Source: Ruegeria sp. TM1040
GTDB lineage: Bacteria > Pseudomonadota > Alphaproteobacteria > Rhodobacterales > Rhodobacteraceae
Length of the DNA stretch: 64,000 nt
Assembly: GCF_000014065.1 (NCBI RefSeq)
Contig: NC_008044.1
Span: 271,501 to 335,500, forward strand
Direction of reading: 5' to 3'
Shown: piece after piece, positions 1 to 64,000 of the stretch
Layout: every line of letters starts with the position of its first letter
How positions within the stretch are numbered: position 1 is the first letter of the stretch
Made by a program: the position numbers and the translations under genes
The notes under the pieces: model-generated
The model's database searches: none
Seen by the model: the letters and a program-made list of their open reading frames with translations, nothing else
Told to the model about the DNA's origin: nothing

Positions 1-88
1 CAATGAAGACATCGCCCGCGAAGCTCTGCGCCTCGCAGCCATGAAGCTGCCGGTTCAGACCCGCATCGTGGTGCGCGAAGACTGGTAA
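1..88 (+). CDS. rplP: 50S ribosomal protein L16, C-terminal end (partial)
   Basis: Only the last 28 codons and the stop lie in the window. The reading frame from base 2 ends in KLPVQTRIVVRED-W, the typical L16 C-terminus. L16 is a 23S rRNA-binding protein near the peptidyl transferase centre and is normally followed directly by rpmC in the S10 operon. Here a strong terminator follows instead, and rpmC appears about 4.2 kb later. The 5' part lies outside the window. Confidence 0.9.
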   Translation, partial: NEDIAREALRLAAMKLPVQTRIVVREDW

Positions 89-113
89 TCCCGGTTTTCC
101 GTAACGGATAGAA

Positions 114-146
114 CCCCCCGCCAGGTGACTGGCGGGGGGCTTTTTT
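114..146 (+). terminator. Intrinsic terminator after rplP
   Basis: A perfect 11-bp GC-rich stem (114-124 with 129-139, loop GTGA) is followed by a run of six T. It should end the upstream S10-type transcript at rplP. The genes from rpmC onwards would then need their own promoter. Confidence 0.9.
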
Positions 147-347
147 GTTCGTGCATGTGTAGGCCAGGTAACGGGTCGGAAAGGCCGTCGGTGCGTCTTC
201 GCATTTGCCTGTCCGTGTTGGGCGCCGTTGCGGGCGAGATTTGCGAAAGGCTGATGGAAACTTATGCAAATGTTCACTTAATGTTCTTAATCTGAGTGGC
301 AGATCAGGCGGGAACTCTAACCGCCACGTCGTTCAGGAGGCGAGAGC

Positions 348-647
348 ATGACATCCAAGAAATGCATTCGGCTATGCGTCACCGGCCTGTGCCTCGCCGC
401 TCTGATGTCCTGTTCGGACACGTCGATCCGCCTCGAGAGCGCGGACCCCGCCGCAGTCACGCGGATTAGCCAAGCGCCCTATCGCTATCAGCACGTCACT
501 TATTGGACCCTCGCCAATGGATGCACCTATTCGCGTGGGTTTTCAGGTCGGGGTGGATGGCGGTGGTTCTTGGTGGGCAACCCGATGTCACCGGAGCAGG
601 GTGTGGTCCACGAGGGCTGTACATTTGTTTTTGATGCATCTGATTAA
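348..647 (+). CDS. Small hypothetical lipoprotein
   Basis: This 99-residue protein has a positively charged N-terminus, a hydrophobic stretch and a lipobox-like LMSC around Cys22, so it is probably exported and lipidated. An AGGAGG ribosome binding site precedes the ATG. The mature part has no domain I recognise; it holds several aromatic residues and two further cysteines. It is the first gene in the DNA that separates rplP from rpmC. A weak promoter-like pair lies near 241-268 (TTGCGA, 16 bp, TATGCA). No function is inferred. Confidence 0.65.
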   Translation: MTSKKCIRLCVTGLCLAALMSCSDTSIRLESADPAAVTRISQAPYRYQHVTYWTLANGCTYSRGFSGRGGWRWFLVGNPMSPEQGVVHEGCTFVFDASD

Positions 648-751
648 AAAGCAATTGAGCTACACGCTGCGTTTGGGGCTTTGGGGAACTTTTCCTTCAG
701 CTTTATCAAATATGCTGCGCTCCAGAACAAAAGAGAGAAGGACGCTCCCGG

Positions 752-1462
752 ATGAAATTTGTAACCAGTGTTGCCACCGTTTTTGCCCTTGGCTTTGCCG
801 GGGCTGTGCAGGCCGCCGATGTCACCTTGTTGACCGAAGACTATGCGCCCCTCAACTTTGAGCGGGATGGCCAGATCGTTGGCCTTGGCGCGGATCAGGT
901 GTTTGAGATCATGAGCCGGGCGGGCATCGCCTATGAGGCGGAATTGACCCAGTGGTCCCGTGCGATTGGTCAGGCGGAACGCCGTCCCAACACCTGCGTG
1001 TTCAGCACCACGCATACCGAAGAGCGTGATCCCAAGTTCCAATGGGTTGAGCCGCTCGCCAGCGATAGCACCATCCTCGTGCGTAAAGCTGGCAGTGACA
1101 TCGCCCCGGCAACCATCGAAGACGCGCGCAGCTATCGCACCGGGACCCAGACCGGCGACTACACCGTCGGTGTGCTCGAAGAAGCCGGTTTTGAATCTAT
1201 CGATCTTGCGCCAACCCAATCGGCCACGGTGAAAAAGCTGCTGCAGGGTCGGATTGACCTGATGATCACCTCCGGCTCTTTCCTCGAGGCGGCACTCGCC
1301 GACGGAATCGAGATTGAAGAAGCGCTGGTGGTTTCCACAACCACCATGTCGCTGGCTTGCAGCCTCAAGACCGACGAGGCGCTAATCGCGCGGATGCAGG
1401 ACGCACTGCAGAGCATGATCGACGACGGCACTCAGGCCGAAATCATCGCGCGTTACGAATAA
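752..1462 (+). CDS. Periplasmic solute-binding protein, family 3 type (orphan)
   Basis: This 236-residue protein has a clear Sec signal peptide (cleavage near VQA, residue 21) and the two-lobed layout of bacterial extracellular solute-binding family 3. The early segment LTEDYAPLNFERDGQIVGLGADQ matches the ligand-lobe start of that family, and a MITSG-type segment lies around residue 173. Such proteins usually deliver polar amino acids to an ABC permease, but no permease or ATPase gene lies nearby. It may serve a distant transporter or act as a periplasmic sensor. Family assignment is moderately sure; the ligand is unknown. Confidence 0.7.
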   Translation: MKFVTSVATVFALGFAGAVQAADVTLLTEDYAPLNFERDGQIVGLGADQVFEIMSRAGIAYEAELTQWSRAIGQAERRPNTCVFSTTHTEERDPKFQWVEPLASDSTILVRKAGSDIAPATIEDARSYRTGTQTGDYTVGVLEEAGFESIDLAPTQSATVKKLLQGRIDLMITSGSFLEAALADGIEIEEALVVSTTTMSLACSLKTDEALIARMQDALQSMIDDGTQAEIIARYE

Positions 1463-1609
1463 GTCGCGTCCTAAACCTATTTTGGTTTCGCAGCGCGCAT
1501 GCTCGGTTCAGGGCATGCGCGTTTGCGTTTCAAAAGGCAGGGCGCGGCCAGCGCACAACGGCATCAAGCGCTCTCGCCAAACCTGGCGCGCCTGCGCTAA
1601 GAGAGCATC

Positions 1610-2230
1610 ATGGCCCAGATTGATTCCCTCTTCGTGACCCGCCTTTATCGTGCTGCGCTCTCCGAGCACGGCCCCAAAATTGACCCGCAGGAAATGGAGG
1701 CGTCGTGCATCGCGATCGCCGAAGATGATGAGGCGGGGCAGGACTGGTGCGAGGAGAATGGCTATCCCGGCTATACGTCCTATGCGTCGCTCACCGATCT
1801 GCCCTGGCGGTTCCCTATTTTTGCTGATCTGGTCAAATCTCTGGACGCCCATGTCGCAGCCTTTGCGCAGGATCTCGAACTCAATCTCGATGGGCGTGAT
1901 CTGAAGCTTGAAGATCTGTGGATCAACATCCTGCCTGAGGGCGGCACCCACGCCAGCCACATTCACCCACATTCGGTGATTTCCGGCACCACCTATGTCT
2001 CGATGCCTGACGGCGCGTCGGCGCTCAAGCTCGAGGACCCGCGCCACGCGATGATGATGGCGCATCCGCCGCGCACCAAAGACTGCCGCCGTGAGCTGCG
2101 CAGCTTTGTCTATGAGGCGCCCAATGTGGGCGATGTCCTGCTCTGGGAAAGCTTCATCCGCCACGAGGTGCCCATGAACATGGCCGAGGACGAGCGGATT
2201 TCCGTCTCCTTCAATTACGCCTGGGCCTGA
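1610..2230 (+). CDS. TIGR02466-type putative 2OG-Fe(II) oxygenase
   Basis: This 206-residue protein resembles the TIGR02466 family, a double-stranded beta-helix group related to 2-oxoglutarate/Fe(II) oxygenases. Visible marks are the metal-site-like segment HIHPHSVISGTTYV around residues 118-131, and near the C-terminus the RHEVP segment followed by RISVSFNYAW, where the second metal histidine and the 2OG-binding arginine would sit. The substrate is unknown. The gene starts with ATG after GAGAG. It is followed by an aspartoacylase-like gene, separated by a hairpin-terminator. Confidence 0.7.
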   Translation: MAQIDSLFVTRLYRAALSEHGPKIDPQEMEASCIAIAEDDEAGQDWCEENGYPGYTSYASLTDLPWRFPIFADLVKSLDAHVAAFAQDLELNLDGRDLKLEDLWINILPEGGTHASHIHPHSVISGTTYVSMPDGASALKLEDPRHAMMMAHPPRTKDCRRELRSFVYEAPNVGDVLLWESFIRHEVPMNMAEDERISVSFNYAWA

Positions 2231-2273
2231 TCGCGCGGGACAGATTGTAAAGCGCTGAAAAACCTGCATAGCT

Positions 2274-2303
2274 TCTCGGACATCCTGTCCGAGAGGCTTT
2301 TTT
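2274..2303 (+). promoter_or_regulatory. Terminator hairpin that covers the ribosome binding site of the next gene
   Basis: A perfect 9-bp stem (2274-2282 with 2286-2294, loop TCC) is followed by GGC and six T that run straight into the ATG at 2304. The only good Shine-Dalgarno sequence for the downstream gene, GAGAGG at 2291-2296, lies mostly in the 3' arm of the stem. The element is therefore an intrinsic terminator for the upstream gene and also a potential translational lock on the downstream gene in read-through RNA. Confidence 0.75.
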
Positions 2304-3344
2304 ATGGCGCGGCGTTCCCCTTTTGAAATTGGTGGTTTCCATATTCCGCCCGGCACCCGGCGCACCGTTGATCTGCCGGTGAGCGTGCTGTCGGATCACA
2401 CACCGGTCAATATGTCGGCGCATGTGATCCACGGGTCCGAGGATGGCCCGACGCTCTTTGTGTCTGCGGCTATCCACGGCGATGAGGTGATCGGAGTGGA
2501 GATCGCCCGCCGCCTGTTGCGCAGCCGTCAGTTTGCGCGCCTGCGGGGCACCCTGATCGTGGTGCCCATCGTCAATACCTTCGGGTTTCTCAATCATTCC
2601 CGCTATTTGCCGGATCGACGCGACCTCAATCGCTGCTTTCCCGGCAGCGAGGGAGGCTCGCTCGCCAGCCGCCTCGCGCATCTTTTTATGACAGAGATCG
2701 TGGCGCGCTCGGATCTGGGGATTGACCTGCACTCCGCCGCGATCCACCGCACCAACCTGCCGCAGATCCGTGTCTCACCCAAGGCTCAGGATACGCTTGC
2801 CTACGCCGATGCCTTTGGCGCGCCGGTGGTGATCCGCTCGGGGCTGCGGGATGGCTCTCTGCGCAAAGAGGCGCAAAAGGCCGGGGTCGATATTCTGCTC
2901 TACGAAGCGGGGGAGGGGTTGCGGTTTGACGAGCAATCCGCCCGTGTTGGTGTCGCCGGGATTTTGCGCGTGATGCATGCGCTCGACATGATCCCCGAGG
3001 ATGGCGTGCCACTGGCCGAAGGTGTGCCGGTTCGCGCCGCGGACTCGGCGTGGGAACGTGCACCCGCCGGCGGATTGCTCCGTGCCTATAAAACCACTGG
3101 CGAGATGGTCGAGGCCGGGGATGTGCTCGGGATCGTTGCCGACCCCTTTGGCGAAGAGGAAATGGAACTCACCGCAAGCCAGACGGGTCTTATCATCGGG
3201 CGCGCCAATATGCCCATTGTGAACGAGGGTGACGCGCTGTTTCACATCGCCAGCGTGAATTCCGCCACCGCCGAACAACAGATCGAAACGCTCAACGCGC
3301 AGCTTGATGGCGCGGCGATGTTTGACGAGGATGAGATCATCTAG
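2304..3344 (+). CDS. Succinylglutamate desuccinylase/aspartoacylase family hydrolase
   Basis: This 346-residue protein carries the zinc carboxypeptidase-like signatures of the AstE/AspA (M14-related) family: AAIHGDEVIG around residue 52 (His and Glu zinc ligands), RRDLNRCFPG around 104, DLHSAAIHRTNLPQIR around 134 (third ligand His), and the catalytic-type Glu in LYEAGEG around 199. These enzymes remove acyl groups from N-acyl amino acids, or act on related amides. The family also includes the ectoine-degradation enzyme DoeB, but no ectoine gene is nearby. The C-terminal 100 residues form the usual beta domain. The exact substrate is unknown. Its start is set by GAGAGG seven bases upstream, inside a terminator hairpin. 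Confidence 0.85.
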   Translation: MARRSPFEIGGFHIPPGTRRTVDLPVSVLSDHTPVNMSAHVIHGSEDGPTLFVSAAIHGDEVIGVEIARRLLRSRQFARLRGTLIVVPIVNTFGFLNHSRYLPDRRDLNRCFPGSEGGSLASRLAHLFMTEIVARSDLGIDLHSAAIHRTNLPQIRVSPKAQDTLAYADAFGAPVVIRSGLRDGSLRKEAQKAGVDILLYEAGEGLRFDEQSARVGVAGILRVMHALDMIPEDGVPLAEGVPVRAADSAWERAPAGGLLRAYKTTGEMVEAGDVLGIVADPFGEEEMELTASQTGLIIGRANMPIVNEGDALFHIASVNSATAEQQIETLNAQLDGAAMFDEDEII

Positions 3345-3356
3345 GCTGCTGAAGCG

Positions 3357-3986
3357 TCACAAGGCGCGTGCAAAGAGGCCGATGATCCGGGTCATCTTTT
3401 CGCGGGGCAGGGCGGTTGGTTCGACCTCAAAGCGGGCCATGTAGCCGCGCATTTCTTTCAGCTCGAGAAACTCCTCGAGCACGCGATAGCGTTTGCGGTC
3501 GCGGTAGTCATCAAAGAGGATCGTGACCTTCCGGGTGCAGCGCAGCATCGCAGCCAGGGCGCAGGCGACCCGAAACCGGCCGTCAATCAGGATCAGATCC
3601 GGGTGCTGAAAGCCGTCGATATCCCAGATCGAGAGCGGGTATTTGTGATAGCGGTGGTGCTGCTCGGTGTTCACCGGCAGGCCCCACTTCCCGGTCTTGC
3701 CGATGTTGACGTAGTGCAGATGCGGCAGAGAGGGGACATCGTTTTCGTCAAAGTAGCGCTGCATCATCTTGTGCCAGTCGCGGCTGCTCTCGACAGAGTA
3801 GAGCGTTTTGCCGGGCATCTCGGCGCCGAGCACGGTGGATCCGCCGCTGCCATACTCCAGAATGACGTCTGCATCCTTGTAATGACCCTCGACCCAGTCG
3901 CAGACCTCCGGCGCAAAGGTCAGCTTTGGCCGCTCAATCCGGGGTTCACGGGTCTCAGACGCTTCCATGCCGATGGCCTTTGTCAT
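3357..3986 (-). CDS. SAM-dependent methyltransferase-like protein
   Basis: This 209-residue protein has a Rossmann-type motif I, ILEYGSGGST (around residues 42-51), an acidic residue after the next strand (YSVESS), and DLILIDGRFR around 130-139 as a motif-IV-like strand. The order fits class I SAM-dependent methyltransferases. No metal or substrate motif identifies a target. It converges on the aspartoacylase-like gene with only 12 bases between the stops. It is not clearly cotranscribed with anything and stands between that gene and rpmC. Function is unproven. Confidence 0.6.
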   Translation of the reverse strand: MTKAIGMEASETREPRIERPKLTFAPEVCDWVEGHYKDADVILEYGSGGSTVLGAEMPGKTLYSVESSRDWHKMMQRYFDENDVPSLPHLHYVNIGKTGKWGLPVNTEQHHRYHKYPLSIWDIDGFQHPDLILIDGRFRVACALAAMLRCTRKVTILFDDYRDRKRYRVLEEFLELKEMRGYMARFEVEPTALPREKMTRIIGLFARAL

Positions 3987-4164
3987 AAATCACCTTATGG
4001 GTTTGTGGTGTGGGCTGGTTAGGACAAAGTCAAGCCTGCGCAAATATGTGGCTCTGGTTTGCGACGCCCTGCTGCCCACCGGACAAGCGTTGCGATCTTT
4101 CCCTTGCCCTTCTGGCATGGCTCCTGTAGAGGGACGCATCGCTCACCGCAATTCGCGAGTCGGA

Positions 4165-4202
4165 TTGTGTCGGGCGATTCTTTTTCTGCACAATCTGTGC
4201 AG
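4165..4202 (+). promoter_or_regulatory. Possible promoter with inverted repeat ahead of rpmC
   Basis: A weak promoter-like pair (TTGTGT at 4165-4170, 18 bp, CACAAT at 4189-4194) overlaps a perfect 7-bp inverted repeat, CTGCACA-ATC-TGTGCAG, at 4186-4202. A second possible stem pairs CACCAGGGC (4213) with GCCCTCTGGTG (4245). Because a terminator follows rplP, the spc-type genes need a promoter in 3987-4277. This is the best candidate I can see there. Confidence 0.35.
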
Positions 4203-4277
4203 ACGACATAACCCACCAGGGCAAAGGGTGACCCACCATAAGGGGCCCTCTGGTGCCAAGGAAAGGAACGCAAGGCG

Positions 4278-4478
4278 ATGAACGCCAAGGATCTGCGCGA
4301 CAAAACCGTGGACGAGCTCCGCGACGAACTCGCAAACCTCAAAAAAGAGAGCTTCAACCTGCGCTTTCAACAAGCGACCGGTCAGCTGGAAAACACTGCA
4401 GGCATCAAAGCGGCTCGCCGCAACGCTGCTCGCGTGAAAACCATCCTGAACGAAAAAGCTGCAGCAGCAGCTGAATAA
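4278..4478 (+). CDS. rpmC: 50S ribosomal protein L29
   Basis: This 66-residue helical protein starts with [18 protein letters not shown] and holds the family core [20 protein letters not shown], followed by an Ala-rich tail. L29 sits at the peptide exit tunnel and contacts SRP and trigger factor. It is the first gene of the resumed cluster and is followed by rpsQ after 12 bases. It is displaced from its usual partner rplP by the accessory genes upstream. Confidence 0.97.
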
Positions 4479-4490
4479 GGAGCCTCTCAG

Positions 4491-4721
4491 ATGCCCAAAC
4501 GTATCCTGCAAGGCGTCGTGACCTCCGACGCAAACGCTCAGACCGTCACCGTGTCCGTGGAACGTCGTTTCACACACCCGGTTCTGAAGAAAACCATCCG
4601 TAAGTCCAAGAAATACCGGGCTCACGATGAAAAGAACGCTTTCAAGGTCGGCGACACCGTACGCATCATCGAATGCGCGCCGAAATCGAAAACGAAACGC
4701 TGGGAAGTTCTGGAAGCCTAA
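4491..4721 (+). CDS. rpsQ: 30S ribosomal protein S17
   Basis: This 76-residue OB-fold protein has the S17 signatures [10 protein letters not shown]-like near the start (here [15 protein letters not shown]) and [19 protein letters not shown] near the end. It binds 16S rRNA early in 30S assembly. A GGAGC ribosome binding site precedes the ATG. It is cotranscribed with rpmC. A hairpin lies immediately after the stop, ahead of rplN. Confidence 0.97.
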
Positions 4722-4739
4722 GAGCCTCGTTTGAGGCTC
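4722..4739 (+). promoter_or_regulatory. Intercistronic hairpin after rpsQ
   Basis: A perfect 7-bp stem GAGCCTC-GTTT-GAGGCTC starts at the rpsQ stop. No T run follows directly, so it is more likely an RNA-stability or processing element than a full terminator. The gap to rplN is 100 bases, unusually long for this operon. Confidence 0.5.
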
Positions 4740-4821
4740 CTGGCGACTAGGCTTTTTAGCACAGTCGAAACCCTGGGGGATCACAGCACGCATCGCTGCC
4801 CCAAAGGTCGGGAGAAACCAC

Positions 4822-5190
4822 ATGATCCAGATGCAAACAAATCTGGATGTTGCTGATAACTCCGGCGCTCGCCGAGTTCAGTGCATCAAGGTTCTGGGTG
4901 GCTCCAAGCGTAAATACGCTTCCGTTGGCGACATCATCGTCGTCTCGGTTAAAGAAGCCATCCCGCGCGGTCGCGTGAAGAAGGGTGACGTCCGTAAGGC
5001 CGTTGTCGTTCGCACCGCCAAAGAGGTCCGTCGTGAAGACGGCACCGCCATCCGTTTTGACCGCAACGCTGCTGTTATCCTGAATAACAACAACGAGCCG
5101 GTCGGCACCCGTATCTTCGGCCCGGTTGTTCGCGAACTGCGCGCGAAGAACTTCATGAAGATCATCTCGCTCGCTCCGGAGGTGCTCTAA
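4822..5190 (+). CDS. rplN: 50S ribosomal protein L14
   Basis: The 122-residue product starts [17 protein letters not shown] and keeps the L14 features [17 protein letters not shown] and [13 protein letters not shown]. The length matches the family. L14 lies at the subunit interface and contacts L19 and 16S rRNA. A GGGAG ribosome binding site lies before the ATG. Its stop overlaps the rplX start in TAATG, so the two are probably translationally coupled. Confidence 0.98.
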
Positions 5191-5495
5191 TGGCTGCTAA
5201 ACTGCGCAAAGGCGACAAGGTCGTCGTGCTTGCTGGTCGCGATAAGGGCAAAGAAGGCACCATTGCCTCCGTTGACCCCAAAGCCGGTAAAGCTGTCGTA
5301 GATGGCGTGAACATGGCCATCCGTCACACCCGTCAGACCCAGACGTCGCAAGGCGGCCGCCTGCCCAAGGCCCTGCCGATCGACCTGTCGAACCTGGCTC
5401 TGCTGGACTCCAACGGCAAAGCAACCCGCGTCGGCTTCCGCGAAGAAGACGGCAAGAAGGTGCGCTTTGCAAAAACCACCGGGGAGACTGTCTGA
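5190..5495 (+). CDS. rplX: 50S ribosomal protein L24
   Basis: This 101-residue KOW-domain protein has [20 protein letters not shown] at its N-terminus, the defining L24 motif. It initiates 50S assembly on 23S rRNA. Its ATG overlaps the rplN stop, and its own stop overlaps the rplE start in TGATG, giving a chain of coupled genes. Confidence 0.97.
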
Positions 5496-6058
5496 TGCTT
5501 GACGATGCAACCTACACCCCGCGTCTGAAGACCCTCTACAAGGACACCATCCGTGGCGCCCTCAAAGAGGAATTCGGCTACAAGAACGAGATGCAGATCC
5601 CCAAGCTGGACAAGATCGTTCTGAACATCGGCTGCGGCCGTGCAGCCGTCAAAGACAGCAAGAAGGCGAAATCGGCTCAGGAAGACCTGACCAAGATCGC
5701 CGGTCAGAAAGCGCTGACCACCGTTGCAAAGAACTCCATCGCTGGCTTCCGCGTTCGTGAAGGCATGCCGATGGGTGCAAAGGTGACCCTGCGTGGCGAG
5801 CGGATGTATGAATTCCTCGACCGTCTGATCACCATCGCGATGCCCCGGATCCGCGACTTCCGCGGTGTGTCCGGCACCTCTTTCGACGGTCGTGGCAACT
5901 ACGCCCTTGGCCTCAAAGAGCACATCGTGTTCCCGGAAATCGATTTCGACAAGATCGACGAAGCCTGGGGCATGGACATCGTAATTGCCACCACCGCGAA
6001 CACCGACGCGGAAGCTAAGGCGCTGTTGAAAGCTTTCAACATGCCCTTCAACAGCTGA
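5495..6058 (+). CDS. rplE: 50S ribosomal protein L5
   Basis: The 187-residue product has the L5 signatures [14 protein letters not shown] (5S rRNA-contacting region), [18 protein letters not shown] and [18 protein letters not shown]5 binds 5S rRNA in the central protuberance. It is followed by rpsN after 18 bases, as in the classical spc operon. Confidence 0.98.
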
Positions 6059-6076
6059 TCGCGGAGAGGAAGAGAC

Positions 6077-6382
6077 ATGGCTAAAAAAGCAATGATCGAA
6101 CGCGAAAAGAAGCGCGAGCGCCTGGTGGCCAAATACGCTGCCAAACGTGCCGAGCTCAAAGAGATCGCGAATGACGAATCCCGCCCGATGGAAGAGCGTT
6201 TCAAAGCGCGTCTGAAACTGGCGAAACTGCCGCGCAACAGCTCGGCAACCCGTCTGCATAACCGCTGCCAGCTGACCGGCCGTCCCCACGCTTACTACCG
6301 TAAGCTGAAGGTAAGCCGTATCGCTCTGCGGGAACTGGGCTCCAATGGCCAGATCCCCGGCATGGTGAAATCGAGCTGGTAA
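6077..6382 (+). CDS. rpsN: 30S ribosomal protein S14 (zinc-independent long form)
   Basis: The 101-residue product is the long form of S14. It lacks the CxxC zinc pairs of the short form and ends in the conserved [20 protein letters not shown] ... GMVKSSW. It lies in the 30S head and helps S3/S10 assembly. A GGAAGAG ribosome binding site precedes the ATG. Confidence 0.97.
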
Positions 6383-6394
6383 GGGAGAGACAAT

Positions 6395-6787
6395 ATGAAC
6401 GATCCTATCGGCGATATGCTCACCCGTATCCGTAACTCTCAGATGCGTGGCAAATCCACCGTCATGACCCCGGCGTCCAAACTGCGCGCATGGGTTCTGG
6501 ATGTGCTGCAGTCCGAGGGCTACATCCGCGGCTACGAGAGCGCGACTGATGAACGCGGCCACCCGGCGCTGGAAATCAGCCTCAAGTACTACGAAGGCGA
6601 ACCTGTCATTCGCGAACTGAAGCGGGTCTCCAAACCCGGTCGTCGCGTTTACATGGGCGTCAATGACATCCCGTCGGTCCGTCAGGGCCTGGGTGTGTCG
6701 ATTGTCTCCACCCCCAAAGGTGTGATGTCGGATGCAAACGCACGCGCGGCCAACGTTGGTGGCGAAGTGCTTTGCACCGTCTTCTAA
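6395..6787 (+). CDS. rpsH: 30S ribosomal protein S8
   Basis: The 130-residue product begins [18 protein letters not shown] and has the conserved C-terminal [19 protein letters not shown]. In Escherichia coli S8 binds 16S helix 21 and is the translational repressor of the spc operon, acting on the L5 message. No S8 target was recognised near rplE here. Spacing to rplF is 15 bases. Confidence 0.98.
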
Positions 6788-6802
6788 GGAGGCCTCAGCA
6801 CA

Positions 6803-7336
6803 ATGTCTCGTATTGGTAAAAAACCGGTCGAACTGCCCAGCGGTGTTTCCGCGAGCCTGTCCGGCCAGACCATCGAAGTGAAGGGCCCGAAAGGCGCCCA
6901 GACCTTCACCGCAACCGACGACGTGACCCTCACCGTTGAGGACAACGTGGTGAAAGTTGAGCCGCGCGGCAAATCCAAGCGCGCGCGTCAGCAGTGGGGC
7001 ATGTCCCGCACCATGGTGGCCAACATGGTCCAGGGCGTCACCCAGGGTTTCAAGAAAGAGCTTGAGATCCAAGGTGTTGGTTACCGTGCTCAGATGCAGG
7101 GCAACACCCTGAAGCTGAACCTCGGCTACAGCCACGACGTCGATTTCACTGCCCCGGAAGGTGTGACCATCACCGCTCCGAAGCAGACCGAAATCGTTGT
7201 GGAAGGTGCAGACGCGCAGGCGGTTGGCGAAGTGGCGGCGAAAATCCGCGACTGGCGTCGTCCCGAGCCCTACAAAGGCAAAGGCATCCGCTACAAGGGC
7301 GAATTCATCTTCCGCAAGGAAGGCAAGAAGAAGTAA
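6803..7336 (+). CDS. rplF: 50S ribosomal protein L6
   Basis: This 177-residue protein has two L6 repeats. It opens with [15 protein letters not shown] and carries the signature [14 protein letters not shown] near the end. It binds near the sarcin-ricin loop. It follows rpsH after a GGAGG ribosome binding site and is followed closely by rplR. Confidence 0.98.
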
Positions 7337-7347
7337 GGACAAGCAAA

Positions 7348-7707
7348 ATGGCAAACAGCAAACGTACCCTGTTTCTGAAGCGTCGTCTGCGCGTCCGGAA
7401 CAAGCTTCGCAAGGTGAACGCAGGTCGTCTGCGTCTCTCCGTGCACCGCTCGAACAAGAACATCTCTGTTCAGCTGATCGACGACGTCAAAGGTGTGACT
7501 CTCGCCGCAGCCTCGACCCTGGAAAAGGATCTTGGTTTTGTGGGCAAGAACAACATCGAAGCGGCAACCAAAGTGGGTTCCGTGATCGCAGAGCGCGCGA
7601 AAGCGGCTGGCGTGACCGAAGCATACTTCGATCGTGGCGGTTTCCTCTATCACGGCAAAGTGAAGGCTCTGGCCGACGCTGCGCGTGAAGGTGGTCTGAA
7701 GATCTAA
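7348..7707 (+). CDS. rplR: 50S ribosomal protein L18
   Basis: This 119-residue 5S rRNA-binding protein opens with basic [18 protein letters not shown] and has [18 protein letters not shown] and the C-terminal [26 protein letters not shown]. Typical L18 length. A long stable hairpin separates it from rpsE, which follows after about 170 bases instead of the usual short gap. Confidence 0.98.
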
Positions 7708-7715
7708 GGATCAAC

Positions 7716-7742
7716 CGGGCGCCCCGCTGGCCGGGGCGCCCG
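7716..7742 (+). promoter_or_regulatory. Stable hairpin between rplR and rpsE
   Basis: A perfect 11-bp GC-only stem (7716-7726 with 7732-7742, loop CTGGC) lies 8 bases after rplR. The following sequence GAGCGATTTTGG has only four T, so termination would be partial at best. It may set the ratio between the two halves of the operon or protect the upstream message. Confidence 0.55.
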
Positions 7743-7874
7743 AGCGATTTTGGAAAGAGTGGACCGCCTTGGTGGTCCCGATGATCCGGGAGCAGGCCGT
7801 GTTGCAGGCTCACCAGGATTGGAACATTTGACGGGGCGGTCTGACTTCCTCGTCACATCATGAAGGAATGCCAA

Positions 7875-8438
7875 ATGGCAGAACGTGAAAACCGCCGCGG
7901 CAACCGCCGCGACCGTGAAGAGACACCGGAATTCGCAGATCGTCTGGTCGCGATCAACCGCGTGTCCAAAACCGTTAAGGGTGGTAAGCGCTTCGGCTTC
8001 GCCGCGCTCGTCGTCGTAGGTGACCAAAAAGGTCGCGTCGGCTTCGGCAAAGGTAAAGCCAAAGAGGTGCCCGAGGCGATCCGCAAGGCAACCGAGCAAG
8101 CCAAGCGCCAGATGATCCGCGTGCCGCTGAAAGAGGGTCGTACCCTGCACCACGACATGTACGGTCGCCACGGCGCCGGCAAAGTGGTCATGCGCACCGC
8201 TCCGGAAGGTACTGGTATCATCGCCGGTGGTCCGATGCGTGCTGTGTTTGAAATGCTGGGCATCAAGGACGTGGTTTCCAAGTCCGTTGGCTCTCAGAAC
8301 CCTTACAACATGATCCGCGCCACCATCGACGGCCTGAAAAAAGAGCAGAGCCCGCGCTCTGTTGCTCAGCGTCGTGGCAAAAAGGTTGCTGACATCCTGC
8401 CCAAGCGGGACGAAGCACCCGCGGAAGCAGAAGCGTAA
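7875..8438 (+). CDS. rpsE: 30S ribosomal protein S5
   Basis: The product is 187 residues from the ATG at 7875 ([13 protein letters not shown]). An earlier in-frame ATG at 7860 is less likely because the GAAGGAA ribosome binding site (7863-7868) lies inside that extension. Signatures: the dsRBD-like [21 protein letters not shown] and the C-terminal domain [17 protein letters not shown]5 affects decoding accuracy and helicase activity at the mRNA entry. rpmD follows after 12 bases. Confidence 0.97.
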
Positions 8439-8450
8439 GGAAACTGATCC

Positions 8451-8639
8451 ATGGCTAAAACCATCGTCGTGAAACAGATCGGCTCGCCGATCCGTCGCCC
8501 CGCCGAACAGCGCGCAACCCTGATCGGTCTGGGCCTGAACAAGATGCACAAGACCCGCGAACTGGAAGATACCCCTTCCGTGCGCGGCATGGTCAACAAG
8601 ATCCCGCATCTGGTGGAAATCGTCGAAGAGCGCGACTAA
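8451..8639 (+). CDS. rpmD: 50S ribosomal protein L30
   Basis: The 62-residue product has the L30 ferredoxin-like fold pattern [19 protein letters not shown] and [20 protein letters not shown]. It ends this transcription block: a strong terminator follows, whereas in many bacteria rplO follows directly. Confidence 0.97.
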
Positions 8640-8662
8640 GCCTCTTTGTCGACAAGACTTTG

Positions 8663-8696
8663 AAAACGCCCGCGGAGAAATCCGGGGGCGTTTTTT
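8663..8696 (+). terminator. Intrinsic terminator after rpmD
   Basis: A 12-bp stem with one mismatch (AACGCCC...GGA with TCC...GGGCGTT, loop GAAA) is followed by six T at 8691-8696. It splits the spc-type operon between rpmD and the DUF1127 gene. Confidence 0.85.
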
Positions 8697-8756
8697 CGTC
8701 AGGGGAGAGCGCGCGTTCTATGCATCTGCGGCATAGCGGGTGTTCCGAACCGTCAG

Positions 8757-8784
8757 TTGTTAGCGCCAACAAGCTGCCTTATCT
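8757..8784 (+). promoter_or_regulatory. Putative promoter of the DUF1127 gene
   Basis: A TTGTTA box at 8757-8762 lies 16 bp before TTATCT at 8779-8784. The -35 box is part of an inverted repeat TTGTT-AGCGCC-AACAA (8757-8772) that could be an operator. The gene starts 80 bases downstream. Confidence 0.4.
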
Positions 8785-8863
8785 TCGCAAGTGTCAAAGG
8801 AATTGAACAGAGACAACAAGAGCCGCGGAAACCCGTCCCGGCTAGAGATAAGGACCAAAACAC

Positions 8864-9079
8864 ATGGCACATGTACTGAACACAAACATCGCATCTTCCT
8901 CTTTTGTGGCACGCCTGCGCGACGCCATCGAGCAGACCCGCAGCTCCTGGGCGCTCTACAAGGAATACAAGAACACCTATAACGAGCTGGCCTCCCTCAC
9001 GGATCGCGACCTGGCCGATATCGGTGTGCGCCGCTGCGACATTGCAGACCTGGCCCGCAGCCACGTCTACGGCGCCTGA
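8864..9079 (+). CDS. DUF1127 small protein
   Basis: The product is a 71-residue protein whose C-terminal half is the DUF1127 motif YNELASLTDRDLADIGVRRCDIADLAR. DUF1127 proteins are short, Arg-rich and common in alphaproteobacteria. Some have been tied to phosphate or carbon metabolism through RNA turnover. It sits between rpmD and rplO with its own promoter-like sequence and terminator, so it is probably an independent stress-responsive gene inside the ribosomal cluster. The ATG follows AAGGA. Confidence 0.85.
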   Translation: MAHVLNTNIASSSFVARLRDAIEQTRSSWALYKEYKNTYNELASLTDRDLADIGVRRCDIADLARSHVYGA

Positions 9080-9149
9080 TCGCGCGTCTGACAGGACTTT
9101 TCGGCCAGGTTCCCTTCCTCCTCCCTCGGGGAGCCATGGCCCATCAAGA

Positions 9150-9177
9150 GCGCCTCCACATCGTGGGGGCGTTTTTG
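9150..9177 (+). terminator. Intrinsic terminator after the DUF1127 gene
   Basis: An 8-bp stem with one G-U pair (CGCCTCCA at 9151-9158 with TGGGGGCG at 9164-9171) is followed by five T. Confidence 0.75.
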
Positions 9178-9507
9178 TTGCGCGGGGGGGCGTACGCTCT
9201 GGTGAGGAGATTTTCAGCTCGATCAGGCATCGTGTTCGGCGTGTTGCGCAACACGCGGGCCTGCGGTGGCATGTAGGTCCACCCCGGAAAACGGGGCCCC
9301 GGAATGACGTCCGGGGCTGCAAGGTCAGATATCTGTTCTTCTTGGAGGGTGACGCCTCTGAACCCATTCCGAACCGGCGGCGCCGCCACCTTTAACGGGA
9401 CGCACCAGCAGCCAAAGACATCGATAGAGGCGAATGGCGGCAGGGCAGGGGCCCTGCGGCCCGATACGGCATTGTTGCCGTCCGCTCCGCGTGGGGCAAG
9501 TCAAACC
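9178..9507. other. Gene-free, highly structured stretch upstream of rplO
   Basis: No convincing coding region is seen on either strand between the DUF1127 terminator and the rplO promoter. A row of self-complementary elements lies at 9241-9254 (perfect palindrome GTGTTGCGCAACAC), 9265-9283 (GGTGG/CCACC), 9282-9296 (CCCCG/CGGGG) and 9297-9316 (CCCCGGA/TCCGGGG). This suggests an untranslated RNA or a structured leader, but I cannot assign a known RNA family. Confidence 0.35.
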
Positions 9508-9536
9508 TTGATCCTGCTGTGCATCCCGTCTATACG
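9508..9536 (+). promoter_or_regulatory. Putative sigma-70-type promoter for rplO-secY-adk
   Basis: TTGATC at 9508-9513 and TATACG at 9531-9536 are separated by exactly 17 bp. The transcript would start about 90 bases before rplO. It fits the need for a promoter after the terminators upstream. Confidence 0.55.
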
Positions 9537-9635
9537 CCCCCGGTGGCTATCTGTGCCGCAAGAATCAAAACCAAGAAATGCCGTGTCTGACCCTGCTCGC
9601 TTCATGGGGTCACTTCCGGCTTTAGGAGAAGCGAT

Positions 9636-10106
9636 ATGAAACTCAATGAACTGCGCGACAACCCAGGTGCATCCCCGAAACGGACCCGCGTTGGCCGTGG
9701 TCCGGGCTCCGGCAAAGGTAAAATGGGTGGCCGCGGTATCAAAGGTCAGAAGTCCCGTTCCGGTGTGGCGATCAATGGCTACGAAGGTGGCCAGATGCCG
9801 CTCTACCAGCGTCTGCCCAAGCGTGGCTTCAACAAGCCCAACGCGAAGAAGTACGCTGTTGTGAACCTCGGCCTGATCCAGAAATTCATCGACGCAGGCA
9901 AGCTCGACGCAGCTTCGATCACCGAAGACAGCCTCGTGGCATCCGGCCTCGTCCGTCGCAAGCTCGACGGCATCCGCGTGCTGGCGAAGGGTGAATTCAC
10001 CGCCAAGGCGACCATCGCTGTGACCGGTGCCTCCAAGTCTGCCGTTGAGGCAGTTTCCAAGGCAGGCGGCGCCCTGACCGTGGCATCTGAGGCCGCAGCT
10101 GAGTAA
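9636..10106 (+). CDS. rplO: 50S ribosomal protein L15
   Basis: The 156-residue product starts [22 protein letters not shown] and keeps the glycine-rich [22 protein letters not shown] segment that threads into 23S rRNA. An AGGAGAAG ribosome binding site precedes the ATG. It heads a second unit with secY and adk. Confidence 0.97.
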
Positions 10107-10157
10107 CGGCTTGTGAGCGGCGCGTAAGCCGCTTACATAAGTCATCAGTTTTCCCAT

Positions 10158-10197
10158 ACGCCGTCCGAGCCGGAAAACGGTTCCGGGCGGCGTTTTC
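10158..10197 (+). terminator. Weak terminator or attenuator between rplO and secY
   Basis: A 10-bp stem with one G-U pair (10158-10167 with 10184-10193) is followed by only four T in total. Partial read-through into secY 20 bases downstream seems likely, so it may lower secY expression relative to rplO. Confidence 0.5.
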
Positions 10198-10216
10198 GCA
10201 AGAAGAGACTCCTTTT

Positions 10217-11577
<1,361 letters not shown>

Positions 11578-11581
<4 letters not shown>

Positions 11582-12159
11582 CCAATATTATTCTTCTGGG
11601 CCCGCCCGGCGCGGGCAAGGGAACGCAGGCCAGCCACCTGGTCAAGACCCGCAACATGACCCAGCTCTCCACCGGGGACATGCTGCGCGCGGCGCAGTCC
11701 TCCGGCTCCGAGATGGGCAAGAAGGTCGCGGCGATCATGGCCGAGGGCAAGCTCGTCACGGATCAGATCGTGATCGGTCTTATTCGCGAGCGTCTGCAAG
11801 AAGGTTCCGAGGGCGGCTTCATCTTTGACGGCTTCCCACGCACCCTCGCGCAGGCAGACGCGCTCGAGAAGCTCCTGACCGAAATGGGCCTGAAGCTTGA
11901 TGCAGTGATCGAGATGCAGGTGGATGACGAGGTGCTCGTGAAGCGCATCGTCAACCGCGCCGAAGAGGCCCGCGCTGCGGGCAAGGAAGCGCGCGCCGAT
12001 GACAATGAGGACTCGGTCCGTATCCGGCTGATGGAATACTACAAGAAGACCTCGCCGCTTATCGGCTATTACTGGGCCAAGGGCAATCTGCAGCGTCTGG
12101 ACGGCATGGCCTCCATCGACGAAGTGCAGAAATCCATCGCTTGGATTCTGGGCGACTGA
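11578..12159 (+). CDS. adk: Adenylate kinase (short-lid form)
   Basis: The 193-residue enzyme has the P-loop [11 protein letters not shown] at the N-terminus, [19 protein letters not shown] and the Arg residues of VRIRLMEYY. It converts ATP and AMP to two ADP. The lid region is short (around residues 125-145) and lacks the long insert with zinc-type cysteines, so this is the short form. It overlaps secY by four bases. Confidence 0.97.
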
Positions 12160-12199
12160 TCGCACCCGTCGCGTTCACGCGGTGCATGAAATAGACCAG

Positions 12200-12231
12200 A
12201 CAGGCTGCCCTTGGGCGGCCTGTTTTGTTTT
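12200..12231 (+). terminator. Intrinsic terminator after adk
   Basis: A 10-bp stem with one G-U pair (ACAGGCTGCC with GGCGGCCTGT) is followed by TTTGTTTT. It ends the rplO-secY-adk unit. Confidence 0.8.
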
Positions 12232-12567
12232 GGACGCAGGGCAGGGCGCAGGGGTGGGCCAAGAGAGGCGCGCAGGGTCGAATTGCCCAGAGATTATGCA
12301 TTGCGGCGCGCCTCAGGATGGGCGATACGGGATTGACGCAACAGGAACTTCAGCCCGTGCCAGTTGATGCCGGTTTCAGGGTTGACCCATAGGTCAAATC
12401 CACATACCAACCGACATCCCTGCTGGGAATCATTCCAGGCGGGCAATTTGCGTTGTCCACCTGATTACCTCGATACATCCGAGACCCTTTGGCCCATGCC
12501 AACTGGTTGAGTGTTGTGAAAAAAGGTTCTGGAGCTACGGAACCGCAACCAAAAAGGAAAGTGACAC
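12232..12567 (+). promoter_or_regulatory. Gene-free leader region of rpsM with candidate promoter
   Basis: No gene is supported here. TTGACC (12382-12387) and a weak TACCAA (12405-12410) are 17 bp apart. The -35 box belongs to a perfect inverted repeat TTGACC-CATA-GGTCAA (12382-12397) that could bind a regulator. A further small stem, GGTTC...GGAACC, lies at 12524-12543 just ahead of the rpsM ribosome binding site. Confidence 0.35.
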
Positions 12568-12936
12568 GTGGCACGTATTGCCGGCGTTAACATCCCGACC
12601 GCCAAACGGGTTCCGATCGCCCTGACTTATATCACGGGTATCGGCCCTGCATCCGCCAAAGCTATCTGTGAGGCCGTGAACATCGACGCAACCCGTCGTG
12701 TGAACGAACTCTCCGACGCAGAAGTTCTGGCCATCCGCGAACACATCGACGCCACCTACACCGTTGAAGGTGACCTGCGTCGTGAAGTGCAGATGAACAT
12801 CAAGCGCCTGATGGACCTGGGCTGCTACCGTGGCCTGCGCCACCGTCGCAACCTGCCGGTTCGTGGTCAGCGCACCCACACCAACGCTCGTACTCGCAAA
12901 GGCCCCGCAAAGGCCATTGCCGGTAAGAAGAAGTAA
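12568..12936 (+). CDS. rpsM: 30S ribosomal protein S13
   Basis: The 122-residue product starts [19 protein letters not shown] and ends with the rRNA-binding tail [25 protein letters not shown]. The start codon is GTG, set by AAGGAAA seven bases upstream. S13 bridges the 30S head to the 50S subunit. It opens the alpha-type operon with rpsK, rpoA and rplQ. rpmJ and map, often found here, are absent. Confidence 0.97.
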
Positions 12937-12952
12937 GGGAGGGTCCTGACAG

Positions 12953-13342
12953 ATGGCACGCGATAAAACCCGCACGAAGCGTAAAGAGCGTAAGAACATT
13001 GCATCGGGCGTTGCCCATGTGAACTCCTCGTTCAACAACACCAAGATCCTGATCTCTGACGTTCAGGGCAACGCGATCTCCTGGTCCTCCGCTGGCACCA
13101 TGGGCTTCAAGGGCTCCCGTAAGTCCACGCCCTATGCCGCGCAGATGGCTGCAGAAGACGCAGGCCGCAAGGCACAGGATCACGGCGTAAAGACCCTCGA
13201 GGTCGAGGTTCAAGGCCCCGGTTCGGGTCGTGAATCCGCCCTGCGCGCGCTGGCCGCAATCGGTTTCAACATCACCAACATCCGTGATGTGACCCCGATC
13301 GCACACAACGGCTGCCGCCCGCCGAAGCGCCGCCGCGTCTAA
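12953..13342 (+). CDS. rpsK: 30S ribosomal protein S11
   Basis: The 129-residue product has [18 protein letters not shown] and the basic C-terminus [18 protein letters not shown] typical of S11, a platform protein next to the E site. It lies 16 bases after rpsM. A long hairpin separates it from rpoA. Confidence 0.98.
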
Positions 13343-13357
13343 GCGACACAAACTTTG

Positions 13358-13388
13358 ACTGAGGCCTTGTCTTGGACAGGGCCTCAGT
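13358..13388 (+). promoter_or_regulatory. Long hairpin between rpsK and rpoA
   Basis: A 14-bp stem with a single G-U pair (13358-13371 with 13375-13388, loop TTG) lies 15 bases after rpsK. No T run follows, so it is unlikely to be a simple terminator. It could be an RNase processing site or a protein-binding element that separates rpoA output from that of the ribosomal proteins. Confidence 0.6.
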
Positions 13389-13455
13389 TCGTCATTTGAA
13401 ACCTCGGGCGTCTGATCCTTTGGACATGGGGTTCAGACAGGAATGGAGGGAACGC

Positions 13456-14472
13456 ATGATCCATAAGAATTGGGCAGAATTGATCAAGCCCACGCAGCTT
13501 GAGGTGAAACCGGGCAATGATCCGGCACGTCAGGCAACGCTCGTTGCGGAACCGCTGGAGCGTGGCTTTGGTCTGACGCTCGGCAACGCGCTGCGCCGCA
13601 TCCTGATGAGCTCGCTGCAAGGCGCGGCCATCACATCCGTCCAGATCGACAACGTGCTGCACGAGTTTTCCTCCGTGGCCGGTGTTCGTGAAGACGTCAC
13701 AGACATCATCCTGAACCTCAAGCAGGTCTCCCTGCGCATGGAAGTCGAAGGGCCCAAGCGCCTGTCGATCAATGCCAAAGGTCCGGCCGTCGTCACCGCA
13801 GGCGACATTGCCGAAACCGCTGGCATCGAAGTTCTGAACCGCGAGCACGTCATCTGCCACCTCGACGATGGTGCGGATCTGTTCATGGAACTCACTGTCA
13901 ACACCGGCAAAGGCTATGTCTCTGCCGAGAAGAACAAGCCCGAGGACGCACCGATTGGTCTTATTCCGATCGACGCGATCTATTCCCCGGTCAAGAAGGT
14001 CTCTTACGACGTTCAGCCGACCCGCGAAGGTCAGGTTCTGGACTATGACAAGCTGACCCTCAAAGTTGACACCGACGGCTCCATCACCCCCGAAGACGCG
14101 CTGGCTTTTGCGGCCCGCATCCTTCAGGACCAGCTGTCGATCTTCGTGAACTTCGACGAGCCGGAATCCGCAGGTCGTCAGGACGAGGACGATGGTCTCG
14201 AGTTCAACCCGCTTCTCCTCAAGAAAGTGGACGAGCTGGAACTGTCCGTGCGTTCGGCAAACTGCCTCAAGAACGACAACATCGTCTATATCGGCGATCT
14301 GATCCAGAAAACCGAAGCCGAGATGCTCCGCACCCCGAACTTCGGCCGCAAGTCCTTGAACGAAATCAAGGAAGTGCTGTCTGGCATGGGTCTGCACCTC
14401 GGTATGGACGTCGAGGACTGGCCGCCGGACAACATCGAAGAGCTGGCCAAGAAATTCGAAGACAGCTTCTAA
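13456..14472 (+). CDS. rpoA: DNA-directed RNA polymerase subunit alpha
   Basis: The product is 338 residues from the ATG at 13456 ([12 protein letters not shown]), five bases after GGAGGG. Longer in-frame starts upstream would run through the hairpin and are rejected. The N-terminal dimerisation domain has [16 protein letters not shown] and the C-terminal domain has [19 protein letters not shown] and [14 protein letters not shown], the UP-element and activator contact region. It organises RNA polymerase assembly. Confidence 0.98.
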
Positions 14473-14618
14473 GCTGGACTTTCGATCCGAGGGGGGCTAA
14501 GGCCCCCTTCAAAATTCCCGGAGCTGCCGGGGAAAATCCGGGCCTTCCGCCCCAAGGTGAGCAGCCGACACGCATCAGCTGCCTGACAAAGCAAAACGCA
14601 AGTTAAAGGATATCAAAA

Positions 14619-15044
14619 ATGCGTCACGCACGTGGTTATCGCCGCCTGAACCGTACTCACGAGCACCGTAAGGCCCTGTTCTCCAACATGGCTGGCTCGC
14701 TGATCGAACACGAACAGATCAAGACGACCCTTCCCAAAGCAAAAGAACTGCGTCCGATCATCGAAAAGATGATCACGCTGGCAAAGCGCGGCGACCTGCA
14801 CGCTCGCCGTCAGGCCGCGTCCAAGCTGAAAGAAGACAAGGACGTTGCAAAACTGTTCGACGTTCTGGGCCCGCGCTACAAGGATCGTCAGGGCGGTTAC
14901 GTCCGCATCCTGAAGGCCGGTTTCCGTTACGGTGACATGGCGCCTATGGCGATCATCGAATTCGTTGACCGCGACGTTTCCGCCAAAGGCGCAGCCGACA
15001 AGGCCCGTCTGGCAGAAATCGAAGCTGTCGAAGACGAAGAATAA
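14619..15044 (+). CDS. rplQ: 50S ribosomal protein L17
   Basis: The 141-residue product starts [20 protein letters not shown] and keeps the family segment [19 protein letters not shown]. It has a short acidic tail (EAVEDEE). It lies 146 bases after rpoA, with a G-rich hairpin (about 14487-14510) lacking a T run in between, so it is probably still cotranscribed. It is the last gene of the alpha-type operon. Confidence 0.98.
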
Positions 15045-15074
15045 GATCTCGCGGTCATCTGACCGTCTGACTTT

Positions 15075-15110
15075 CCCCCGCTCTGGCAACAGGGCGGGGG
15101 TTTTTGCTTT
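15075..15110 (+). terminator. Intrinsic terminator after rplQ
   Basis: An 11-bp stem with one G-U pair (15075-15085 with 15090-15100, loop GCAA) is followed by TTTTTGCTTTT. It marks the end of the ribosomal protein cluster. Confidence 0.9.
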
Positions 15111-15164
15111 TCGGACCCGACCTTGGCAGCTAACATCCGCTCAAGGTACATTTTTGGGCAAGGC

Positions 15165-16073
15165 ATGTTTAATCAGATTATCACGAAGGCCGCGTTCATA
15201 CTGGGTCTGAGCCTCGCAGGGGCGCTCCCTGCTGGTTCAGAAACTGTCGCAGGGCAAGAAGATGCCGCATACCTCTCTGCACGCGAGGATTGGTTGGCGG
15301 GAAACGACATCAAGGCACTTAAAGCTCTTGGTGTTCTGGCAAGGCAAGGCAACACCGCTGCCCAAATACTTTTGTCACGGATCGCCGCATCGAAGCTTAC
15401 ACATCAGCATGTGACGGCAGATTTACCGCGTCGCGAGCGCATCGCCTTGCTGCGCAAGGAACAGGGATTGTCTGGCAAGGATTGGCTGACAGAGGCGCGG
15501 TCTTCTTCTGAACTTGTAGAGGCGCTTTGGACATTGAACAGAACCCCGGATGCGATGGACGCAGGACAAGCTGTCGAAATCCTTTGGGACCACGGCGAGG
15601 CCAAAGCCGCAATCAATATGATGCTTGAAGCGTGGTCTCGGGGCGAAGAGGATAGCGTTCTGAAACGGATCGAAGCGAGCAGTCACGATCTCGGACCCGA
15701 TGGGGCGCAGATGCTGGCCTTCCTGAAAGGAGATATTGACCAATGGCGAGTGGACGAGCTGCGCGGGCGGCTTGCACTTGAAGGGTTGCTAGAGCCGCTC
15801 ACCAGTCTCTCGGATGCGTCCCGCTTGGCCAAGGTGGAGGAGATTCCTTCTCTGGAGCCATTGAGCAAATATTGCGCGGCCACCTGTCCCGAGTCCGTTG
15901 CGCTTTGCCTCAGATCGGGGCTTCGTGCTGCAACCGTTGCCGGTCGCTTCCCACAGCCTTTCGCAAGCCCGTCGCAATCCCTCATTCCCGACGAGGAATA
16001 CTGGGACAGTGCCCGATTTCAGGGTGATTTCTCGGCGCTCATGAAGGCCGGAGGTGGGTTGACCTGCGAGTAG
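15165..16073 (+). CDS. Exported hypothetical protein with helical repeats
   Basis: From the ATG at 15165 the product is 302 residues with a signal peptide (MFNQIITKAAFILGLSLAGALPAGS). This choice is preferred over a TTG start at 15123 that would add 14 residues before the signal. The mature part is rich in short amphipathic helices such as ALKALGVLARQGNTAAQILLSR, resembling Sel1/TPR-type repeats, and two Cys clusters lie near the C-terminus (CAATCPESVALC). No enzymatic motif is seen. Periplasmic location is inferred; function is unknown. Confidence 0.6.
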   Translation: MFNQIITKAAFILGLSLAGALPAGSETVAGQEDAAYLSAREDWLAGNDIKALKALGVLARQGNTAAQILLSRIAASKLTHQHVTADLPRRERIALLRKEQGLSGKDWLTEARSSSELVEALWTLNRTPDAMDAGQAVEILWDHGEAKAAINMMLEAWSRGEEDSVLKRIEASSHDLGPDGAQMLAFLKGDIDQWRVDELRGRLALEGLLEPLTSLSDASRLAKVEEIPSLEPLSKYCAATCPESVALCLRSGLRAATVAGRFPQPFASPSQSLIPDEEYWDSARFQGDFSALMKAGGGLTCE

Positions 16074-16088
16074 CCGCAGCGATGCGCG

Positions 16089-16427
16089 CTACTCTGCCGC
16101 CTTTTTCACGAACTGGCTCTTGAGGCCCATCTGGCCGATGCCGGGCACTTTGCAGTCGATGTCGTGATCTCCGTCCACCAAGCGGATGCCGCGCACCTTG
16201 GTGCCGACTTTGACCACAGAGGAGGAGCCTTTGACCTTGAGGTCCTTGATCACCGTTACGGTGTCGCCATCGCTCAGCACGTTGCCGACGCTGTCGCGTA
16301 CCACCGGCGCGTCTGAGGCGGTCTCGGCGGACCATTCATGGCCGCACTCGGGGCACACAAGCAGCGCGTCCATTGCATAAGCATAAACGGAGCCGCATTC
16401 GGGGCAGGGGGGCAAGCTATCTGTCAT
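16089..16427 (-). CDS. yjdM: Zinc ribbon protein of the YjdM/PhnA family
   Basis: The product is 112 residues. The N-terminal zinc ribbon has [10 protein letters not shown] and CPECGHEW (two CxxC pairs), followed by the conserved beta domain [26 protein letters not shown]. This is the small YjdM/PhnA family. Its historic annotation as an alkylphosphonate-uptake protein is not supported by enzymology, so a precise role is not assigned. It is a single gene that converges on the upstream exported protein gene. Confidence 0.85.
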
Positions 16428-16505
16428 GTCCCGTCTTTAGCGCCCCATGCGCGCCGCGCACAGGGTTATTTCAGTCTAGGTTCTATTCTCTGGTCGTCCC
16501 GGTGA

Positions 16506-17405
16506 TCAGGCCTCGCGCGGGTCATTGAGGTACATTCGCCAATTGTGCTCCGGCGCAAATCCCAACATCCGCTTTGCTTTCTCGATGGAATAGAAGGTCT
16601 CCGTCTCGCCCATCTCGGCCTTGGGGATGCCGCGATAGTAGTGGCTGATGATCTCCGAGGTGCTGAGGTTCACCGAATGGTCCTCATTGGCGACGTTGAA
16701 GATCTCATAGCCAAGCCCGTCGGCGTCCAGACAGCGCTGCACCATCTGGCCGAGGTCGCGGGCGTCGATATAGGCAAAGATATTGCGCCGTCTGAGTTCG
16801 GGATCGGCCATATAGGCTGGGAAGTTCGCCTTGTATTCATGGGGTTCGATCACGTTGTTGATGCGCAATCCATAGATGTCGGCGCCACTGCGGCGTTGAA
16901 AGCTCAGCGCCGCCTGTTCATTGGCCACCTTGGACATTGCATAGGCGTCTTCGGGCACCACCGGATGTGCTTCGTCGATCGGCAGATACTCGGGCTTGCG
17001 CTCGCCCCCGGCAAAACAGATGCCATAGGTGGTCTCGGACGAAGCAAAGATCACCTTGCGCACCCCCGCCTTCAGGGCGGCGTCGATCACATTGTAGGTG
17101 CCCACGGTGTTGATCCGGTAGCACTCATTGTCCGACCGCATCAGCAGGCGCGGGATGGCTGCAAAATGCACCACCGCGTCAAAGGGCGGCGGGCTCCGAT
17201 GCTGCTCCATCTCGTCATATCCGGCCCAGGCGTGCATCACGTCATGCATCTGACCCGCATCGGTCATATCCGCGATGCGATTGTCCACACCGGGCAGATC
17301 GAGCGGGGTGAGATCCACATTGACGACCCGATGCCCCTGCGCCAGCAGATAGGCGATGACATGGCGTCCAGCTTTGCCAGAGCCTCCGGTGAACAGAATA
17401 CGCAT
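16506..17405 (-). CDS. NAD-dependent epimerase/dehydratase (extended SDR)
   Basis: From MRILFTGGSGKAGRH the product is 299 residues. The AGGAGG six bases upstream fixes this start over a much longer frame. The Rossmann glycine motif GGSGKAG, the catalytic YAMSK and an upstream Ser/Thr (SSETTYG) mark an extended short-chain dehydrogenase of the nucleotide-sugar epimerase type. It lacks obvious glycan neighbours, so the substrate is open. It is divergent from the YitT-family gene, with 164 bases between the starts. Confidence 0.8.
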   Translation of the reverse strand: MRILFTGGSGKAGRHVIAYLLAQGHRVVNVDLTPLDLPGVDNRIADMTDAGQMHDVMHAWAGYDEMEQHRSPPPFDAVVHFAAIPRLLMRSDNECYRINTVGTYNVIDAALKAGVRKVIFASSETTYGICFAGGERKPEYLPIDEAHPVVPEDAYAMSKVANEQAALSFQRRSGADIYGLRINNVIEPHEYKANFPAYMADPELRRRNIFAYIDARDLGQMVQRCLDADGLGYEIFNVANEDHSVNLSTSEIISHYYRGIPKAEMGETETFYSIEKAKRMLGFAPEHNWRMYLNDPREA

Positions 17406-17569
17406 GATGGCCTCCTCTCCTTGCGGCGAGGATAGCGGTAACGGCGCTGTGGTCCAGTGCACGCTTACGTGATCTTTGCCGTCACGGCCGAGTCCCCCCG
17501 GCGGCCTCGGCGATTGTTTTATGTCCTGCAGCGGCTTATCACGGGAACACAGCCTCAAGGAGACCGCTG

Positions 17570-18223
17570 ATGCGCACCCCACAGACCAAACCCCTCCTGA
17601 CCCTGTTTGATCTTCAAGGGTTGGTGTTCGGGGTATTGATGTGCTCGCTCGGGGTGGTGTTCCTCAAGGCGGCAGGGCTAGTGACGGGACAGACGGCAGG
17701 CATTGCGCTCTTGTTGTCCTATGTGCTGCCGCTCGGCTTTGGGCCGTTGTTTTTTATGATCGGTCTGCCGTTTCTGGTGCTGGCGTGGGTCAAACGGGGC
17801 GCGGTCTTTGCCCTGCGCACGGTCCTCGTGGTGCTCGGGATCTCTGCCGGGGCGCAGATCCTGCCACTCTACCTGAGCTTTGACACGCTGCACATTGGGA
17901 TTGCTGCGCTTTTGGGCGGGGCCTGTAGCGGGGCGGGGCTCATTGCGATCTTTCGCCACAACGCTTCGGCGGGGGGGATGACGATCCTCGGGATCATCAT
18001 CGAGCACCGTACCGGCTTTAAGGCGGGCTGGTTTCAGCTTGGCGTTGATGCTTGCGTTTTTGCGGTCTCGGCTCTGGTGCTGTCGCCCGAGCAGCTGATC
18101 TATTCCTTTGTCGGGGCGATGTTCACCAACCTCTGCATCGTGTGGAACTTTGACGTTGCCCAAAGCGGCACGGGCCGCCCCGGATACGGGCGCGCGGCCC
18201 CAAAGGGCGCTAGCGACGACTGA
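17570..18223 (+). CDS. YitT family membrane protein
   Basis: This 217-residue, very hydrophobic protein has about six membrane segments. Segments such as LKAAGLVTGQTAGIALLLSY and HNASAGGMTILGIIIEHRTG fit the YitT (formerly DUF161) family. Biochemical function is unknown. AAGGAGA precedes the ATG. Its last 14 bases overlap the 3' end of the convergent MATE gene. Confidence 0.75.
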   Translation: MRTPQTKPLLTLFDLQGLVFGVLMCSLGVVFLKAAGLVTGQTAGIALLLSYVLPLGFGPLFFMIGLPFLVLAWVKRGAVFALRTVLVVLGISAGAQILPLYLSFDTLHIGIAALLGGACSGAGLIAIFRHNASAGGMTILGIIIEHRTGFKAGWFQLGVDACVFAVSALVLSPEQLIYSFVGAMFTNLCIVWNFDVAQSGTGRPGYGRAAPKGASDD

Positions 18224-19607
18224 AGGCCAGGATGATCTGGCGCGCCTGACGCTGGAACAGGCCGGGACCCTTGGGGGCGCCGCCGCGCGCCTCGACCTCT
18301 GCGATCACCCGCCGTGCAAGCCAGATCGCAAAAAGCCCAAAAATCACGCCGCCCACGGCCTGGCCGATCAGCGCGCCCGGGGCGCCAAAGAAATGCGCCC
18401 CGATCCAGACCAGAGGAATGGTCCCGATGGTATGCCGCCCCCAGTTAAGCCATGTGGAATGAAACGGATGGCCGAGGTTGTTAAAGCTGGCATTGGCCAC
18501 AAAAATCGCCCCGTTGAAGAAAAACGCCAGCGCAAGCGGGCCGCAAAAGAGGTAGATCAGCGAGAGCGCGGTCCCTTGCGCATCAAACAGCGCCGCAATG
18601 GGCGCGCGCAACACAAAGAGGATCGCGGTCACGGCCACCACAAAGAGCCCCGTGAACAGGAGCGCGTCCCAGAACGCGCGCCGCACGCGGTCAAAATTCC
18701 CCGCCCCGTAGTTCTGCCCCACGATAGGGCCAATCGCCCCCGAGAGCGCAAAGATGGTGCCAAAGGCCAGCGGTGACATCCGCGCAATCACGGCCATGCC
18801 CGCCACGGCCTCCTCACCAAACTCCGCCATCGCGCGGGTGACAAAGGCCTGTCCCACGGGCGTGGCAAGCTGTGTCAGGATCGCGGGAAAGGAAATCGCA
18901 AAGATCGGCGCAAGCCCGGCCACAAAGAGCGCAAACGGCGGGCGCTCCAATCCGCCGTGGTGGCGAAAGATTGGCCCCAGGGCAAAGACCGCAACCGCAA
19001 CGCGCGAGGCGGCACTGGCCCAGGCCGCACCGATCAGCTCCAGATCGAAGCCGAAGATCAGGATCGGGTCGAGCGCTGCATTGACCACGCCGCCTGCAAT
19101 GGTTGCCATCATGGCGCGTCGGGCATCGCCATGGGCGCGCAGGATCGCCCCTCCGGCCATCCCCATCAGCAAGAGCGGCAGCGTCGGCACGATGATCTGC
19201 AGATAGGCCACCGCCAGATCGAGCGCGCGCCCCTTTGCCCCCAAAAGCGCCACCAGCGAGGCGAGGTTGAACCAGATCACCAGCGCAAATATGGCTGAGA
19301 AAATCCCGCCCCAGATCAACGCGTTAGAGGCTTGCTGGCGGGCCAGAACGGACTCCCCGGCCCCCAGCGCCCGCGCCACAAGGGCGCCCGCGGCAATGGC
19401 GATCCCGATGTTGAAGGAGGTGGTGAAAAACAGGATGGCGCCCGCATAGCCCACCGCCGCGGCCAGCTCTTCCTTGCCGAGCATGGCGATGAACACCATG
19501 TCGATGAAATCCACCGCAAATACCGCCATCAACCCCACCGATGAGGTCAGCGACATCACCGTGATATGGCGCAGCAGGTTGCCCTTGAGAAACTTGGCCT
19601 GTTCCAT
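18210..19607 (-). CDS. MATE family multidrug/Na+ antiporter
   Basis: From MEQAKFLKGNLLRHITVMS the product is 465 residues with about 12 transmembrane helices. An AGGAG lies nine bases before this ATG. Typical MATE features include SVGLMAVFAVDFIDMVFIAMLGKEELAAAVG in the first repeat and GAIGPIVGQNYGAGNFDRVRRA in the second. It would export cationic drugs or metabolites in exchange for Na+ or H+. The gene tail overlaps the YitT gene tail-to-tail. Confidence 0.85.
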   Translation of the reverse strand: MEQAKFLKGNLLRHITVMSLTSSVGLMAVFAVDFIDMVFIAMLGKEELAAAVGYAGAILFFTTSFNIGIAIAAGALVARALGAGESVLARQQASNALIWGGIFSAIFALVIWFNLASLVALLGAKGRALDLAVAYLQIIVPTLPLLLMGMAGGAILRAHGDARRAMMATIAGGVVNAALDPILIFGFDLELIGAAWASAASRVAVAVFALGPIFRHHGGLERPPFALFVAGLAPIFAISFPAILTQLATPVGQAFVTRAMAEFGEEAVAGMAVIARMSPLAFGTIFALSGAIGPIVGQNYGAGNFDRVRRAFWDALLFTGLFVVAVTAILFVLRAPIAALFDAQGTALSLIYLFCGPLALAFFFNGAIFVANASFNNLGHPFHSTWLNWGRHTIGTIPLVWIGAHFFGAPGALIGQAVGGVIFGLFAIWLARRVIAEVEARGGAPKGPGLFQRQARQIILAFSRR

Positions 19608-19743
19608 CGGAGATCTCCTCGGATCGGGTTGGACTCGGTGCGGAGCCTCCGCCACCCTTAACTAAGCGCCTGACACAGAAGTATAAACCCTGCGCCTTGT
19701 GTTTTGAGGTCTGGCCCGCTGACGCTCCGCGTGATTTGGGGGA

Positions 19744-19772
19744 TCGACAGGCTGGCGAATCTCGGCTAGCGT
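19744..19772 (+). promoter_or_regulatory. Candidate promoter of the aroG leader
   Basis: TCGACA (19744-19749) and TAGCGT (19767-19772) are 17 bp apart. The predicted start point falls within a base or two of the leader ATG at 19780, which has no ribosome binding site. This would give a leaderless leader peptide. The boxes deviate from consensus, so confidence is low. Confidence 0.35.
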
Positions 19773-19779
19773 CCGGCCC

Positions 19780-19857
19780 ATGACCCAACAGTTCGCTCAG
19801 TTCTGGTATTACTTTTATCCGCGCCACATGGCGGACGGAGGGTCTTTGCGTTTCTGA
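19780..19857 (+). CDS. aroG leader peptide (aromatic attenuator)
   Basis: This 25-codon open frame encodes MTQQFAQFWYYFYPRHMADG and a short tail. The run FWYYFY places Trp, Tyr and Phe codons together, the classic sensor of an attenuator that measures charged tRNA. A stable terminator follows 33 bases after its stop, and aroG starts 45 bases after that. Ribosome stalling at the aromatic codons when aromatic amino acids are scarce would be expected to favour an antiterminator. No Shine-Dalgarno sequence is visible before the ATG, so translation may begin on a leaderless RNA. Confidence 0.8.
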   Translation: MTQQFAQFWYYFYPRHMADGGSLRF

Positions 19858-19890
19858 ATTGAACTGACAGAAACAGCCGAATACCACACC

Positions 19891-19920
19891 AAACCGCCCC
19901 GGGACCGAGGGCGGTTTTTT
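19891..19920 (+). terminator. Attenuator terminator upstream of aroG
   Basis: A perfect 9-bp stem (AAACCGCCC at 19891-19899 with GGGCGGTTT at 19909-19917) ends in six T. A competing upstream stem GTTTCTG...CAGAAAC (19850-19856 with 19868-19874) spans the leader stop codon. Both lie between the leader peptide and aroG. Confidence 0.85.
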
Positions 19921-19965
19921 GTTGCCCAGAGGTCCACGCGGGGCCCCCGCCCAAGGAACCGCCCG

Positions 19966-21060
19966 ATGACCACCCTCTCTCAGACACCGACCCATGATCT
20001 GCGCATCACCGACATGCAGGAATTGATCTGCCCCGAAGCCCTCGCGGTGAAACACCCGCTGACAGATGCCGCGCGCGAAACCGTGCTCTCGGCGCGCGCC
20101 AGCATCCAGAAGATCCTGCATGGCGCCGACGACCGGCTGGTCGTCGTGGTCGGCCCCTGTTCGATCCACGACCCGGAGGCCGCGCTGGACTATGCGCGCC
20201 GTCTTGCGCCGCTGCGCGCCGAGCTGGGCGATGCGCTTGAGATCGTGATGCGGGTCTACTTTGAAAAACCGCGCACCATCGCGGGCTGGAAGGGGCTGAT
20301 CAACGACCCCAACCTTGATGGGTCTTTCCGCATCAACAAGGGGTTGTCGGTCGCCCGCAAGCTCTGCCTGGATCTGAGCGAAATGGGCCTGCCCGTGGGG
20401 ACCGAATTCCTCGATGCCTCGGTGCCGCAATACATCAGTGATCTGGTGAGCTGGGCCGCGATTGGCGCCCGCACCACCGAGAGCCAGATCCACCGCGAAA
20501 TGGCTTCGGGCCTGAGCTGCCCGGTGGGCTTCAAGAACGGCACCCGCGGCAATGTGCAGATCGCCATTGACGCGGTGCGCTCGGCGGCCACACCGCATCA
20601 TTTCATGGCGCTGGCCCCCTCGGGTCTCGCGGCGATTGCGGCGACGGCCGGAAACCCGGATTGCCACATCATCCTGCGCGGCGGCGGTGGTACCAACTTT
20701 GATGCCGAGAGCGTGGATTCAGCCTGCAAAAAGGCCGAAGCCGATGGCATCCGTCCGCAGGTGATGATCGACGCAAGCCACGCCAACTCTGCCAAGGATC
20801 CCGCCAAACAGCCCGAGGTGCTCTCGGATGTGGCCGGCCAGATGGCACAGGGTGAGACCCGCATCACCGGCATCATGATCGAAAGCCACCTCGAACAGGG
20901 TCGTCAGGATCTGCCCAAGGACGGGGACCTGTCGAAACTCACCTATGGTCAGTCGATCACCGACGGCTGCATCGGCTGGGAGCAAACCGAGGCCGAGCTG
21001 CGCAAACTGGCCCAGGCGGTCAAAACACGCCGCACGCAGGGCGCCCGCCTGGCGGGTTGA
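19966..21060 (+). CDS. aroG: 3-deoxy-7-phosphoheptulonate (DAHP) synthase, class I
   Basis: The 364-residue enzyme condenses PEP and erythrose 4-phosphate in the first step of aromatic amino-acid synthesis. Class I AroFGH marks: VVVVGPCSIHDPEAALDYARRL, MRVYFEKPRTIAGWKG, GLINDPNLDGSF and VMIDASHANSAKDP. The upstream leader peptide and terminator indicate control by all three aromatic amino acids. Which isoform by feedback sensitivity cannot be told from sequence here, so the symbol aroG is used in the generic sense. Confidence 0.95.
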   Translation: MTTLSQTPTHDLRITDMQELICPEALAVKHPLTDAARETVLSARASIQKILHGADDRLVVVVGPCSIHDPEAALDYARRLAPLRAELGDALEIVMRVYFEKPRTIAGWKGLINDPNLDGSFRINKGLSVARKLCLDLSEMGLPVGTEFLDASVPQYISDLVSWAAIGARTTESQIHREMASGLSCPVGFKNGTRGNVQIAIDAVRSAATPHHFMALAPSGLAAIAATAGNPDCHIILRGGGGTNFDAESVDSACKKAEADGIRPQVMIDASHANSAKDPAKQPEVLSDVAGQMAQGETRITGIMIESHLEQGRQDLPKDGDLSKLTYGQSITDGCIGWEQTEAELRKLAQAVKTRRTQGARLAG

Positions 21061-21102
21061 GCTCGGATCAAAACGAAACGGGGCGGTGCACCGCCGCCCC
21101 CC

Positions 21103-21165
21103 TTCATCTTCTGACCAAAATATCCCGGGGTGAACTGACCGCAGGTCAGGAGGGGCAGCGCCCCT
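21103..21165 (-). repeat. Dispersed intergenic palindromic repeat, copy 1
   Basis: Read on the minus strand it has a GGGGCGCTGCCCC hairpin, a short spacer with a second small stem, then CCCCGGGATATTTT and an AGAAGATGAAG-like end. The same modules occur on the plus strand at 33459-33522, and a shortened form at 24014-24050. Confidence 0.5.
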
Positions 21166-21197
21166 CAGCCGCCTTTGTGCTGTTGCGCAGCAGCGGC

Positions 21198-21226
21198 TTG
21201 CAATCCCCTGCGCGCCTTCGCATATC
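21198..21226 (+). promoter_or_regulatory. Putative promoter of the Deg protease gene
   Basis: TTGCAA (21198-21203) and CATATC (21221-21226) have a 17-bp spacer, 32 bases ahead of the protease ATG. Confidence 0.45.
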
Positions 21227-21257
21227 ATCAGGACCAAAATCACGTCCCGGAGGCCCC

Positions 21258-22655
21258 ATGATCCGCAGTCTCGCCCTTCCCCTGACGATTGCCCTCGCAA
21301 CTGCTCTGCCGCTTGCGTCACCAGCAGAGACCAAGATCCCGCAGAGCCAGACCGAGATCTCGCTGGGCTTTGCCCCCTTGGTCAAAGAGGCCGCGCCCGC
21401 TGTGGTGAATATCTATGCCAAGATCATCCGTCAGGACCGTGCGCGCAGCCCCTTTGCCGATGATCCTTTCTTTGATGATTTCTTTCGCCAGTTTGCCCAG
21501 CCGCGCCCAAGGGTGCAGAACTCGCTCGGCTCTGGTGTAATCCTCTCCGAAGATGGCATCGTGGTCTCCAACTATCACGTCGTGGGCGAGGCGTCGGATA
21601 TTCGCGTGGTGACCAACGACCGCCGTGAATATCAGGCCGAGGTGATCCTTGCGGATCAGGCGTCCGATCTGGCGATCCTGCAACTGCAAGATGCCGAAGG
21701 GCTGCCGCATCTGGGATTGCGCAACAGTGATGAGGTCGAGGTGGGCGAGCTGACCCTGGCCATCGGCAACCCGTTCGGGGTCGGTCAGACGGTGTCCTCC
21801 GGCATTATTTCCGGGCTTGCGCGCACCGGTACCGGCGGCGGGCAGGGCTTTGGCTATTACATCCAGACCGATGCGCCGATCAATCCTGGCAACTCTGGTG
21901 GGGCGCTGATTGATGTGAATGGCGATCTCATCGGGATCAACACGCGGATCCTCAGCCGTTCGGGTGGCTCCAACGGGATTGGCTTTGCCATTCCGGCCAA
22001 TCTGGTGCGTGAATTTGTGCGACAGGCGCGGGCCGGTGCAGAGGAGTTTCAACGCCCCTGGGCGGGGATGACTGGCCAGCCGGTGGATTCCGATCTGGCA
22101 GAAGCGCTGGGCCTTGGTCAGGTGGATGGGATGTTGATTTCAGAGCTCCACCCCCAGAGCCCCTTTGTCGAGGCGGGATTTGAGGTTGGCGATGTGGTGC
22201 TGGCCGTGGATGGCGAGCCGGTGAACTCGCCCTCGGAGATGGCCTTTCGCTTGTCGGTGGCGGAACTGGGCGGCACCAGCGCGGTGACGCGGGTGCGTCA
22301 GGGCAAGACGGACACTGTTGAGGTCGCCTTGATCGAAGCGCCTGACACCCCCGCCGCCGATCCGATCACGCTGAGCGAGCGCACCCCGATGCCGGGTCTG
22401 GTGGTGGGACGGGTGAACCCGCAGGTCATCACCAAGATGCAGCTACCGCTATCGACCGAGGGTGTTGTGGTGATGGACCCCGGCCCCTATGCCGGACGCG
22501 GCGGCGTGCGCGCGGGGGATTTGATTTTTGCGATCAACGGCGAGGCGGTTGAGGCCCCCGAAGATGTAGCAAATCTCCTGATGAGCAGTGACCGCTGGAT
22601 GCGGATGGACCTGATGCGTCAGGGCCAGCGCGTGTCTCTGCGGTTCCGGCTCTGA
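21258..22655 (+). CDS. Periplasmic DegP/DegQ-type serine endoprotease
   Basis: From the ATG at 21258 (after CCGGAGG) the product is 465 residues with a signal peptide ending near PLASPAE. The catalytic triad is visible: His in SNYHVVGEAS, Asp in QASDLAILQL and Ser in NPGNSGGALID. Two PDZ-like domains follow (from about residues 260 and 370). It should degrade or refold damaged envelope proteins. A longer frame from 21057 would remove the signal peptide from the N-terminus and is rejected. rarA starts two bases after its stop. Confidence 0.93.
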   Translation: MIRSLALPLTIALATALPLASPAETKIPQSQTEISLGFAPLVKEAAPAVVNIYAKIIRQDRARSPFADDPFFDDFFRQFAQPRPRVQNSLGSGVILSEDGIVVSNYHVVGEASDIRVVTNDRREYQAEVILADQASDLAILQLQDAEGLPHLGLRNSDEVEVGELTLAIGNPFGVGQTVSSGIISGLARTGTGGGQGFGYYIQTDAPINPGNSGGALIDVNGDLIGINTRILSRSGGSNGIGFAIPANLVREFVRQARAGAEEFQRPWAGMTGQPVDSDLAEALGLGQVDGMLISELHPQSPFVEAGFEVGDVVLAVDGEPVNSPSEMAFRLSVAELGGTSAVTRVRQGKTDTVEVALIEAPDTPAADPITLSERTPMPGLVVGRVNPQVITKMQLPLSTEGVVVMDPGPYAGRGGVRAGDLIFAINGEAVEAPEDVANLLMSSDRWMRMDLMRQGQRVSLRFRL

Positions 22656-22656
22656 C

Positions 22657-23988
22657 ATGGCGGATCTCTTTGACAGCGAGGAGGCGGGCGCTCGGGCGGC
22701 GCAGAACGGGGCCAGTGATGCCCCGCGCCCGCTCGCGGACCGGTTGCGGCCCCGAACCCTTGCAGAGGTGATCGGGCAGGACCAGGTGCTGGGTGCAGAG
22801 GCGCCTTTGGGGGTGATGCTCAGCTCGGGGAGCCTCTCGTCGCTCATTTTCTGGGGGCCGCCGGGTGTCGGGAAGACCACCATCGCGCGGCTCCTGGCGC
22901 AGGAGACGGATCTGCATTTTGTGCAGATCTCGGCGATCTTTACCGGTGTACCGGATCTGAAGAAAGTGTTCGAGGCCGCCAAGATCCGGCGCCAGAACGG
23001 GCAGGGCACGCTCTTGTTCGTGGATGAGATCCACCGTTTCAACAAGGCCCAGCAGGACGGGTTCCTGCCGCATATGGAGGATGGCACCATCCTTCTGGTG
23101 GGGGCCACCACGGAGAACCCGAGCTTTGAACTCAATGCCGCGGTGTTGTCGCGCGCGCAGGTTCTGGTTCTGGAGCGCCTGAGCCTTGCGGATCTGGAGC
23201 GGCTGACGCAGCGCGCGGAACAGGCGCTGGAGCGCCGCTTGCCGCTGTCGCCCGAGGCGCGCGATGCGCTGCATCAGATGGCCGATGGCGACGGGCGGGC
23301 GCTCTTGAATTTGATCGAGCAGGTCTCGGCCTGGAAGGTCGACCAGCCCCTGGGCCGCGAGGCGCTGGCGACGCGGCTGATGCGGCGGGCGGCGAAATAC
23401 GACAAATCCGGCGATGAGCATTATAACCTCATCTCGGCGCTGCATAAATCGGTGCGCGGTTCGGACCCGGATGCGGCCCTTTATTGGTTTGCGCGGATGC
23501 TGGAGGGCGGCGAGGACCCCAAATACCTCGCCCGGCGCCTGACCCGGATGGCGGTGGAGGATATTGCGCTCGCGGATCCGCAGGCGCAGGCGATCTGCCT
23601 TCAGGCCTGGGAGGCCTATGAGCGGCTAGGCTCGCCCGAGGGCGAGTTGGCGCTGGCGCAGGCGGTGATCTACCTCGCGCTCGCGCCCAAGACCAACGCG
23701 GGCTACATGGCCTATAAGGCGGCGCGGCGTCTGGCCAAGGAGACCGGGTCGATGTCGCCACCCAAACATATCCTCAATGCGCCGACCAAGCTGATGGCGG
23801 AGCAGGGCTATGGCAAGGGCTATGACTACGACCATGATGCCGAGGATGGGTTTTCGGGGCAGAATTATTTTCCCGACGGGGTCAAACGCCCTGTGCTTTA
23901 TCAGCCGGTGGAGCGCGGGTTTGAGCGCGAACTGCGCAAGCGCACGGAATTCTTTGCCAAGAAACGCATCCAGCGCCAAGGAGAGTAA
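22657..23988 (+). CDS. rarA: Replication-associated recombination protein A (AAA+ ATPase)
   Basis: The 443-residue protein has Walker A GPPGVGKTTIARLLA, Walker B LLFVDEIHRFNKAQQD and sensor 1 GATTENPSFELNAAV, followed by the RarA tetramerisation and C-terminal domains (MSPPKHILNAPTKLM, YDYDHDAEDGFSGQ). It acts at stalled replication forks together with SSB. It starts immediately after the Deg protease stop and is probably cotranscribed with it. Confidence 0.95.
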   Translation: MADLFDSEEAGARAAQNGASDAPRPLADRLRPRTLAEVIGQDQVLGAEAPLGVMLSSGSLSSLIFWGPPGVGKTTIARLLAQETDLHFVQISAIFTGVPDLKKVFEAAKIRRQNGQGTLLFVDEIHRFNKAQQDGFLPHMEDGTILLVGATTENPSFELNAAVLSRAQVLVLERLSLADLERLTQRAEQALERRLPLSPEARDALHQMADGDGRALLNLIEQVSAWKVDQPLGREALATRLMRRAAKYDKSGDEHYNLISALHKSVRGSDPDAALYWFARMLEGGEDPKYLARRLTRMAVEDIALADPQAQAICLQAWEAYERLGSPEGELALAQAVIYLALAPKTNAGYMAYKAARRLAKETGSMSPPKHILNAPTKLMAEQGYGKGYDYDHDAEDGFSGQNYFPDGVKRPVLYQPVERGFERELRKRTEFFAKKRIQRQGE

Positions 23989-23989
23989 A

Positions 23990-24013
23990 TCAGGTTTTGC
24001 GGACAAAACCTGA
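23990..24013. terminator. Hairpin between convergent rarA and multicopper oxidase genes
   Basis: A perfect 10-bp stem TCAGGTTTTG-CGGA-CAAAACCTGA starts two bases after the rarA stop. Neither side has a long T run, but the position between two convergent genes suits a bidirectional terminator. Confidence 0.55.
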
Positions 24014-24050
24014 AGGCCTCCGGCGGGGATATTTTCTGTTAGAAGAAAGG
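24014..24050 (+). repeat. Dispersed intergenic repeat, copy 2 (partial)
   Basis: It contains GCCTCCGGCGGGGATATTTT followed by AGAAGAAAGG, the 3' module of the repeat also found at 21103-21165 and 33459-33522. The GC-rich hairpin module is missing. Confidence 0.4.
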
Positions 24051-24056
24051 GCGGCG

Positions 24057-25460
24057 TCAGGCTGTGACGCGCACCCATGTGCCCATGCCCGCGGCGTGAT
24101 GCGACAACATATGGCAGTGAAAGAGCCAGTCGCCTGCGTTGTGCGCCTGAAAAGCGATCTCGCGGGTCTCTCCCTGCAGCATCAGGAGTGTGTCGCGCAG
24201 GGGGCCGAGGCTGCCGTCCGCACGGACCTCGGAGAAATGCATGCCATGGAGGTGCATCGCATGCGGAAAGCGAGTGTCGTTGACCATGCGGATGCGAATG
24301 GTCTCGCCGAGGCGCGCGGTCACAAAGGGCTCAGGCGGGCGGCCGGCGCTGCCGTTGAACGCCCAGAACTGCCCCAATTGGGCGAGATCCTGACCGGAGA
24401 GATCCTCGCCCTTGAACCTGGCGCCGCTGAGCCACGCCATCGCGCCGCCCTCGGTGATGAGATCGACGCTGCGCGCGGACGGGAGGTCGATCGGGAAGTC
24501 GGGATTGGGGGGCAGAGCGCTGGGCGCGGGGCGGCGGGCGCGGGTGCCGGAAGCCACCGGGAAGCGCGCAAGCTCGTAGCCACCATCGCGTTCAAACTGT
24601 ACAAGGAAGGCGTCTTCGCCTGCGGCTGCGGTCACATCCACAAAGAGGTCGACGCGCTGGGCGGGGGCAAGCAGGAGCCGGTCCGGCAGCGCCTCAGGGG
24701 TGGCCAGCGGCATACCGTCATAGGCCATCACCCAGCCCTCGAGGCCCTGCAGGCCGAGGGTGAAGATACGCGCATTGGCGCTGTTGATGAGGCGCAGGCG
24801 CAAGCGGTCTCCGGTTTTGACGGGATGATCGGCAACCATTTTGCCATTGCAGAGCAGGATGTTCCCCATGCGCCCGGCGTGTGACAGATCGTGCGGCACG
24901 GCGAAATTGGCATCTATCGCCGCCTCGGCTGTGACGCGCAGGTCGTCGATCACCAGCGGCAGGTCCTGATCCACGTCGGGCGCGTCGGGTTCTTCGATGA
25001 TCAATGCGCCTTGCAGGCCACGTTCGACCTGCTCCACCGATTGCGCGTGGGAATGATACCAATATGTGCCCGCATCGGGCAGGGCGAAGTCATAGGTGAA
25101 GCGCGTGCCGGGCTGGATCGGATCCTGGGTGACGCCCGGCACCCCGTCCATGGCATTGTCGATGCGGATGCCGTGCCAATGGAGGCTTGTGGCCTGCGGG
25201 AGCTGGTTGTCGACCTCAACCACCAGACGCGCGCCCTGTGTCCGGCGCAGGGTTTCGCCCGGCATTGTGCCGTTGACGCACCACAGATCTGTGGCGGGAT
25301 AGTCGGTTGGTGCAATCTGCTGGCGGGCCGGGGCAAGGGTCAGACGATGCGCCGCTGATTCCACATTTGTCTCTGTGCTGGCCTGTGCAAAGCGGGGCAG
25401 GGCGGGCAGGCTGGCACATGCGGTGAGACCTGCAAGGACATGGCGACGGCTGGGGTTCAT
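24057..25460 (-). CDS. Tat-exported multicopper oxidase (CueO-like)
   Basis: The product is 467 residues. The N-terminus MNPSRRHVLAGLTAC is a twin-arginine signal. All four copper-ligand motifs are visible: LHWHGIRIDN, YWYHSHAQS, HAMHLHGMHF and HCHMLSHHAAGM, giving T1, T2 and T3 sites with an axial Met. Such periplasmic enzymes oxidise Cu(I) and protect against copper. There is no Met-rich insert like that of E. coli CueO. A CueR-like operator lies about 60 bases upstream. The start at 25460 is set by AAGGTG; an ATG at 25487 has no ribosome binding site. Confidence 0.9.
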   Translation of the reverse strand: MNPSRRHVLAGLTACASLPALPRFAQASTETNVESAAHRLTLAPARQQIAPTDYPATDLWCVNGTMPGETLRRTQGARLVVEVDNQLPQATSLHWHGIRIDNAMDGVPGVTQDPIQPGTRFTYDFALPDAGTYWYHSHAQSVEQVERGLQGALIIEEPDAPDVDQDLPLVIDDLRVTAEAAIDANFAVPHDLSHAGRMGNILLCNGKMVADHPVKTGDRLRLRLINSANARIFTLGLQGLEGWVMAYDGMPLATPEALPDRLLLAPAQRVDLFVDVTAAAGEDAFLVQFERDGGYELARFPVASGTRARRPAPSALPPNPDFPIDLPSARSVDLITEGGAMAWLSGARFKGEDLSGQDLAQLGQFWAFNGSAGRPPEPFVTARLGETIRIRMVNDTRFPHAMHLHGMHFSEVRADGSLGPLRDTLLMLQGETREIAFQAHNAGDWLFHCHMLSHHAAGMGTWVRVTA

Positions 25461-25518
25461 GACACACCTTTTGGATTTCGATGTCATAACCCTAGTGGGC
25501 GGCCGCGCGGGGGCAAGA

Positions 25519-25535
25519 CTTCCACCCACTGGAAG
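25519..25535 (-). promoter_or_regulatory. CueR-like (MerR family) operator
   Basis: The inverted repeat CTTCC-N7-GGAAG has the same half sites and the same 7-base gap as known CueR boxes. It lies 59-75 bases before the multicopper oxidase start. The flanking -35 (GACAGC or GCGACA) and -10 boxes are poor, as is common for MerR-type promoters with long spacers. No cueR gene is in the window. Confidence 0.5.
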
Positions 25536-25661
25536 CTGTCGCATTTGTGAAGCGTTCAGCGAGGAGCTGGTCGGGGCTTGCGTCTGGTGCAGAGCGGCCA
25601 TGGGGGCCGGGATGAGCCGCAAAACTTGACATCCTGCGCGCCCCGCGCGAAGGGAGCGGGC

Positions 25662-26042
25662 ATGTTGATAACCGTATTGAATGTGGCGCTTGGGGGCGCG
25701 ATCGGCGCAAGCTGTCGCTACCTGATCGGTGTCGGCGTGCTGCGCGCGCTGGGACCGACGGGGTTTCCGGTCGGGGTGCTTGGGGTGAATATCCTTGGCT
25801 CTGCCCTGATGGGGGCCTTTGTGGTGCTGGCGGCGCATAAGGGGCTGACGCATCTGTCGCCCTTTGTGATGACCGGCGTTCTGGGCGGGTTCACCACATT
25901 TTCGGCCTTCTCACTGGAGGCGGTTACCTTGTTCGAGCGTGGGGCCTACGGGCAGGCCGCGCTTTATATTGGCCTCTCCGCAGGCCTGTCTATTGCAGCC
26001 CTTGCCCTTGGCATGATGGCGGCCAGAGGAGTGCTGACATGA
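25662..26042 (+). CDS. crcB: Fluoride efflux channel CrcB/Fluc
   Basis: From MLITVLNVALGGAIGASCRYLIG the product is 126 residues with four hydrophobic helices. A longer frame from 25578 would give a non-hydrophobic N-terminus and is rejected. GVNILGSALMGAF and GFTTFSAFSLE match the conserved Asn and Thr/Phe motifs of Fluc channels. It works as a dual-topology dimer that lets fluoride out of the cell. No fluoride riboswitch is recognised upstream. Its stop overlaps the rluC-type start (ATGA). Confidence 0.93.
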   Translation: MLITVLNVALGGAIGASCRYLIGVGVLRALGPTGFPVGVLGVNILGSALMGAFVVLAAHKGLTHLSPFVMTGVLGGFTTFSAFSLEAVTLFERGAYGQAALYIGLSAGLSIAALALGMMAARGVLT

Positions 26043-27085
26043 GCGGCGTGCAAATGATCACCGTGACCGAAGACGACGGCGGCCAGCGGATCGACCGCTG
26101 GTTGCGGCGTCTGTTCCCGCATGTGAACCAGGGCCGCATCGAGAAGATGTGTCGCAAGGGCGAGCTGCGTCTGGATGGCGGTCGCGTCAAGGCCAACACC
26201 CGTGTTGAGGCGGGACAGGTTGTGCGGGTGCCCCCGCTGGCCGAGAGCGACATGAAACCGGCCGAGGCGCGCCCGGTGAAGATCTCGGATGCTGACGCCA
26301 AGATGATTCGCGATTGCGTGATCTACAAGGACGACGATGTTCTGGTGATCAACAAACCGGCCGGACTGGCGGTGCAGGGCGGCTCTGGCACCACCAAACA
26401 CGTAGATGGCCTCTCGGAAGCACTGCGCTTTGACGCCGAGGACAAGCCGCGGCTGGTGCATCGTCTCGACAAGGACACATCCGGGCTCTTGGTGCTGGCG
26501 CGCAACCGCAAGGCGGCGCAGGGGCTGACCGCAGCCTTTCGCCACAAGAACACCCGCAAGATCTACTGGGCCTTGGTGGCAGGCGTGCCGACGCCCTACC
26601 TTGGCGAGATCAAGACCGGGCTCGTAAAGGCGCCGGGACATGGCAAATCCGGCGAGGGCGAAAAGATGATCCCCGTTGATCCGCGCGATGTGGATGCCAC
26701 GCCCGGGGCAAAGCGCGCGCATACCTATTATGCCACGCTCTACCGCGTTGCGAGCCGTGCAAGCTGGGTCGCGATGGAGCCGGTGACGGGCCGCACCCAC
26801 CAGCTGCGTGCGCATATGGCGGGCATGGGGCATCCGATCATTGGCGATGGCAAATATGGCGGCTCGGGTCAGGAGAACCTCGGCGATGGCTGGGGCGCGC
26901 AAATCGGCGGTCTGATCTCGAAGAAACTGCACCTGCATGCGCGCCGTTTGCAGTTCGAACACCCCGTCACCGGCAAAGTGGTGACAGTGACTGCCGCGCT
27001 GCCCGACCACATGAAAGAGAGCTGGGACACCTTTGGCTGGACCGAGGATCTGGCCGCCGACGACCCGTTTGAGACGCTGTTTTGA
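26039..27085 (+). CDS. RluC/RluD-family 23S rRNA pseudouridine synthase
   Basis: The 348-residue protein has an N-terminal S4 RNA-binding domain (RIDRWLRRLFPHVNQGRIEK) and the catalytic motif HRLDKDTSGLLVLAR with the essential Asp, plus GRTHQLRAHMAGMGHPI near residue 255. It converts uridines in rRNA, probably the RluC sites 955/2504/2580, though the target cannot be settled here. Its start overlaps crcB, and its stop overlaps the next gene in TTGA. Confidence 0.92.
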   Translation: MSGVQMITVTEDDGGQRIDRWLRRLFPHVNQGRIEKMCRKGELRLDGGRVKANTRVEAGQVVRVPPLAESDMKPAEARPVKISDADAKMIRDCVIYKDDDVLVINKPAGLAVQGGSGTTKHVDGLSEALRFDAEDKPRLVHRLDKDTSGLLVLARNRKAAQGLTAAFRHKNTRKIYWALVAGVPTPYLGEIKTGLVKAPGHGKSGEGEKMIPVDPRDVDATPGAKRAHTYYATLYRVASRASWVAMEPVTGRTHQLRAHMAGMGHPIIGDGKYGGSGQENLGDGWGAQIGGLISKKLHLHARRLQFEHPVTGKVVTVTAALPDHMKESWDTFGWTEDLAADDPFETLF

Positions 27086-27750
27086 CCTCTGCGCTAAAGC
27101 TCATTCTGTTTGATGTCGATGGCACCCTGGTGGACAGCCAGGGGACCATTGTGGCCTGCATGAACGAGGCCTTTGAACGCGAGGGGCTTGTGCCCCCGTC
27201 GCATGCGGCGATCCTCTCGATTGTGGGGCTGTCGCTGCCGCAGGCGCTGGCGCAACTGGCACCGGAGCAATCGGCGCAGGCACAGGGTGCGCTCGTAGAG
27301 GGCTATAAGCAGGCGTATATGGCAGCGCGACAGCGCGAGGGGGCAGCACATTCGCCGCTCTATCCCGGTGCGCGCGAGGTGCTGGACACGCTTCATGCGG
27401 TGCCGGAATACATCCTTGGTGTGGCCACCGGCAAATCTCAGCGCGGGTTGGACGCGCTGATCGAGGGGCATGATCTGGGAATGTTCGTCACCCGTCAGGT
27501 GGCCGATCACCACCCCTCCAAACCGCATCCCTCGATGATCCTCACGGCGATGTCGGAGACGGGCATCCCGCCTGCCGACACGGTGATGATTGGCGACACC
27601 ACATTCGACATGGAGATGGGTCGCGCCGCCGGGGTCAAGACCATCGGCGTGGATTGGGGCTATCACCCGGCTGCGCATCTGCGCGCCGATCACATGCTTT
27701 CGGACTATCGCGCCCTGCCGGATCTGCTGCGCCGGATCTGGTCGGACTGA
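27082..27750 (+). CDS. HAD family hydrolase (phosphoglycolate phosphatase-like)
   Basis: The 222-residue protein has the HAD motifs: I, ILFDVDGTLVDSQG; II, GVATGKS; III, the Lys in HHPSKPHP; and IV, MIGDTTFDMEMGRAAG. The only start that keeps motif I is a TTG at 27082 overlapping the rluC-type stop (TTGA), which suggests translational coupling. The substrate is a phosphomonoester, not identifiable further. A helical cap lies between motifs I and II. Confidence 0.88.
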   Translation: MTSALKLILFDVDGTLVDSQGTIVACMNEAFEREGLVPPSHAAILSIVGLSLPQALAQLAPEQSAQAQGALVEGYKQAYMAARQREGAAHSPLYPGAREVLDTLHAVPEYILGVATGKSQRGLDALIEGHDLGMFVTRQVADHHPSKPHPSMILTAMSETGIPPADTVMIGDTTFDMEMGRAAGVKTIGVDWGYHPAAHLRADHMLSDYRALPDLLRRIWSD

Positions 27751-27770
27751 TCCCGTCAGCGACCACGCTA

Positions 27771-27806
27771 GAGACAAAGACCGAGACGAAGACCGAGACG
27801 AAGAAG
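27771..27806 (+). repeat. 12-bp tandem repeat before the ATP12 gene
   Basis: Three 12-bp units (GAGACAAAGACC, GAGACGAAGACC, GAGACGAAGAAG) fill most of the gap between the HAD gene and the ATP12 gene. The third unit merges into AAGGACAG, which acts as the ribosome binding site for the ATG at 27818. Confidence 0.8.
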
Positions 27807-27817
27807 GACAGACCTAG

Positions 27818-28522
27818 ATGAGTGAATGGAAACAGAAGCGATTCTGGAAAGCAGTCAGCGTCGAGGAGGACGACAGCGGTTTTGCCGTGGCTCTGGACGG
27901 GCGGCGCGTGAAAACACCGGCAAAAACCGCGCTATTGGTGCCCACGCGCGCGCTGGCCGACGCCATCGCCGCCGAGTGGGACGCACAGGAGGAGCAAATC
28001 GACCCGCTGTCGATGCCCTACACGCGCTCTGCCAATGCGGCCATCGACAAGGTCGCGGTACAGTTTGCCGAGGTGGCGGATATGCTGGCGGAATACGGCG
28101 ACAGTGATCTGTTGTGCTACCGCGCCGAAAGCCCCGAAGGACTGGTGGCGCGGCAGAGCGAATCTTGGGACGCAGCGCTCGATTGGGCCGAGGGCGCGCT
28201 GGGCGCACGCCTCTTGCCGCGTGCCGGGATCCTGCATGCACCCCAGGATAGCGCCGCTTTGGAGACCCTGCGCACCCGAGTGCATCAAATGACGCCGTTT
28301 CAGCTCGCGGCCTTTCACGATTTGGTGGGGTTGACCGGATCCTTGATCCTTGGATTCGCCACCGCAGAGGGCTGGCGCGCGTTGGATGAGATCTGGGAAA
28401 TTTCGCGCATTGATGAGCGCTGGCAAGAAGAGCTCTGGGGCCCCGATGACGAGGCACAGGCCATCGAAGCCCAGAAAAAACAGGCCTTTGAGCACGCGGC
28501 AGCCTTCTACGCCCGCGCCTGA
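27818..28522 (+). CDS. ATP12 family F1-ATPase assembly chaperone
   Basis: The 234-residue protein fits the ATP12 family, alphaproteobacterial and mitochondrial chaperones that bind the F1 alpha subunit. Typical segments: RFWKAVSVEEDDSGFAVALDGRRVKTP, IAAEWDAQEEQIDPLSMPYTR, and SLILGFATAEGWRALDEIWEIS. The gene is the last of the coupled crcB-rluC-HAD run and uses AAGGA at 27805. No ATP synthase genes are in the window. Confidence 0.93.
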   Translation: MSEWKQKRFWKAVSVEEDDSGFAVALDGRRVKTPAKTALLVPTRALADAIAAEWDAQEEQIDPLSMPYTRSANAAIDKVAVQFAEVADMLAEYGDSDLLCYRAESPEGLVARQSESWDAALDWAEGALGARLLPRAGILHAPQDSAALETLRTRVHQMTPFQLAAFHDLVGLTGSLILGFATAEGWRALDEIWEISRIDERWQEELWGPDDEAQAIEAQKKQAFEHAAAFYARA

Positions 28523-28834
28523 GCCGCGCGCCGAGAGCAGTGCGAATCCATCTGCGTTTTTGCGACATCGATGGCGGCGTTCCGGTCGGAGCGCCGTTTG
28601 CCGAATCGCGCGGTCTGTGATTCGCGCCAAAGGCTGCGCAAAAAATACCAGCCTCACGCGGTTCAAGGCGAAAAGCCCATTGATTTCGGTGATACTGCCC
28701 TTGACGTACGTTGATGAATCCGCCCAAACTCGGCCTCGAAAACGGGGCCAACCCCGTTTCAAACAGCCCGCACCGTGACGGGGTGGGTGATAAAGAACCA
28801 CCAAACTCAGGTGGATAGTCAGGAAGAGGTAAAC
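28523..28834 (+). promoter_or_regulatory. Gene-free upstream region of bztABCD
   Basis: No gene is supported. It contains a hairpin AAACGGGG-CCAA-CCCCGTTT (28740-28759) without a T run on the plus strand, a small stem CCACC...GGTGG (28798-28814), and a TTGACG box (about 28703) without a clear -10 partner. The promoter of the amino-acid transport operon must lie here but cannot be placed with confidence. Confidence 0.4.
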
Positions 28835-29851
28835 ATGAACAATTCCGTATTCTTTGGCGCGCTGACCGTGGCCGGTCTCGCAGCCGGTGCAGCCGCAGCC
28901 GGCACGCTTGACGACGTCAAGGCACGCGACAAACTGAACTGCGGGGTCTCCACCGGTCTGGTCGGCTTTTCTGCGCCGAACGCGAACGGTGAGTGGGAAG
29001 GCTTTGACATCGCGGTCTGCCGCGCTGTTGCTGCAGCCGTCCTGGGTGACCCGAGCAAGGTCGAATACGTGCCGACCACCGGCAAGACCCGCTTCACCGC
29101 ACTGGCCTCCGGCGAGATCGACATGCTGGCCCGCAACACCACATGGACCTTCAGCCGCGACGTTGACCTGAAGTTCGAATTCGTCGGCGTGAACTACTAC
29201 GACGGTCAGGGCTTCATGGTCCCCAAAGAGCTGGGCGTGTCCTCCGCCAAGGAGCTGGACGGCGCAACTGTCTGCATTCAGACCGGTACCACCACCGAAC
29301 TGAACCTCGCGGACTTCTTCCGTGCCAACAACATCTCCTATGAGCCGGTTCCGATCGAGACCAACGCAGAAGCGCGCCAGCAGTATCTGGCCGGTGCTTG
29401 CGACGTCTACACCACCGACGCATCCGGTCTGGCGGCAACCCGCGCGACCTTTGACGACGCAGCAAACCACGTGATTCTGCCGGAGATCATCTCCAAAGAG
29501 CCGCTCGGCCCGCTGGTCCGTCACGGTGACAACGAGTGGGGCGACGTTGTGCGCTGGACTCTGAACGCAATGATCGCAGCTGAAGAGCTGGGCATCACCT
29601 CCGCAAACCTGGCTGAGAAAGCTGCAGGTACCGACAACCCGGAAATCAACCGTCTGCTCGGCACCGAAGGCACCCTCGGCGAGATGCTTGGCCTGGAAGC
29701 TGACTTTGCTCAAAAAGCGCTGGCCGCTGGCGGCAACTACGGTGAGATCTTTGCCAAGACCATCGGCGAAGACACCCCGGTTGGCCTGGCGCGTGGTCTG
29801 AACGCACAGTGGACCGATGGTGGCCTGCTCTACGCACCGCCGTTCCGTTAA
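28835..29851 (+). CDS. bztA: Glutamate/glutamine/aspartate/asparagine ABC transporter, substrate-binding protein
   Basis: From the ATG at 28835 (after AGGAAGAGG) the product is 338 residues with a signal peptide ending near AAAAG. It is the AapJ/BztA type of family-3 binding protein: KLNCGVSTGLVGFSAPN, WEGFDIAVCRAVAAA, RNTTWTFSRD. It delivers acidic and amide amino acids to the BztB/BztC permease. It is the first gene of a four-gene operon and is followed by two hairpins that probably stabilise its message above that of the permease genes. Confidence 0.93.
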   Translation: MNNSVFFGALTVAGLAAGAAAAGTLDDVKARDKLNCGVSTGLVGFSAPNANGEWEGFDIAVCRAVAAAVLGDPSKVEYVPTTGKTRFTALASGEIDMLARNTTWTFSRDVDLKFEFVGVNYYDGQGFMVPKELGVSSAKELDGATVCIQTGTTTELNLADFFRANNISYEPVPIETNAEARQQYLAGACDVYTTDASGLAATRATFDDAANHVILPEIISKEPLGPLVRHGDNEWGDVVRWTLNAMIAAEELGITSANLAEKAAGTDNPEINRLLGTEGTLGEMLGLEADFAQKALAAGGNYGEIFAKTIGEDTPVGLARGLNAQWTDGGLLYAPPFR

Positions 29852-29866
29852 TTAGCGAAACCGGAA

Positions 29867-29894
29867 AAGGGCGTGAGGTTCTCCTCGCGCCCTT
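29867..29894 (+). promoter_or_regulatory. Hairpin pair between bztA and bztB
   Basis: A 12-bp stem with one G-U pair (29867-29878 with 29883-29894, loop TTCT) lies 16 bases after bztA, without a T run. A second stem with a 2-base bulge lies at 29930-29958 (TCCCGG..TGAGG with CCTCACCGGGA). Their position fits the differential mRNA stability typical of binding-protein operons. Confidence 0.65.
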
Positions 29895-29992
29895 CTTCCA
29901 AGTTAAAGAATAACGAAATCTGCGGCTGATCCCGGAGTGAGGAAGAACCTCACCGGGAGGATTGGAACCGCAGGCCTCGGGGATCCCAACAT

Positions 29993-31261
29993 ATGTCGAC
30001 TTTGACTGACCCGCCGAAAGAGACTTTTCGGCTGTCGATGCTGATTTACGACACCCGTTATCGCTCAGCCACCATTCAGGTTGTCGCGCTGATCGGGTTC
30101 TTGATCCTGGTTGGATCAATCATCAGCAATACCGCACAAAACCTAGCAGATCTGGGTAAAGAGCCCAGTTTCAGATTCCTGTCAGAGCCTGCGGGCTATG
30201 ACATCAACCAGCGCCTTCTGGATTATGACAATCAGGACAGCCACATGCGCGCGTCCCTGATGGGGCTGTTGAACACGCTGGTTGTGGCCGTTCTGGGCTG
30301 TATTACCGCAACCATTCTGGGTGTGATCATCGGTGTTCTGCGCCTGTCTTCGAACTGGCTTGTTGCCCGTTTGATGGCCGTTTACGTCGAGATGTTCCGC
30401 AACGTGCCGCTGCTCTTGTGGATCGTGTTCATCATGGCGATCCTGATCGAGACCCTGCCTGCGCCGCGGGCGTTCCGGGGGGAAAACCCCGAAGCGACCA
30501 TGAGCGTCTTTGACAGCGTTGCCGTCACCAACCGCGGTGTCTATGTCCCGGAGCCGCTGTTCCATAACTCCCTTGGAAACATAGGTGTTTTTGGTGATTC
30601 AGCTGTTCGCTTTGACGTCTCGCTGGACCTGATCGCGTTGCTGGTCGTTCTGGGCGCGAGCCTTTATGTCTCCAAACGCATCCGCCTCTGGGCCGATCAG
30701 ACACAGGAGAGCACGGGGCTTCGGCCAACCACCTGGCACATGCGCTCTGCCGTGGTTGTGCTGCCTTCGGCGTTGCTGCTGTTCGTGCTGGGGTTCCATC
30801 TGGGCTATCCGGCGCTCAAGGGGTTCAACTTTGCGGGCGGCACTCACCTGCGGAACTCCCTGATCGCTTTGTGGCTTGCGCTTTCGCTTTACACGGCTGC
30901 GTTTATCGCTGAAATCGTGCGCTCTGGTATCCTTGCGATCTCCAAGGGGCAGACAGAGGCGGCCGCCGCCCTTGGCCTGCGTCCCAAGCGTATCATGAAC
31001 CTTGTGATCCTGCCGCAGGCGCTGCGCGTGATCATTCCGCCGCTGATCTCTAACTATCTGAACCTGACCAAGAACTCCTCGCTCGCGATCGCCGTGGGCT
31101 ACATGGATCTGACCGGGACCTTGATGGGGATCACCATGAACCAGACCGGACGGGAGTTGGAAACCGTGCTTTTGGGCATGCTCGTGTACCTCACGATCAG
31201 CCTGCTGATTTCCAGCGTCATGAACTGGTACAACAATCGCGTCAAACTGGTGGAGCGGTAA
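29993..31261 (+). CDS. bztB: Amino-acid ABC transporter permease BztB
   Basis: The 422-residue inner-membrane protein is long for a His/Glu-type permease because of a cytoplasmic-periplasmic insert, as in the BztB/AapQ type. The permease signature EAAAALGLRPKRIMNLVILPQA (EAA loop) contacts the ATPase near residue 322. It pairs with BztC to form the channel. Two bases separate it from bztC. Its ribosome binding site is weak (GGGGAT). Confidence 0.93.
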   Translation: MSTLTDPPKETFRLSMLIYDTRYRSATIQVVALIGFLILVGSIISNTAQNLADLGKEPSFRFLSEPAGYDINQRLLDYDNQDSHMRASLMGLLNTLVVAVLGCITATILGVIIGVLRLSSNWLVARLMAVYVEMFRNVPLLLWIVFIMAILIETLPAPRAFRGENPEATMSVFDSVAVTNRGVYVPEPLFHNSLGNIGVFGDSAVRFDVSLDLIALLVVLGASLYVSKRIRLWADQTQESTGLRPTTWHMRSAVVVLPSALLLFVLGFHLGYPALKGFNFAGGTHLRNSLIALWLALSLYTAAFIAEIVRSGILAISKGQTEAAAALGLRPKRIMNLVILPQALRVIIPPLISNYLNLTKNSSLAIAVGYMDLTGTLMGITMNQTGRELETVLLGMLVYLTISLLISSVMNWYNNRVKLVER

Positions 31262-31262
31262 C

Positions 31263-32591
31263 ATGAGTGACATTTCTTTTGTACGCACAGAGATGCTGCC
31301 GCCCAAAGAACCCCCTGCAAGCGAAGTGGGTGTGCTGGGCTGGATGCGCGCAAACCTGTTCTCGAACTGGTTCAACTCGGTCCTGACCCTGGTATCGCTC
31401 TATTTTGTGATCCAGATCCTGATAGGGCTGATCACTTGGGCCTGGGTGCCAACATGGTCGGCGGGCTCGCTCCCGGAGTGTCGTGTCATCTTTGAAGAGC
31501 TGGGCCGCACGGGCCACAATGCCGGGGCCTGCTGGGGCGTGATCGCCGAACGCTGGCCGCAGCTGCTGTTTGGGTTCTACCCGAATGGCTCCGAGCCGGG
31601 GACGGCTGACCTGCGCTGGCGACCGGTTCTGGCCTTCTTGCTGCTGTTCGTGGCTTTGGCGCCGGTGCTCTTTGCCGACAAGGTGCCTGCAAAGCTGATC
31701 TACTTCAGCGCAGCATACCCGTTCCTGATGCCCTGGCTTCTGTGGGGCGGTACCGTTTGGACGCCGGTTATGATCGCAGCGGGCTTTGTTGTGGGCTACT
31801 TCGTCTACAAAGCGGTGTCGCAAGCGACGTCGGAACTGATTGGCCTGATTTCAGGGGTCGTTGGCGCCGTTGTCTGGTGGCTCTTTGTGGCGTCGTTCAT
31901 TGCGTCGGTTCTTGCAGGGATCGTGCCTTTGGCACTGGAATCTGTCGAGTCGCGCCAGTTCGGGGGCTTCATGCTGTCGATCCTCATCGGGGTTGTGGCC
32001 ATCGGTCTGTCCTTGCCGATCGGGATCGTGCTGGCGCTTGGTCGTCAGTCGGACCTGTTGATCGTCAAGACACTCTGCGTGGGCTTTATCGAGTTCATTC
32101 GCGGTGTGCCGCTGATCACGCTTCTGTTTGTGGCCTCGACGCTGTTGAACATCTTCATGCCTCCGGGGACGAACTTTGACATCATCATGCGTGTGTTCAT
32201 CATGGTGACGCTCTTTGCCTCTGCCTATATGGCCGAGGTGATCCGGGGTGGCCTCGCGGCTCTGCCCAAGGGTCAGTATGAGGGTGCCGACAGTCTTGGC
32301 CTCAATTACTGGCAGGCGCAGCGTCTGATCATCATGCCGCAGGCATTGAAGATCTCCATTCCGGGCATCGTCTCCACCTTCATCGGCGTTTTCAAGGACA
32401 CCACCCTGGTGTCGGTCATCGGTCTCTTTGACCCGCTGAACCTGACAAACGCCATCCGTGCTGACGCAAATTGGAACGGCCTCGTGTGGGAGCTTTATGG
32501 CTTCATCGCGCTTCTGTTCTTCGTCTTCTGCTTCGGCATGTCCCGCTATTCCATGTACCTGGAGCGCAAACTCCAGACTGGCCACCGTTAA
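31263..32591 (+). CDS. bztC: Amino-acid ABC transporter permease BztC
   Basis: The 442-residue partner permease has extra N-terminal membrane helices, typical of BztC/AapM, and the EAA-type loop YEGADSLGLNYWQAQRLIIMPQ near residue 340. A Cys-containing loop (LPECRVIFEELGRT) is present in the first periplasmic part. It follows bztB after one base and precedes the ATPase gene by 12 bases. Confidence 0.93.
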   Translation: MSDISFVRTEMLPPKEPPASEVGVLGWMRANLFSNWFNSVLTLVSLYFVIQILIGLITWAWVPTWSAGSLPECRVIFEELGRTGHNAGACWGVIAERWPQLLFGFYPNGSEPGTADLRWRPVLAFLLLFVALAPVLFADKVPAKLIYFSAAYPFLMPWLLWGGTVWTPVMIAAGFVVGYFVYKAVSQATSELIGLISGVVGAVVWWLFVASFIASVLAGIVPLALESVESRQFGGFMLSILIGVVAIGLSLPIGIVLALGRQSDLLIVKTLCVGFIEFIRGVPLITLLFVASTLLNIFMPPGTNFDIIMRVFIMVTLFASAYMAEVIRGGLAALPKGQYEGADSLGLNYWQAQRLIIMPQALKISIPGIVSTFIGVFKDTTLVSVIGLFDPLNLTNAIRADANWNGLVWELYGFIALLFFVFCFGMSRYSMYLERKLQTGHR

Positions 32592-32603
32592 GGAGTTCAA
32601 CAT

Positions 32604-33395
32604 ATGTCTGAACTTGCTCTCGACCGAGAAATCGACCGCTCCAAGATGAAAGTCTCGGATGAGGTCGCCATCCAGATCACCGATATGAACAAGTGGTACG
32701 GCGCGTTTCACGTGCTGCGCGACATCAACCTGACGGTGAACCAGGGCGAACGCATCGTCATCGCGGGGCCTTCGGGCTCCGGCAAATCCACCCTGATCCG
32801 CTGTCTCAATGCGCTCGAAGAGCATCAGGCGGGCAAGATCGTGGTGGATGGGACCGAGCTGTCGAATGATCTCAAGAACATCGACAAGATCCGCTCCGAG
32901 GTTGGCATGGTGTTCCAGCACTTCAACCTCTTCCCGCATCTGACCATTCTGGAAAACTGCACGCTGGCCCCAATCTGGGTGCGCAAGACGCCCAAGAAGG
33001 AGGCTGAAGAGCGCGCGATGCATTTCCTCGAAAAGGTGAAAATCCCCGAACAGGCGGATAAATATCCCGGTCAGCTGTCCGGTGGTCAGCAGCAGCGTGT
33101 GGCCATTGCACGGAGCTTGTGCATGATGCCTCGGATCATGCTCTTTGACGAGCCGACCTCGGCGCTCGATCCGGAGATGATCAAGGAAGTGCTCGACACC
33201 ATGATCGAGCTCGCCGAAGAAGGCATGACCATGCTCTGCGTGACCCACGAGATGGGTTTTGCCCGTCAAGTGGCGAACCGCGTGATCTTTATGGATGCGG
33301 GGCAGATTGTGGAGCAGAACGAGCCCGAAGAGTTCTTCAACAATCCGCAAAGCGAACGCACCAAGCTGTTCCTGAGCCAGATCCTCGGTCACTGA
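32604..33395 (+). CDS. bztD: Amino-acid ABC transporter ATP-binding protein BztD
   Basis: The 263-residue ATPase has Walker [13 protein letters not shown], the signature [13 protein letters not shown], Walker [15 protein letters not shown] and the switch His in [10 protein letters not shown]. It powers the BztBC permease. The short N-terminal extension before ITDMNKWYG is usual in this group. A strong terminator follows after 19 bases. Confidence 0.95.
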
Positions 33396-33414
33396 GATCT
33401 GTTGTCAAATTGAG

Positions 33415-33441
33415 AAAAGGCCGGGCGATGCCCGGCCTTTT
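33415..33441 (+). terminator. Intrinsic terminator after bztD
   Basis: A perfect 12-bp stem AAAAGGCCGGGC-GAT-GCCCGGCCTTTT carries its T run inside the 3' arm. It ends the bztABCD operon. Confidence 0.9.
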
Positions 33442-33458
33442 CGCATGGTATGGGGGGA

Positions 33459-33522
33459 GGGGGCGCTGCCCCCTTTCGAGCCCTGCGGGCCCGACCCCCG
33501 GGATATTTTCAAAAAGCTGAAG
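33459..33522 (+). repeat. Dispersed intergenic palindromic repeat, copy 3
   Basis: It has the modules GGGGGCGCTGCCCCC (hairpin), GAGCCCTGCGGGC (second partial stem), CCCCCGGGATATTTTC and AAAAGCTGAAGG. It is the fullest copy of the element at 21103-21165, here in the opposite orientation, between bztD and the GNAT gene. Confidence 0.55.
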
Positions 33523-33558
33523 GCAGAGCGCAGTTGCTTTTGCGCTCCGGTTCCTGCG

Positions 33559-33984
33559 TCAGCTTGGTAGGCGCATCACGATTTCTTTGTGTTTGAAGAA
33601 AGGGTTGAGGCGTTCTTCTAAAGGTGTGAAACCGTAGGCCTCGTAGAAACGACGCGCCGTGTGGTTTGCCGCAAAGACACTGAGCGTGAGCGCCTCGCGG
33701 CGCGCTTGTACGTGATCCAGAAGGGCGCGCCCGTAGCCCTTGCCCTGATGGTCTGGAAGAACAAACAGCCCGCCGACCTCATTGCCCAAGAGTGCGATGA
33801 AGCCAACGGGTGTGGCACCCGGCGCGATCATCCAGGTTTCGGCAAGGTCAAGGAACTGGTCGCGGATCATGGCTTCGGCCTCGGCCACAAGCCTTTGGCT
33901 GAGGAACGGGTGGGCGATGGCACTTGCCGCGCGCCAGATGTCGAGGACCGTCGATTTATCCGACGGAGAATAGGGTCTGATCAT
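33559..33984 (-). CDS. GNAT family N-acetyltransferase
   Basis: From MIRPYSPSDKSTVLDIW the product is 141 residues. The acetyl-CoA-binding motif A VLPDHQGKGYGRALLDHV (Q/R-x-x-G-x-G/A) is clear, followed by SVFAANHTARRFYEAYGF, a typical motif B. The substrate is unknown. The start codon has no strong ribosome binding site; a longer frame exists upstream but its extra residues do not look like protein. Confidence 0.8.
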   Translation of the reverse strand: MIRPYSPSDKSTVLDIWRAASAIAHPFLSQRLVAEAEAMIRDQFLDLAETWMIAPGATPVGFIALLGNEVGGLFVLPDHQGKGYGRALLDHVQARREALTLSVFAANHTARRFYEAYGFTPLEERLNPFFKHKEIVMRLPS

Positions 33985-34188
33985 TGTCAGGACTGTCCCG
34001 TGTTGCGCCGCACAGGGCGGCGGAGGAGTTGATGGGATTGCACACACCAGCAGGAGCGGCCGAAGCGGCACGCGATTGCCTGGTTGGGGGTGCAGCACTG
34101 GCGCGGTTGCGCCGGTATCAACGGGACATCAAATCTCCTGTGTCTGAGCTAGAGCCTACCGCGCGGGGCCTCTGCAGGCAAGGCGCGG

Positions 34189-34686
34189 TTATTCTCCCAA
34201 GAGTTCGCGGGAGACCACAAAATCGATCACCCGGCCGCTGTGCGGTTGCATCTCGGCCCAATGCGCGATGTCGAACTCGACCAGCAGAGTTGCCCCTGTG
34301 GGGTAGTCGTCGAACCGCGAGTGTGGCGGCGGATGTTTGACGATATCATGAGCAAAGGCCAAAAGACCCGGATTATGGCCCAGCAGCAGCACATTGGGCT
34401 GGGTGGCCTCGCGCAGCACATCGTAGAGGATCTCGGGCGTGGCATGATAGAGGCGCTCGGTGAAGGTCGCCGGAGCGGTGAGTGCCATGAGATCATAGGT
34501 CTCGCGGGTGCGCTGCGCCGAGGAGGAGAGCACTTGCAGAGGCGGGCTGCTCTGTTCGCGGACCCAGGCGCCCAGAGCGGCGGCCGAGCGGCGGCCGCGC
34601 GTGTTCAGCGGGCGCGCGTGGTCGCTGGGGGCGTCGGTGTTCCAGGCGGATTTTGCGTGGCGGGTCAGAAACAGGGTACAGGTCAT
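34189..34686 (-). CDS. sixA: Histidine phosphatase, SixA type
   Basis: The 165-residue protein has the catalytic LTRHAKSAW (RHG-type, with the phospho-accepting His) and the second His in LLLGHNPGLLAFA. This matches the short SixA branch that dephosphorylates phosphohistidine proteins, although phosphatase specificity cannot be proved here. Its ATG overlaps the stop of the upstream ferredoxin-like gene in ATGA, so the two are coupled. Confidence 0.85.
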   Translation of the reverse strand: MTCTLFLTRHAKSAWNTDAPSDHARPLNTRGRRSAAALGAWVREQSSPPLQVLSSSAQRTRETYDLMALTAPATFTERLYHATPEILYDVLREATQPNVLLLGHNPGLLAFAHDIVKHPPPHSRFDDYPTGATLLVEFDIAHWAEMQPHSGRVIDFVVSRELLGE

Positions 34687-35378
34687 GGGCGATGAAAATA
34701 TCTCATGTGGTGGGCAGATTGCGCAGGCTGGCGTCCGGCACCGTCACTGAGCGGGCAGGCCCGGCGCGCGATGCAGCCCGATGCCATGCACTCCGCCCCC
34801 TGTGGTGTGTCCAGGTGGTTGTGGCAGGCTGCCAGTTTATAGGGGCCTTCGTCAACCAAGGCGTGTACGGGGCAGGCCGAGAGGCAAGGGCGCGCGGCGC
34901 AGCTTGCACAGGGAGAGCGGGAAAGCCGGGGCGGTGGGGTCGCAAATGTCTCGTCAAAAAACAGGGCTCCGCGGTAGGAAATCAGCATGCCGACCTCATC
35001 ATGCACCAGCAGTTGCGACGGAGATGTGAAGGCGCGCCCCGAGGCGAGCGCCCAGGCGACAAATGGCGCGTAGGGTGGCCCGCCAAAGGGAAATTCTGCC
35101 TTCTGTGCCCCATGGTCGTGCGCCAGTCTTTCAATCACCCGGCGGGAGTAGCGATCAACCGGATCCGGCCTGTTGTCGCGGCCCTCGGGGGCGGTTGACA
35201 GCACCTGCCAAAAGGTAGACGCGGCGCCGATCAGGATCAATGTGCCGCTATCATAGCCGGGCACAGGCACACGTTTAGGGTGAACACTGCCATAAACCAT
35301 CAAACCAAGCGGAGGGAGCGCTGCCGAGAGCTGGTCGTATCGGTTTTGAAGGTCTGGAGAAAACTGAGGGGCTGCCAT
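34683..35378 (-). CDS. 4Fe-4S ferredoxin-like protein
   Basis: From MAAPQFSPDLQNRYDQL the product is 231 residues. The C-terminal part has the cluster ligands CASCAARPCLSACPV and a second group, CHNHLD...CMASGCIARRACP, that fits 4Fe-4S binding. The N-terminal 130 residues have GLMVYGSVHPKRV and LILIGAASTFWQVL, unlike classic ferredoxins and loosely like the epoxyqueuosine reductase C-terminal layout. It is a conserved-hypothetical redox protein coupled to sixA. No partner is known. Confidence 0.65.
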   Translation of the reverse strand: MAAPQFSPDLQNRYDQLSAALPPLGLMVYGSVHPKRVPVPGYDSGTLILIGAASTFWQVLSTAPEGRDNRPDPVDRYSRRVIERLAHDHGAQKAEFPFGGPPYAPFVAWALASGRAFTSPSQLLVHDEVGMLISYRGALFFDETFATPPPRLSRSPCASCAARPCLSACPVHALVDEGPYKLAACHNHLDTPQGAECMASGCIARRACPLSDGAGRQPAQSAHHMRYFHRP

Positions 35379-35506
35379 TGCCCCAGAAGACCCTGAACCG
35401 GGCGTTCTGGCAAGCCTGCGCGCAGACAAGGGCTGCGCGGGGCATTTGTATCGGCCGGGTCGTGGTCCCGAGACGCCCGGGACCAATACAGCGCATCAGC
35501 TGAGGA

Positions 35507-36367
35507 TCAGCTGCGGATCATCGAGCCTGCGCCGTGATCCGTGAACAGCTCCAACAGGACCGCGTTGGGCACGCGTCCGTCGACGATGGTGCAGGCGCGC
35601 ACCCCGCCGCGGACGGCGGCCAGAGCGGTCTCGGTCTTGGGAATCATACCACCGGCGATCACGCCCGCGGCGGTCATTTCCTCCACATCGGCGGCCTTGA
35701 GCTCGGTCACGACCACACCTTCGGCGTTCTTCACACCGGCCACATCCGTCAGCAGCAAGAGCCGGTCGGCCTTGAGTGCGGCGGCCACGGCGCCTGCGGC
35801 GGTGTCGCCGTTGATGTTGAAGGTTTCGCCGGCCGTCCCGGAGCCGATGGGGGCAATCACGGGGATGAACTCTTTTTCAAAGAGGTTCTTCAGCATGTCG
35901 GCGTTCACCTCGGAAGGGGTGCCCACGAAGCCAAGTGCGGGATCGGTTGCCTCGCAGGTGATGAGGTTGGCGTCTTTGCCCGACAGGCCAATCCCCTTGC
36001 CGCCCTGGGCGTTGATCGCCTGCACGATGCGCTTGTTGACCATGCCGGAGAGCACCATCTCCACCACTTCCATGGTGGCTGCGTCGGTGACGCGCTTGCC
36101 GTTCACGAATTCGGACTTGATCTGCAGCTTGTCGAGCAGCGCGTTGATCATCGGCCCGCCGCCATGCACGATCACCGGGTTCACGCCCACCTGACGTAGA
36201 AGCACCACGTCGCGGGCAAAGCTCTCCATGCCTTCGTCGCTGCCCATGGCGTGACCGCCGAGCTTGATGACCACGATGGCGTCGTCATAGCGCTGCAGGT
36301 AGGGCAGGGCGCTTGAGAGGGTTTCGGCAGTGGCAATCCAGTCGCGGTTCATGTCTCTGGTCTTCAT
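35507..36367 (-). CDS. argB: Acetylglutamate kinase
   Basis: From [17 protein letters not shown] the product is 286 residues. An ATG five codons further in is also possible. Signatures: [10 protein letters not shown] (phosphate loop), [24 protein letters not shown] and [17 protein letters not shown]. It phosphorylates N-acetylglutamate in arginine synthesis. The N-terminal extension of 25-30 residues before VIKLGG is the helix that allows hexamer formation in arginine-sensitive forms. A stem GGTCCCG...CGGGACC lies just after the gene (35464-35484). Confidence 0.95.
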
Positions 36368-36588
36368 CTGTCTGGTCCTGAGGCCTCGGGGGATGCCGGG
36401 GCGAAGTGTTCCATCGGTGTTACGCATTTCCGGCCCGCCTGCCAAGCAGGATCTGGTTGCAGCGCTCCTCTCCGATGGGGATCTGACCCGCATGGTGGTG
36501 CAGGGCGCCCTCTGCTGTGCCGGATGCCATTGCCGTGGCGGCACGGGCTGCTAAGGTCTGCGCAGCATCAGCCGTGAGAGGACAGCCC

Positions 36589-37320
36589 ATGCGTCGCAAA
36601 ACCCTGCTCTTGACCGGAGCCAGCCGGGGCATCGGCCATGCCACCGTGCGCCGGTTCAACGCCGAGGGATGGCGGGTGATTACCTGTTCACGCCAACCGT
36701 TTCCCAAGGAATGCCCCTGGGGCGGCGGCGAGGAAAACCATGTGCAGCTGGATCTGTCGGACCCCTCGGATACCATCAATGCGGTTGGTGTCATTCAGGA
36801 ACGTCTGGAGGACGGCAGGCTTGACGCTTTGGTCAACAACGCGGGTATCTCGCCCAAGGGCCCCGATGGCGAGCGGCTGAGCACGCTCAACACCGATCTG
36901 ATGGATTGGGCCAAGGTGTTTCACGTCAATTTCTTTGCCTCGGTGGTGCTGGCGCGCGGCCTGCGCGAGGAACTGGCCGCGGCCAAGGGGGCAGTGGTCA
37001 ATGTGACCTCGATTGCGGGCAGTCGGGTGCATCCTTTTGCGGGGGCGGCCTATGCCACCTCAAAGGCGGCGCTGGCGGCGCTGACGCGCGAGATGGCGCA
37101 TGACTTCGGGCCGATGGGCGTGCGCGTAAATGCGATTGCGCCGGGCGAGGTGGAGACCTCGATCCTCAGCCCTGGCACCGACAAGATCGTGGAAAAGCTG
37201 CCGATGCGCAGGCTTGGCCAGCCCTCCGAGGTGGCGGATGCGATCTATTTCCTGTGCTCGGAGAAGAGCAGCTATATTTCCGGCACCGAGATCGAGGTGA
37301 ACGGCGCGCAGCACGTCTGA
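36589..37320 (+). CDS. Short-chain dehydrogenase/reductase
   Basis: From MRRKTLLLTGASRGIGHA (after GAGAGGA) the product is 243 residues. Classic SDR marks: TGASRGIG for the cofactor, NNAGIS, Ser in VTSIAGS, and catalytic YATSK. The basic SRQP after the second strand suggests NADP preference. The substrate is unknown. It is divergent from argB. Confidence 0.9.
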   Translation: MRRKTLLLTGASRGIGHATVRRFNAEGWRVITCSRQPFPKECPWGGGEENHVQLDLSDPSDTINAVGVIQERLEDGRLDALVNNAGISPKGPDGERLSTLNTDLMDWAKVFHVNFFASVVLARGLREELAAAKGAVVNVTSIAGSRVHPFAGAAYATSKAALAALTREMAHDFGPMGVRVNAIAPGEVETSILSPGTDKIVEKLPMRRLGQPSEVADAIYFLCSEKSSYISGTEIEVNGAQHV

Positions 37321-37333
37321 ACGCCGCAGGATT

Positions 37334-37361
37334 GGCCCGGCCTTGTGCGCAAAGCCGGGCC
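37334..37361. terminator. Hairpin between convergent SDR and PepSY genes
   Basis: An 11-bp stem with one C-A mismatch (GGCCCGGC-C-TTG, loop TGCG, CAA-A-GCCGGGCC) lies 13 bases after the SDR stop and 5 bases before the PepSY gene end. It is probably a bidirectional terminator although it has no T run. Confidence 0.55.
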
Positions 37362-37366
37362 GAGGG

Positions 37367-38779
37367 TCAGCTGACCACGCGCTTGAGGCGGGGCAGGTTC
37401 GACAGGATCAGCACATCCAGTGCCAGAACCGCCAAGAGCGTCAGACCCACCAGCGGGAAGGCCAATGAGGCAAAGAGCCCGATCAGCACCGCACCCTTCC
37501 AGAACGGCAGATCCTCGGGCATCGGCGGGGCCGCGAGACGTGCGGCACGCGTGGGGCGGCGCTTGAGCCACATCACCATGCCCGAGATGCAGACAAAGAT
37601 CATCGACAGGCAAAACACCGTGTTCAGAACGAGGTTCCACAGCCCCATGAGCCCCATGTGAAAGGGGATGCCAACCGCCATGGCCTTGCCCGCCAGCGAA
37701 TAATCGTCAAAACGCACGTCCGCCAGGATTTTGCCCGTGTATTGGTCGACATGCACCGTGCGGTCGACAAAGGGGTCCGTGCTGTCCCCGGACATGCTGT
37801 CGCGATTGAGGGTCCAGACCCCATTGGCATCGCGCGGGAGGGCGACGCGGAAGCGGCCTTCCATCCCGAGCGCGCGCCCAAGCGCAATCACCGACCCCAG
37901 CGAGACCGCTTCGCCCGGTGCAAGCCCCTGTGTTCCGGCGGTGGAGCCAGACATGGGCATCGGCGTCTGTTCCAGTGCCCAGGGGACATCATTGGTGCTG
38001 CCGTGGTTCAGATGCGCGGCATGGGTGCTGTCCGAGGTGGGCACGGCGTCCCATTTCTGCGCCGGAAAGCTGGACCAGGCCTGCACGAATTTCTCACCCC
38101 AGATGCCGGTCCAGGCCAGACCGGAAATGAGAAACACCACCAGAAGGCCGGACATCCAAAAGCCCAGCACCCCGTGGAGGTTTTTCCATAGGGCGCGTCG
38201 CCGCGCGCGCAGATCCGGCAGCAGCGCTGCACGCCAGTTGCCGCGCGGCCACCAGAGGTAGAGCCCGGTGACAACCAGCACAATCCCGAGCCCGGCTGCG
38301 ATCTCGATCAGGCGGTCGCCCGTCTCTCCGATCAGGAGAGTTCCATGCATATTGTCGGCCCAGTCGTACCACCCGGCGCGCCGGTCCCAGATCTCAAGCA
38401 CCTCGCCCGTGTATTGGTTGAGAGCAACCATCCGGTTTCCGCCCTGAGGCGGGGCAATGCGATAGACGGTGGCGAGATCGGCGCTCTTGGGGGCGATCCA
38501 TTCGACAATTGCGCCAGGCTGGGCGGCCAGGACGGCCTGCATCTGCGCCTCGATCGGCATCTCGACGCCCGTGACTGAGACGCGCAGGGTCTCGCCGTCG
38601 CGACCGTCCACCTGCGTGATGAACATCATCATCAGACCGGTGACGGCCAGCATGATCAGAAAGGGAATAACGTAAAGCCCTGCGTAGAAATGCCAGCGCC
38701 AGGCGGCGAAGTAGAATTTCTGCGACAGGTTCGGGGCGGCGGGACGGCTGTCCACGCCGGTGGTTTGGCTGAGTGCCAT
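37367..38779 (-). CDS. PepSY-associated membrane protein
   Basis: From MALSQTTGVDSRP the product is 470 residues with four membrane helices (near residues 25, 180, 205-230 and 370-450). WRWHFYAGLYVIPFLIMLAVTG is the usual PepSY_TM first helix, and a PepSY-type HVDQYTGKILADVRF lies before the third helix. Members with this layout often sit near siderophore or heme uptake genes and may reduce metal complexes, but none is nearby here. It is followed on the same strand by a small DUF2946-like gene further upstream. Confidence 0.85.
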   Translation of the reverse strand: MALSQTTGVDSRPAAPNLSQKFYFAAWRWHFYAGLYVIPFLIMLAVTGLMMMFITQVDGRDGETLRVSVTGVEMPIEAQMQAVLAAQPGAIVEWIAPKSADLATVYRIAPPQGGNRMVALNQYTGEVLEIWDRRAGWYDWADNMHGTLLIGETGDRLIEIAAGLGIVLVVTGLYLWWPRGNWRAALLPDLRARRRALWKNLHGVLGFWMSGLLVVFLISGLAWTGIWGEKFVQAWSSFPAQKWDAVPTSDSTHAAHLNHGSTNDVPWALEQTPMPMSGSTAGTQGLAPGEAVSLGSVIALGRALGMEGRFRVALPRDANGVWTLNRDSMSGDSTDPFVDRTVHVDQYTGKILADVRFDDYSLAGKAMAVGIPFHMGLMGLWNLVLNTVFCLSMIFVCISGMVMWLKRRPTRAARLAAPPMPEDLPFWKGAVLIGLFASLAFPLVGLTLLAVLALDVLILSNLPRLKRVVS

Positions 38780-38847
38780 TGTGGGATGTCTCCATACCAG
38801 TAAGACCACGTTAAAACGCGGTGAAATCAGGGTGATTTTTGCAAGGA

Positions 38848-39180
38848 TCAGGAGAGAGCGGGCGGGCCGCGGGCGTCATAGCGCCAGTGAAAGCCAGCGC
38901 TGTGATGGGTAAACGGCGCGCGCGCCCAGAGATCGCGCTCCGGCCCGCTCAGGGGCAGGGGCAGGAGGACCGCGTCATGCGCCGCAAGCGTGGGCTGCGC
39001 CGCAAACGGACAGTCGCGGCTGGTGCTTTGGTCTTCGTCGTGGGCCGGCACAGGCGCGCCCAGATCGACCCAGCGTTCCTCGACGCCCTCGGGGGTACAG
39101 AGCACCAGCAGCACCTTGCCATCCTGCGCCGTCACCGGCATCCAGCCCGCCGGGATCAACCCGGCGATCAGAATGGCCAT
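38848..39180 (-). CDS. DUF2946-like small protein
   Basis: The 110-residue product has a hydrophobic N-terminus with GLIPAGWMPV, two isolated cysteines (VLLVLCTPEG and CPFAA) and a C-terminal His-rich tail (THHSAGFHWRYD). This matches the general look of DUF2946 proteins, which often accompany PepSY or copper/TonB genes. The frame stays open for about 14 codons upstream of the ATG (reading RRLRRLLSHLGL) without another good start, so the true start may be a rare codon. It lies between engB and the PepSY gene on the same strand. Confidence 0.55.
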   Translation of the reverse strand: MAILIAGLIPAGWMPVTAQDGKVLLVLCTPEGVEERWVDLGAPVPAHDEDQSTSRDCPFAAQPTLAAHDAVLLPLPLSGPERDLWARAPFTHHSAGFHWRYDARGPPALS

Positions 39181-39214
39181 CAGGCCCAGATGTGACAGCA
39201 GGCGGCGCAGGCGC

Positions 39215-39865
39215 CTAGTCCAGATGCGCGATAATCGAGCGCAGGGTGGCGATGCCGTCGCCTTTTTCCGAGGAGGTCAGCACGATCTCGGGATAGGCGG
39301 CGGGGTGTTTGGAGAGCGCGTCGCGCACCTGATCAAGGATTTTGGCGCGGTCCTTCTCTTTCACCTTGTCGGCTTTGGTCATCACCACCTGAAAGGTCAC
39401 GGCCGACGTATCAAGAAGCTTCATGATCTCTTCGTCGACCTTTTTGACACCGTGACGGGTGTCAATCAGCACAAAGGCGCGGCGCAGGGTCTGGCGGCCC
39501 GAGAGATACTGTTTCAGGAGACGCTGCCATTTCTCCACCACGGCGAGCGGCGCGTTGGCATAGCCATAGCCGGGCAGGTCCACGAGATAGAGCTCGGGCC
39601 CCTGGGTGAAGAAGTTGATCTCCTGCGTGCGCCCCGGCGTGTTTGAGGCGCGCGCCAACCCTTTGGTGCCGGTGAGCGCGTTGATGAGCGAGGATTTCCC
39701 CACGTTGGAGCGCCCGGCAAAGCAGACCTCGATGCGGTCCGCGGGCGGCAGGCCGGACATGGCGACCACGCCCTTGAGGAACTCGGACTGGCCGGCAAAG
39801 AGCTTGCGCCCGGTTTCCATGGCCGCTGCATCGGGCTCTTCGGCGAGGGGAAAGGGAAGCTGCAT
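39215..39865 (-). CDS. engB: Ribosome biogenesis GTP-binding protein EngB/YsxC
   Basis: The 216-residue GTPase has G1 AGRSNVGKSSLIN, G3 DLPGYGYANAP and G4 TKADK, with the family marker TPGRTQEINFF in switch I. It helps late 50S subunit assembly. Its ATG overlaps the MOSC gene stop in TGATG. The longer frame upstream reads through the MOSC gene and is rejected. Confidence 0.95.
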   Translation of the reverse strand: MQLPFPLAEEPDAAAMETGRKLFAGQSEFLKGVVAMSGLPPADRIEVCFAGRSNVGKSSLINALTGTKGLARASNTPGRTQEINFFTQGPELYLVDLPGYGYANAPLAVVEKWQRLLKQYLSGRQTLRRAFVLIDTRHGVKKVDEEIMKLLDTSAVTFQVVMTKADKVKEKDRAKILDQVRDALSKHPAAYPEIVLTSSEKGDGIATLRSIIAHLD

Positions 39866-40602
39866 CACAGAACCTCTAGGCTGTCGGAAAGCGCGATGTC
39901 GCCATCGCTCAGGACTCTGGCGCGGATGCCAAAATCGGTGTGGCCCCAATGCTCGCGCAGCGCTTTCAGCGTGTTGGCATCGCGCGCGCCGGTCTCGGGG
40001 TTGGTCTCGGTGGCGCGACAACGGGTGATACGGTCCACCACCTCAAGGCGCGCGGTTCCTATCTTGAGCTCGCGCCCGACCCAGTCAAATTCTTCAAAGG
40101 GGGCGGTGCCGTCGATCCAGAGATTGCCCCGGAACCGGCGCGGGTCGAGCTCCTGTCCCAGCGCATCACCAAGCGCCTTGAGGGAGGTGAGCGACAGGAT
40201 CGCTACGGCAGAGAAATCCGCATCCGCCATGCCGCCCGCGGGGGCCTTGATGAGCGTATGAGGCTGAGGGCGCTCGGCGGGGTAGAGCGGCAGGAGCCAC
40301 TCCAGAAGCCGTGCGCCATCGGTGGCCGGATCAAGGGTGATCTCGCCCTGTTTGGGGTGGCGCAGGGTGATCTGGTTGCCTTGCGTCTCGGCGGTGATCG
40401 CCATCAGTTCGGGACCAAAGCAGCCGCGCGCAAAATTGCGGCAAGGCTGCCATGCGCCGGTGTCCTCGGAGGTGCCGGTCAACACTGCCCAGGCCCGATC
40501 CAACGGCATAGGCCCGCCTGTTTCCAAGCGGACCTCTGTCAGTGGTTCGGCCCCGATCCCCTTGATCGGGTGCCGCCACATTTGTCTGACAGTTGCTGTC
40601 AT
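39865..40602 (-). CDS. MOSC domain protein
   Basis: The 245-residue protein starts with the MOSC N-terminal beta-barrel (MWRHPIKGIGAEPLTEV) and continues into a MOSC domain with FRGNLWIDGTAPFEEFDWVG. MOSC proteins are pyridoxal-independent sulfur carriers related to molybdenum cofactor sulfurase and YiiM/mARC. The usual cysteine is in the segment ITRCRATETNPETG. The substrate is unknown. It overlaps yidC (ATGA) and engB. Confidence 0.88.
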   Translation of the reverse strand: MTATVRQMWRHPIKGIGAEPLTEVRLETGGPMPLDRAWAVLTGTSEDTGAWQPCRNFARGCFGPELMAITAETQGNQITLRHPKQGEITLDPATDGARLLEWLLPLYPAERPQPHTLIKAPAGGMADADFSAVAILSLTSLKALGDALGQELDPRRFRGNLWIDGTAPFEEFDWVGRELKIGTARLEVVDRITRCRATETNPETGARDANTLKALREHWGHTDFGIRARVLSDGDIALSDSLEVL

Positions 40603-42425
40603 TTCTTCTCGGCTTTCTCGGCTTTGTCCTTCTTGAAGCCTGACTTGATATTGCCAAAGACATCAGGGGTATAGCCGTGCGAGCGCATGATCAGATACTG
40701 CTGGGTGAAGGTGATCACGTTGTTGGTGATCCAGTAGACCACGAGGCCCGAGGCAAAGCCGCCCAGCATGAACATGAAGACCCAAGGCATCCACGCAAAG
40801 ATCATGCGCTGGGTTTCATCCGTCGGGGCAGGGTTCAGTTTCTGCTGTACCCACATGGAGACCCCGAGGAGGATCGGCAGGATGCCGATGAAGACCAGCG
40901 ACAGCAGGCTGTCGGGGGCCGGTGCCGCCCAGGGCAGCAGGCCAAAGAGGTTGAAGAGCGAGGTGGGATCGGGCACCGAGAGATCCTGGAAGGGACCAAA
41001 GAAGGCTGCATGGCGCAGCTCGAGTGTCACGAAGATCACCTTGTAGAGCGAGAAGAAGATCGGGATCTGGATCAGGATCGGCAGACAGCCTGCGGCCGGA
41101 TTGACTTTCTCGCGCTTGTAGAGCTCCATCATCTCCTTTTGCATCTTCTGACGGTCATCGCCCGCGCGTTCGCGCAGCTTTTCCATCTCGGGCTGCAGTT
41201 CCTTCATCCGCGCCATCGAGGCGTAGGATTTATAGGCCAGCGGGAAGACGAGGATTTTCAACAGGAACGTCAGCGCGATGATTGCAACACCCATGTTGCC
41301 GATCGCGGCATTGAGCCAGTGCAGCACGGCAAAGATCGGCTTGGTGAAGAAGAAGAACCAACCCCAGTCGATCGAGTCGAGGAAGCCTTCGATGCCTGCA
41401 CGCTCATACTCGCGGATGGTGGCCCATTCCTTCGCGCCCGCAAACAGCTGGGTGTTCGCGCTGGTGCTCTCGCCGGCGGCGAGGGTCACGGTCGGCAGAA
41501 CCACATCCGTCTGGTAGATGTCGCGGCGTTCGTCGTATTTTGCGATGGCGCGGAAGGCCTCACCGGGGGCGGGGATCAGCGTCGACATCCAGTAGTGGCC
41601 GGTAAAGCCAATCCAGCCGTTCTCGGTCACGGTGTTGACCTGCGCGCGCGACCCGTCGCGGGGATCGGGGTCGAAATCGGTCATGTCGTCATAGTCGATT
41701 TCCGACAGCTCGCCATCGGCCATGCCCACAACGCCCTCGTGCAGAACAAAGAAGTTCTCGAGGTTGGCGGGTTCGCCATGCCGGGCGAGGGTGCCGTAGG
41801 GCGCCAGCGCGACGGACGCGCCGGAGCTATTGGTCACCGACTGGGTGATCGAGAACATATAGTCCTCATCGATGGAAACTTCGCGCGAGAAGGTCAGGCC
41901 CTTGCCGTTGTCCCAAGTGAGCGTCACCGGGGTGTCTGGGGTCAGGGTCGCGCCCGCTTCGGCCTGCCAGAGCGTATTGGCGGTGGGCACATCTTCGATG
42001 CCAAGACCGGCCCCCGGCGCCCAGCCGTAAAGCGCGTAGTAGGCATGGGGCTGACCGGCAGGCGACAAGAGCGTCACGATTGGCGAATCGTCATCCAGCG
42101 TCTCGCGGTAGTCCTTGAGCCGCAGATCGTCGATCCGGCCCCCTTTGAGAGAGATGGAGCCCTCGACACGCGGGGTGTCGATCGTGAGGCGCGGGACGTC
42201 TTCGGTGATTTCGGTTTCGGCGGCGGCCGCGTCGACCTCGGCGGTTGCCGCACCGGCACTGGGCGCGGCCGCAGGTGCGGTCGTATCGCCTTGGGGCGCG
42301 GTTTCAGTGACTTCAGTCGCAGGCTGAGGCGCCTCTTCCGGCGGGGGGAAGAAGAAATACCAGCCGAGGATCACCAGGAAACTCAGAGCGGTTGCGAGCA
42401 GTAGATTCTTGTTCTGATCGTCCAT
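40599..42425 (-). CDS. yidC: Membrane protein insertase YidC
   Basis: The 608-residue protein starts MDDQNKNLLLATALSFLVILGWYFFFPPP. A large periplasmic P1 domain (about residues 60-350) follows, then the conserved core from WGWFFFFTKPIFAVLHWLN through MQKEMMELYKREKVNPAAGCLP to GLVVYWITNNVITFTQQY. It inserts membrane proteins with or without SecYEG. GAGGTGG lies ten bases upstream of the ATG. It heads a coupled yidC-MOSC-engB run. Confidence 0.96.
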   Translation of the reverse strand: MDDQNKNLLLATALSFLVILGWYFFFPPPEEAPQPATEVTETAPQGDTTAPAAAPSAGAATAEVDAAAAETEITEDVPRLTIDTPRVEGSISLKGGRIDDLRLKDYRETLDDDSPIVTLLSPAGQPHAYYALYGWAPGAGLGIEDVPTANTLWQAEAGATLTPDTPVTLTWDNGKGLTFSREVSIDEDYMFSITQSVTNSSGASVALAPYGTLARHGEPANLENFFVLHEGVVGMADGELSEIDYDDMTDFDPDPRDGSRAQVNTVTENGWIGFTGHYWMSTLIPAPGEAFRAIAKYDERRDIYQTDVVLPTVTLAAGESTSANTQLFAGAKEWATIREYERAGIEGFLDSIDWGWFFFFTKPIFAVLHWLNAAIGNMGVAIIALTFLLKILVFPLAYKSYASMARMKELQPEMEKLRERAGDDRQKMQKEMMELYKREKVNPAAGCLPILIQIPIFFSLYKVIFVTLELRHAAFFGPFQDLSVPDPTSLFNLFGLLPWAAPAPDSLLSLVFIGILPILLGVSMWVQQKLNPAPTDETQRMIFAWMPWVFMFMLGGFASGLVVYWITNNVITFTQQYLIMRSHGYTPDVFGNIKSGFKKDKAEKAEKK

Positions 42426-42850
42426 CTGGACAGCCACCTCATGCATGCAAAGTCAGGGTGTGGTTCAACAGAGGTCGGTCCGGAAGGTCAAGGGAAATCC
42501 GGGTCTCGCATCCAACTGTGGGCCGGGAATCCCTAAAAATGGGGGCGTGGCGGTGGCGTGGATGCGCAAACCACTTGCCTCGTCGTGTTTTCTCAGGCGC
42601 AAGCGTGCCTCGGGGTGCGTGCCACGGCGCGTCGAAAACGTTGCGCGGATTCGCGGTCAGTGGCAGCAGCGTGAGCCGCGCTTCCAAGACCGGATTATGG
42701 CAAGGTTCGGGGCATCAGAAGGCGGCGCGCGCATGGCGGGCGGGCGCAACGGCCGGCCTTGTCGCTGATCTCTGTACTGATCTCTGACCGGTGGTTTCTG
42801 GCTAGAGGTTTCTGGCAGGTCGTTTCTGGCGGGGCGTCTTCGGCGCGACC
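42426..42850 (-). other. Gene-free gap upstream of yidC, with short repeats
   Basis: No coding region is supported. Two short tandem repeats lie close to the EAL gene end: CTGATCTCTG at 42765 and 42777 (12-bp period), and GTTTCTGGC at 42794, 42808 and 42822 (exact 14-bp period). The yidC promoter should be in this gap; TTGACC is present on the minus strand but without a clear -10. Confidence 0.45.
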
Positions 42851-44395
42851 TCAGGGGCGCTGGCGACCGATGGCGGGGGCGTCCTGAAGCTTGGCCTCGT
42901 GGTTGATGACCCAATCGATGGTCTGGTCAAAGGGCATCGGGCGACCGATCCCGAACCCCTGCACATGATCACAGCCCAGCTGCGCCAAGAGAGCGTGTTC
43001 GCCTGCGGTCTCCACCCCTTCGGCGAGGGTCTTGAGGTCAAGCCGTTCTGCCATGGTCAGAATCGCGGTGATCATCTTCTGCTGCTCGGGATCGTGATCC
43101 GCTTTGGTGACAAAAGACCGGTCGATCTTGATCCGGGACACGCGGAAACGGCGCACGGAGGCAATGGAGGCATGACCGGTGCCAAAATCGTCGAGATCAA
43201 TGTGGCAGCCCATCTCGCCCAGGGCGGTGATGTTGCGTGCCACCACCTCGTCCGGCTGATCGGTCATTACCGTTTCCAGCACCTCGATGGTGAGCCGGTC
43301 CGGGGTCAGGCCAAAGCGGTCCAGTTCCCAGCGAATGCGGTTGACCAAGCCGGGATCGCGCAGCTCGTCCGTGGCGAAGTTCACTCCAACCGTTGGCACC
43401 TTGAGCCCAGCGGCATCCCAGGATTTCAGCGCGGTCAGCGCTTGTTCAACCATGACCTGGCTGAGTTTTTGCAGCAGACCGGCATGTTCGAGAGCGGGCA
43501 GAAAAGCCGACGGGGGGATCATGCCTTTGACCGGGTGGCACCAGCGTGCCAGCGCCTCAAACCCCGATACGCGCCCGGTGTCGGTGCAGATCTGTGGCTG
43601 GAACCAGGCCTGGATCATACCGTTCTGGAGCGCGGAGGCCGCGTCCTCCATCAGGTTGACGGTGCGGTCCAGATGAACATGCGTGTCACTGGAATATGCG
43701 CGGATGCTGGAGGGGCCGACCACCAGCGCCTCGTCAAGGGCGGCGACCGCGCAATCGAGCCAGCTGCTGCCGGCGTCCTTGGGGACGCGGTGGCGCTGAC
43801 AGATTCCGATCGAGCAGGACACAAAGAGCGATGTGCCCCCGAATTTGATCGGCTCTTCAATCCGGAACTGCAAGCGTCCGGCGAGCTGGATGCAGAGCTC
43901 CAGATCAAGCTGCATGATCGGGGTGAGGCAGATCGCAAAGCGGTTGCGCCCCAGTCGCGCAATGGTGTCGCGATGACGCAGGATCGAGCGCATGCGCTCG
44001 CCCACGCGCTGCATCACGATGTCACCGGCGTCCTGGCCATGGGCGGCCACAAGCGCATCGAATTCGTCGATTTCGACCACCACCAGTGCGGATTTGAGGC
44101 CCGTACCCTCGGTGCGGTCAAACACATCGCGCACATGGGTTTCAAACCCCGGCGCCAGCAGGAATCCGGTCAGCTCGTCCCGCCCCGGTGTAGTTTCGCG
44201 CGATTTGGAAAAACCCCCAAGCACGGCGTAGGTCAGCGGCAATCCAAGGGCCACGGCCAGCAGCGCGGATTCGCCGCCAAACCAGAAGGCGCTGAGGCTG
44301 ATGGCAGGCAGGAAGGCCAGCATCGGCGGCCCGAAGACAACTCGCGACATTCCGTCCCTGACCCGCAGTAGAAGGCGTGAATACGGAAAATTCAT
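42851..44395 (-). CDS. EAL-domain phosphodiesterase with degenerate GGDEF domain
   Basis: From MNFPYSRLLLRVRDGMSR the product is 514 residues (an ATG at 44434 is an alternative). Two N-terminal hydrophobic segments precede a GGDEF-like domain in which the active motif reads GRNRF, so cyclase activity is unlikely. The EAL domain is intact: WFQPQIC, SGFEALARW, the Asn of VNFATDEL, TIEVLETV, DLDDFGTGHAS, KIDRSF, LAEGVET and VQGFGIGRP. It is predicted to hydrolyse cyclic di-GMP to pGpG at the inner membrane. Confidence 0.88.
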   Translation of the reverse strand: MNFPYSRLLLRVRDGMSRVVFGPPMLAFLPAISLSAFWFGGESALLAVALGLPLTYAVLGGFSKSRETTPGRDELTGFLLAPGFETHVRDVFDRTEGTGLKSALVVVEIDEFDALVAAHGQDAGDIVMQRVGERMRSILRHRDTIARLGRNRFAICLTPIMQLDLELCIQLAGRLQFRIEEPIKFGGTSLFVSCSIGICQRHRVPKDAGSSWLDCAVAALDEALVVGPSSIRAYSSDTHVHLDRTVNLMEDAASALQNGMIQAWFQPQICTDTGRVSGFEALARWCHPVKGMIPPSAFLPALEHAGLLQKLSQVMVEQALTALKSWDAAGLKVPTVGVNFATDELRDPGLVNRIRWELDRFGLTPDRLTIEVLETVMTDQPDEVVARNITALGEMGCHIDLDDFGTGHASIASVRRFRVSRIKIDRSFVTKADHDPEQQKMITAILTMAERLDLKTLAEGVETAGEHALLAQLGCDHVQGFGIGRPMPFDQTIDWVINHEAKLQDAPAIGRQRP

Positions 44396-44462
44396 GAGTT
44401 CGAGACCTTTCGACTTCGCCGGTGGTGCAGGCATAGACTAGGTCGCGGGTCTGACTGAGGAG

Positions 44463-45350
44463 TTAACGCAGCTCGGGGATTTCTTCAGTTTCCGTCGAAT
44501 TATCGATATTTTTCAGCGCAAGCCCCGTGAAATCAAAGAGCTTCGGGTCCAGAAGATGCGACGGACGCGCATTCATGAGCGCCCGGAACATCACCTGCCG
44601 CCGTCCGGGGCTGTTTGATTCCCAGGTATCAAGGATCTGTTTCACCTGCTGGCGCTGCAGCCCATCCTGGCTGCCGCAGAGATCGCAGGGAATGATCGGA
44701 TAGTTCATCGCGCGGGCAAATTTCTCGCAATCGGCCTCGGCCACATGTGCGAGCGGGCGAAACACAAAGAGGTCCCCCTCTTCGTTCACCAGCTTTGGCG
44801 GCATCGTGGCGAGGCGCCCGCCGTGAAACAGGTTCATGAAGAACGTCTCGAGAATGTCGTCGCGATGATGACCAAGCACCACTGCAGAGCAGCCCTCCTC
44901 GCGGGCGATGCGGTAGAGATTGCCGCGACGCAGACGCGAGCAGAGCGCGCAATATGTGCGCCCCTGCGGGACTTTATCCATCACGATGGAGTAGGTGTCC
45001 TGGTATTCGATCCGGTGTGGCACCTGCATCTTTTCCAGAAACTCCGGCAGCACCGTCGCGGGAAACCCCGGCTGGCCCTGGTCGAGATTGCAGGCCAAGA
45101 GATCCACCGGCAGCAATCCGCGCCACTTGAGCTCGTAGAGTACGGCCAAGAGCGTGTAGCTGTCCTTGCCGCCCGAAAGGCACACCAGCCATTTTGGCAG
45201 GGAGCCATCCTCGCGCCGTTCAACCATGCCATATTGCTCCACCGCCTCGCGGGTGTAGCGCACGATGCGTTTGCGGAGTTTCTTGAACTCGGTGGTTTGT
45301 GGCGCGCCCTGAAAGAGCGGGTGAATATCGTCGAGATCCTGGTCCAACAT
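44463..45350 (-). CDS. ttcA: tRNA 2-thiocytidine(32) synthetase TtcA
   Basis: From [15 protein letters not shown] the product is 295 residues; an ATG at 45398 is an alternative. The PP-loop [17 protein letters not shown] and the cluster cysteines [11 protein letters not shown] (CxxC) and CDLCGSQDG mark the ATP-dependent, iron-sulfur TtcA enzyme that thiolates C32 of several tRNAs. It lies directly downstream of the EAL gene's 5' side and is divergent from the DUF3833 lipoprotein gene. Confidence 0.92.
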
Positions 45351-45484
45351 GTGCGCCCCGTAGCGCCTGTCAGGAGGCTTGCCAAGTAAAACCTGCATCT
45401 CGGCTGCGCAAAGTCAGCGATGATTTTGGATCCGTAGCCACCGCTGGGGCGTATCTATTCGTGAACTGGCAGGGAGAGACCTCA

Positions 45485-46030
45485 ATGAGATATCTGTGGC
45501 GTGCGGCGCTGATGATGGGCGCTTTGGTGGCGATGCTGGGGCTTGCCAACTGCGGGCGGCCCTCGCTCGAGGATGAGAAGCTGAGCGATCAAAAGCTCAA
45601 TCTTGAGGAGTATTTTGACGGCAAAACAGTGGCCTACGGTCAGTTCAAGGACCGCTTTGGCACCGTGCGGCGGCGCTTCAAGGTGGAGATCGACGGCACA
45701 TGGGATGGCGAGCAGCTGAGGCTCAACGAGCGTTTTGCCTATGCGGATGGCTCCAGCGAAACGCGCAATTGGGTGCTCACGAAGACGGGCCCTGACGACT
45801 GGGTCGGCACCGCCGAGGGTGTGCAGGGCGAGGCGCGCGGACGCGAGGTCGGAGACACGTTCAACTGGGCCTACACGATTGATCTGCCACTGCCCGACGG
45901 CGACAGCATGCGAGTCGATTTTGACGACTGGATGTGGCTTCTGGAGGACGGGCGGCTTTTGAACATCGCCTATATGGAGCGCTTTGGCGTGACCCTGGGC
46001 GAGGTCACGATCTTCTTCGAGCAGCGCTAG
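45485..46030 (+). CDS. DUF3833 family lipoprotein
   Basis: From MRYLWRAALMMGALVAMLGLAN the product is 181 residues with a lipobox LANC. The mature part (FDGKTVAYGQFKDRFGTVRRRFKVEIDGTW, WMWLLEDGRLLNIAYMERFGV) fits DUF3833, a lipocalin-like beta-rich family of outer-membrane or periplasmic lipoproteins with unknown ligand. GGGAGAG precedes the ATG. Its stop codon shares the bases CTAG with the convergent yidD stop. Confidence 0.82.
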   Translation: MRYLWRAALMMGALVAMLGLANCGRPSLEDEKLSDQKLNLEEYFDGKTVAYGQFKDRFGTVRRRFKVEIDGTWDGEQLRLNERFAYADGSSETRNWVLTKTGPDDWVGTAEGVQGEARGREVGDTFNWAYTIDLPLPDGDSMRVDFDDWMWLLEDGRLLNIAYMERFGVTLGEVTIFFEQR

Positions 46031-46287
46031 GGCGTGCGTCCGCAGCAGCGGTCGTGCTTCGGGTCCGCGCCCGGAACAGGATCATAGCCCGACCCGCCAA
46101 AAGGGTGACAGCGGCCAATGCGGCGCAGCATCAGATAGGTGCCCTTGAAGGGGCCGTGACGCTCCAGCGCGTCGAGAGCATAGGCCGAGCAAGTCGGCTG
46201 GTACCGGCAGTTAAAGCCGACCCAGGGGCTGAACAGCAGCCGATAGCCACGAACGGGCAGGGCAATGAGGCGGGCGAGAAGGCGCAT
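46027..46287 (-). CDS. yidD: Membrane protein insertion efficiency factor YidD
   Basis: From MRLLARLIALPVRGYRLLFSPWV the product is 86 residues. The family signatures CRYQPTCSAYALDALERHG and GRCHPFGGSGYDPVP are both present. It helps YidC-dependent insertion. It follows rnpA on the same strand, the common rpmH-rnpA-yidD order. A longer frame upstream exists, but the standard start fits the family length. Confidence 0.92.
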   Translation of the reverse strand: MRLLARLIALPVRGYRLLFSPWVGFNCRYQPTCSAYALDALERHGPFKGTYLMLRRIGRCHPFGGSGYDPVPGADPKHDRCCGRTP

Positions 46288-46485
46288 GGACGTGACATAG
46301 GCACTGGCGCATGTCAGCGCAACGTCAATGAGGCGCGGATTTGCGCCGCGCAGCGGCGCCGGGCCCAACGGGGGAGGGGGCTTTTTATTGCACCTGACAC
46401 GGGCGGGAGCCCCCGTGGACAGACGTCTGAGCGGCCCGCCGGTCTGCCCGCCCGCGTACCCTTGCGCCTGTCACGATTCGTGCTG

Positions 46486-46923
46486 TCAGGATCCGTGTAG
46501 CTTGCGCAGCGCGTAGAGGAAGTCTTTTTGCATCTGCTCAAAGGGGCAGGTCGTTGTCTCACCCGCGCGCCCGATGAGCACATAGTCCCAACCCGGTTTG
46601 CCATGCTCCTTGAGCAGGAGCCGCGCGATCTCGCGCAGGCGGCGCTTGGCACGGTTCCGCGTCACCGCATTGCCCACCTTCTTGGAGCAGGTAAACCCGA
46701 CCCGAAGGGAACCCTCATCGCCGCGTTTGCGGCCCTGCACCATCATCGAGCGCGTGCCTTGCTTGCGCGCCCGAGCCGCAGCGAGGAATTCGCCGCGTTT
46801 GGTCAGCAAAACCATCCCCGCCCGCGTTTTTACGGGCTTGGCCGCAGCTTGGGCCTCTTGGGGAGATGATGCACAAACGGACACCGCCGGAGGCTGTATC
46901 CCTTGGTCAGCGGTGCTTGCCAT
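46486..46923 (-). CDS. rnpA: Ribonuclease P protein component
   Basis: From the ATG at 46923, five bases after GGAGG, the product is 145 residues. The ATG at 46944 lacks a good ribosome binding site. The core from TKRGEFLAAARARKQ to the RNR motif RNRAKRRLREIARLLL is typical. The protein subunit helps RNase P mature tRNA 5' ends. The Ala/Gln-rich extension of about 40 residues before the core is unusual in length. It lies 52 bases after rpmH. Confidence 0.92.
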   Translation of the reverse strand: MASTADQGIQPPAVSVCASSPQEAQAAAKPVKTRAGMVLLTKRGEFLAAARARKQGTRSMMVQGRKRGDEGSLRVGFTCSKKVGNAVTRNRAKRRLREIARLLLKEHGKPGWDYVLIGRAGETTTCPFEQMQKDFLYALRKLHGS

Positions 46924-46975
46924 GGGAGCCTCCGGCGGTGTCATGTCCGTCAGAACTGTCGTCTGAGTGCGAAAC

Positions 46976-47110
46976 TTATGCGCTCAGGGACTTACGACCG
47001 CGTGCGCGGCGTGCGTTCAGGATTTTGCGGCCTGCTTTGGTGGCCATACGCGCACGGAAGCCGTGGCGGCGTTTGCGAACCAGGTTCGAAGGCTGATAGG
47101 TGCGTTTCAT
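46976..47110 (-). CDS. rpmH: 50S ribosomal protein L34
   Basis: A 44-codon gene reads [19 protein letters not shown] and continues [23 protein letters not shown], a textbook L34. A GGAG ribosome binding site (GGAGACCGGAGCG) lies just upstream on the minus strand. It heads the rpmH-rnpA-yidD unit, with a good promoter about 75 bases upstream. Confidence 0.97.
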
Positions 47111-47181
47111 CGCTCCGGTCTCCAAATGTTGTCATCGGGTACGGCGCGGAATCGCCCCCCGGGGTCTATCTCGAAGCCCGG

Positions 47182-47210
47182 TCTCTAGACGCCTCCTGCC
47201 GCGCTGTCAA
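47182..47210 (-). promoter_or_regulatory. Promoter of rpmH-rnpA-yidD
   Basis: Read on the minus strand, TTGACA (47205-47210) and TAGAGA (47182-47187) are exactly 17 bp apart. The predicted transcript starts about 65 bases before rpmH. Confidence 0.65.
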
Positions 47211-47576
47211 ACCCATTGCGGTCAATTTCCGCATCCCTTGCCATATTTCTGTTAAAAAACGCAAGCGACCGCGCGGGTGGCCCGTCTTGGGTCGCCCATT
47301 GATCGCCATTTGGCCCTCAGAGATGCGGTGCGCAACGTCAAAACCGGTCACAAAGGGAATCATCTTTGGTGCGTTTTTCGCCCGTTGCGGTGCTGAAATG
47401 TTTCAGTTTTGTCATCAAGGCCCCCAGATCATCACGAAACCGAAACGGGTCATCAAGCGGGCGTGAGGGTGCGCGCATCCCTCTCGCCAGCGCCACATCT
47501 GGGAGGATAGAGCAGTGAGACCCCTCAACACCTTTGTGCAACGGGTGGGTAACGGGCCCAAGCTAAGGATGACACG
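47211..47576. other. Gene-free region between rpmH and the VTT protein gene
   Basis: I see no convincing gene. A short minus-strand frame (47338-47541) lacks a ribosome binding site and family features. No clear plus-strand promoter for the VTT gene was found. Confidence 0.4.
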
Positions 47577-48314
47577 ATGATGAGCGACACCCCTTCTTCT
47601 CCCAAGCGCAAGAACTGGCTGCGGCATCTGCCGCTCGCCCTGGTGGCGGTGGGGGCTCTTGTCGGCGCCGTGACGCTGGGCGATGTGCTGTCGTTTGAAA
47701 CCCTGCGCGACAACCGAGAAGCATTGTTGGCGTTCCGCGACCAGAACTATCTGGGCCTCGTGCTGGTGTTTCTTGTCGCCTATGTCGCCATCGTGGCCTT
47801 CTCGCTGCCCGGGGCTGCAGTCGCCTCGGTTACGGGCGGGTTCCTGTTCGGATTGGTCGCAGGCACCGGCTTGAATGTTCTGGCCGCAACCATCGGGGCG
47901 ATGGCGATCTTTCTGGCGGCGCGCTGGGGGCTTGGCGCGGCGCTTTCTGCCAAGATCGAGTCCAGCGAGGGGCGCATCCGGCGCCTGAAGTCGGCGCTTC
48001 ATGATACCGAGATCGAGGTGCTGTTGCTGCTGCGCCTGGTGCCGGTGGTGCCGTTCTTTGTCGCCAACCTCCTGCCGGCACTGGTCGGGGTGCGCGTGTG
48101 GAATTTCTTCTGGACCACGGCGCTGGGCATTATTCCGGGGGCCATCGTGTTCACATGGATCGGGGTGGGACTCGGTGAGGTGTTCGATCGTGGCGAAAGC
48201 CCAAACCTGAGCCTGCTGTGGGAGCCCCATATCATCGGTCCGATCCTCGGACTTTGCGCGCTGGCGGCGCTGCCGATCCTCATCAAAGCCCTGCGCGGCA
48301 CATCGGAGGTATAA
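47577..48314 (+). CDS. TVP38/TMEM64 (VTT domain) membrane protein
   Basis: The 245-residue protein has about six membrane segments. It carries the VTT/DedA-superfamily core: FSLPGAAVASVTGGFLFG, then the amphipathic LLLLRLVPVVPFFVANLLPALVGV, whose Arg and Pro are typical. VTT proteins are lipid scramblases or transporters. It is followed after three bases by a flavoprotein, a pairing common in proteobacteria and cyanobacteria. ATGATG gives two adjacent possible starts. Confidence 0.88.
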   Translation: MMSDTPSSPKRKNWLRHLPLALVAVGALVGAVTLGDVLSFETLRDNREALLAFRDQNYLGLVLVFLVAYVAIVAFSLPGAAVASVTGGFLFGLVAGTGLNVLAATIGAMAIFLAARWGLGAALSAKIESSEGRIRRLKSALHDTEIEVLLLLRLVPVVPFFVANLLPALVGVRVWNFFWTTALGIIPGAIVFTWIGVGLGEVFDRGESPNLSLLWEPHIIGPILGLCALAALPILIKALRGTSEV

Positions 48315-48317
48315 GAC

Positions 48318-49733
48318 ATGGCTTCGATCAAATGTGATCTGCTCATTATTGGTGCGGGGTCTGGCGGGCTGTCCCTGGCTGCCGGTGCCAGCCAGATGGG
48401 GGCGGATGTCGTGCTTCTTGAGGGCCACAAGATGGGCGGCGATTGCCTCAACTATGGCTGTGTCCCGTCAAAGGCGTTGCTGGCCAGCGGCCATATCGCC
48501 CATACGCAGGCCCATGCGCAGGCGTTTGGCATCGCTGACCAGGCCGCGGAGGTGGATTATGCCGCCGCCAAAGGGCATGTGCAGCAGGTGATCGACACCA
48601 TTGCGCCGGTGGACAGCCAAGAGCGGTTCGAAGGCTTTGGCGTGCGCGTGATCCGCGAGATGGGCCGCTTTATCAGCGCCAACGAGGTTGCAGCGGGCGA
48701 CACCACCATTACTGCCCGGCGGATCGTGGTTGCCACGGGCTCCAGCCCCTTTGTACCGCCGATTCCGGGTCTTCAGGACGTGCCCTACCTGACCAATGAG
48801 ACGCTCTGGGCGCTGAACGAGCGGCCTGAACATCTCATCGTGATTGGCGGCGGTCCGATCGGCATGGAGATGGCCCAGGCGCATCGCCGTCTGGGCAGCA
48901 AAGTCACTGTGCTTGAGGCACAGGCGGCGCTGGGGCGCGATGACCCGGAAGCGGCCGCCTTTGTGCTGGAAAGGCTGCGTAACGAGGGAATCGAGATCCG
49001 CGAGCACACCGCAGCGCAGGCCGTGCGGCAGGAGGCGGGGCGGATCGTGGTGCAAACCAGCGCCGGGACCGTGTCCGGATCGCATCTTCTGGTGGCGGTT
49101 GGGCGCAAACCCAATCTCGATGGGCTCAATCTGGAGGCCGCCGGGGTTGAGGTCGGCCGGGCAGGCATCAAGGTGGGGCCGGACCTGCGCAGCAGCAATC
49201 CCAAGGTCTATGCCATTGGCGATGTGGCCGGGCAGGGGCAATTCACCCATCTGGCGGGCTATCACGCCAGTGTCGTCATTCGCTCCTTGCTCTTTGGTTT
49301 GCCTGCAAAAACCAAGACGAACCATATCCCCCGCGCCACCTACACCGATCCCGAGATCGCGCAGGTGGGGCTGACCGAAGCCGAAGCGCAGGAGACATAC
49401 GCCGCAAAGCTCGAGATTGCCCGGTTCGACTACAGCCACAATGACCGCGCCATCGCGACCCGGCAGGCGGAGGGCTTTATCAAGGTCATGGTGGTCAAGG
49501 GCCGCCCCGTGGGGGCCACGATCGCGGGGCCGCAGGCGGGGGAGCTGATCTCCACATGGTCGCTTGCGATTGCCAATGGGATGAAAATGAGCCAGATCGC
49601 CGCAATGGTTGCGCCGTATCCAACCATCTCTGAGCTTAACAAAAGGGTCGCGGGCGCGTATTTCTCCCCGAGACTCTTTGAAAATTCCGCCGTAAAGCGG
49701 GTTGTCCGGCTGGTGCAACGCTGGCTACCCTGA
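48318..49733 (+). CDS. Pyridine nucleotide-disulfide oxidoreductase (Lpd/MerA-like)
   Basis: The 471-residue protein has the FAD motif LLIIGAGSGGLSLA, the redox disulfide GGDCLNYGCVPSK, the NAD(P) motif VIGGGPIGMEMA and the FAD-binding VYAIGDVAG. The C-terminal segment reads APYPTISEL, so the catalytic His of lipoamide dehydrogenase (HPT) is replaced by Tyr. The terminal Cys pair of mercuric reductase is missing too. Hence it is neither a proven Lpd nor a MerA. It is coupled to the VTT protein gene. Confidence 0.85.
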   Translation: MASIKCDLLIIGAGSGGLSLAAGASQMGADVVLLEGHKMGGDCLNYGCVPSKALLASGHIAHTQAHAQAFGIADQAAEVDYAAAKGHVQQVIDTIAPVDSQERFEGFGVRVIREMGRFISANEVAAGDTTITARRIVVATGSSPFVPPIPGLQDVPYLTNETLWALNERPEHLIVIGGGPIGMEMAQAHRRLGSKVTVLEAQAALGRDDPEAAAFVLERLRNEGIEIREHTAAQAVRQEAGRIVVQTSAGTVSGSHLLVAVGRKPNLDGLNLEAAGVEVGRAGIKVGPDLRSSNPKVYAIGDVAGQGQFTHLAGYHASVVIRSLLFGLPAKTKTNHIPRATYTDPEIAQVGLTEAEAQETYAAKLEIARFDYSHNDRAIATRQAEGFIKVMVVKGRPVGATIAGPQAGELISTWSLAIANGMKMSQIAAMVAPYPTISELNKRVAGAYFSPRLFENSAVKRVVRLVQRWLP

Positions 49734-49750
49734 GACGAGAACGGGGACTG

Positions 49751-51136
49751 ATGTTAAACACGCTTTCGGGCCGATTTCTGATCCTGACGACGGTCTTCGT
49801 GATGTTGGCCGAAGTGCTGATCTTTGTCCCTTCGATCTCCCGGTTTCGGCAGGACTATCTGGAGGACCGACTGGAGCGGGCGCAGATCGCCTCGCTTGCG
49901 CTTCTGGCGGATGACATGATCGAAAGTGACCTGGAGCGGGAGCTGTTGGAAAATGCCGGTGTCTACAACGTCGTGCTGCGGCGGGACGAGATGCGCCAGC
50001 TGGTGCTGTCGTCGCCTATTCCCAGCCCGATCACAGAGACCTTCGATCTGCGCGACGCCAGTGCGCCGACCCTGATCGGCGATGCGTTGACGCGGCTCTG
50101 GTCGCCCGGCAATGAGATCATCCGGGTCATTGGCGCGCCGGTTCGCGACGCAGGCCTCCTGATCGAAATCACCATGGAAACCGGGCCTTTGCGGGCCGCA
50201 ATGATCGATTACGGGTTGCGTATCCTGCTGCTCTCGGCGGTGATCTCCGTGCTGACGGCGGTGTTGTTGTTCATCGCGGTGCGCATGGTTCTGGTGACAC
50301 CGATCAAGGGGGTCATCGGCTATATGCAGCGCTATGCGGCCGCCCCCGAGGATGCGCGTGGGATCATTACGCCCAAGGCCGGGGTGATCGAGCTGCGCGA
50401 GGCCGAAGAGGCGCTGCAAAAGCTTCAGACCGAGCTGACCCATGCGCTCAAACAGCGCGAGCGGTTGGCGCAGCTTGGCGGTGCGGTGGCCAAGATCAGC
50501 CATGATCTGCGCAATATCCTCACTTCGGCGCAACTGTTCACCGACCGCATCGAAATGAGCGAAGACCCCCTGGTGCGACGTCTGGCGCCGAAACTGGTGA
50601 ATTCCATCACCCGCGCGGTGTCGCTCTGTGAAGGCACGCTGGCCTTTGGCCGCGCCGAAGAGCCAGCCCCGACATTTGGTCGGGTGTGCCTGAGCGAAAT
50701 CATCGACGATGTGGCCGAGAGCGAAACCCTCGTGGCATCGGATGTGGACGTGGAGATCTGCAATACGGTGCCGCTGCCGACGATGATCCGCTGCGACAAG
50801 GAGCAGATCTTTCGCGTGATCATGAACCTCGTGCGCAACGCCCGGCAAGCGATCATCGCAACCGGGCGCAATGGGCGCATCACGGTGTCGATGCGCGAAG
50901 AGGAAAACGCATGGTGGGTCGAGGTGGCCGATGATGGCCCGGGCCTGCCCAAAAAGGCGCTCGACAATCTGTTCACCCCGTTTCAGGGCGGTGCGCGCAA
51001 AGGCGGCACCGGACTTGGCCTTGCCATTGCAGCCGAGCTCATCAAGGGCCACGGCGGGCATCTTGCGCTTGCACGGACCGGTCCCGAGGGCACGGTCTTT
51101 GAGATCTGCCTGCCCAAAGGCGATGGCGCGGTCTGA
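49751..51136 (+). CDS. Sensor histidine kinase (orphan)
   Basis: The 461-residue protein has two membrane helices (near residues 8-28 and 158-180) flanking a periplasmic sensor of about 130 residues, then a HAMP-like linker. The H-box is ISHDLRNILTSA with the phospho-His, N-box NLVRNARQAI, G1 DDGPGLP and G2 GGTGLGLA. No response regulator gene adjoins it. It lies 17 bases after the flavoprotein and is probably cotranscribed, which suggests redox or membrane stress sensing, but the signal is unknown. Confidence 0.88.
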   Translation: MLNTLSGRFLILTTVFVMLAEVLIFVPSISRFRQDYLEDRLERAQIASLALLADDMIESDLERELLENAGVYNVVLRRDEMRQLVLSSPIPSPITETFDLRDASAPTLIGDALTRLWSPGNEIIRVIGAPVRDAGLLIEITMETGPLRAAMIDYGLRILLLSAVISVLTAVLLFIAVRMVLVTPIKGVIGYMQRYAAAPEDARGIITPKAGVIELREAEEALQKLQTELTHALKQRERLAQLGGAVAKISHDLRNILTSAQLFTDRIEMSEDPLVRRLAPKLVNSITRAVSLCEGTLAFGRAEEPAPTFGRVCLSEIIDDVAESETLVASDVDVEICNTVPLPTMIRCDKEQIFRVIMNLVRNARQAIIATGRNGRITVSMREEENAWWVEVADDGPGLPKKALDNLFTPFQGGARKGGTGLGLAIAAELIKGHGGHLALARTGPEGTVFEICLPKGDGAV

Positions 51137-51221
51137 TCTAGCAATCCTCCGTCCACTGCGCCCGCCTTTGCTGCGGATCAAGCGGCGTTGTCATAGATGT
51201 GTCAAAAAAGTTCTGATTTGG

Positions 51222-51250
51222 GGTTGCGCCTTCCCAAGGGCAGCTATAAA
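51222..51250 (+). promoter_or_regulatory. Candidate promoter of tRNA-Arg
   Basis: A good -10 box, TATAAA (51245-51250), lies 13 bases before the tRNA 5' end. The best -35 match is TTGCGC at about 51224, giving a short spacer of 15-16 bp. Confidence 0.4.
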
Positions 51251-51262
51251 CCGCGCCCCAGT

Positions 51263-51339
51263 GGACCGATAGCTCAGCTGGATAGAGTACTTGACTACGA
51301 ATCAAGGGGTCGGGGGTTCGAATCCTCCTCGGTCCGCCA
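51263..51339 (+). tRNA. tRNA-Arg (anticodon ACG)
   Basis: A 77-base cloverleaf with encoded CCA: acceptor GGACCGA/TCGGTCC, D stem GCTC/GAGT (one G-U pair), anticodon stem CTTGA/TCAAG with loop CTACGAA (anticodon ACG, read as ICG), T stem GGGGG/CCTCC with one wobble, loop TTCGAAT. It decodes CGU, CGC and CGA. It is a plausible integration site; the gene-poor stretch lies just downstream. Confidence 0.97.
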
Positions 51340-52030
51340 CTACCCCCCCCTCGTAAAACATCAGACGACATTGACCTAGGTGTCATTGACCGATGCAATC
51401 CACCGTTTTGGCGTGTTGCGTTGGCCTGACCTTCCCTTGGGAAAATCAGGGCAGATGTGCAGGTTCAGATTTTGAGCCCGCCGGTTCCTGCTAATCTGCC
51501 CCATATGTCCAAAGGTAGGCGAACGCGGGAGGGGGCGAGGCAATGCTATTCGACCGGTTTGGTGCGGCCCGCAGGCGCAGCCGAGGACACGGCCCGGTCA
51601 AATAAACTGCCCTCGGGGAAGGCCAGAGGCGTTTGGCTCGTCCAAATCCCACTGGCCCACAAAACAGAAGCGGCGGGGCCGCCAGTCCCGCCTTAGTGTT
51701 GCGGTCATTCAATTTTGAAAATTGAGTTCACAGGTTGCGGACAATGCGGCCACTCGTATGTTCGGAGGCAACGACCGAGGGCAGCGGTAAATCCCGTTGG
51801 AAAGTGGCTCGACCGGTCTGTCCAAAGGGGGGCGATCAAACCAAAACCCGGATCACCCCCGCCGCCGAGATCAGAATTCACGCTCAGTTCGCGCGTCAGA
51901 AGCCAGACCCACGGCACAGCGGCCCCAAACAGCTTGATTGGCGCGCAAAGCGTCGCCAGAGTGACAAAGGCCGTGTTCTACTTGGAGAATGTCGGCTATG
52001 CCAATGCAACTCTTTCAAAGTGCCGAATAA
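51340..52030. other. Gene-poor stretch after tRNA-Arg
   Basis: No gene is supported on either strand. Frames at 51705-51917 (minus) and 51715-52086 (plus) lack ribosome binding sites and family features. A palindrome TCAATTTT-G-AAAATTGA lies at 51709-51725. The base composition is patchy compared with the surrounding genes. This may be remnant DNA of an old insertion beside the tRNA. Confidence 0.4.
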
Positions 52031-52573
52031 ATGCTCCGCCATCTCACAACAAAATTCGTACTCGCCCTTCTCCTCGCAGCTTGTAGCACAACACAAGGCA
52101 GCGTCAGCCGAAAGTCAATTCAGATCGACGCAATGACGGTAACCTGGAACGACATGCTGCAATTAAGTTCATTGCATGAAGCCTTTCCGACGGAAAAGGG
52201 CACAAGCATTTACATGTTCACGAGGTTGTTCAAAGACCCAACCTACACCCCGCGAAAGGCGCAGCTGTCAAATGGCTGGACTGTTACAGGAAACATAGGT
52301 GCTTGTGACCTTATTTTGAGGAAACAGCCCGCCAATGCACAACAGTTGTATGACGAATGCCGTACAAAACTTGCGGCGCTAGCCGCGCCTAAACCGCAGC
52401 CTGAGCTTGGGCTTAAGGAGTTTATCAATTTGGCAGAGCGCGCTGTTCAACAAGAGGGGAGCTGCCAGTGGCTTGGATATGACCGCGGCCTTGATTTAAC
52501 TGTCCGGGCGCATGGAAGCCTAGCCAGTTTTTCTGACGAAAGACTTTTCTTTGCTAAGCTGAAATGCAGCTAA
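52031..52573 (+). CDS. Hypothetical lipoprotein (possibly acquired)
   Basis: The 180-residue frame has a lipoprotein signal with lipobox LAAC (MLRHLTTKFVLALLLAACS) and a mature part with paired cysteines (GACDLIL...DEC, SCQWLG, KLKCS). The DNA is visibly richer in A and T than neighbouring genes, and no Shine-Dalgarno sequence precedes the ATG. I recognise no family. It may be a horizontally acquired or decaying gene. Confidence 0.5.
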   Translation: MLRHLTTKFVLALLLAACSTTQGSVSRKSIQIDAMTVTWNDMLQLSSLHEAFPTEKGTSIYMFTRLFKDPTYTPRKAQLSNGWTVTGNIGACDLILRKQPANAQQLYDECRTKLAALAAPKPQPELGLKEFINLAERAVQQEGSCQWLGYDRGLDLTVRAHGSLASFSDERLFFAKLKCS

Positions 52574-53334
52574 AACACTAGCTGCTGAAAGATGGTAGTC
52601 TCAACGCGGTTCCATTGCTTGCTGTGAGGTGGCTGCCATCATCCCGATTCTGGCAACAATTGTCGCTAAGGAAATCGCGCTCGATTGCTCTAAGCTGCAC
52701 ATGTCGCGTAGGGCCGGATAGCCCCACATCCCCTGCGTTCGAAGGTGGTCGTCGGCTGCACCTGCGGGTCTGGTTTTCATGATCTTCGGTTTCGGTTTGG
52801 GCAAGCTCGGCGAACGGCGGCTTCTCCTAGTCCTCGTGCATCGTGTGGCCGCTGCTTTACAGATCAAAACCACGACTTTGCAAAGGTCACTAACTGCGCT
52901 TTCCAGTCATTCGACCAGGGAGCAGCATTTGGTAAAGTGGGCCTCTGCACCCGCCGTTGTTTCGATCTGCATGTGCGGCCGCTGTCGATCTTGGGTCAGA
53001 AATACTTGACGTTTGGGTCAAAATCGAGAGGCGCGGCCGTGCCGTTCTCTCAGGCTTTGGTCGCTGATTGGGGCAACGGTGTTCGACGTTCCACGCCTCG
53101 CCTCCAAATAGCTGACGCTTGGCGCCGAGCGCGAATGTGGCTTTGTCCGAGCATCTCGTCCTAACCGCAATCACAGATACGAGTTGTTCTGGGCGTGATC
53201 CGGTCTGGCCGGTCGGGTTGATGCGCGCGGGCGAGAAGTCTGGCTAGGGTGGCCCAGACTGTCGCTGCGTTCTATCCCCCCGTGGGCGCCCCAAAAACGA
53301 TTGTGCACAGACAATTCATCCGGGGGCTTGAAGG
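52574..53334. other. Gene-free stretch between lipoprotein and tetR genes
   Basis: Several frames of 75-140 codons exist on both strands, but none has a good start or a protein-like pattern. Small inverted repeats occur, for example TTGAC...GTCAA near 53008 and ATTGT-GCACAG-ACAAT near 53300. I see no clear gene. Confidence 0.4.
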
Positions 53335-53354
53335 TTTATGAACGCGTGTCCATA
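53335..53354 (+). promoter_or_regulatory. TetR operator, copy at tetR
   Basis: TTTATGaaCGCgTGTCCATA lies nine bases before the tetR ATG. It shares 17 of 20 positions with the sequence at 54002-54021 ahead of the next gene. Its halves TATGAACGC and GTGTCCATA form an imperfect dyad (7 of 9 matched), as expected for autoregulation by a dimeric repressor. Confidence 0.7.
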
Positions 53355-53362
53355 TACGCGTC

Positions 53363-53947
53363 ATGACACGCACCGGACGCCCCAGATCCTTTGACGAAGA
53401 CACCGCACTCCAGGCGGCGATGACCGCGTTTTGGGAAGGCGGGTACACTGGCACCACCTATCGCGACCTCGAACAAGCCACCGGCCTTCGGCGGCAAAGC
53501 CTGACCTACGCGTTTGGTGAAAAGCCCGATTTGTTCCGGCGTGCGCTGGCGCTTTATATCGACCAAAGGGTGCGCAAGGCCTGCGCGTTGCTCGCCCAAG
53601 ATGCGCCGTTCAGGGACAATCTGAGTGCGCTGCTGAACGCCTGGGAGGCGGATGCGTCTTCTGGCAATGGCCGCGGGTGCCTGTTGGTGCGCGCCACCGC
53701 CGAGGTTGGGCTTGATCCGCATATGACCTCGGAAATACGCCGGGGTGACACCCTGTTGTTGCAGGCGCTCACGCAGGCCTTTGACCGCGCACAACTGGCG
53801 GGCGAGATACCCTCTGCCGCGCCCCCAGAGGCATTGGCCCGGTTGGTGATCTCGGTCGGCAATGGCGCCATGACGCAGGCCGTGGCCCGCCAAGATCCGG
53901 AGGTATCCCGTGCCGCGCATGACGCGCTGCTCTCACTTTTGACCTAG
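53363..53947 (+). CDS. TetR/AcrR family transcriptional regulator
   Basis: The 194-residue protein has the N-terminal helix-turn-helix GRPRSFDEDTALQAAMTAFWEGGYTGTTYRDLEQATGLRRQSLTYAFGEK (residues 5-54, given in outline by GRPRSFDE and TGLRRQSL) and an all-helical ligand domain. The ATG has no ribosome binding site, and a -10-like TATACG (53353-53358) lies so close that the mRNA may be leaderless. It likely represses itself and the downstream two genes. Confidence 0.9.
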   Translation: MTRTGRPRSFDEDTALQAAMTAFWEGGYTGTTYRDLEQATGLRRQSLTYAFGEKPDLFRRALALYIDQRVRKACALLAQDAPFRDNLSALLNAWEADASSGNGRGCLLVRATAEVGLDPHMTSEIRRGDTLLLQALTQAFDRAQLAGEIPSAAPPEALARLVISVGNGAMTQAVARQDPEVSRAAHDALLSLLT

Positions 53948-54001
53948 GCCCTGATAGATCCGCCTGACGCCTTCGGGTCCCGGTCCATTCATTGCGGACA
54001 A

Positions 54002-54021
54002 TTTATGTTCGCTTGTCCATA
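54002..54021 (+). promoter_or_regulatory. TetR operator, copy upstream of the CMD-like gene
   Basis: TTTATGttCGCtTGTCCATA is the second copy of the motif at 53335-53354. CATAAT (54018-54023) within it could serve as a -10 box. It lies 62 bases before the ATG of the next gene. Confidence 0.7.
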
Positions 54022-54083
54022 ATCTATCGAGTGCCGGCCTCGATGGATTGTCATCCTCCCGACTCGCCGGCTTGGAGTAAGAC

Positions 54084-54650
54084 ATGACCGTGTTCACCCA
54101 TCATTCGATCGAAACCGCCCCCGAAGCTGCAAAGCCGCTGATGGAACAGGCCGTGAAGGACTATGGCATGCTGCCTGGCCTTTATCAGGTGATGTCCGCG
54201 TCGCCGGAGCTGCTGGAGAGCTATTTCAAACTGCATGAGCTGTTTGAGCGCACCGCGCTTTCGGTCACCGAGCGCAACATCGTGTGGCTGACGATCAACG
54301 TCGAGCATGATTGCCACTACTGCGTGCCCGCACATACCGCCATTGCCAAGATGCAGGGGGTCGATGACGAGATTGTCGCCGCTCTGCGGGAGGAGCGTCC
54401 GCTTGCCGATCCGCGCCTTGAGGCGCTGCGCCAGTTCACACTGATCCTCGTGCGCGAGCGGGGCAATGCTCCAAAGGCAGAGGTGGAGCGCTTTCTTCAG
54501 GCCGGGTTCGAGCCGCGCGCGATCCTCGATATTCTTGTTGGTTTGGCGCAGAAGGTTCTGTCGAACTACACCAACCACCTCGCAGAGACGCCAGTAGACG
54601 CGCCGTTCCAGGCGTTTGCCTGGGAGAAAACAGCCGTCGCTGCGGAATAA
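54084..54650 (+). CDS. Carboxymuconolactone decarboxylase/AhpD-like protein
   Basis: The 188-residue protein holds the AhpD-type active site in DCHYCVPAHTAIAKM (CxxC with a following His) after the helix ERNIVWLTINVEHD. Such proteins are peroxidase-linked disulfide reductases or decarboxylase relatives. GGAG lies upstream of the ATG. Under the twin TetR operator and next to a thioredoxin-fold gene, a role in detoxification or peroxide/electrophile defence is inferred. Confidence 0.85.
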   Translation: MTVFTHHSIETAPEAAKPLMEQAVKDYGMLPGLYQVMSASPELLESYFKLHELFERTALSVTERNIVWLTINVEHDCHYCVPAHTAIAKMQGVDDEIVAALREERPLADPRLEALRQFTLILVRERGNAPKAEVERFLQAGFEPRAILDILVGLAQKVLSNYTNHLAETPVDAPFQAFAWEKTAVAAE

Positions 54651-54723
54651 CGCCCACGCGTTTTGCCCCCGGTCCCGCGCATCCGTGCGGGGCCACCATA
54701 AATTTATGCAAGGATTATGCCGC

Positions 54724-55281
54724 ATGCTGCGCGACACGCCCCTTTGTTCCTTCGGCTGGAAGGCACCTGATTTCACGCTGCGCGATCCCGAGGGTCGCCC
54801 CTATACGATGTCCGATCATCTCGGCGAGAAGGGGCTGCTTGTGGCCTTTCTCTGCAACCACTGCCCCTATGTGCAGGCGGTTGCCGACCGGCTGGCAGAG
54901 GATACTGGTACTTTGTTGGACGAGGGCATTGGCGTGCTGGCGGTCATGTCGAACGACTATCACGCGGTGCCGATGGACCATCCGGCCTATATGCAGCGGT
55001 TTGCGCGCGAAGTGGGCTGGCGTTTTCCCTATCTCGTTGATGAGGATCAGTCGGTTGGGCAGGCTTGGGGCGCGGTTTGCACGCCGGACTTCTTTGGCCT
55101 CAATGCCGCGGGCGCGTTGCAATATCGCGGTCGTCTGGACAACGCCCGTTTTGATGCGCCTGCAGGTCGCAACCGCGAGCTGGTCGCGGCCATGCGGCAG
55201 ATCGCGATGACGGGTGAGGGGCCACAAGAACAGTTGTCGTCGATGGGATGTTCGATCAAATGGCGCAGCGCCAGAGGTTGA
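54724..55281 (+). CDS. Thioredoxin-fold (redoxin/AhpC-TSA-like) protein
   Basis: From MLRDTPLCSFGWKAPDFTL (AAGGA ten bases upstream) the product is 185 residues. The fold is peroxiredoxin/TlpA-like, APDFTLRDPEGRPYTMSDHLG, with the active site FLCNHCPYVQAV (CxxC). It lies 73 bases after the CMD-like gene and is probably in the same transcript. It may re-reduce its neighbour or act as a peroxidase. Start sites further upstream are less likely. Confidence 0.82.
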   Translation: MLRDTPLCSFGWKAPDFTLRDPEGRPYTMSDHLGEKGLLVAFLCNHCPYVQAVADRLAEDTGTLLDEGIGVLAVMSNDYHAVPMDHPAYMQRFAREVGWRFPYLVDEDQSVGQAWGAVCTPDFFGLNAAGALQYRGRLDNARFDAPAGRNRELVAAMRQIAMTGEGPQEQLSSMGCSIKWRSARG

Positions 55282-55367
55282 GGCCCGATCCCGCGACGCC
55301 CGGACCGTCGCTGTGATCTGATCCATTCGGGAAGCTGTTGCAGAACTCTGTGGGGGCCTCGCGTCGC

Positions 55368-56240
55368 TCAGCTCTCCTTGGCGGCCTCTCTGATCCAATC
55401 GGTGAAGACCCTTACACCCTGTTTGTTGCGCGACAGCGGGTTGCGCACGAGGTAAAAGGCAAACCCGTGAAGCTCGGGGCCGGGGACCTGTTGGTAGCGA
55501 CCCGACTGCAGGCCTTCGTCGGCGAGCGCGCTGCTGGACAAAAGCAGCCCCAACCCTCGGTCCAGCGCATTGAAGGCCGAGCTTTCATCGCTGAAGCGGG
55601 TCATGCGTTCGGCGGGGAAGGGCTCTCCGGCTGCCTTGAACCAATCTTCCCAGACTGGCCCGCCCATATCCGCATTGCGCCAGCGAAATCCCAGCAGGCG
55701 GCTTTCTTGCAGGTCCGCCTCGGGCTGGCTGGCCAGCCGCAGGGGGATGAAACGGTCCGAGAACAGGACTTCGGCGTGTTCCGTTGCCGCGGTCTGGGGC
55801 CCGTAGCGGATCGCCAAATCCAGCCGATCTGCGCGTAAATCAAGGATGGCGTCATCCGTCTCCACCTCGACGCGGATGTCGGGGTGCTGCTCGAAAAACC
55901 CCGTCAGGCGCGGCACCAGCCAACGCTCGGCAAAGGCATAGGTGGCCGTGACCCGCACCAGGGATTGCTCCACATCCTTGTCGAGCATCGCAAAGGCTTC
56001 TCCGAGTGTGTCGAACGCCATCTGCAGCTTGGGAAACAATTCCTGGCCTGCGGGGGTGAGGGCGATCTGGCGGGGGCGGCGCTCAATCAGTTGAAACCCG
56101 AGATAGGCCTCAAGATGCCTGATCTGGTGGCTGATCGCGGTGGCCGTCACCCCGAGTTCATCGCCCGCATCGGCAAAACTGAGCCGTCTGGCGACAGCCT
56201 CGAAGGCACGAATTGCGTTGAGCGGCGGGAGTTTACGCAT
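55368..56240 (-). CDS. LysR family regulator (GcvA-like)
   Basis: The 290-residue protein opens with the winged helix-turn-helix MRKLPPLNAIRAFEAVARRLSF and ATAISHQIRHLEAYLGFQLI, wording typical of the GcvA branch, followed by a periplasmic-binding-protein-like effector domain. It is divergent from the ABC/amidase operon, with 105 bases between the starts and an inverted repeat in that gap. It most probably controls that operon in response to the transported compound. Confidence 0.9.
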   Translation of the reverse strand: MRKLPPLNAIRAFEAVARRLSFADAGDELGVTATAISHQIRHLEAYLGFQLIERRPRQIALTPAGQELFPKLQMAFDTLGEAFAMLDKDVEQSLVRVTATYAFAERWLVPRLTGFFEQHPDIRVEVETDDAILDLRADRLDLAIRYGPQTAATEHAEVLFSDRFIPLRLASQPEADLQESRLLGFRWRNADMGGPVWEDWFKAAGEPFPAERMTRFSDESSAFNALDRGLGLLLSSSALADEGLQSGRYQQVPGPELHGFAFYLVRNPLSRNKQGVRVFTDWIREAAKES

Positions 56241-56253
56241 TGCACGCCTCGGG

Positions 56254-56270
56254 TGAGAAAAGAAATCTCA
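56254..56270. promoter_or_regulatory. Candidate LysR operator
   Basis: TGAGA-N7-TCTCA is a perfect 5-bp inverted repeat in the 105-base gap between the divergent LysR gene and the ABC transporter operon, 14 bases from the LysR start. Spacing and symmetry suit a LysR-type binding site. Confidence 0.5.
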
Positions 56271-56345
56271 GCATGGGCTGACGAATGGTCATTTGTTTTT
56301 CGGCCTCCTCTTTCTGAAGCTTGTGGAATGAAAAGGGAGGATAAA

Positions 56346-57461
56346 ATGACACTAAATATTATCACCACCCGCCGGCGTCTGATCAAGGGGGGGATCGCAG
56401 CAGCGGCCACCCTTGCGGCCCCGTCCGTCCTGCGTGCCCAAGGGCGTCGCGATCTGTCGATGCTGACATGGGCCGGCCATGCGGACCCGGATGTGATCGG
56501 CGCGTTTGAAGAGGCGCATAACGTGCGCATCCGCGCCAAGGAATATGTCGGCGGCGATCAGATGCTGGCGCAGATCGCGCAGTCCCCGGCGGGCACTTAT
56601 GATGTGATCCTGTCGGATGCGGAATATGTGGTGCAGCTGCAGCAAGCCGGGTTCATCGACCCGCTCTCGCCCGAGGATTATCCGTTTGACGACTTTTTCC
56701 CCGAGTTCCAGAATTTCCGTGGGCATTGGTTCGACGGCCAGCCCTACGCGGTGTTTCTGAGGTTCGGCTTTCTGGGCCTGTCGCATCATCGCGGCGCCAT
56801 GAGCGAGGCGGAGGCGCGCAGCTATCGTAGCATGTGGGAGACCCGCCACGAGGGGCGGATCGGCCATTTTGACTGGCATCTGCCCAACCTGGGGGCCCTG
56901 AGCCTCATGAATGGCAACGCGGCGCCCTTTGATCTCGGTGCGGGAGATTGGGCGGTGCTCACAGAGACGATGATGTCGCTGCGCCCGCAGGTGCGCGGGT
57001 TCTATGATTATGGCGGCATGCTGTCGGCGCTGCGGTCCGGAGAGGTTACCGCGATCCCCGGCATTGGTGACTGGATCACGGGCGTCCTTGCCCGAGATGG
57101 TGCCGATGTCACCACGACTATCCCCGAGGAAGGGGGACTGCAGTGGACCGAGTCGCTGTCGATTGGCACCCGCTCCCGGAACCCGGATCTGGCGCGTCAG
57201 TTCATCCAGTACATGCTCTCGCCCGACGGGCAGGTCAAAACCGCGACGCTCAAGGCCTATCCGGCGATGATCCCGACGCGGTCGGGCTGGGCGCGGTTGA
57301 ACGCAGAGCAACCGGGCGAGGCCAAACGTCAGAACATGGTGCTGAACGGCCCCAATGCGCTGGATGAAATCCGCGCCGGGCGGATCCGTCTGCGCGAGCT
57401 TCCGGTACAGCAATCGCTGGAAACCTGGAACGACGCCTGGACCCGGTACAAGAACGCCTGA
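56346..57461 (+). CDS. Polyamine-type ABC transporter substrate-binding protein
   Basis: From MTLNIITTRRRLIKGGIAA (after GGGAGG) the product is 371 residues with a twin-arginine-like signal. The fold is PotD/spermidine-putrescine type: DLSMLTWAGHADPDVIGAFEEAHN, YDVILSDAEYVVQLQ, and SIGTRSRNPDLARQFIQYMLSPDGQ. It binds the substrate of the following permeases. The ligand may be a polyamine-like or other small cationic nitrogen compound but is not known. It is the first gene of the LysR-linked operon. Confidence 0.88.
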   Translation: MTLNIITTRRRLIKGGIAAAATLAAPSVLRAQGRRDLSMLTWAGHADPDVIGAFEEAHNVRIRAKEYVGGDQMLAQIAQSPAGTYDVILSDAEYVVQLQQAGFIDPLSPEDYPFDDFFPEFQNFRGHWFDGQPYAVFLRFGFLGLSHHRGAMSEAEARSYRSMWETRHEGRIGHFDWHLPNLGALSLMNGNAAPFDLGAGDWAVLTETMMSLRPQVRGFYDYGGMLSALRSGEVTAIPGIGDWITGVLARDGADVTTTIPEEGGLQWTESLSIGTRSRNPDLARQFIQYMLSPDGQVKTATLKAYPAMIPTRSGWARLNAEQPGEAKRQNMVLNGPNALDEIRAGRIRLRELPVQQSLETWNDAWTRYKNA

Positions 57462-57548
57462 TGCCTGCGTGAGCCCCTATCCGGGCCGTCTCTGAGCCCT
57501 GTTTGCCCCGCATGGGGGCCGGGGCGACCGCTTCTTGGAGATCTCGAT

Positions 57549-58436
57549 ATGACGTCTTATTTTTCTCCGGCACCCGCCTCGGTGCGCCGGACCCCGTTTC
57601 TGTTTGGCCGTTTCTGGCGGGCGCTCTGGGTGCTGCCGCTGCCGGTCTGGCTGCTGCTGTTTTTTGCGGTGCCGCTAGGCCTGCTGGTGGCGATTTCCTT
57701 CTGGTCGGTGGTGAACTACCGGCTCACACCTGACGCCACGCTCTCGGCCTGGCGCTATGTGCTGGGGCTCGAGTTCCTCTGGGCGAGCTTCTGGCGCAGC
57801 TACGGCCTTGCCATGGCCAGCGCGGTCGCGATTTCGCTTTTGGCGTTTCCGGCGTCCTACGCGATGGCCTTTGTGGTGGCACCGCGGCAGCGGCTGATCC
57901 TGCTGGGGCTGGCGATTGCACCGTTTTTCACAAGCTATCTGGTGCGGGTTTACTCCTGGCAGGTCTTCCTGACCGAGGGCGGCGTGATCCCGTCGATTGT
58001 GCAAGCCCTGGGTGGCAGCGGCGAGAGCCTGCTCAACACCTATTTCGCGCTGTTTCTGGGACATGCAACCCTGGCGCTTCCGGTGGTGCTGATCCTGCAG
58101 ACCATCGCGCTTGTGAATGTGGACCGGACCGGGATTTCTGCGGCGGCAAACCTTGGCGCACGTCCCGGAGCCATCCTGTTGCAGGTGATCCTGCCCGCCG
58201 CCCGGCCCGGACTCACGCTGGGGCTGCTGTTTGCGTTTCTGCTCTCCTATGCCGAGTTCGTCAGCGCGTCTTATCTCGGGGGCGGCAGCTTTCAGACCCT
58301 CCCGATCCTCGTGACGGATCTGGTGCGGGCAGGCCAGCAATGGCCACGCGCCGCCGTGGTGGCGCTGATGATGATCGCAAGCCTTTTGATCACGGCCTTT
58401 GTCACCGTCCTCTGGGCGTACCGCGAGAAAGGATAA
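57549..58436 (+). CDS. ABC transporter permease (PotB-like)
   Basis: The 295-residue protein has six membrane helices with SLLAFPASYAMAFVV near residue 97 and the EAA-type loop AAANLGARPGAILLQVILPAA near residue 198. It is the PotB-type half of the importer channel. Its GGAGATCTCGAT ribosome binding region lies 87 bases after the binding-protein gene. The next permease starts three bases after its stop. Confidence 0.9.
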   Translation: MTSYFSPAPASVRRTPFLFGRFWRALWVLPLPVWLLLFFAVPLGLLVAISFWSVVNYRLTPDATLSAWRYVLGLEFLWASFWRSYGLAMASAVAISLLAFPASYAMAFVVAPRQRLILLGLAIAPFFTSYLVRVYSWQVFLTEGGVIPSIVQALGGSGESLLNTYFALFLGHATLALPVVLILQTIALVNVDRTGISAAANLGARPGAILLQVILPAARPGLTLGLLFAFLLSYAEFVSASYLGGGSFQTLPILVTDLVRAGQQWPRAAVVALMMIASLLITAFVTVLWAYREKG

Positions 58437-58439
58437 GCC

Positions 58440-59261
58440 ATGCCTGTTCATCTGAAACATGCCCTTCCCAAAGCCTTCTGGATTGGCGGCCTCGTTCTGG
58501 TGTTCGTGCTGCTTTATGCCCCGATCCTGTCGGCCGTGATGTTCTCTTTCAGCGCCGATCGCTTCCCCAGCCTCAGCCTGTCGGGGTTCAGTTCCAAATG
58601 GTATGCGCAAGTCCTCAGCGACCGCGCCATGCTGGACGCCCTCTGGAACAGCCTGCGCGTGGCCATGCTCACAGCGCTCATCGCGACGGCGCTTGGATTT
58701 GCCGCGGCTTATGCAGATTATCGGTTCCGTTTTACCGGCCAGAGAGCCGTTCTGGCGCTGGCCTTGTTACCGCCGACGGTGCCGCTGGTGATCCTGGGGC
58801 TTGCCATGCTCGCCTTTTTCTCTCGCATCGGGATCGCAGGGACCTTGATGGCGGTGGTGGCCGCCCATGTGGTGATCGCGGCACCTTTTGCGATGGCGGT
58901 CTGCCGCCTGCGGCTGGCGCAGCTTGATGACAGCCTTGAAATTGCGGCTCAGAACCTCGGCGCGCTGCCGCATTCTGCGCTCACCCGGATCGTTCTGCCC
59001 CATACTCTGCCCGCGATCTTTGCAGCCTTTCTCATCACCTTTGCCGTGTCCTTTGATGAATATGTCATCTCCTGGTTCACCGGGGGGCTCAACCAGACCA
59101 TCCCGGTTGCGGTTCTGACCACGCTGCAGGGGCAGGTGGACCCCACGATCCATGTGATCGGCACATTGAGTTTTTCCGTCACGCTGACGCTGGTTCTGAT
59201 CGCGCTTGGCGTGGTCCTGACCCAGAGCAGCGGCGCCATGTCCAAGGAGGAGACAACATGA
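58440..59261 (+). CDS. ABC transporter permease (PotC-like)
   Basis: The 273-residue protein has six membrane helices and the conserved loop EIAAQNLGALPHSALTRIVLP near residue 165. PVLWNSL-type segments (MLDALWNSLRVAMLTAL) mark the PotC half. It lies between the PotB-like and ATPase genes. Its stop overlaps the ATPase start (ATGA). Confidence 0.9.
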   Translation: MPVHLKHALPKAFWIGGLVLVFVLLYAPILSAVMFSFSADRFPSLSLSGFSSKWYAQVLSDRAMLDALWNSLRVAMLTALIATALGFAAAYADYRFRFTGQRAVLALALLPPTVPLVILGLAMLAFFSRIGIAGTLMAVVAAHVVIAAPFAMAVCRLRLAQLDDSLEIAAQNLGALPHSALTRIVLPHTLPAIFAAFLITFAVSFDEYVISWFTGGLNQTIPVAVLTTLQGQVDPTIHVIGTLSFSVTLTLVLIALGVVLTQSSGAMSKEETT

Positions 59262-60376
59262 CCCACTCACATCTGAAACTGGATGGGCTGGCCAAGTCCT
59301 ATGGCAGCTTTGTTGCCGTCGAGGAGGTCTCGCTGGATATTGCCGAAGGGGAGTTCATCGCCATCATGGGGCCGTCCGGCTGCGGCAAGACCACTAGCCT
59401 GCGCATGCTGGCCGGGCTTGAGACCGCAGACCGGGGCGAGATCACCCTGGCAGGCACCCGGATCGACCAGTTGCCGGTCTGGGAGCGCGAAACCCCGATG
59501 GTCTGGCAGAGCCTTGCGCTGTTTCCGTTTATGACCGTGCGTGAAAACGTCGAGTTCGGGCTGAAGATGCGCGGTGTTTCCAGGACCGAGCGCCGTCACC
59601 GCGCCGATGACTGGCTGGAGCGGCTGGGCATCTCGGGGTACGCGGATCGCAATGTGGCGCGGCTCTCTGGGGGGCAGCGGCAACGCGTCGCGCTGGCGCG
59701 CAGCCTTGTCCTTGAACCCAAGGTGTTGCTTCTGGATGAGCCGCTGTCGGCACTGGATGCCCATATGGCGATCAAGATGCAGGGTGAGCTGAAAAAGCTG
59801 CAGCGTGAGCTGGGTATCACCTTTGTCTATGTGACCCACAGCCATTCTGAGGCTTTCTCGCTTGCGGATCGTGTTGTCATCATGAACGGTGGCCGGGTCG
59901 AGCAGATTGGCAGCCCGCAGGACATCTTCTTGCGCCCGCGCAGCAAGTTTGTCGCGCAGTTTGTCGGCGGCATCAGCCTGTTGGAAGGCAAGATTGCCGG
60001 CACCCCAGGGGGCAAGCGGTATCTGGAGACCCGAGACGGCAAGGTTCAGCTTGCAGGCAGTTTTACGCACGCGGAGGGTGCGCGCGCCGATCTGGCAGTG
60101 CGGGCGGACCGGATCTCGGTGACGGCCAACCCGGGCTGGGGCGAAAACGAGATCGCCTGCACATTGGTGTCGGAAGAGTTCGCCGGCGCGGTGGTCAACC
60201 TGCATCTGACCACGGCCTCCGGGCACAGCCTTGTGGCGCAGGTTCAGCAGCGCGAACTGGAGCAACTCGACGCCAGCATTGGCGCGCAGGTCTATGCCTC
60301 CTGGCACCCGAGCGACGGATTCCTTCTCGAGCCGCCGCAGGCCGAGGGGGGCGATGCGAGGGGCAGGGCGGCATGA
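59258..60376 (+). CDS. ABC transporter ATP-binding protein (PotA-like)
   Basis: The 372-residue ATPase has Walker A GPSGCGKTTSLR, the signature LSGGQRQRVALAR, Walker B VLLLDEPLSALD and the switch His in THSHSEA. A C-terminal TOBE-type domain follows from about residue 240 and could sense the cargo. It overlaps both the permease and the amidase genes by four bases. Confidence 0.93.
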   Translation: MTHSHLKLDGLAKSYGSFVAVEEVSLDIAEGEFIAIMGPSGCGKTTSLRMLAGLETADRGEITLAGTRIDQLPVWERETPMVWQSLALFPFMTVRENVEFGLKMRGVSRTERRHRADDWLERLGISGYADRNVARLSGGQRQRVALARSLVLEPKVLLLDEPLSALDAHMAIKMQGELKKLQRELGITFVYVTHSHSEAFSLADRVVIMNGGRVEQIGSPQDIFLRPRSKFVAQFVGGISLLEGKIAGTPGGKRYLETRDGKVQLAGSFTHAEGARADLAVRADRISVTANPGWGENEIACTLVSEEFAGAVVNLHLTTASGHSLVAQVQQRELEQLDASIGAQVYASWHPSDGFLLEPPQAEGGDARGRAA

Positions 60377-61641
60377 GCGCTGTCCTCGAGGCCACCCAAG
60401 AGGCGCTGAGCCGCGCCGAGCAAGCGCCGGAGGTGTTCCTGTCGCGCTTGCCGGAGCGCGCCCGCGCAGAAGCCCGAGAAAGCGCGGCGCGTCGCTCCAA
60501 GCTGGGCCCGCTTGATGGGGCGACAATCTCCTGGAAGGACATGATTGCCCTAAAGGGTGTCGCGGCGCGTGCAGGCGCGGCCCATGACCCGAAGCTGGCG
60601 CCCGCCGTTTCGGATGCAGACGTCGTGACCCGTGCGCGCAGGGCGGGGCTTGTCAGCATCGGTATCACCAACCAGTCCGAGCTTGCGTTTTCCGGGATCG
60701 GTTACAATCCGCATCACGGCACCCCGCTCCTTGAGGGGCGGGTGCCGGGGGGATCGTCCTCGGGAGCGGCGGCTTCGGTGGCGCGGGGGATCACCCGGCT
60801 CGCGGTGGGCACGGATACCGCTGGCTCTTGCCGGGTGCCAGCGGCGTTTCAGGGCGTGGTGGGCTTTCGCCCCACACGCGGGCGCTACCCGATGGCGGGG
60901 GTGATGCCGCTTGCCCCGAGTTACGACACCGTAGGCGGCTTTGCCCGCTCGGTGAGTGACATGATCGCGCTGGATGCGGTGCTCTCGGGCGATGAGACCT
61001 GTGCGGATGCGGCCAGCAGCCTTGGGGTGCTCCATGAGGTGCTTGGGGCTGGTGATGTGGCTACAGGGGTCGCGGCGTCTTTCAAAGCGGCGGTGGTCCG
61101 ACTTGCTGAGGCGGGGCTGAAGATGGAGCGCGCCAGACAGTCGCCCCTTCTGGACGCATTGGCGCTGATCGCTGCAGGGGGCTGGCCCGGCGCGCGTGAG
61201 GCGGTGGACACCTACGGGCATCTGTTGGCTCCCGAGACGGCTCTGCGCCTTGACCCCTTTGTTGCGGAGCGGTTGCGTGTGTCGGCCCGCCTGGACCGCG
61301 AACCACTCGAAAAGGTCAAAAGGCAGGCCTGCAGTCTGCGCGCCAGGATGCAGACCGAAGACACCCTCTATGTGTTGCCCACCGTCGCCATCGAGGCGCC
61401 CCTTCTGGCGCCGCTCTTGGCAGACCCGGAGGCCTTTGCCGCCACCAATGCCGCTGCCCTGCGCCTGACGATGCCTGCCAGCCTGCTCGATTTGCCAGCG
61501 ATCTCGCTGCCCATCGGCCAGACGGAGGCGGGCTGCTGGGTGGGCCTGCAGCTGGTCGGGCCGCCACATAGCGACCGTCGTCTGCTCGCGACATCACAAA
61601 CGGTCGAAAAGCTGTTGATGAGAAAGGATAAGCTCAGATGA
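60373..61641 (+). CDS. Amidase signature family hydrolase
   Basis: The 422-residue enzyme has the Ser-cisSer-Lys triad: Lys in GATISWKDMIALKG, Ser in PGGSSSGAAASVA and the nucleophile in GTDTAGSCRVPAAF. It should hydrolyse an amide, ureido or carbamoyl bond. The family also contains GatA, AtzE and allophanate hydrolase AtzF. It is not GatA, as there is no gatC or gatB. Its position in an importer operon suggests it acts on the imported compound. It overlaps its neighbours by ATGA on both sides. Confidence 0.92.
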   Translation: MSAVLEATQEALSRAEQAPEVFLSRLPERARAEARESAARRSKLGPLDGATISWKDMIALKGVAARAGAAHDPKLAPAVSDADVVTRARRAGLVSIGITNQSELAFSGIGYNPHHGTPLLEGRVPGGSSSGAAASVARGITRLAVGTDTAGSCRVPAAFQGVVGFRPTRGRYPMAGVMPLAPSYDTVGGFARSVSDMIALDAVLSGDETCADAASSLGVLHEVLGAGDVATGVAASFKAAVVRLAEAGLKMERARQSPLLDALALIAAGGWPGAREAVDTYGHLLAPETALRLDPFVAERLRVSARLDREPLEKVKRQACSLRARMQTEDTLYVLPTVAIEAPLLAPLLADPEAFAATNAAALRLTMPASLLDLPAISLPIGQTEAGCWVGLQLVGPPHSDRRLLATSQTVEKLLMRKDKLR

Positions 61642-62546
61642 TCCGCAATCCGATAAAATGGCCCAATGGCGCCCGCTGCGCCTGTGCGATCACGTTTGAT
61701 GTCGATGCCGACAGCCTGATCCATATCGCCCGTCCCGAAGACGCGCACCGCCGCCTCTATCCGATCAGCATGGGCCGCTATGGCCCCAATTCCGGCGTGC
61801 CGCGCATCCTGGACACCTATCGACGGCTTGGGCTCAAGCAGTCCTTCTTCATGCCCGGCTGGGTGATGGAGCGCTATCCCGAAACGGTTGAGGCGATCCT
61901 CGCCGGGGGCCATGAGATCGGTCATCACGGTTATCTGCACGAAGACCCCGCCGAGCAGAACGCCGAAGACCAGACCTATTGGTTCGAGCGCGCGCTGGAG
62001 GTGCACCGGCGCCTCACCGGTCGCACGCCGCGCGGCTACCGCGCCCCGGTCTATAACGTCACGCCCGAGGTGCTCTCGCTCGCGGTGCAGCATGGGCTGA
62101 CCTATGAAAGTTCGATGATGGCGGATGATCTGCCCTACCGGATCGACACCCCAACGGGCGCGCTCTACGAGCTGCCGGTGCATTGGGGCAGTGATGATTG
62201 GCCACCCTTCGCGCATTTCGACGAGATCGGCTATAAGATGCCGGTGATGTCGCCACGTCGCGGGCTTGAGGCCTCTTTTGAAGAGTTTGAAGCGCAATAT
62301 GAGGCCGGAGGTCTCTGGATCGGCATCTGGCATCCTTTTCTCACCGGGCGGCTGGCCCGCTGGCGGGTCGTGGAACGCTGGCTCGAAGCGGTGCTGGCGC
62401 GTGGCGATGTCTGGTTCGCACCGCTCGAAGAGATCGCCGCCTATGCGGCCTCCCAAGAGGCCGAAGGCCTTTGGCAGCCGCATCGCGAACCTGCCGCTCC
62501 CTACGCAAATCCCGTTTTGATGGAGAAAACGCATGACCAGTTTTGA
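61638..62546 (+). CDS. Polysaccharide deacetylase-family (NodB fold) hydrolase
   Basis: The 302-residue protein starts with the metal-site motif CACAITFDVDADS (Asp pair) and has the His motif GGHEIGHHGYLHEDP around residue 95, plus RGYRAPVYNV. This is a CE4 NodB domain of the cytosolic HpPgdA/PuuE-like type, without signal peptide. Those relatives act on small molecules such as allantoin or on cell-wall sugars. Here a small-molecule C-N hydrolase is inferred. It overlaps the amidase (ATGA) and DUF1989 genes. Confidence 0.85.
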   Translation: MIRNPIKWPNGARCACAITFDVDADSLIHIARPEDAHRRLYPISMGRYGPNSGVPRILDTYRRLGLKQSFFMPGWVMERYPETVEAILAGGHEIGHHGYLHEDPAEQNAEDQTYWFERALEVHRRLTGRTPRGYRAPVYNVTPEVLSLAVQHGLTYESSMMADDLPYRIDTPTGALYELPVHWGSDDWPPFAHFDEIGYKMPVMSPRRGLEASFEEFEAQYEAGGLWIGIWHPFLTGRLARWRVVERWLEAVLARGDVWFAPLEEIAAYAASQEAEGLWQPHREPAAPYANPVLMEKTHDQF

Positions 62547-63234
62547 CCGCCCCTTTGAGGCCGCGCGGCCCGATGGCGAAAACCCAAGCGCCCATGAGAC
62601 GCTGGCAGAAGGCGGACGACTGCGTCCCGAGGCGACCTATACCATTCCTGCCCGACAGGGGCGGGCGATCCGCATGGCACAGGGGGAGGCCTTGATGGTC
62701 ATCAACCGGGATGGCAGCCAGATCGGGGATTTCTGGGCCTTTGTGGAGGGTGACTGTGGCGAGTACCTGTCAATGGAGCACCTGCGCCCGACGTTGAGGC
62801 GCGTCTCGCCGCGTCCCGGCGATGTGCTGGTGAGCAATCGCCGCCGTCCGATCCTGACGTTGCTGGAGGATAGTTCGCCCGGGGTCCACGACACGCTTGT
62901 GGCCTCCTGCGATGTGCATCGCTACGCGCAGCTTGGGCATGAGGGCTATCACGACAATTGCACCGACAACCTGCGCATGGCGCTGGGCGCGCTGGGTCTG
63001 CGCCCGACCACGGTGCCTTGTCCGCTGAACCTCTGGATGAACACCCCCGTGGTCGAGGGCGGCGCGATGGAATGGCGCCCTCCGGTCTCACGCAGGGGGG
63101 ACCATGTGCTGTTTCGCGCGGAACTGGATGTCGTGGTGGTGATTTCCTGCTGCCCGATGGATCTCTTGCCAATCAACGGTGAGGAGGCGCAGCCCCGCGC
63201 GCTGGATGTGCGGCTGCGCCCAAGGCCCGCGTGA
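62533..63234 (+). CDS. DUF1989 / urea carboxylase-associated family protein
   Basis: The 233-residue protein has the family core GVHDTLVASCDVHRYAQLG, YHDNCTDNLRMAL and PLNLWMNTPV, with the Cys, His and Asp residues that bind metal in this family. Relatives (UAAP1/2) form carboxyguanidine deiminase with guanidine carboxylase, but no carboxylase gene is here, and only one DUF1989 gene is present instead of a pair. It overlaps the deacetylase gene by 14 bases and ends the operon. A metal-dependent deaminase-like role is inferred. Confidence 0.8.
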   Translation: MTSFDRPFEAARPDGENPSAHETLAEGGRLRPEATYTIPARQGRAIRMAQGEALMVINRDGSQIGDFWAFVEGDCGEYLSMEHLRPTLRRVSPRPGDVLVSNRRRPILTLLEDSSPGVHDTLVASCDVHRYAQLGHEGYHDNCTDNLRMALGALGLRPTTVPCPLNLWMNTPVVEGGAMEWRPPVSRRGDHVLFRAELDVVVVISCCPMDLLPINGEEAQPRALDVRLRPRPA

Positions 63235-63255
63235 CCTGGCGCGCAGATTGTCTGA

Positions 63256-63281
63256 GGCGCGCGGATCTTCATCCACGCGCC
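63256..63281. terminator. Hairpin between convergent DUF1989 and azoreductase genes
   Basis: A 10-bp stem with one mismatch (GGCGCGCGGA, loop TCTTCA, TCCACGCGCC) lies 21 bases after the DUF1989 stop. It has no T run. The location fits a bidirectional terminator. Confidence 0.5.
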
Positions 63282-63308
63282 CGGTGGGTCTTGGCTTGGG
63301 CGTGGCGC

Positions 63309-63977
63309 TCAGGCGGCTTTTACCGCTGCACCGGCCAGATCTGCGGCGCGCGCGCGGGTGCGGGTCTCAGCCGAGGCTACCGATGCCTCGTGGCGCGCGT
63401 CCTTGAACTCCTGGTATTCGATCGCGATTGTTTCGATGTCGGCTTGCGCAACGCCAAAGTAATGCGCGCAGGCTGCCAGCGCCGGATCAAGCGCATTGAG
63501 ATGCGCGCGCGCGCCCCCGGGCGCGAAGCCGAACTCGCCGCGCGAGGAGAGCACCACCAGCCGTTTGCCCGAGAGGATCGGCTCAATCGGGGTGTCGCCA
63601 CGCGCCAGATCAAAGGAAAAGGTCCGGCCAATCCGCGCGACATGGTCGATCCAGCCCTTCAGTGCGGTGGGCATACCGTAGTTGTACATCGGCGCGCCAA
63701 GCACGAGAATGTCGGCCGCGATCACCTCATCGACCAGTTCATCCGACAGCGCCAGACGCTCGGCCATCCACGGCTCTCTGTCCTCGGGTGGGGTAAAGGC
63801 GGCGTGGATGAATTTGTGGTCGATCGCAGGGATCGGCTCACGCCCGACATCGCGGGTAATGACCTTAGTGTCGGGGGCCTTGGCGAGGAATTCCTTGGTG
63901 AACACATCGGTCAGGTGACGGGTGAGGGAGCGTTCTTCAAGCTGGGCGCTTGCATCAATTCGCAACAGAGTGGGCAT
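63309..63977 (-). CDS. azoR: FMN-dependent NADH-azoreductase/flavodoxin-fold quinone reductase
   Basis: From the ATG at 63977 (AGGAG seven bases upstream) the product is 222 residues. The AzoR family is marked by LLRIDASAQLEERSLTR (FMN phosphate site), LVLGAPMYNYGMPTALKGWIDHVARIGRTF and VVLSSRGEFG. It reduces quinones and azo compounds with NAD(P)H, for protection against thiol-reactive electrophiles. A TTG two codons further upstream (63983) is not needed. It converges on the DUF1989 gene. Confidence 0.9.
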   Translation of the reverse strand: MPTLLRIDASAQLEERSLTRHLTDVFTKEFLAKAPDTKVITRDVGREPIPAIDHKFIHAAFTPPEDREPWMAERLALSDELVDEVIAADILVLGAPMYNYGMPTALKGWIDHVARIGRTFSFDLARGDTPIEPILSGKRLVVLSSRGEFGFAPGGARAHLNALDPALAACAHYFGVAQADIETIAIEYQEFKDARHEASVASAETRTRARAADLAGAAVKAA

Positions 63978-64000
63978 TGGCAATCTCCTGTGTCCATGCA

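Follow-up and report, generated by a model that had tools for sequence, protein, structure and literature searches.

A conserved aromatic leader peptide and intrinsic terminator point to ribosome-mediated attenuation of the DAHP synthase gene aroG in Ruegeria sp. TM1040 and other proteobacteria

The pheA attenuator, represented in Rfam by Phe_leader (RF01859), combines an aromatic leader with a terminator and is centred on Phe. In Sinorhizobium, rnTrpL and peTrpL act in trans. Excerpts of PMC7298713 and PMC10117765 describe trpL (rnTrpL) of S. meliloti as a ribosome-dependent attenuator whose RNA starts at the leader ATG. Attenuation has also been proposed at DAHP synthase genes. In Acholeplasma, the DAHP synthase gene aroF is preceded by uORFC-13-1, a predicted attenuator that contains one or more Phe codons (excerpt of PMC8632094), predicted attenuators precede the DAHP synthase-tyrA operon of Vibrio (excerpt of PMC1173090) and attenuation has been hypothesised for aroF of Escherichia coli (excerpts of PMC8632094 and PMC2659441). 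In the order Rhodobacterales, to which Ruegeria belongs, uORFC-8-2 is predicted to exert ribosome-mediated attenuation ahead of cysS (excerpt of PMC8632094).

The window analysed here is a stretch of 64,000 nt of contig NC_008044.1 of Ruegeria sp. TM1040. On its + strand it contains aroG (19966..21060), preceded by a Shine–Dalgarno sequence, AAGGAA, at 19953-19958. The first-pass annotation had called this gene a class I DAHP synthase, which profile and structure matches confirmed: the product, of the AroFGH type, scored 514.9 bits with the NCBIfam profile TIGR00034, whose curated cut-off is 173.2, and the top-scoring solved structures were Phe-sensitive DAHP synthases. Upstream of aroG lies the leader peptide frame MTQQFAQFWYYFYPRHMADGGSLRF (19780..19857, + strand), which comprises 25 codons and a TGA stop, is conserved and is probably translated from a leaderless RNA. 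Its aromatic run, F-W-Y-Y-F-Y, is encoded by TTC TGG TAT TAC TTT TAT (19801..19818, + strand). Just ahead of aroG, an intrinsic terminator (19891..19920, + strand) consists of strand 3 (AAACCGCCC), a loop, strand 4 (GGGCGGTTT) and a T run. The two strands form a 9-bp stem at 19891-19917 and six T occupy positions 19915-19920. Frame, aromatic run and terminator, all noted in the first-pass annotation, can be read directly from the DNA. A consensus terminator scan did not detect the terminator at the window locus because its 9-nt loop exceeds the scanner limit of 8. Between aroG and a brief leader frame that carries successive codons for the product of the pathway there is thus an intrinsic terminator, and we put the probability that aroG is under a ribosome-mediated transcription attenuator at roughly 90%.

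Under this reading, aroG would most likely be switched on only when Phe, Tyr and Trp run short. The RNA would begin at or adjacent to the leader ATG, and a ribosome would translate the leader while RNA polymerase moves on. Should the supply of charged tRNA run low for Trp, Tyr or Phe, the ribosome would stall in FWYYFY and mask strand 1 (CCGCGCC, 19819..19825, + strand), which otherwise is predicted to form a protector hairpin with strand 2, both by RNAalifold on an alignment of 19 sequences (A1) and by per-locus folds. With strand 1 masked, strand 2 (GGCGG, 19830..19834, + strand), the 5' side of the antiterminator, would pair with the core of strand 3 (CCGCC, 19894..19898, + strand), which serves in both the antiterminator and the terminator. 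This pairing would form before strand 4 is made, so that the terminator would be blocked and aroG transcribed. When all three amino acids are plentiful, the ribosome would reach the stop codon and strand 2 would be kept off strand 3; strands 3 and 4 would pair as the terminator, with release of a short RNA of ~141 nt. Of these steps, we infer the transcript start, the stalling of the ribosome and the response to each amino acid.

The architecture is conserved at the aroG loci of the family for which upstream DNA is available. Among 61 genomes, aroG was matched in all 18 of the genus, counting TM1040, whereas the other 43 gave no match. In 295 Rhodobacteraceae genomes there were 18 matches, of which 15 were counted as aroG genes, the weak and partial matches L115-L117 being left out; all 15 have the leader and the terminator hairpin. 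The first-pass annotation had proposed alignment with other Rhodobacterales as a check on its reading. In the set of 32 Rhodobacteraceae loci with upstream DNA, which takes in the other loci of the genus (17 in all with upstream DNA) and two Leisingera loci, the leader, the aromatic run and the terminator hairpin were kept at every locus, a result that supports a ribosome-dependent attenuator. At one of them, L112, only three T follow the hairpin. An RNA model (R1) built from 29 family leaders gave ten matches in 198 family genomes, each directly upstream of aroG. As nine of the ten are in the model, this search shows the absence of other sites and does not provide independent finds.

Eight of 289 genomes of the class, TM1040 included, contained aroG, and one match was weak. 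Five of the seven other class genomes have the leader, one (L119) lacks upstream DNA and in one (L123) the leader is degenerate. In the latter, an alphaproteobacterium, aroG has a longer spacer and the leader is down to F-Y, with promoter-like boxes, GGCGG and a terminator hairpin still present; this is perhaps a decaying attenuator.

For the wider survey, loci were drawn from two genome collections, and one paralogue, the best match, was scanned per record. In the search of the phylum, 176 of 299 genomes matched and the best 30 places were used as loci. Removal of ten repeats (L155-L164) left 146 aroG loci counted as distinct, among which the two collections may share species. To be scored as positive, a locus needed a T-run hairpin together with a frame of 8-60 codons in which a stretch of six residues held three or more aromatic ones. 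Leader and terminator were present at 97 loci and missing from 46, while at three (L018, a locus of the genus, L065 and L119) the upstream DNA was too short. All 97 leaders begin with ATG and 96 have at least four aromatic residues in six. L034 and L033 (three in six, the lowest score) were counted as positive, and L086 and L123 as negative. Upstream of aroG in L086, a metagenome-assembled genome of Anaerolineae, there is a leader-like frame, MSRYFSFFSWYGYF..., for which no terminator was found. Positive loci belong to Rhodobacteraceae, Devosia, Bradyrhizobium, Mesorhizobium, Phenylobacterium (one locus), Xanthomonadales, Burkholderiaceae and Oxalobacteraceae, with additional single loci L046, L075 and L083. 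Leader and terminator were not found at, among others, the scanned aroG loci of enterics, Vibrio, Neisseria, Thauera, Rhodocyclus and Chromatiaceae. In a midpoint-rooted FastTree phylogeny of 145 AroG sequences, the leader tracks a branch of alphaproteobacteria and xanthomonads, in which Xanthomonadaceae are attached to the alphas by a weakly supported node (0.24), and a Burkholderiales branch. The exception is L075, a leader-positive locus among negatives.

Codon use bears on what the leader may sense. Twenty-nine family leaders were taken (L001-L017, L020, L021 and L102-L111), 27 of which have 25 codons. In these 27, the Trp codon at position 9 is invariant, and positions 8 and 10-13 are aromatic in at least 24, with F and Y interchanging. 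At these positions the synonymous codons are mostly both used, Tyr at position 13 being encoded only by TAT; such variation within the run is expected if the amino acid matters. Past the run, synonymous change is absent from codons 15 (CGC, 21/21), 18 (GCG, 27/27), 19 (GAC, 15/15) and 20 (GGA, 25/25), as expected if the RNA itself matters. Codons 4, 7 and 25 likewise show no synonymous variation. It is possible, if rather unlikely, that the leader works mainly on one amino acid, either Trp or Tyr/Phe, and that the other aromatic codons are incidental. The invariance of Trp would fit this alternative, as its neighbours swap F for Y or, at a few loci, are replaced by S, V, A or R. So would the lack of Trp from the run, which has F and Y only, in 16 of the 97 leaders; the other 81 have F, W and Y together. 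Against it stand the aromatic character of the five positions around Trp, maintained mostly with more than one synonymous codon, and the position of aroG itself, which serves all three amino acids. A joint response to Phe, Tyr and Trp is the more probable reading.

Promoter-like boxes suggest where the RNA may start. A -35-like box, TCGACA (19744..19749, + strand), and a -10-like box, TAGCGT (19767..19772, + strand), the latter 7 nt ahead of the leader ATG, are present where the first-pass annotation had put its candidate promoter, but a consensus promoter scan detected no promoter at the window locus, since TAGCGT is a poor -10 match. The -35-like box varies in the family among TCGACA, GTGACA, TGGACA and TTTACA. 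The 17-nt spacing between boxes recurs at 29 of the 32 family loci and the distance of 6-7 nt from box to ATG at 29, both together at 28, in a scripted survey that, of the candidate -10 boxes, chose the one whose distance from the ATG came closest to 7 nt. At L105 the ATG used in the count lies 16 nt from the -10-like box and an earlier in-frame ATG 7 nt away; no -10-like box was found at L111 and L113. As had been annotated, no ribosome binding site precedes the leader ATG: a Shine–Dalgarno core is present at only one of the 32 family loci and not at the window locus. Considering these features, the RNA probably starts at the leader ATG and is leaderless, like S. meliloti trpL. Leaderless RNAs are numerous in Caulobacter and have been found in Bradyrhizobium, according to excerpts of PMC4117421 and PMC4842269.

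Alternatively, the RNA starts farther upstream and the leader, with a 5' UTR, is translated without a Shine–Dalgarno site. This would agree with the weak -10 box and the negative promoter scan, and with the situation outside the family: a TANNNT box 5-9 nt ahead of the ATG occurs at 26 of 32 Rhodobacteraceae loci vs 4 of 65 elsewhere and, by eye, a TATAA-like box lies farther from the ATG in Burkholderiales. We nevertheless consider a 5' UTR unlikely in Rhodobacteraceae, where both spacings are kept while the spacer letters vary, and where pairing with the anti-Shine–Dalgarno sequence averages -0.79 kcal/mol at the leader vs -4.87 kcal/mol at the best in-frame aroG start. Outside Rhodobacteraceae the case for a leaderless RNA is weaker; in Bradyrhizobium and Mesorhizobium, CTATAT was seen by eye 7-8 nt ahead of the leader ATG. 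A gene for a MATE efflux transporter (18210-19655, - strand) is divergent from the leader. Between its possible start codons and the leader ATG there are ~125 or 173 bases, a short stretch that the two promoters have to share.

The proposed antiterminator was examined at 95 of the 97 loci, L082 and L112 being omitted as strand 3 was not placed. In this GC-rich DNA, strand 2, whose site was anchored by the motif only, reads GGCGG at 91 loci, GGCAG at three and GGTGG at one, and its core lies 8-26 nt past the six-codon aromatic window at all 95. The G-C pairs of the core scarcely vary and therefore yield almost no covariation information. In the flanks, pairs co-vary more than in shuffled data, to a modest degree in the antiterminator and to a strong degree in the terminator. 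For the antiterminator, with 65 unique combinations, position 6 was paired in 33 vs 22.9 by shuffle (reached by 0/5000 shuffles), position 5 in 35 vs 27.6 (9/5000) and position -1 in 30 vs 25.3 (29/5000), counts that are not probabilities because the sequences are related; about half of the combinations are unpaired at positions 5 and 6. Compensated changes in the terminator gave 52 paired vs 26.8 at position 5 (0/5000) and 65 vs 51.5 at position -1. L112 provides a concerted change in all three strands, with CCGCTG in strand 3, a matching CAGCGG in strand 2 and CCGCT in strand 1. At 75 of the 97 loci, three or more of the five strand 2 bases fold back upstream.

The switch was then modelled with a ribosome at set places on the leader. 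P(2:3), the probability of the antiterminator, was computed for RNA transcribed as far as the last base of strand 3, with footprint limits that we take to be appropriate for a ribosome. At the window locus it was 0.41 with the ribosome at the first codon of the run, 0.985 for a stall in mid-run and 0.996 at the last run codon, vs 0.004 for free RNA and 0.00005 when the ribosome stood at the stop codon. The means for the 95 loci were 0.93 in mid-run, 0.34 for free RNA and 0.37 at the stop codon; the mid-run value exceeded the stop value at 90 loci, at 63 of them by more than 0.3. In silico, the antiterminator is thus exclusive with the terminator and set by the position of the ribosome. Once the whole hairpin is present, the terminator wins at equilibrium even with a stalled ribosome at the window locus (P(2:3) <0.01) and at most others (mean 0.26 in mid-run), which implies that the switch must be kinetic. 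In classical attenuators, too, timing is held to decide.

Shuffle controls suggest that strand 1 is not the only competitor of strand 2. The difference in P(2:3) between mid-run stall and free RNA averaged 0.588 over the 95 loci, 0.494 with the strand 1 zone alone shuffled and 0.299 when the shuffle covered the whole sequence 5' of strand 2. At the window locus the real difference was 0.982. Shuffling the strand 1 zone gave 0.989, with 50 of 60 shuffles reaching the real value, and so does not discriminate there, while shuffling all 5' of strand 2 gave 0.303 (4 of 60). The 5' part as a whole appears to matter. In the free leader RNA, GACCC, which opens the leader, is paired with GGGTC. The leader RNA is also more stable than its own shuffles (z -2.89; 1 of 200 equally stable).

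An accessory hairpin, GTTTCTG/CAGAAAC (19850..19874, + strand), spans the leader stop codon and lies within the antiterminator loop. The first-pass annotation had taken this stem as the competitor of the terminator. The stem exists, but it has no base in common with the terminator, which rules it out as antiterminator; the competing pairing that had been envisaged is predicted instead between GGCGG and CCGCC. Support for a contribution of the stem to an extended inner antiterminator helix is moderate and uneven. Over 59 loci the mean z was -0.91 (26 below -1), -0.93 with the 3' side alone shuffled and -0.59 with 3' sides exchanged between groups. There was no signal in Burkholderiaceae (0.03), Bradyrhizobium went the wrong way when 3' sides were swapped (0.57) and the stem is absent from the MAFFT-based consensus. 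A GGAGG motif at 19837-19841 within the leader, present in 23 of 29 family leaders, may cause ribosome pausing or take part in RNA pairing.

Control of aroG by translation, an RNA-binding factor or a riboswitch, with an incidental leader frame, is very unlikely. The stop-codon hairpin and GGAGG could have other roles, and several codons past the run lack synonymous change as if the RNA were constrained. However, frame and aromatic codons are conserved across classes, and a terminator was present at 59 of 61 leaders chosen without asking for one. Moreover, no Rfam family except tRNA reached threshold in the whole window, and none matched at 20 related loci. As for mere chance in the intergenic region, hairpins are common in GC-rich DNA, but we give this explanation practically no weight: when the 300 nt upstream of aroG were dinucleotide-shuffled 20,000 times, an ATG frame with at least four aromatic codons in six arose 145 times, with at least five 5 times and with six once, and the features recur at 32/32 family loci, so that leader frame and terminator are genuine and far exceed what chance would give.

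The first-pass annotation rightly placed aroG at the entry of the pathway, but it is not the sole entry enzyme, since the TM1040 genome also encodes a class II DAHP synthase (L118, G000:C3:1366912-1368222). Class II enzymes (PF01474) were found in 52 of 61 genomes, including 18 of 18 of the genus. No aromatic leader with terminator was found upstream of L118; a single GTG frame there, in which three of six residues are aromatic, overlaps the gene start, and the top T-run hairpin in the 400 nt upstream scores 10, compared with 24 for the aroG terminator and the 15 required. A trpE-like gene (L165, G000:C3:1229453-1230826; 444 bits with TIGR01820, under the cut-off of that model) sits close behind another gene. 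Only frames within or overlapping that preceding gene were listed, no leader was seen directly upstream, and no T-run hairpin was found in the 400 nt upstream. Because the class II enzyme has no such leader, aroG appears to be an added isoenzyme, a second entry enzyme controlled by supply. This may explain the retention of a second DAHP synthase alongside the class II enzyme: one of the two can be regulated by supply.

More tentatively, the ~141-nt leaderless RNA and the 25-residue peptide might act in trans in the manner of rnTrpL and peTrpL, so that a single element would inform both an accessory DAHP synthase, in cis, and other genes, in trans, of the aromatic supply. The attenuator might likewise travel together with aroG as one cassette across Alphaproteobacteria, Betaproteobacteria and Xanthomonadales, in the alphas onto a class II background. 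We regard this combined proposal as doubtful.

The aroG leader differs from each of the closest known systems. The window gives a weak full-length match to Phe_leader, at 16.4 bits vs a gathering threshold of 55. The trpL element of S. meliloti, with a 14-aa leader that is unrelated in sequence and has a Trp run, controls trpE(G); the aroG leader carries a run of F, W and Y ahead of a DAHP synthase gene in place of a Trp-only run before trpE. uORFC-13-1 differs in having a ribosome binding site and in its 24 examples, which the excerpt of PMC8632094 confines to Acholeplasma and environmental sequences, and uORFC-8-2 has tandem Cys codons and serves cysS (same excerpt). The Vibrio and enteric aroG loci scanned (one paralogue per record) had no leader and terminator of the aroG-leader type, and this leader was not found among the matches listed from open PubMed Central papers. 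With it, the entry of aromatic amino acid synthesis gains an attenuator that is widely conserved, has no Rfam family and probably responds to all three end products together. Its many natural variants, with and without Trp codons and probably leaderless or not, lend themselves to testing how attenuators are tuned. The aroG leader is most likely of the classical attenuator kind, set apart by a probable joint sensing of the aromatic amino acids, a likely leaderless start and the breadth of its distribution.
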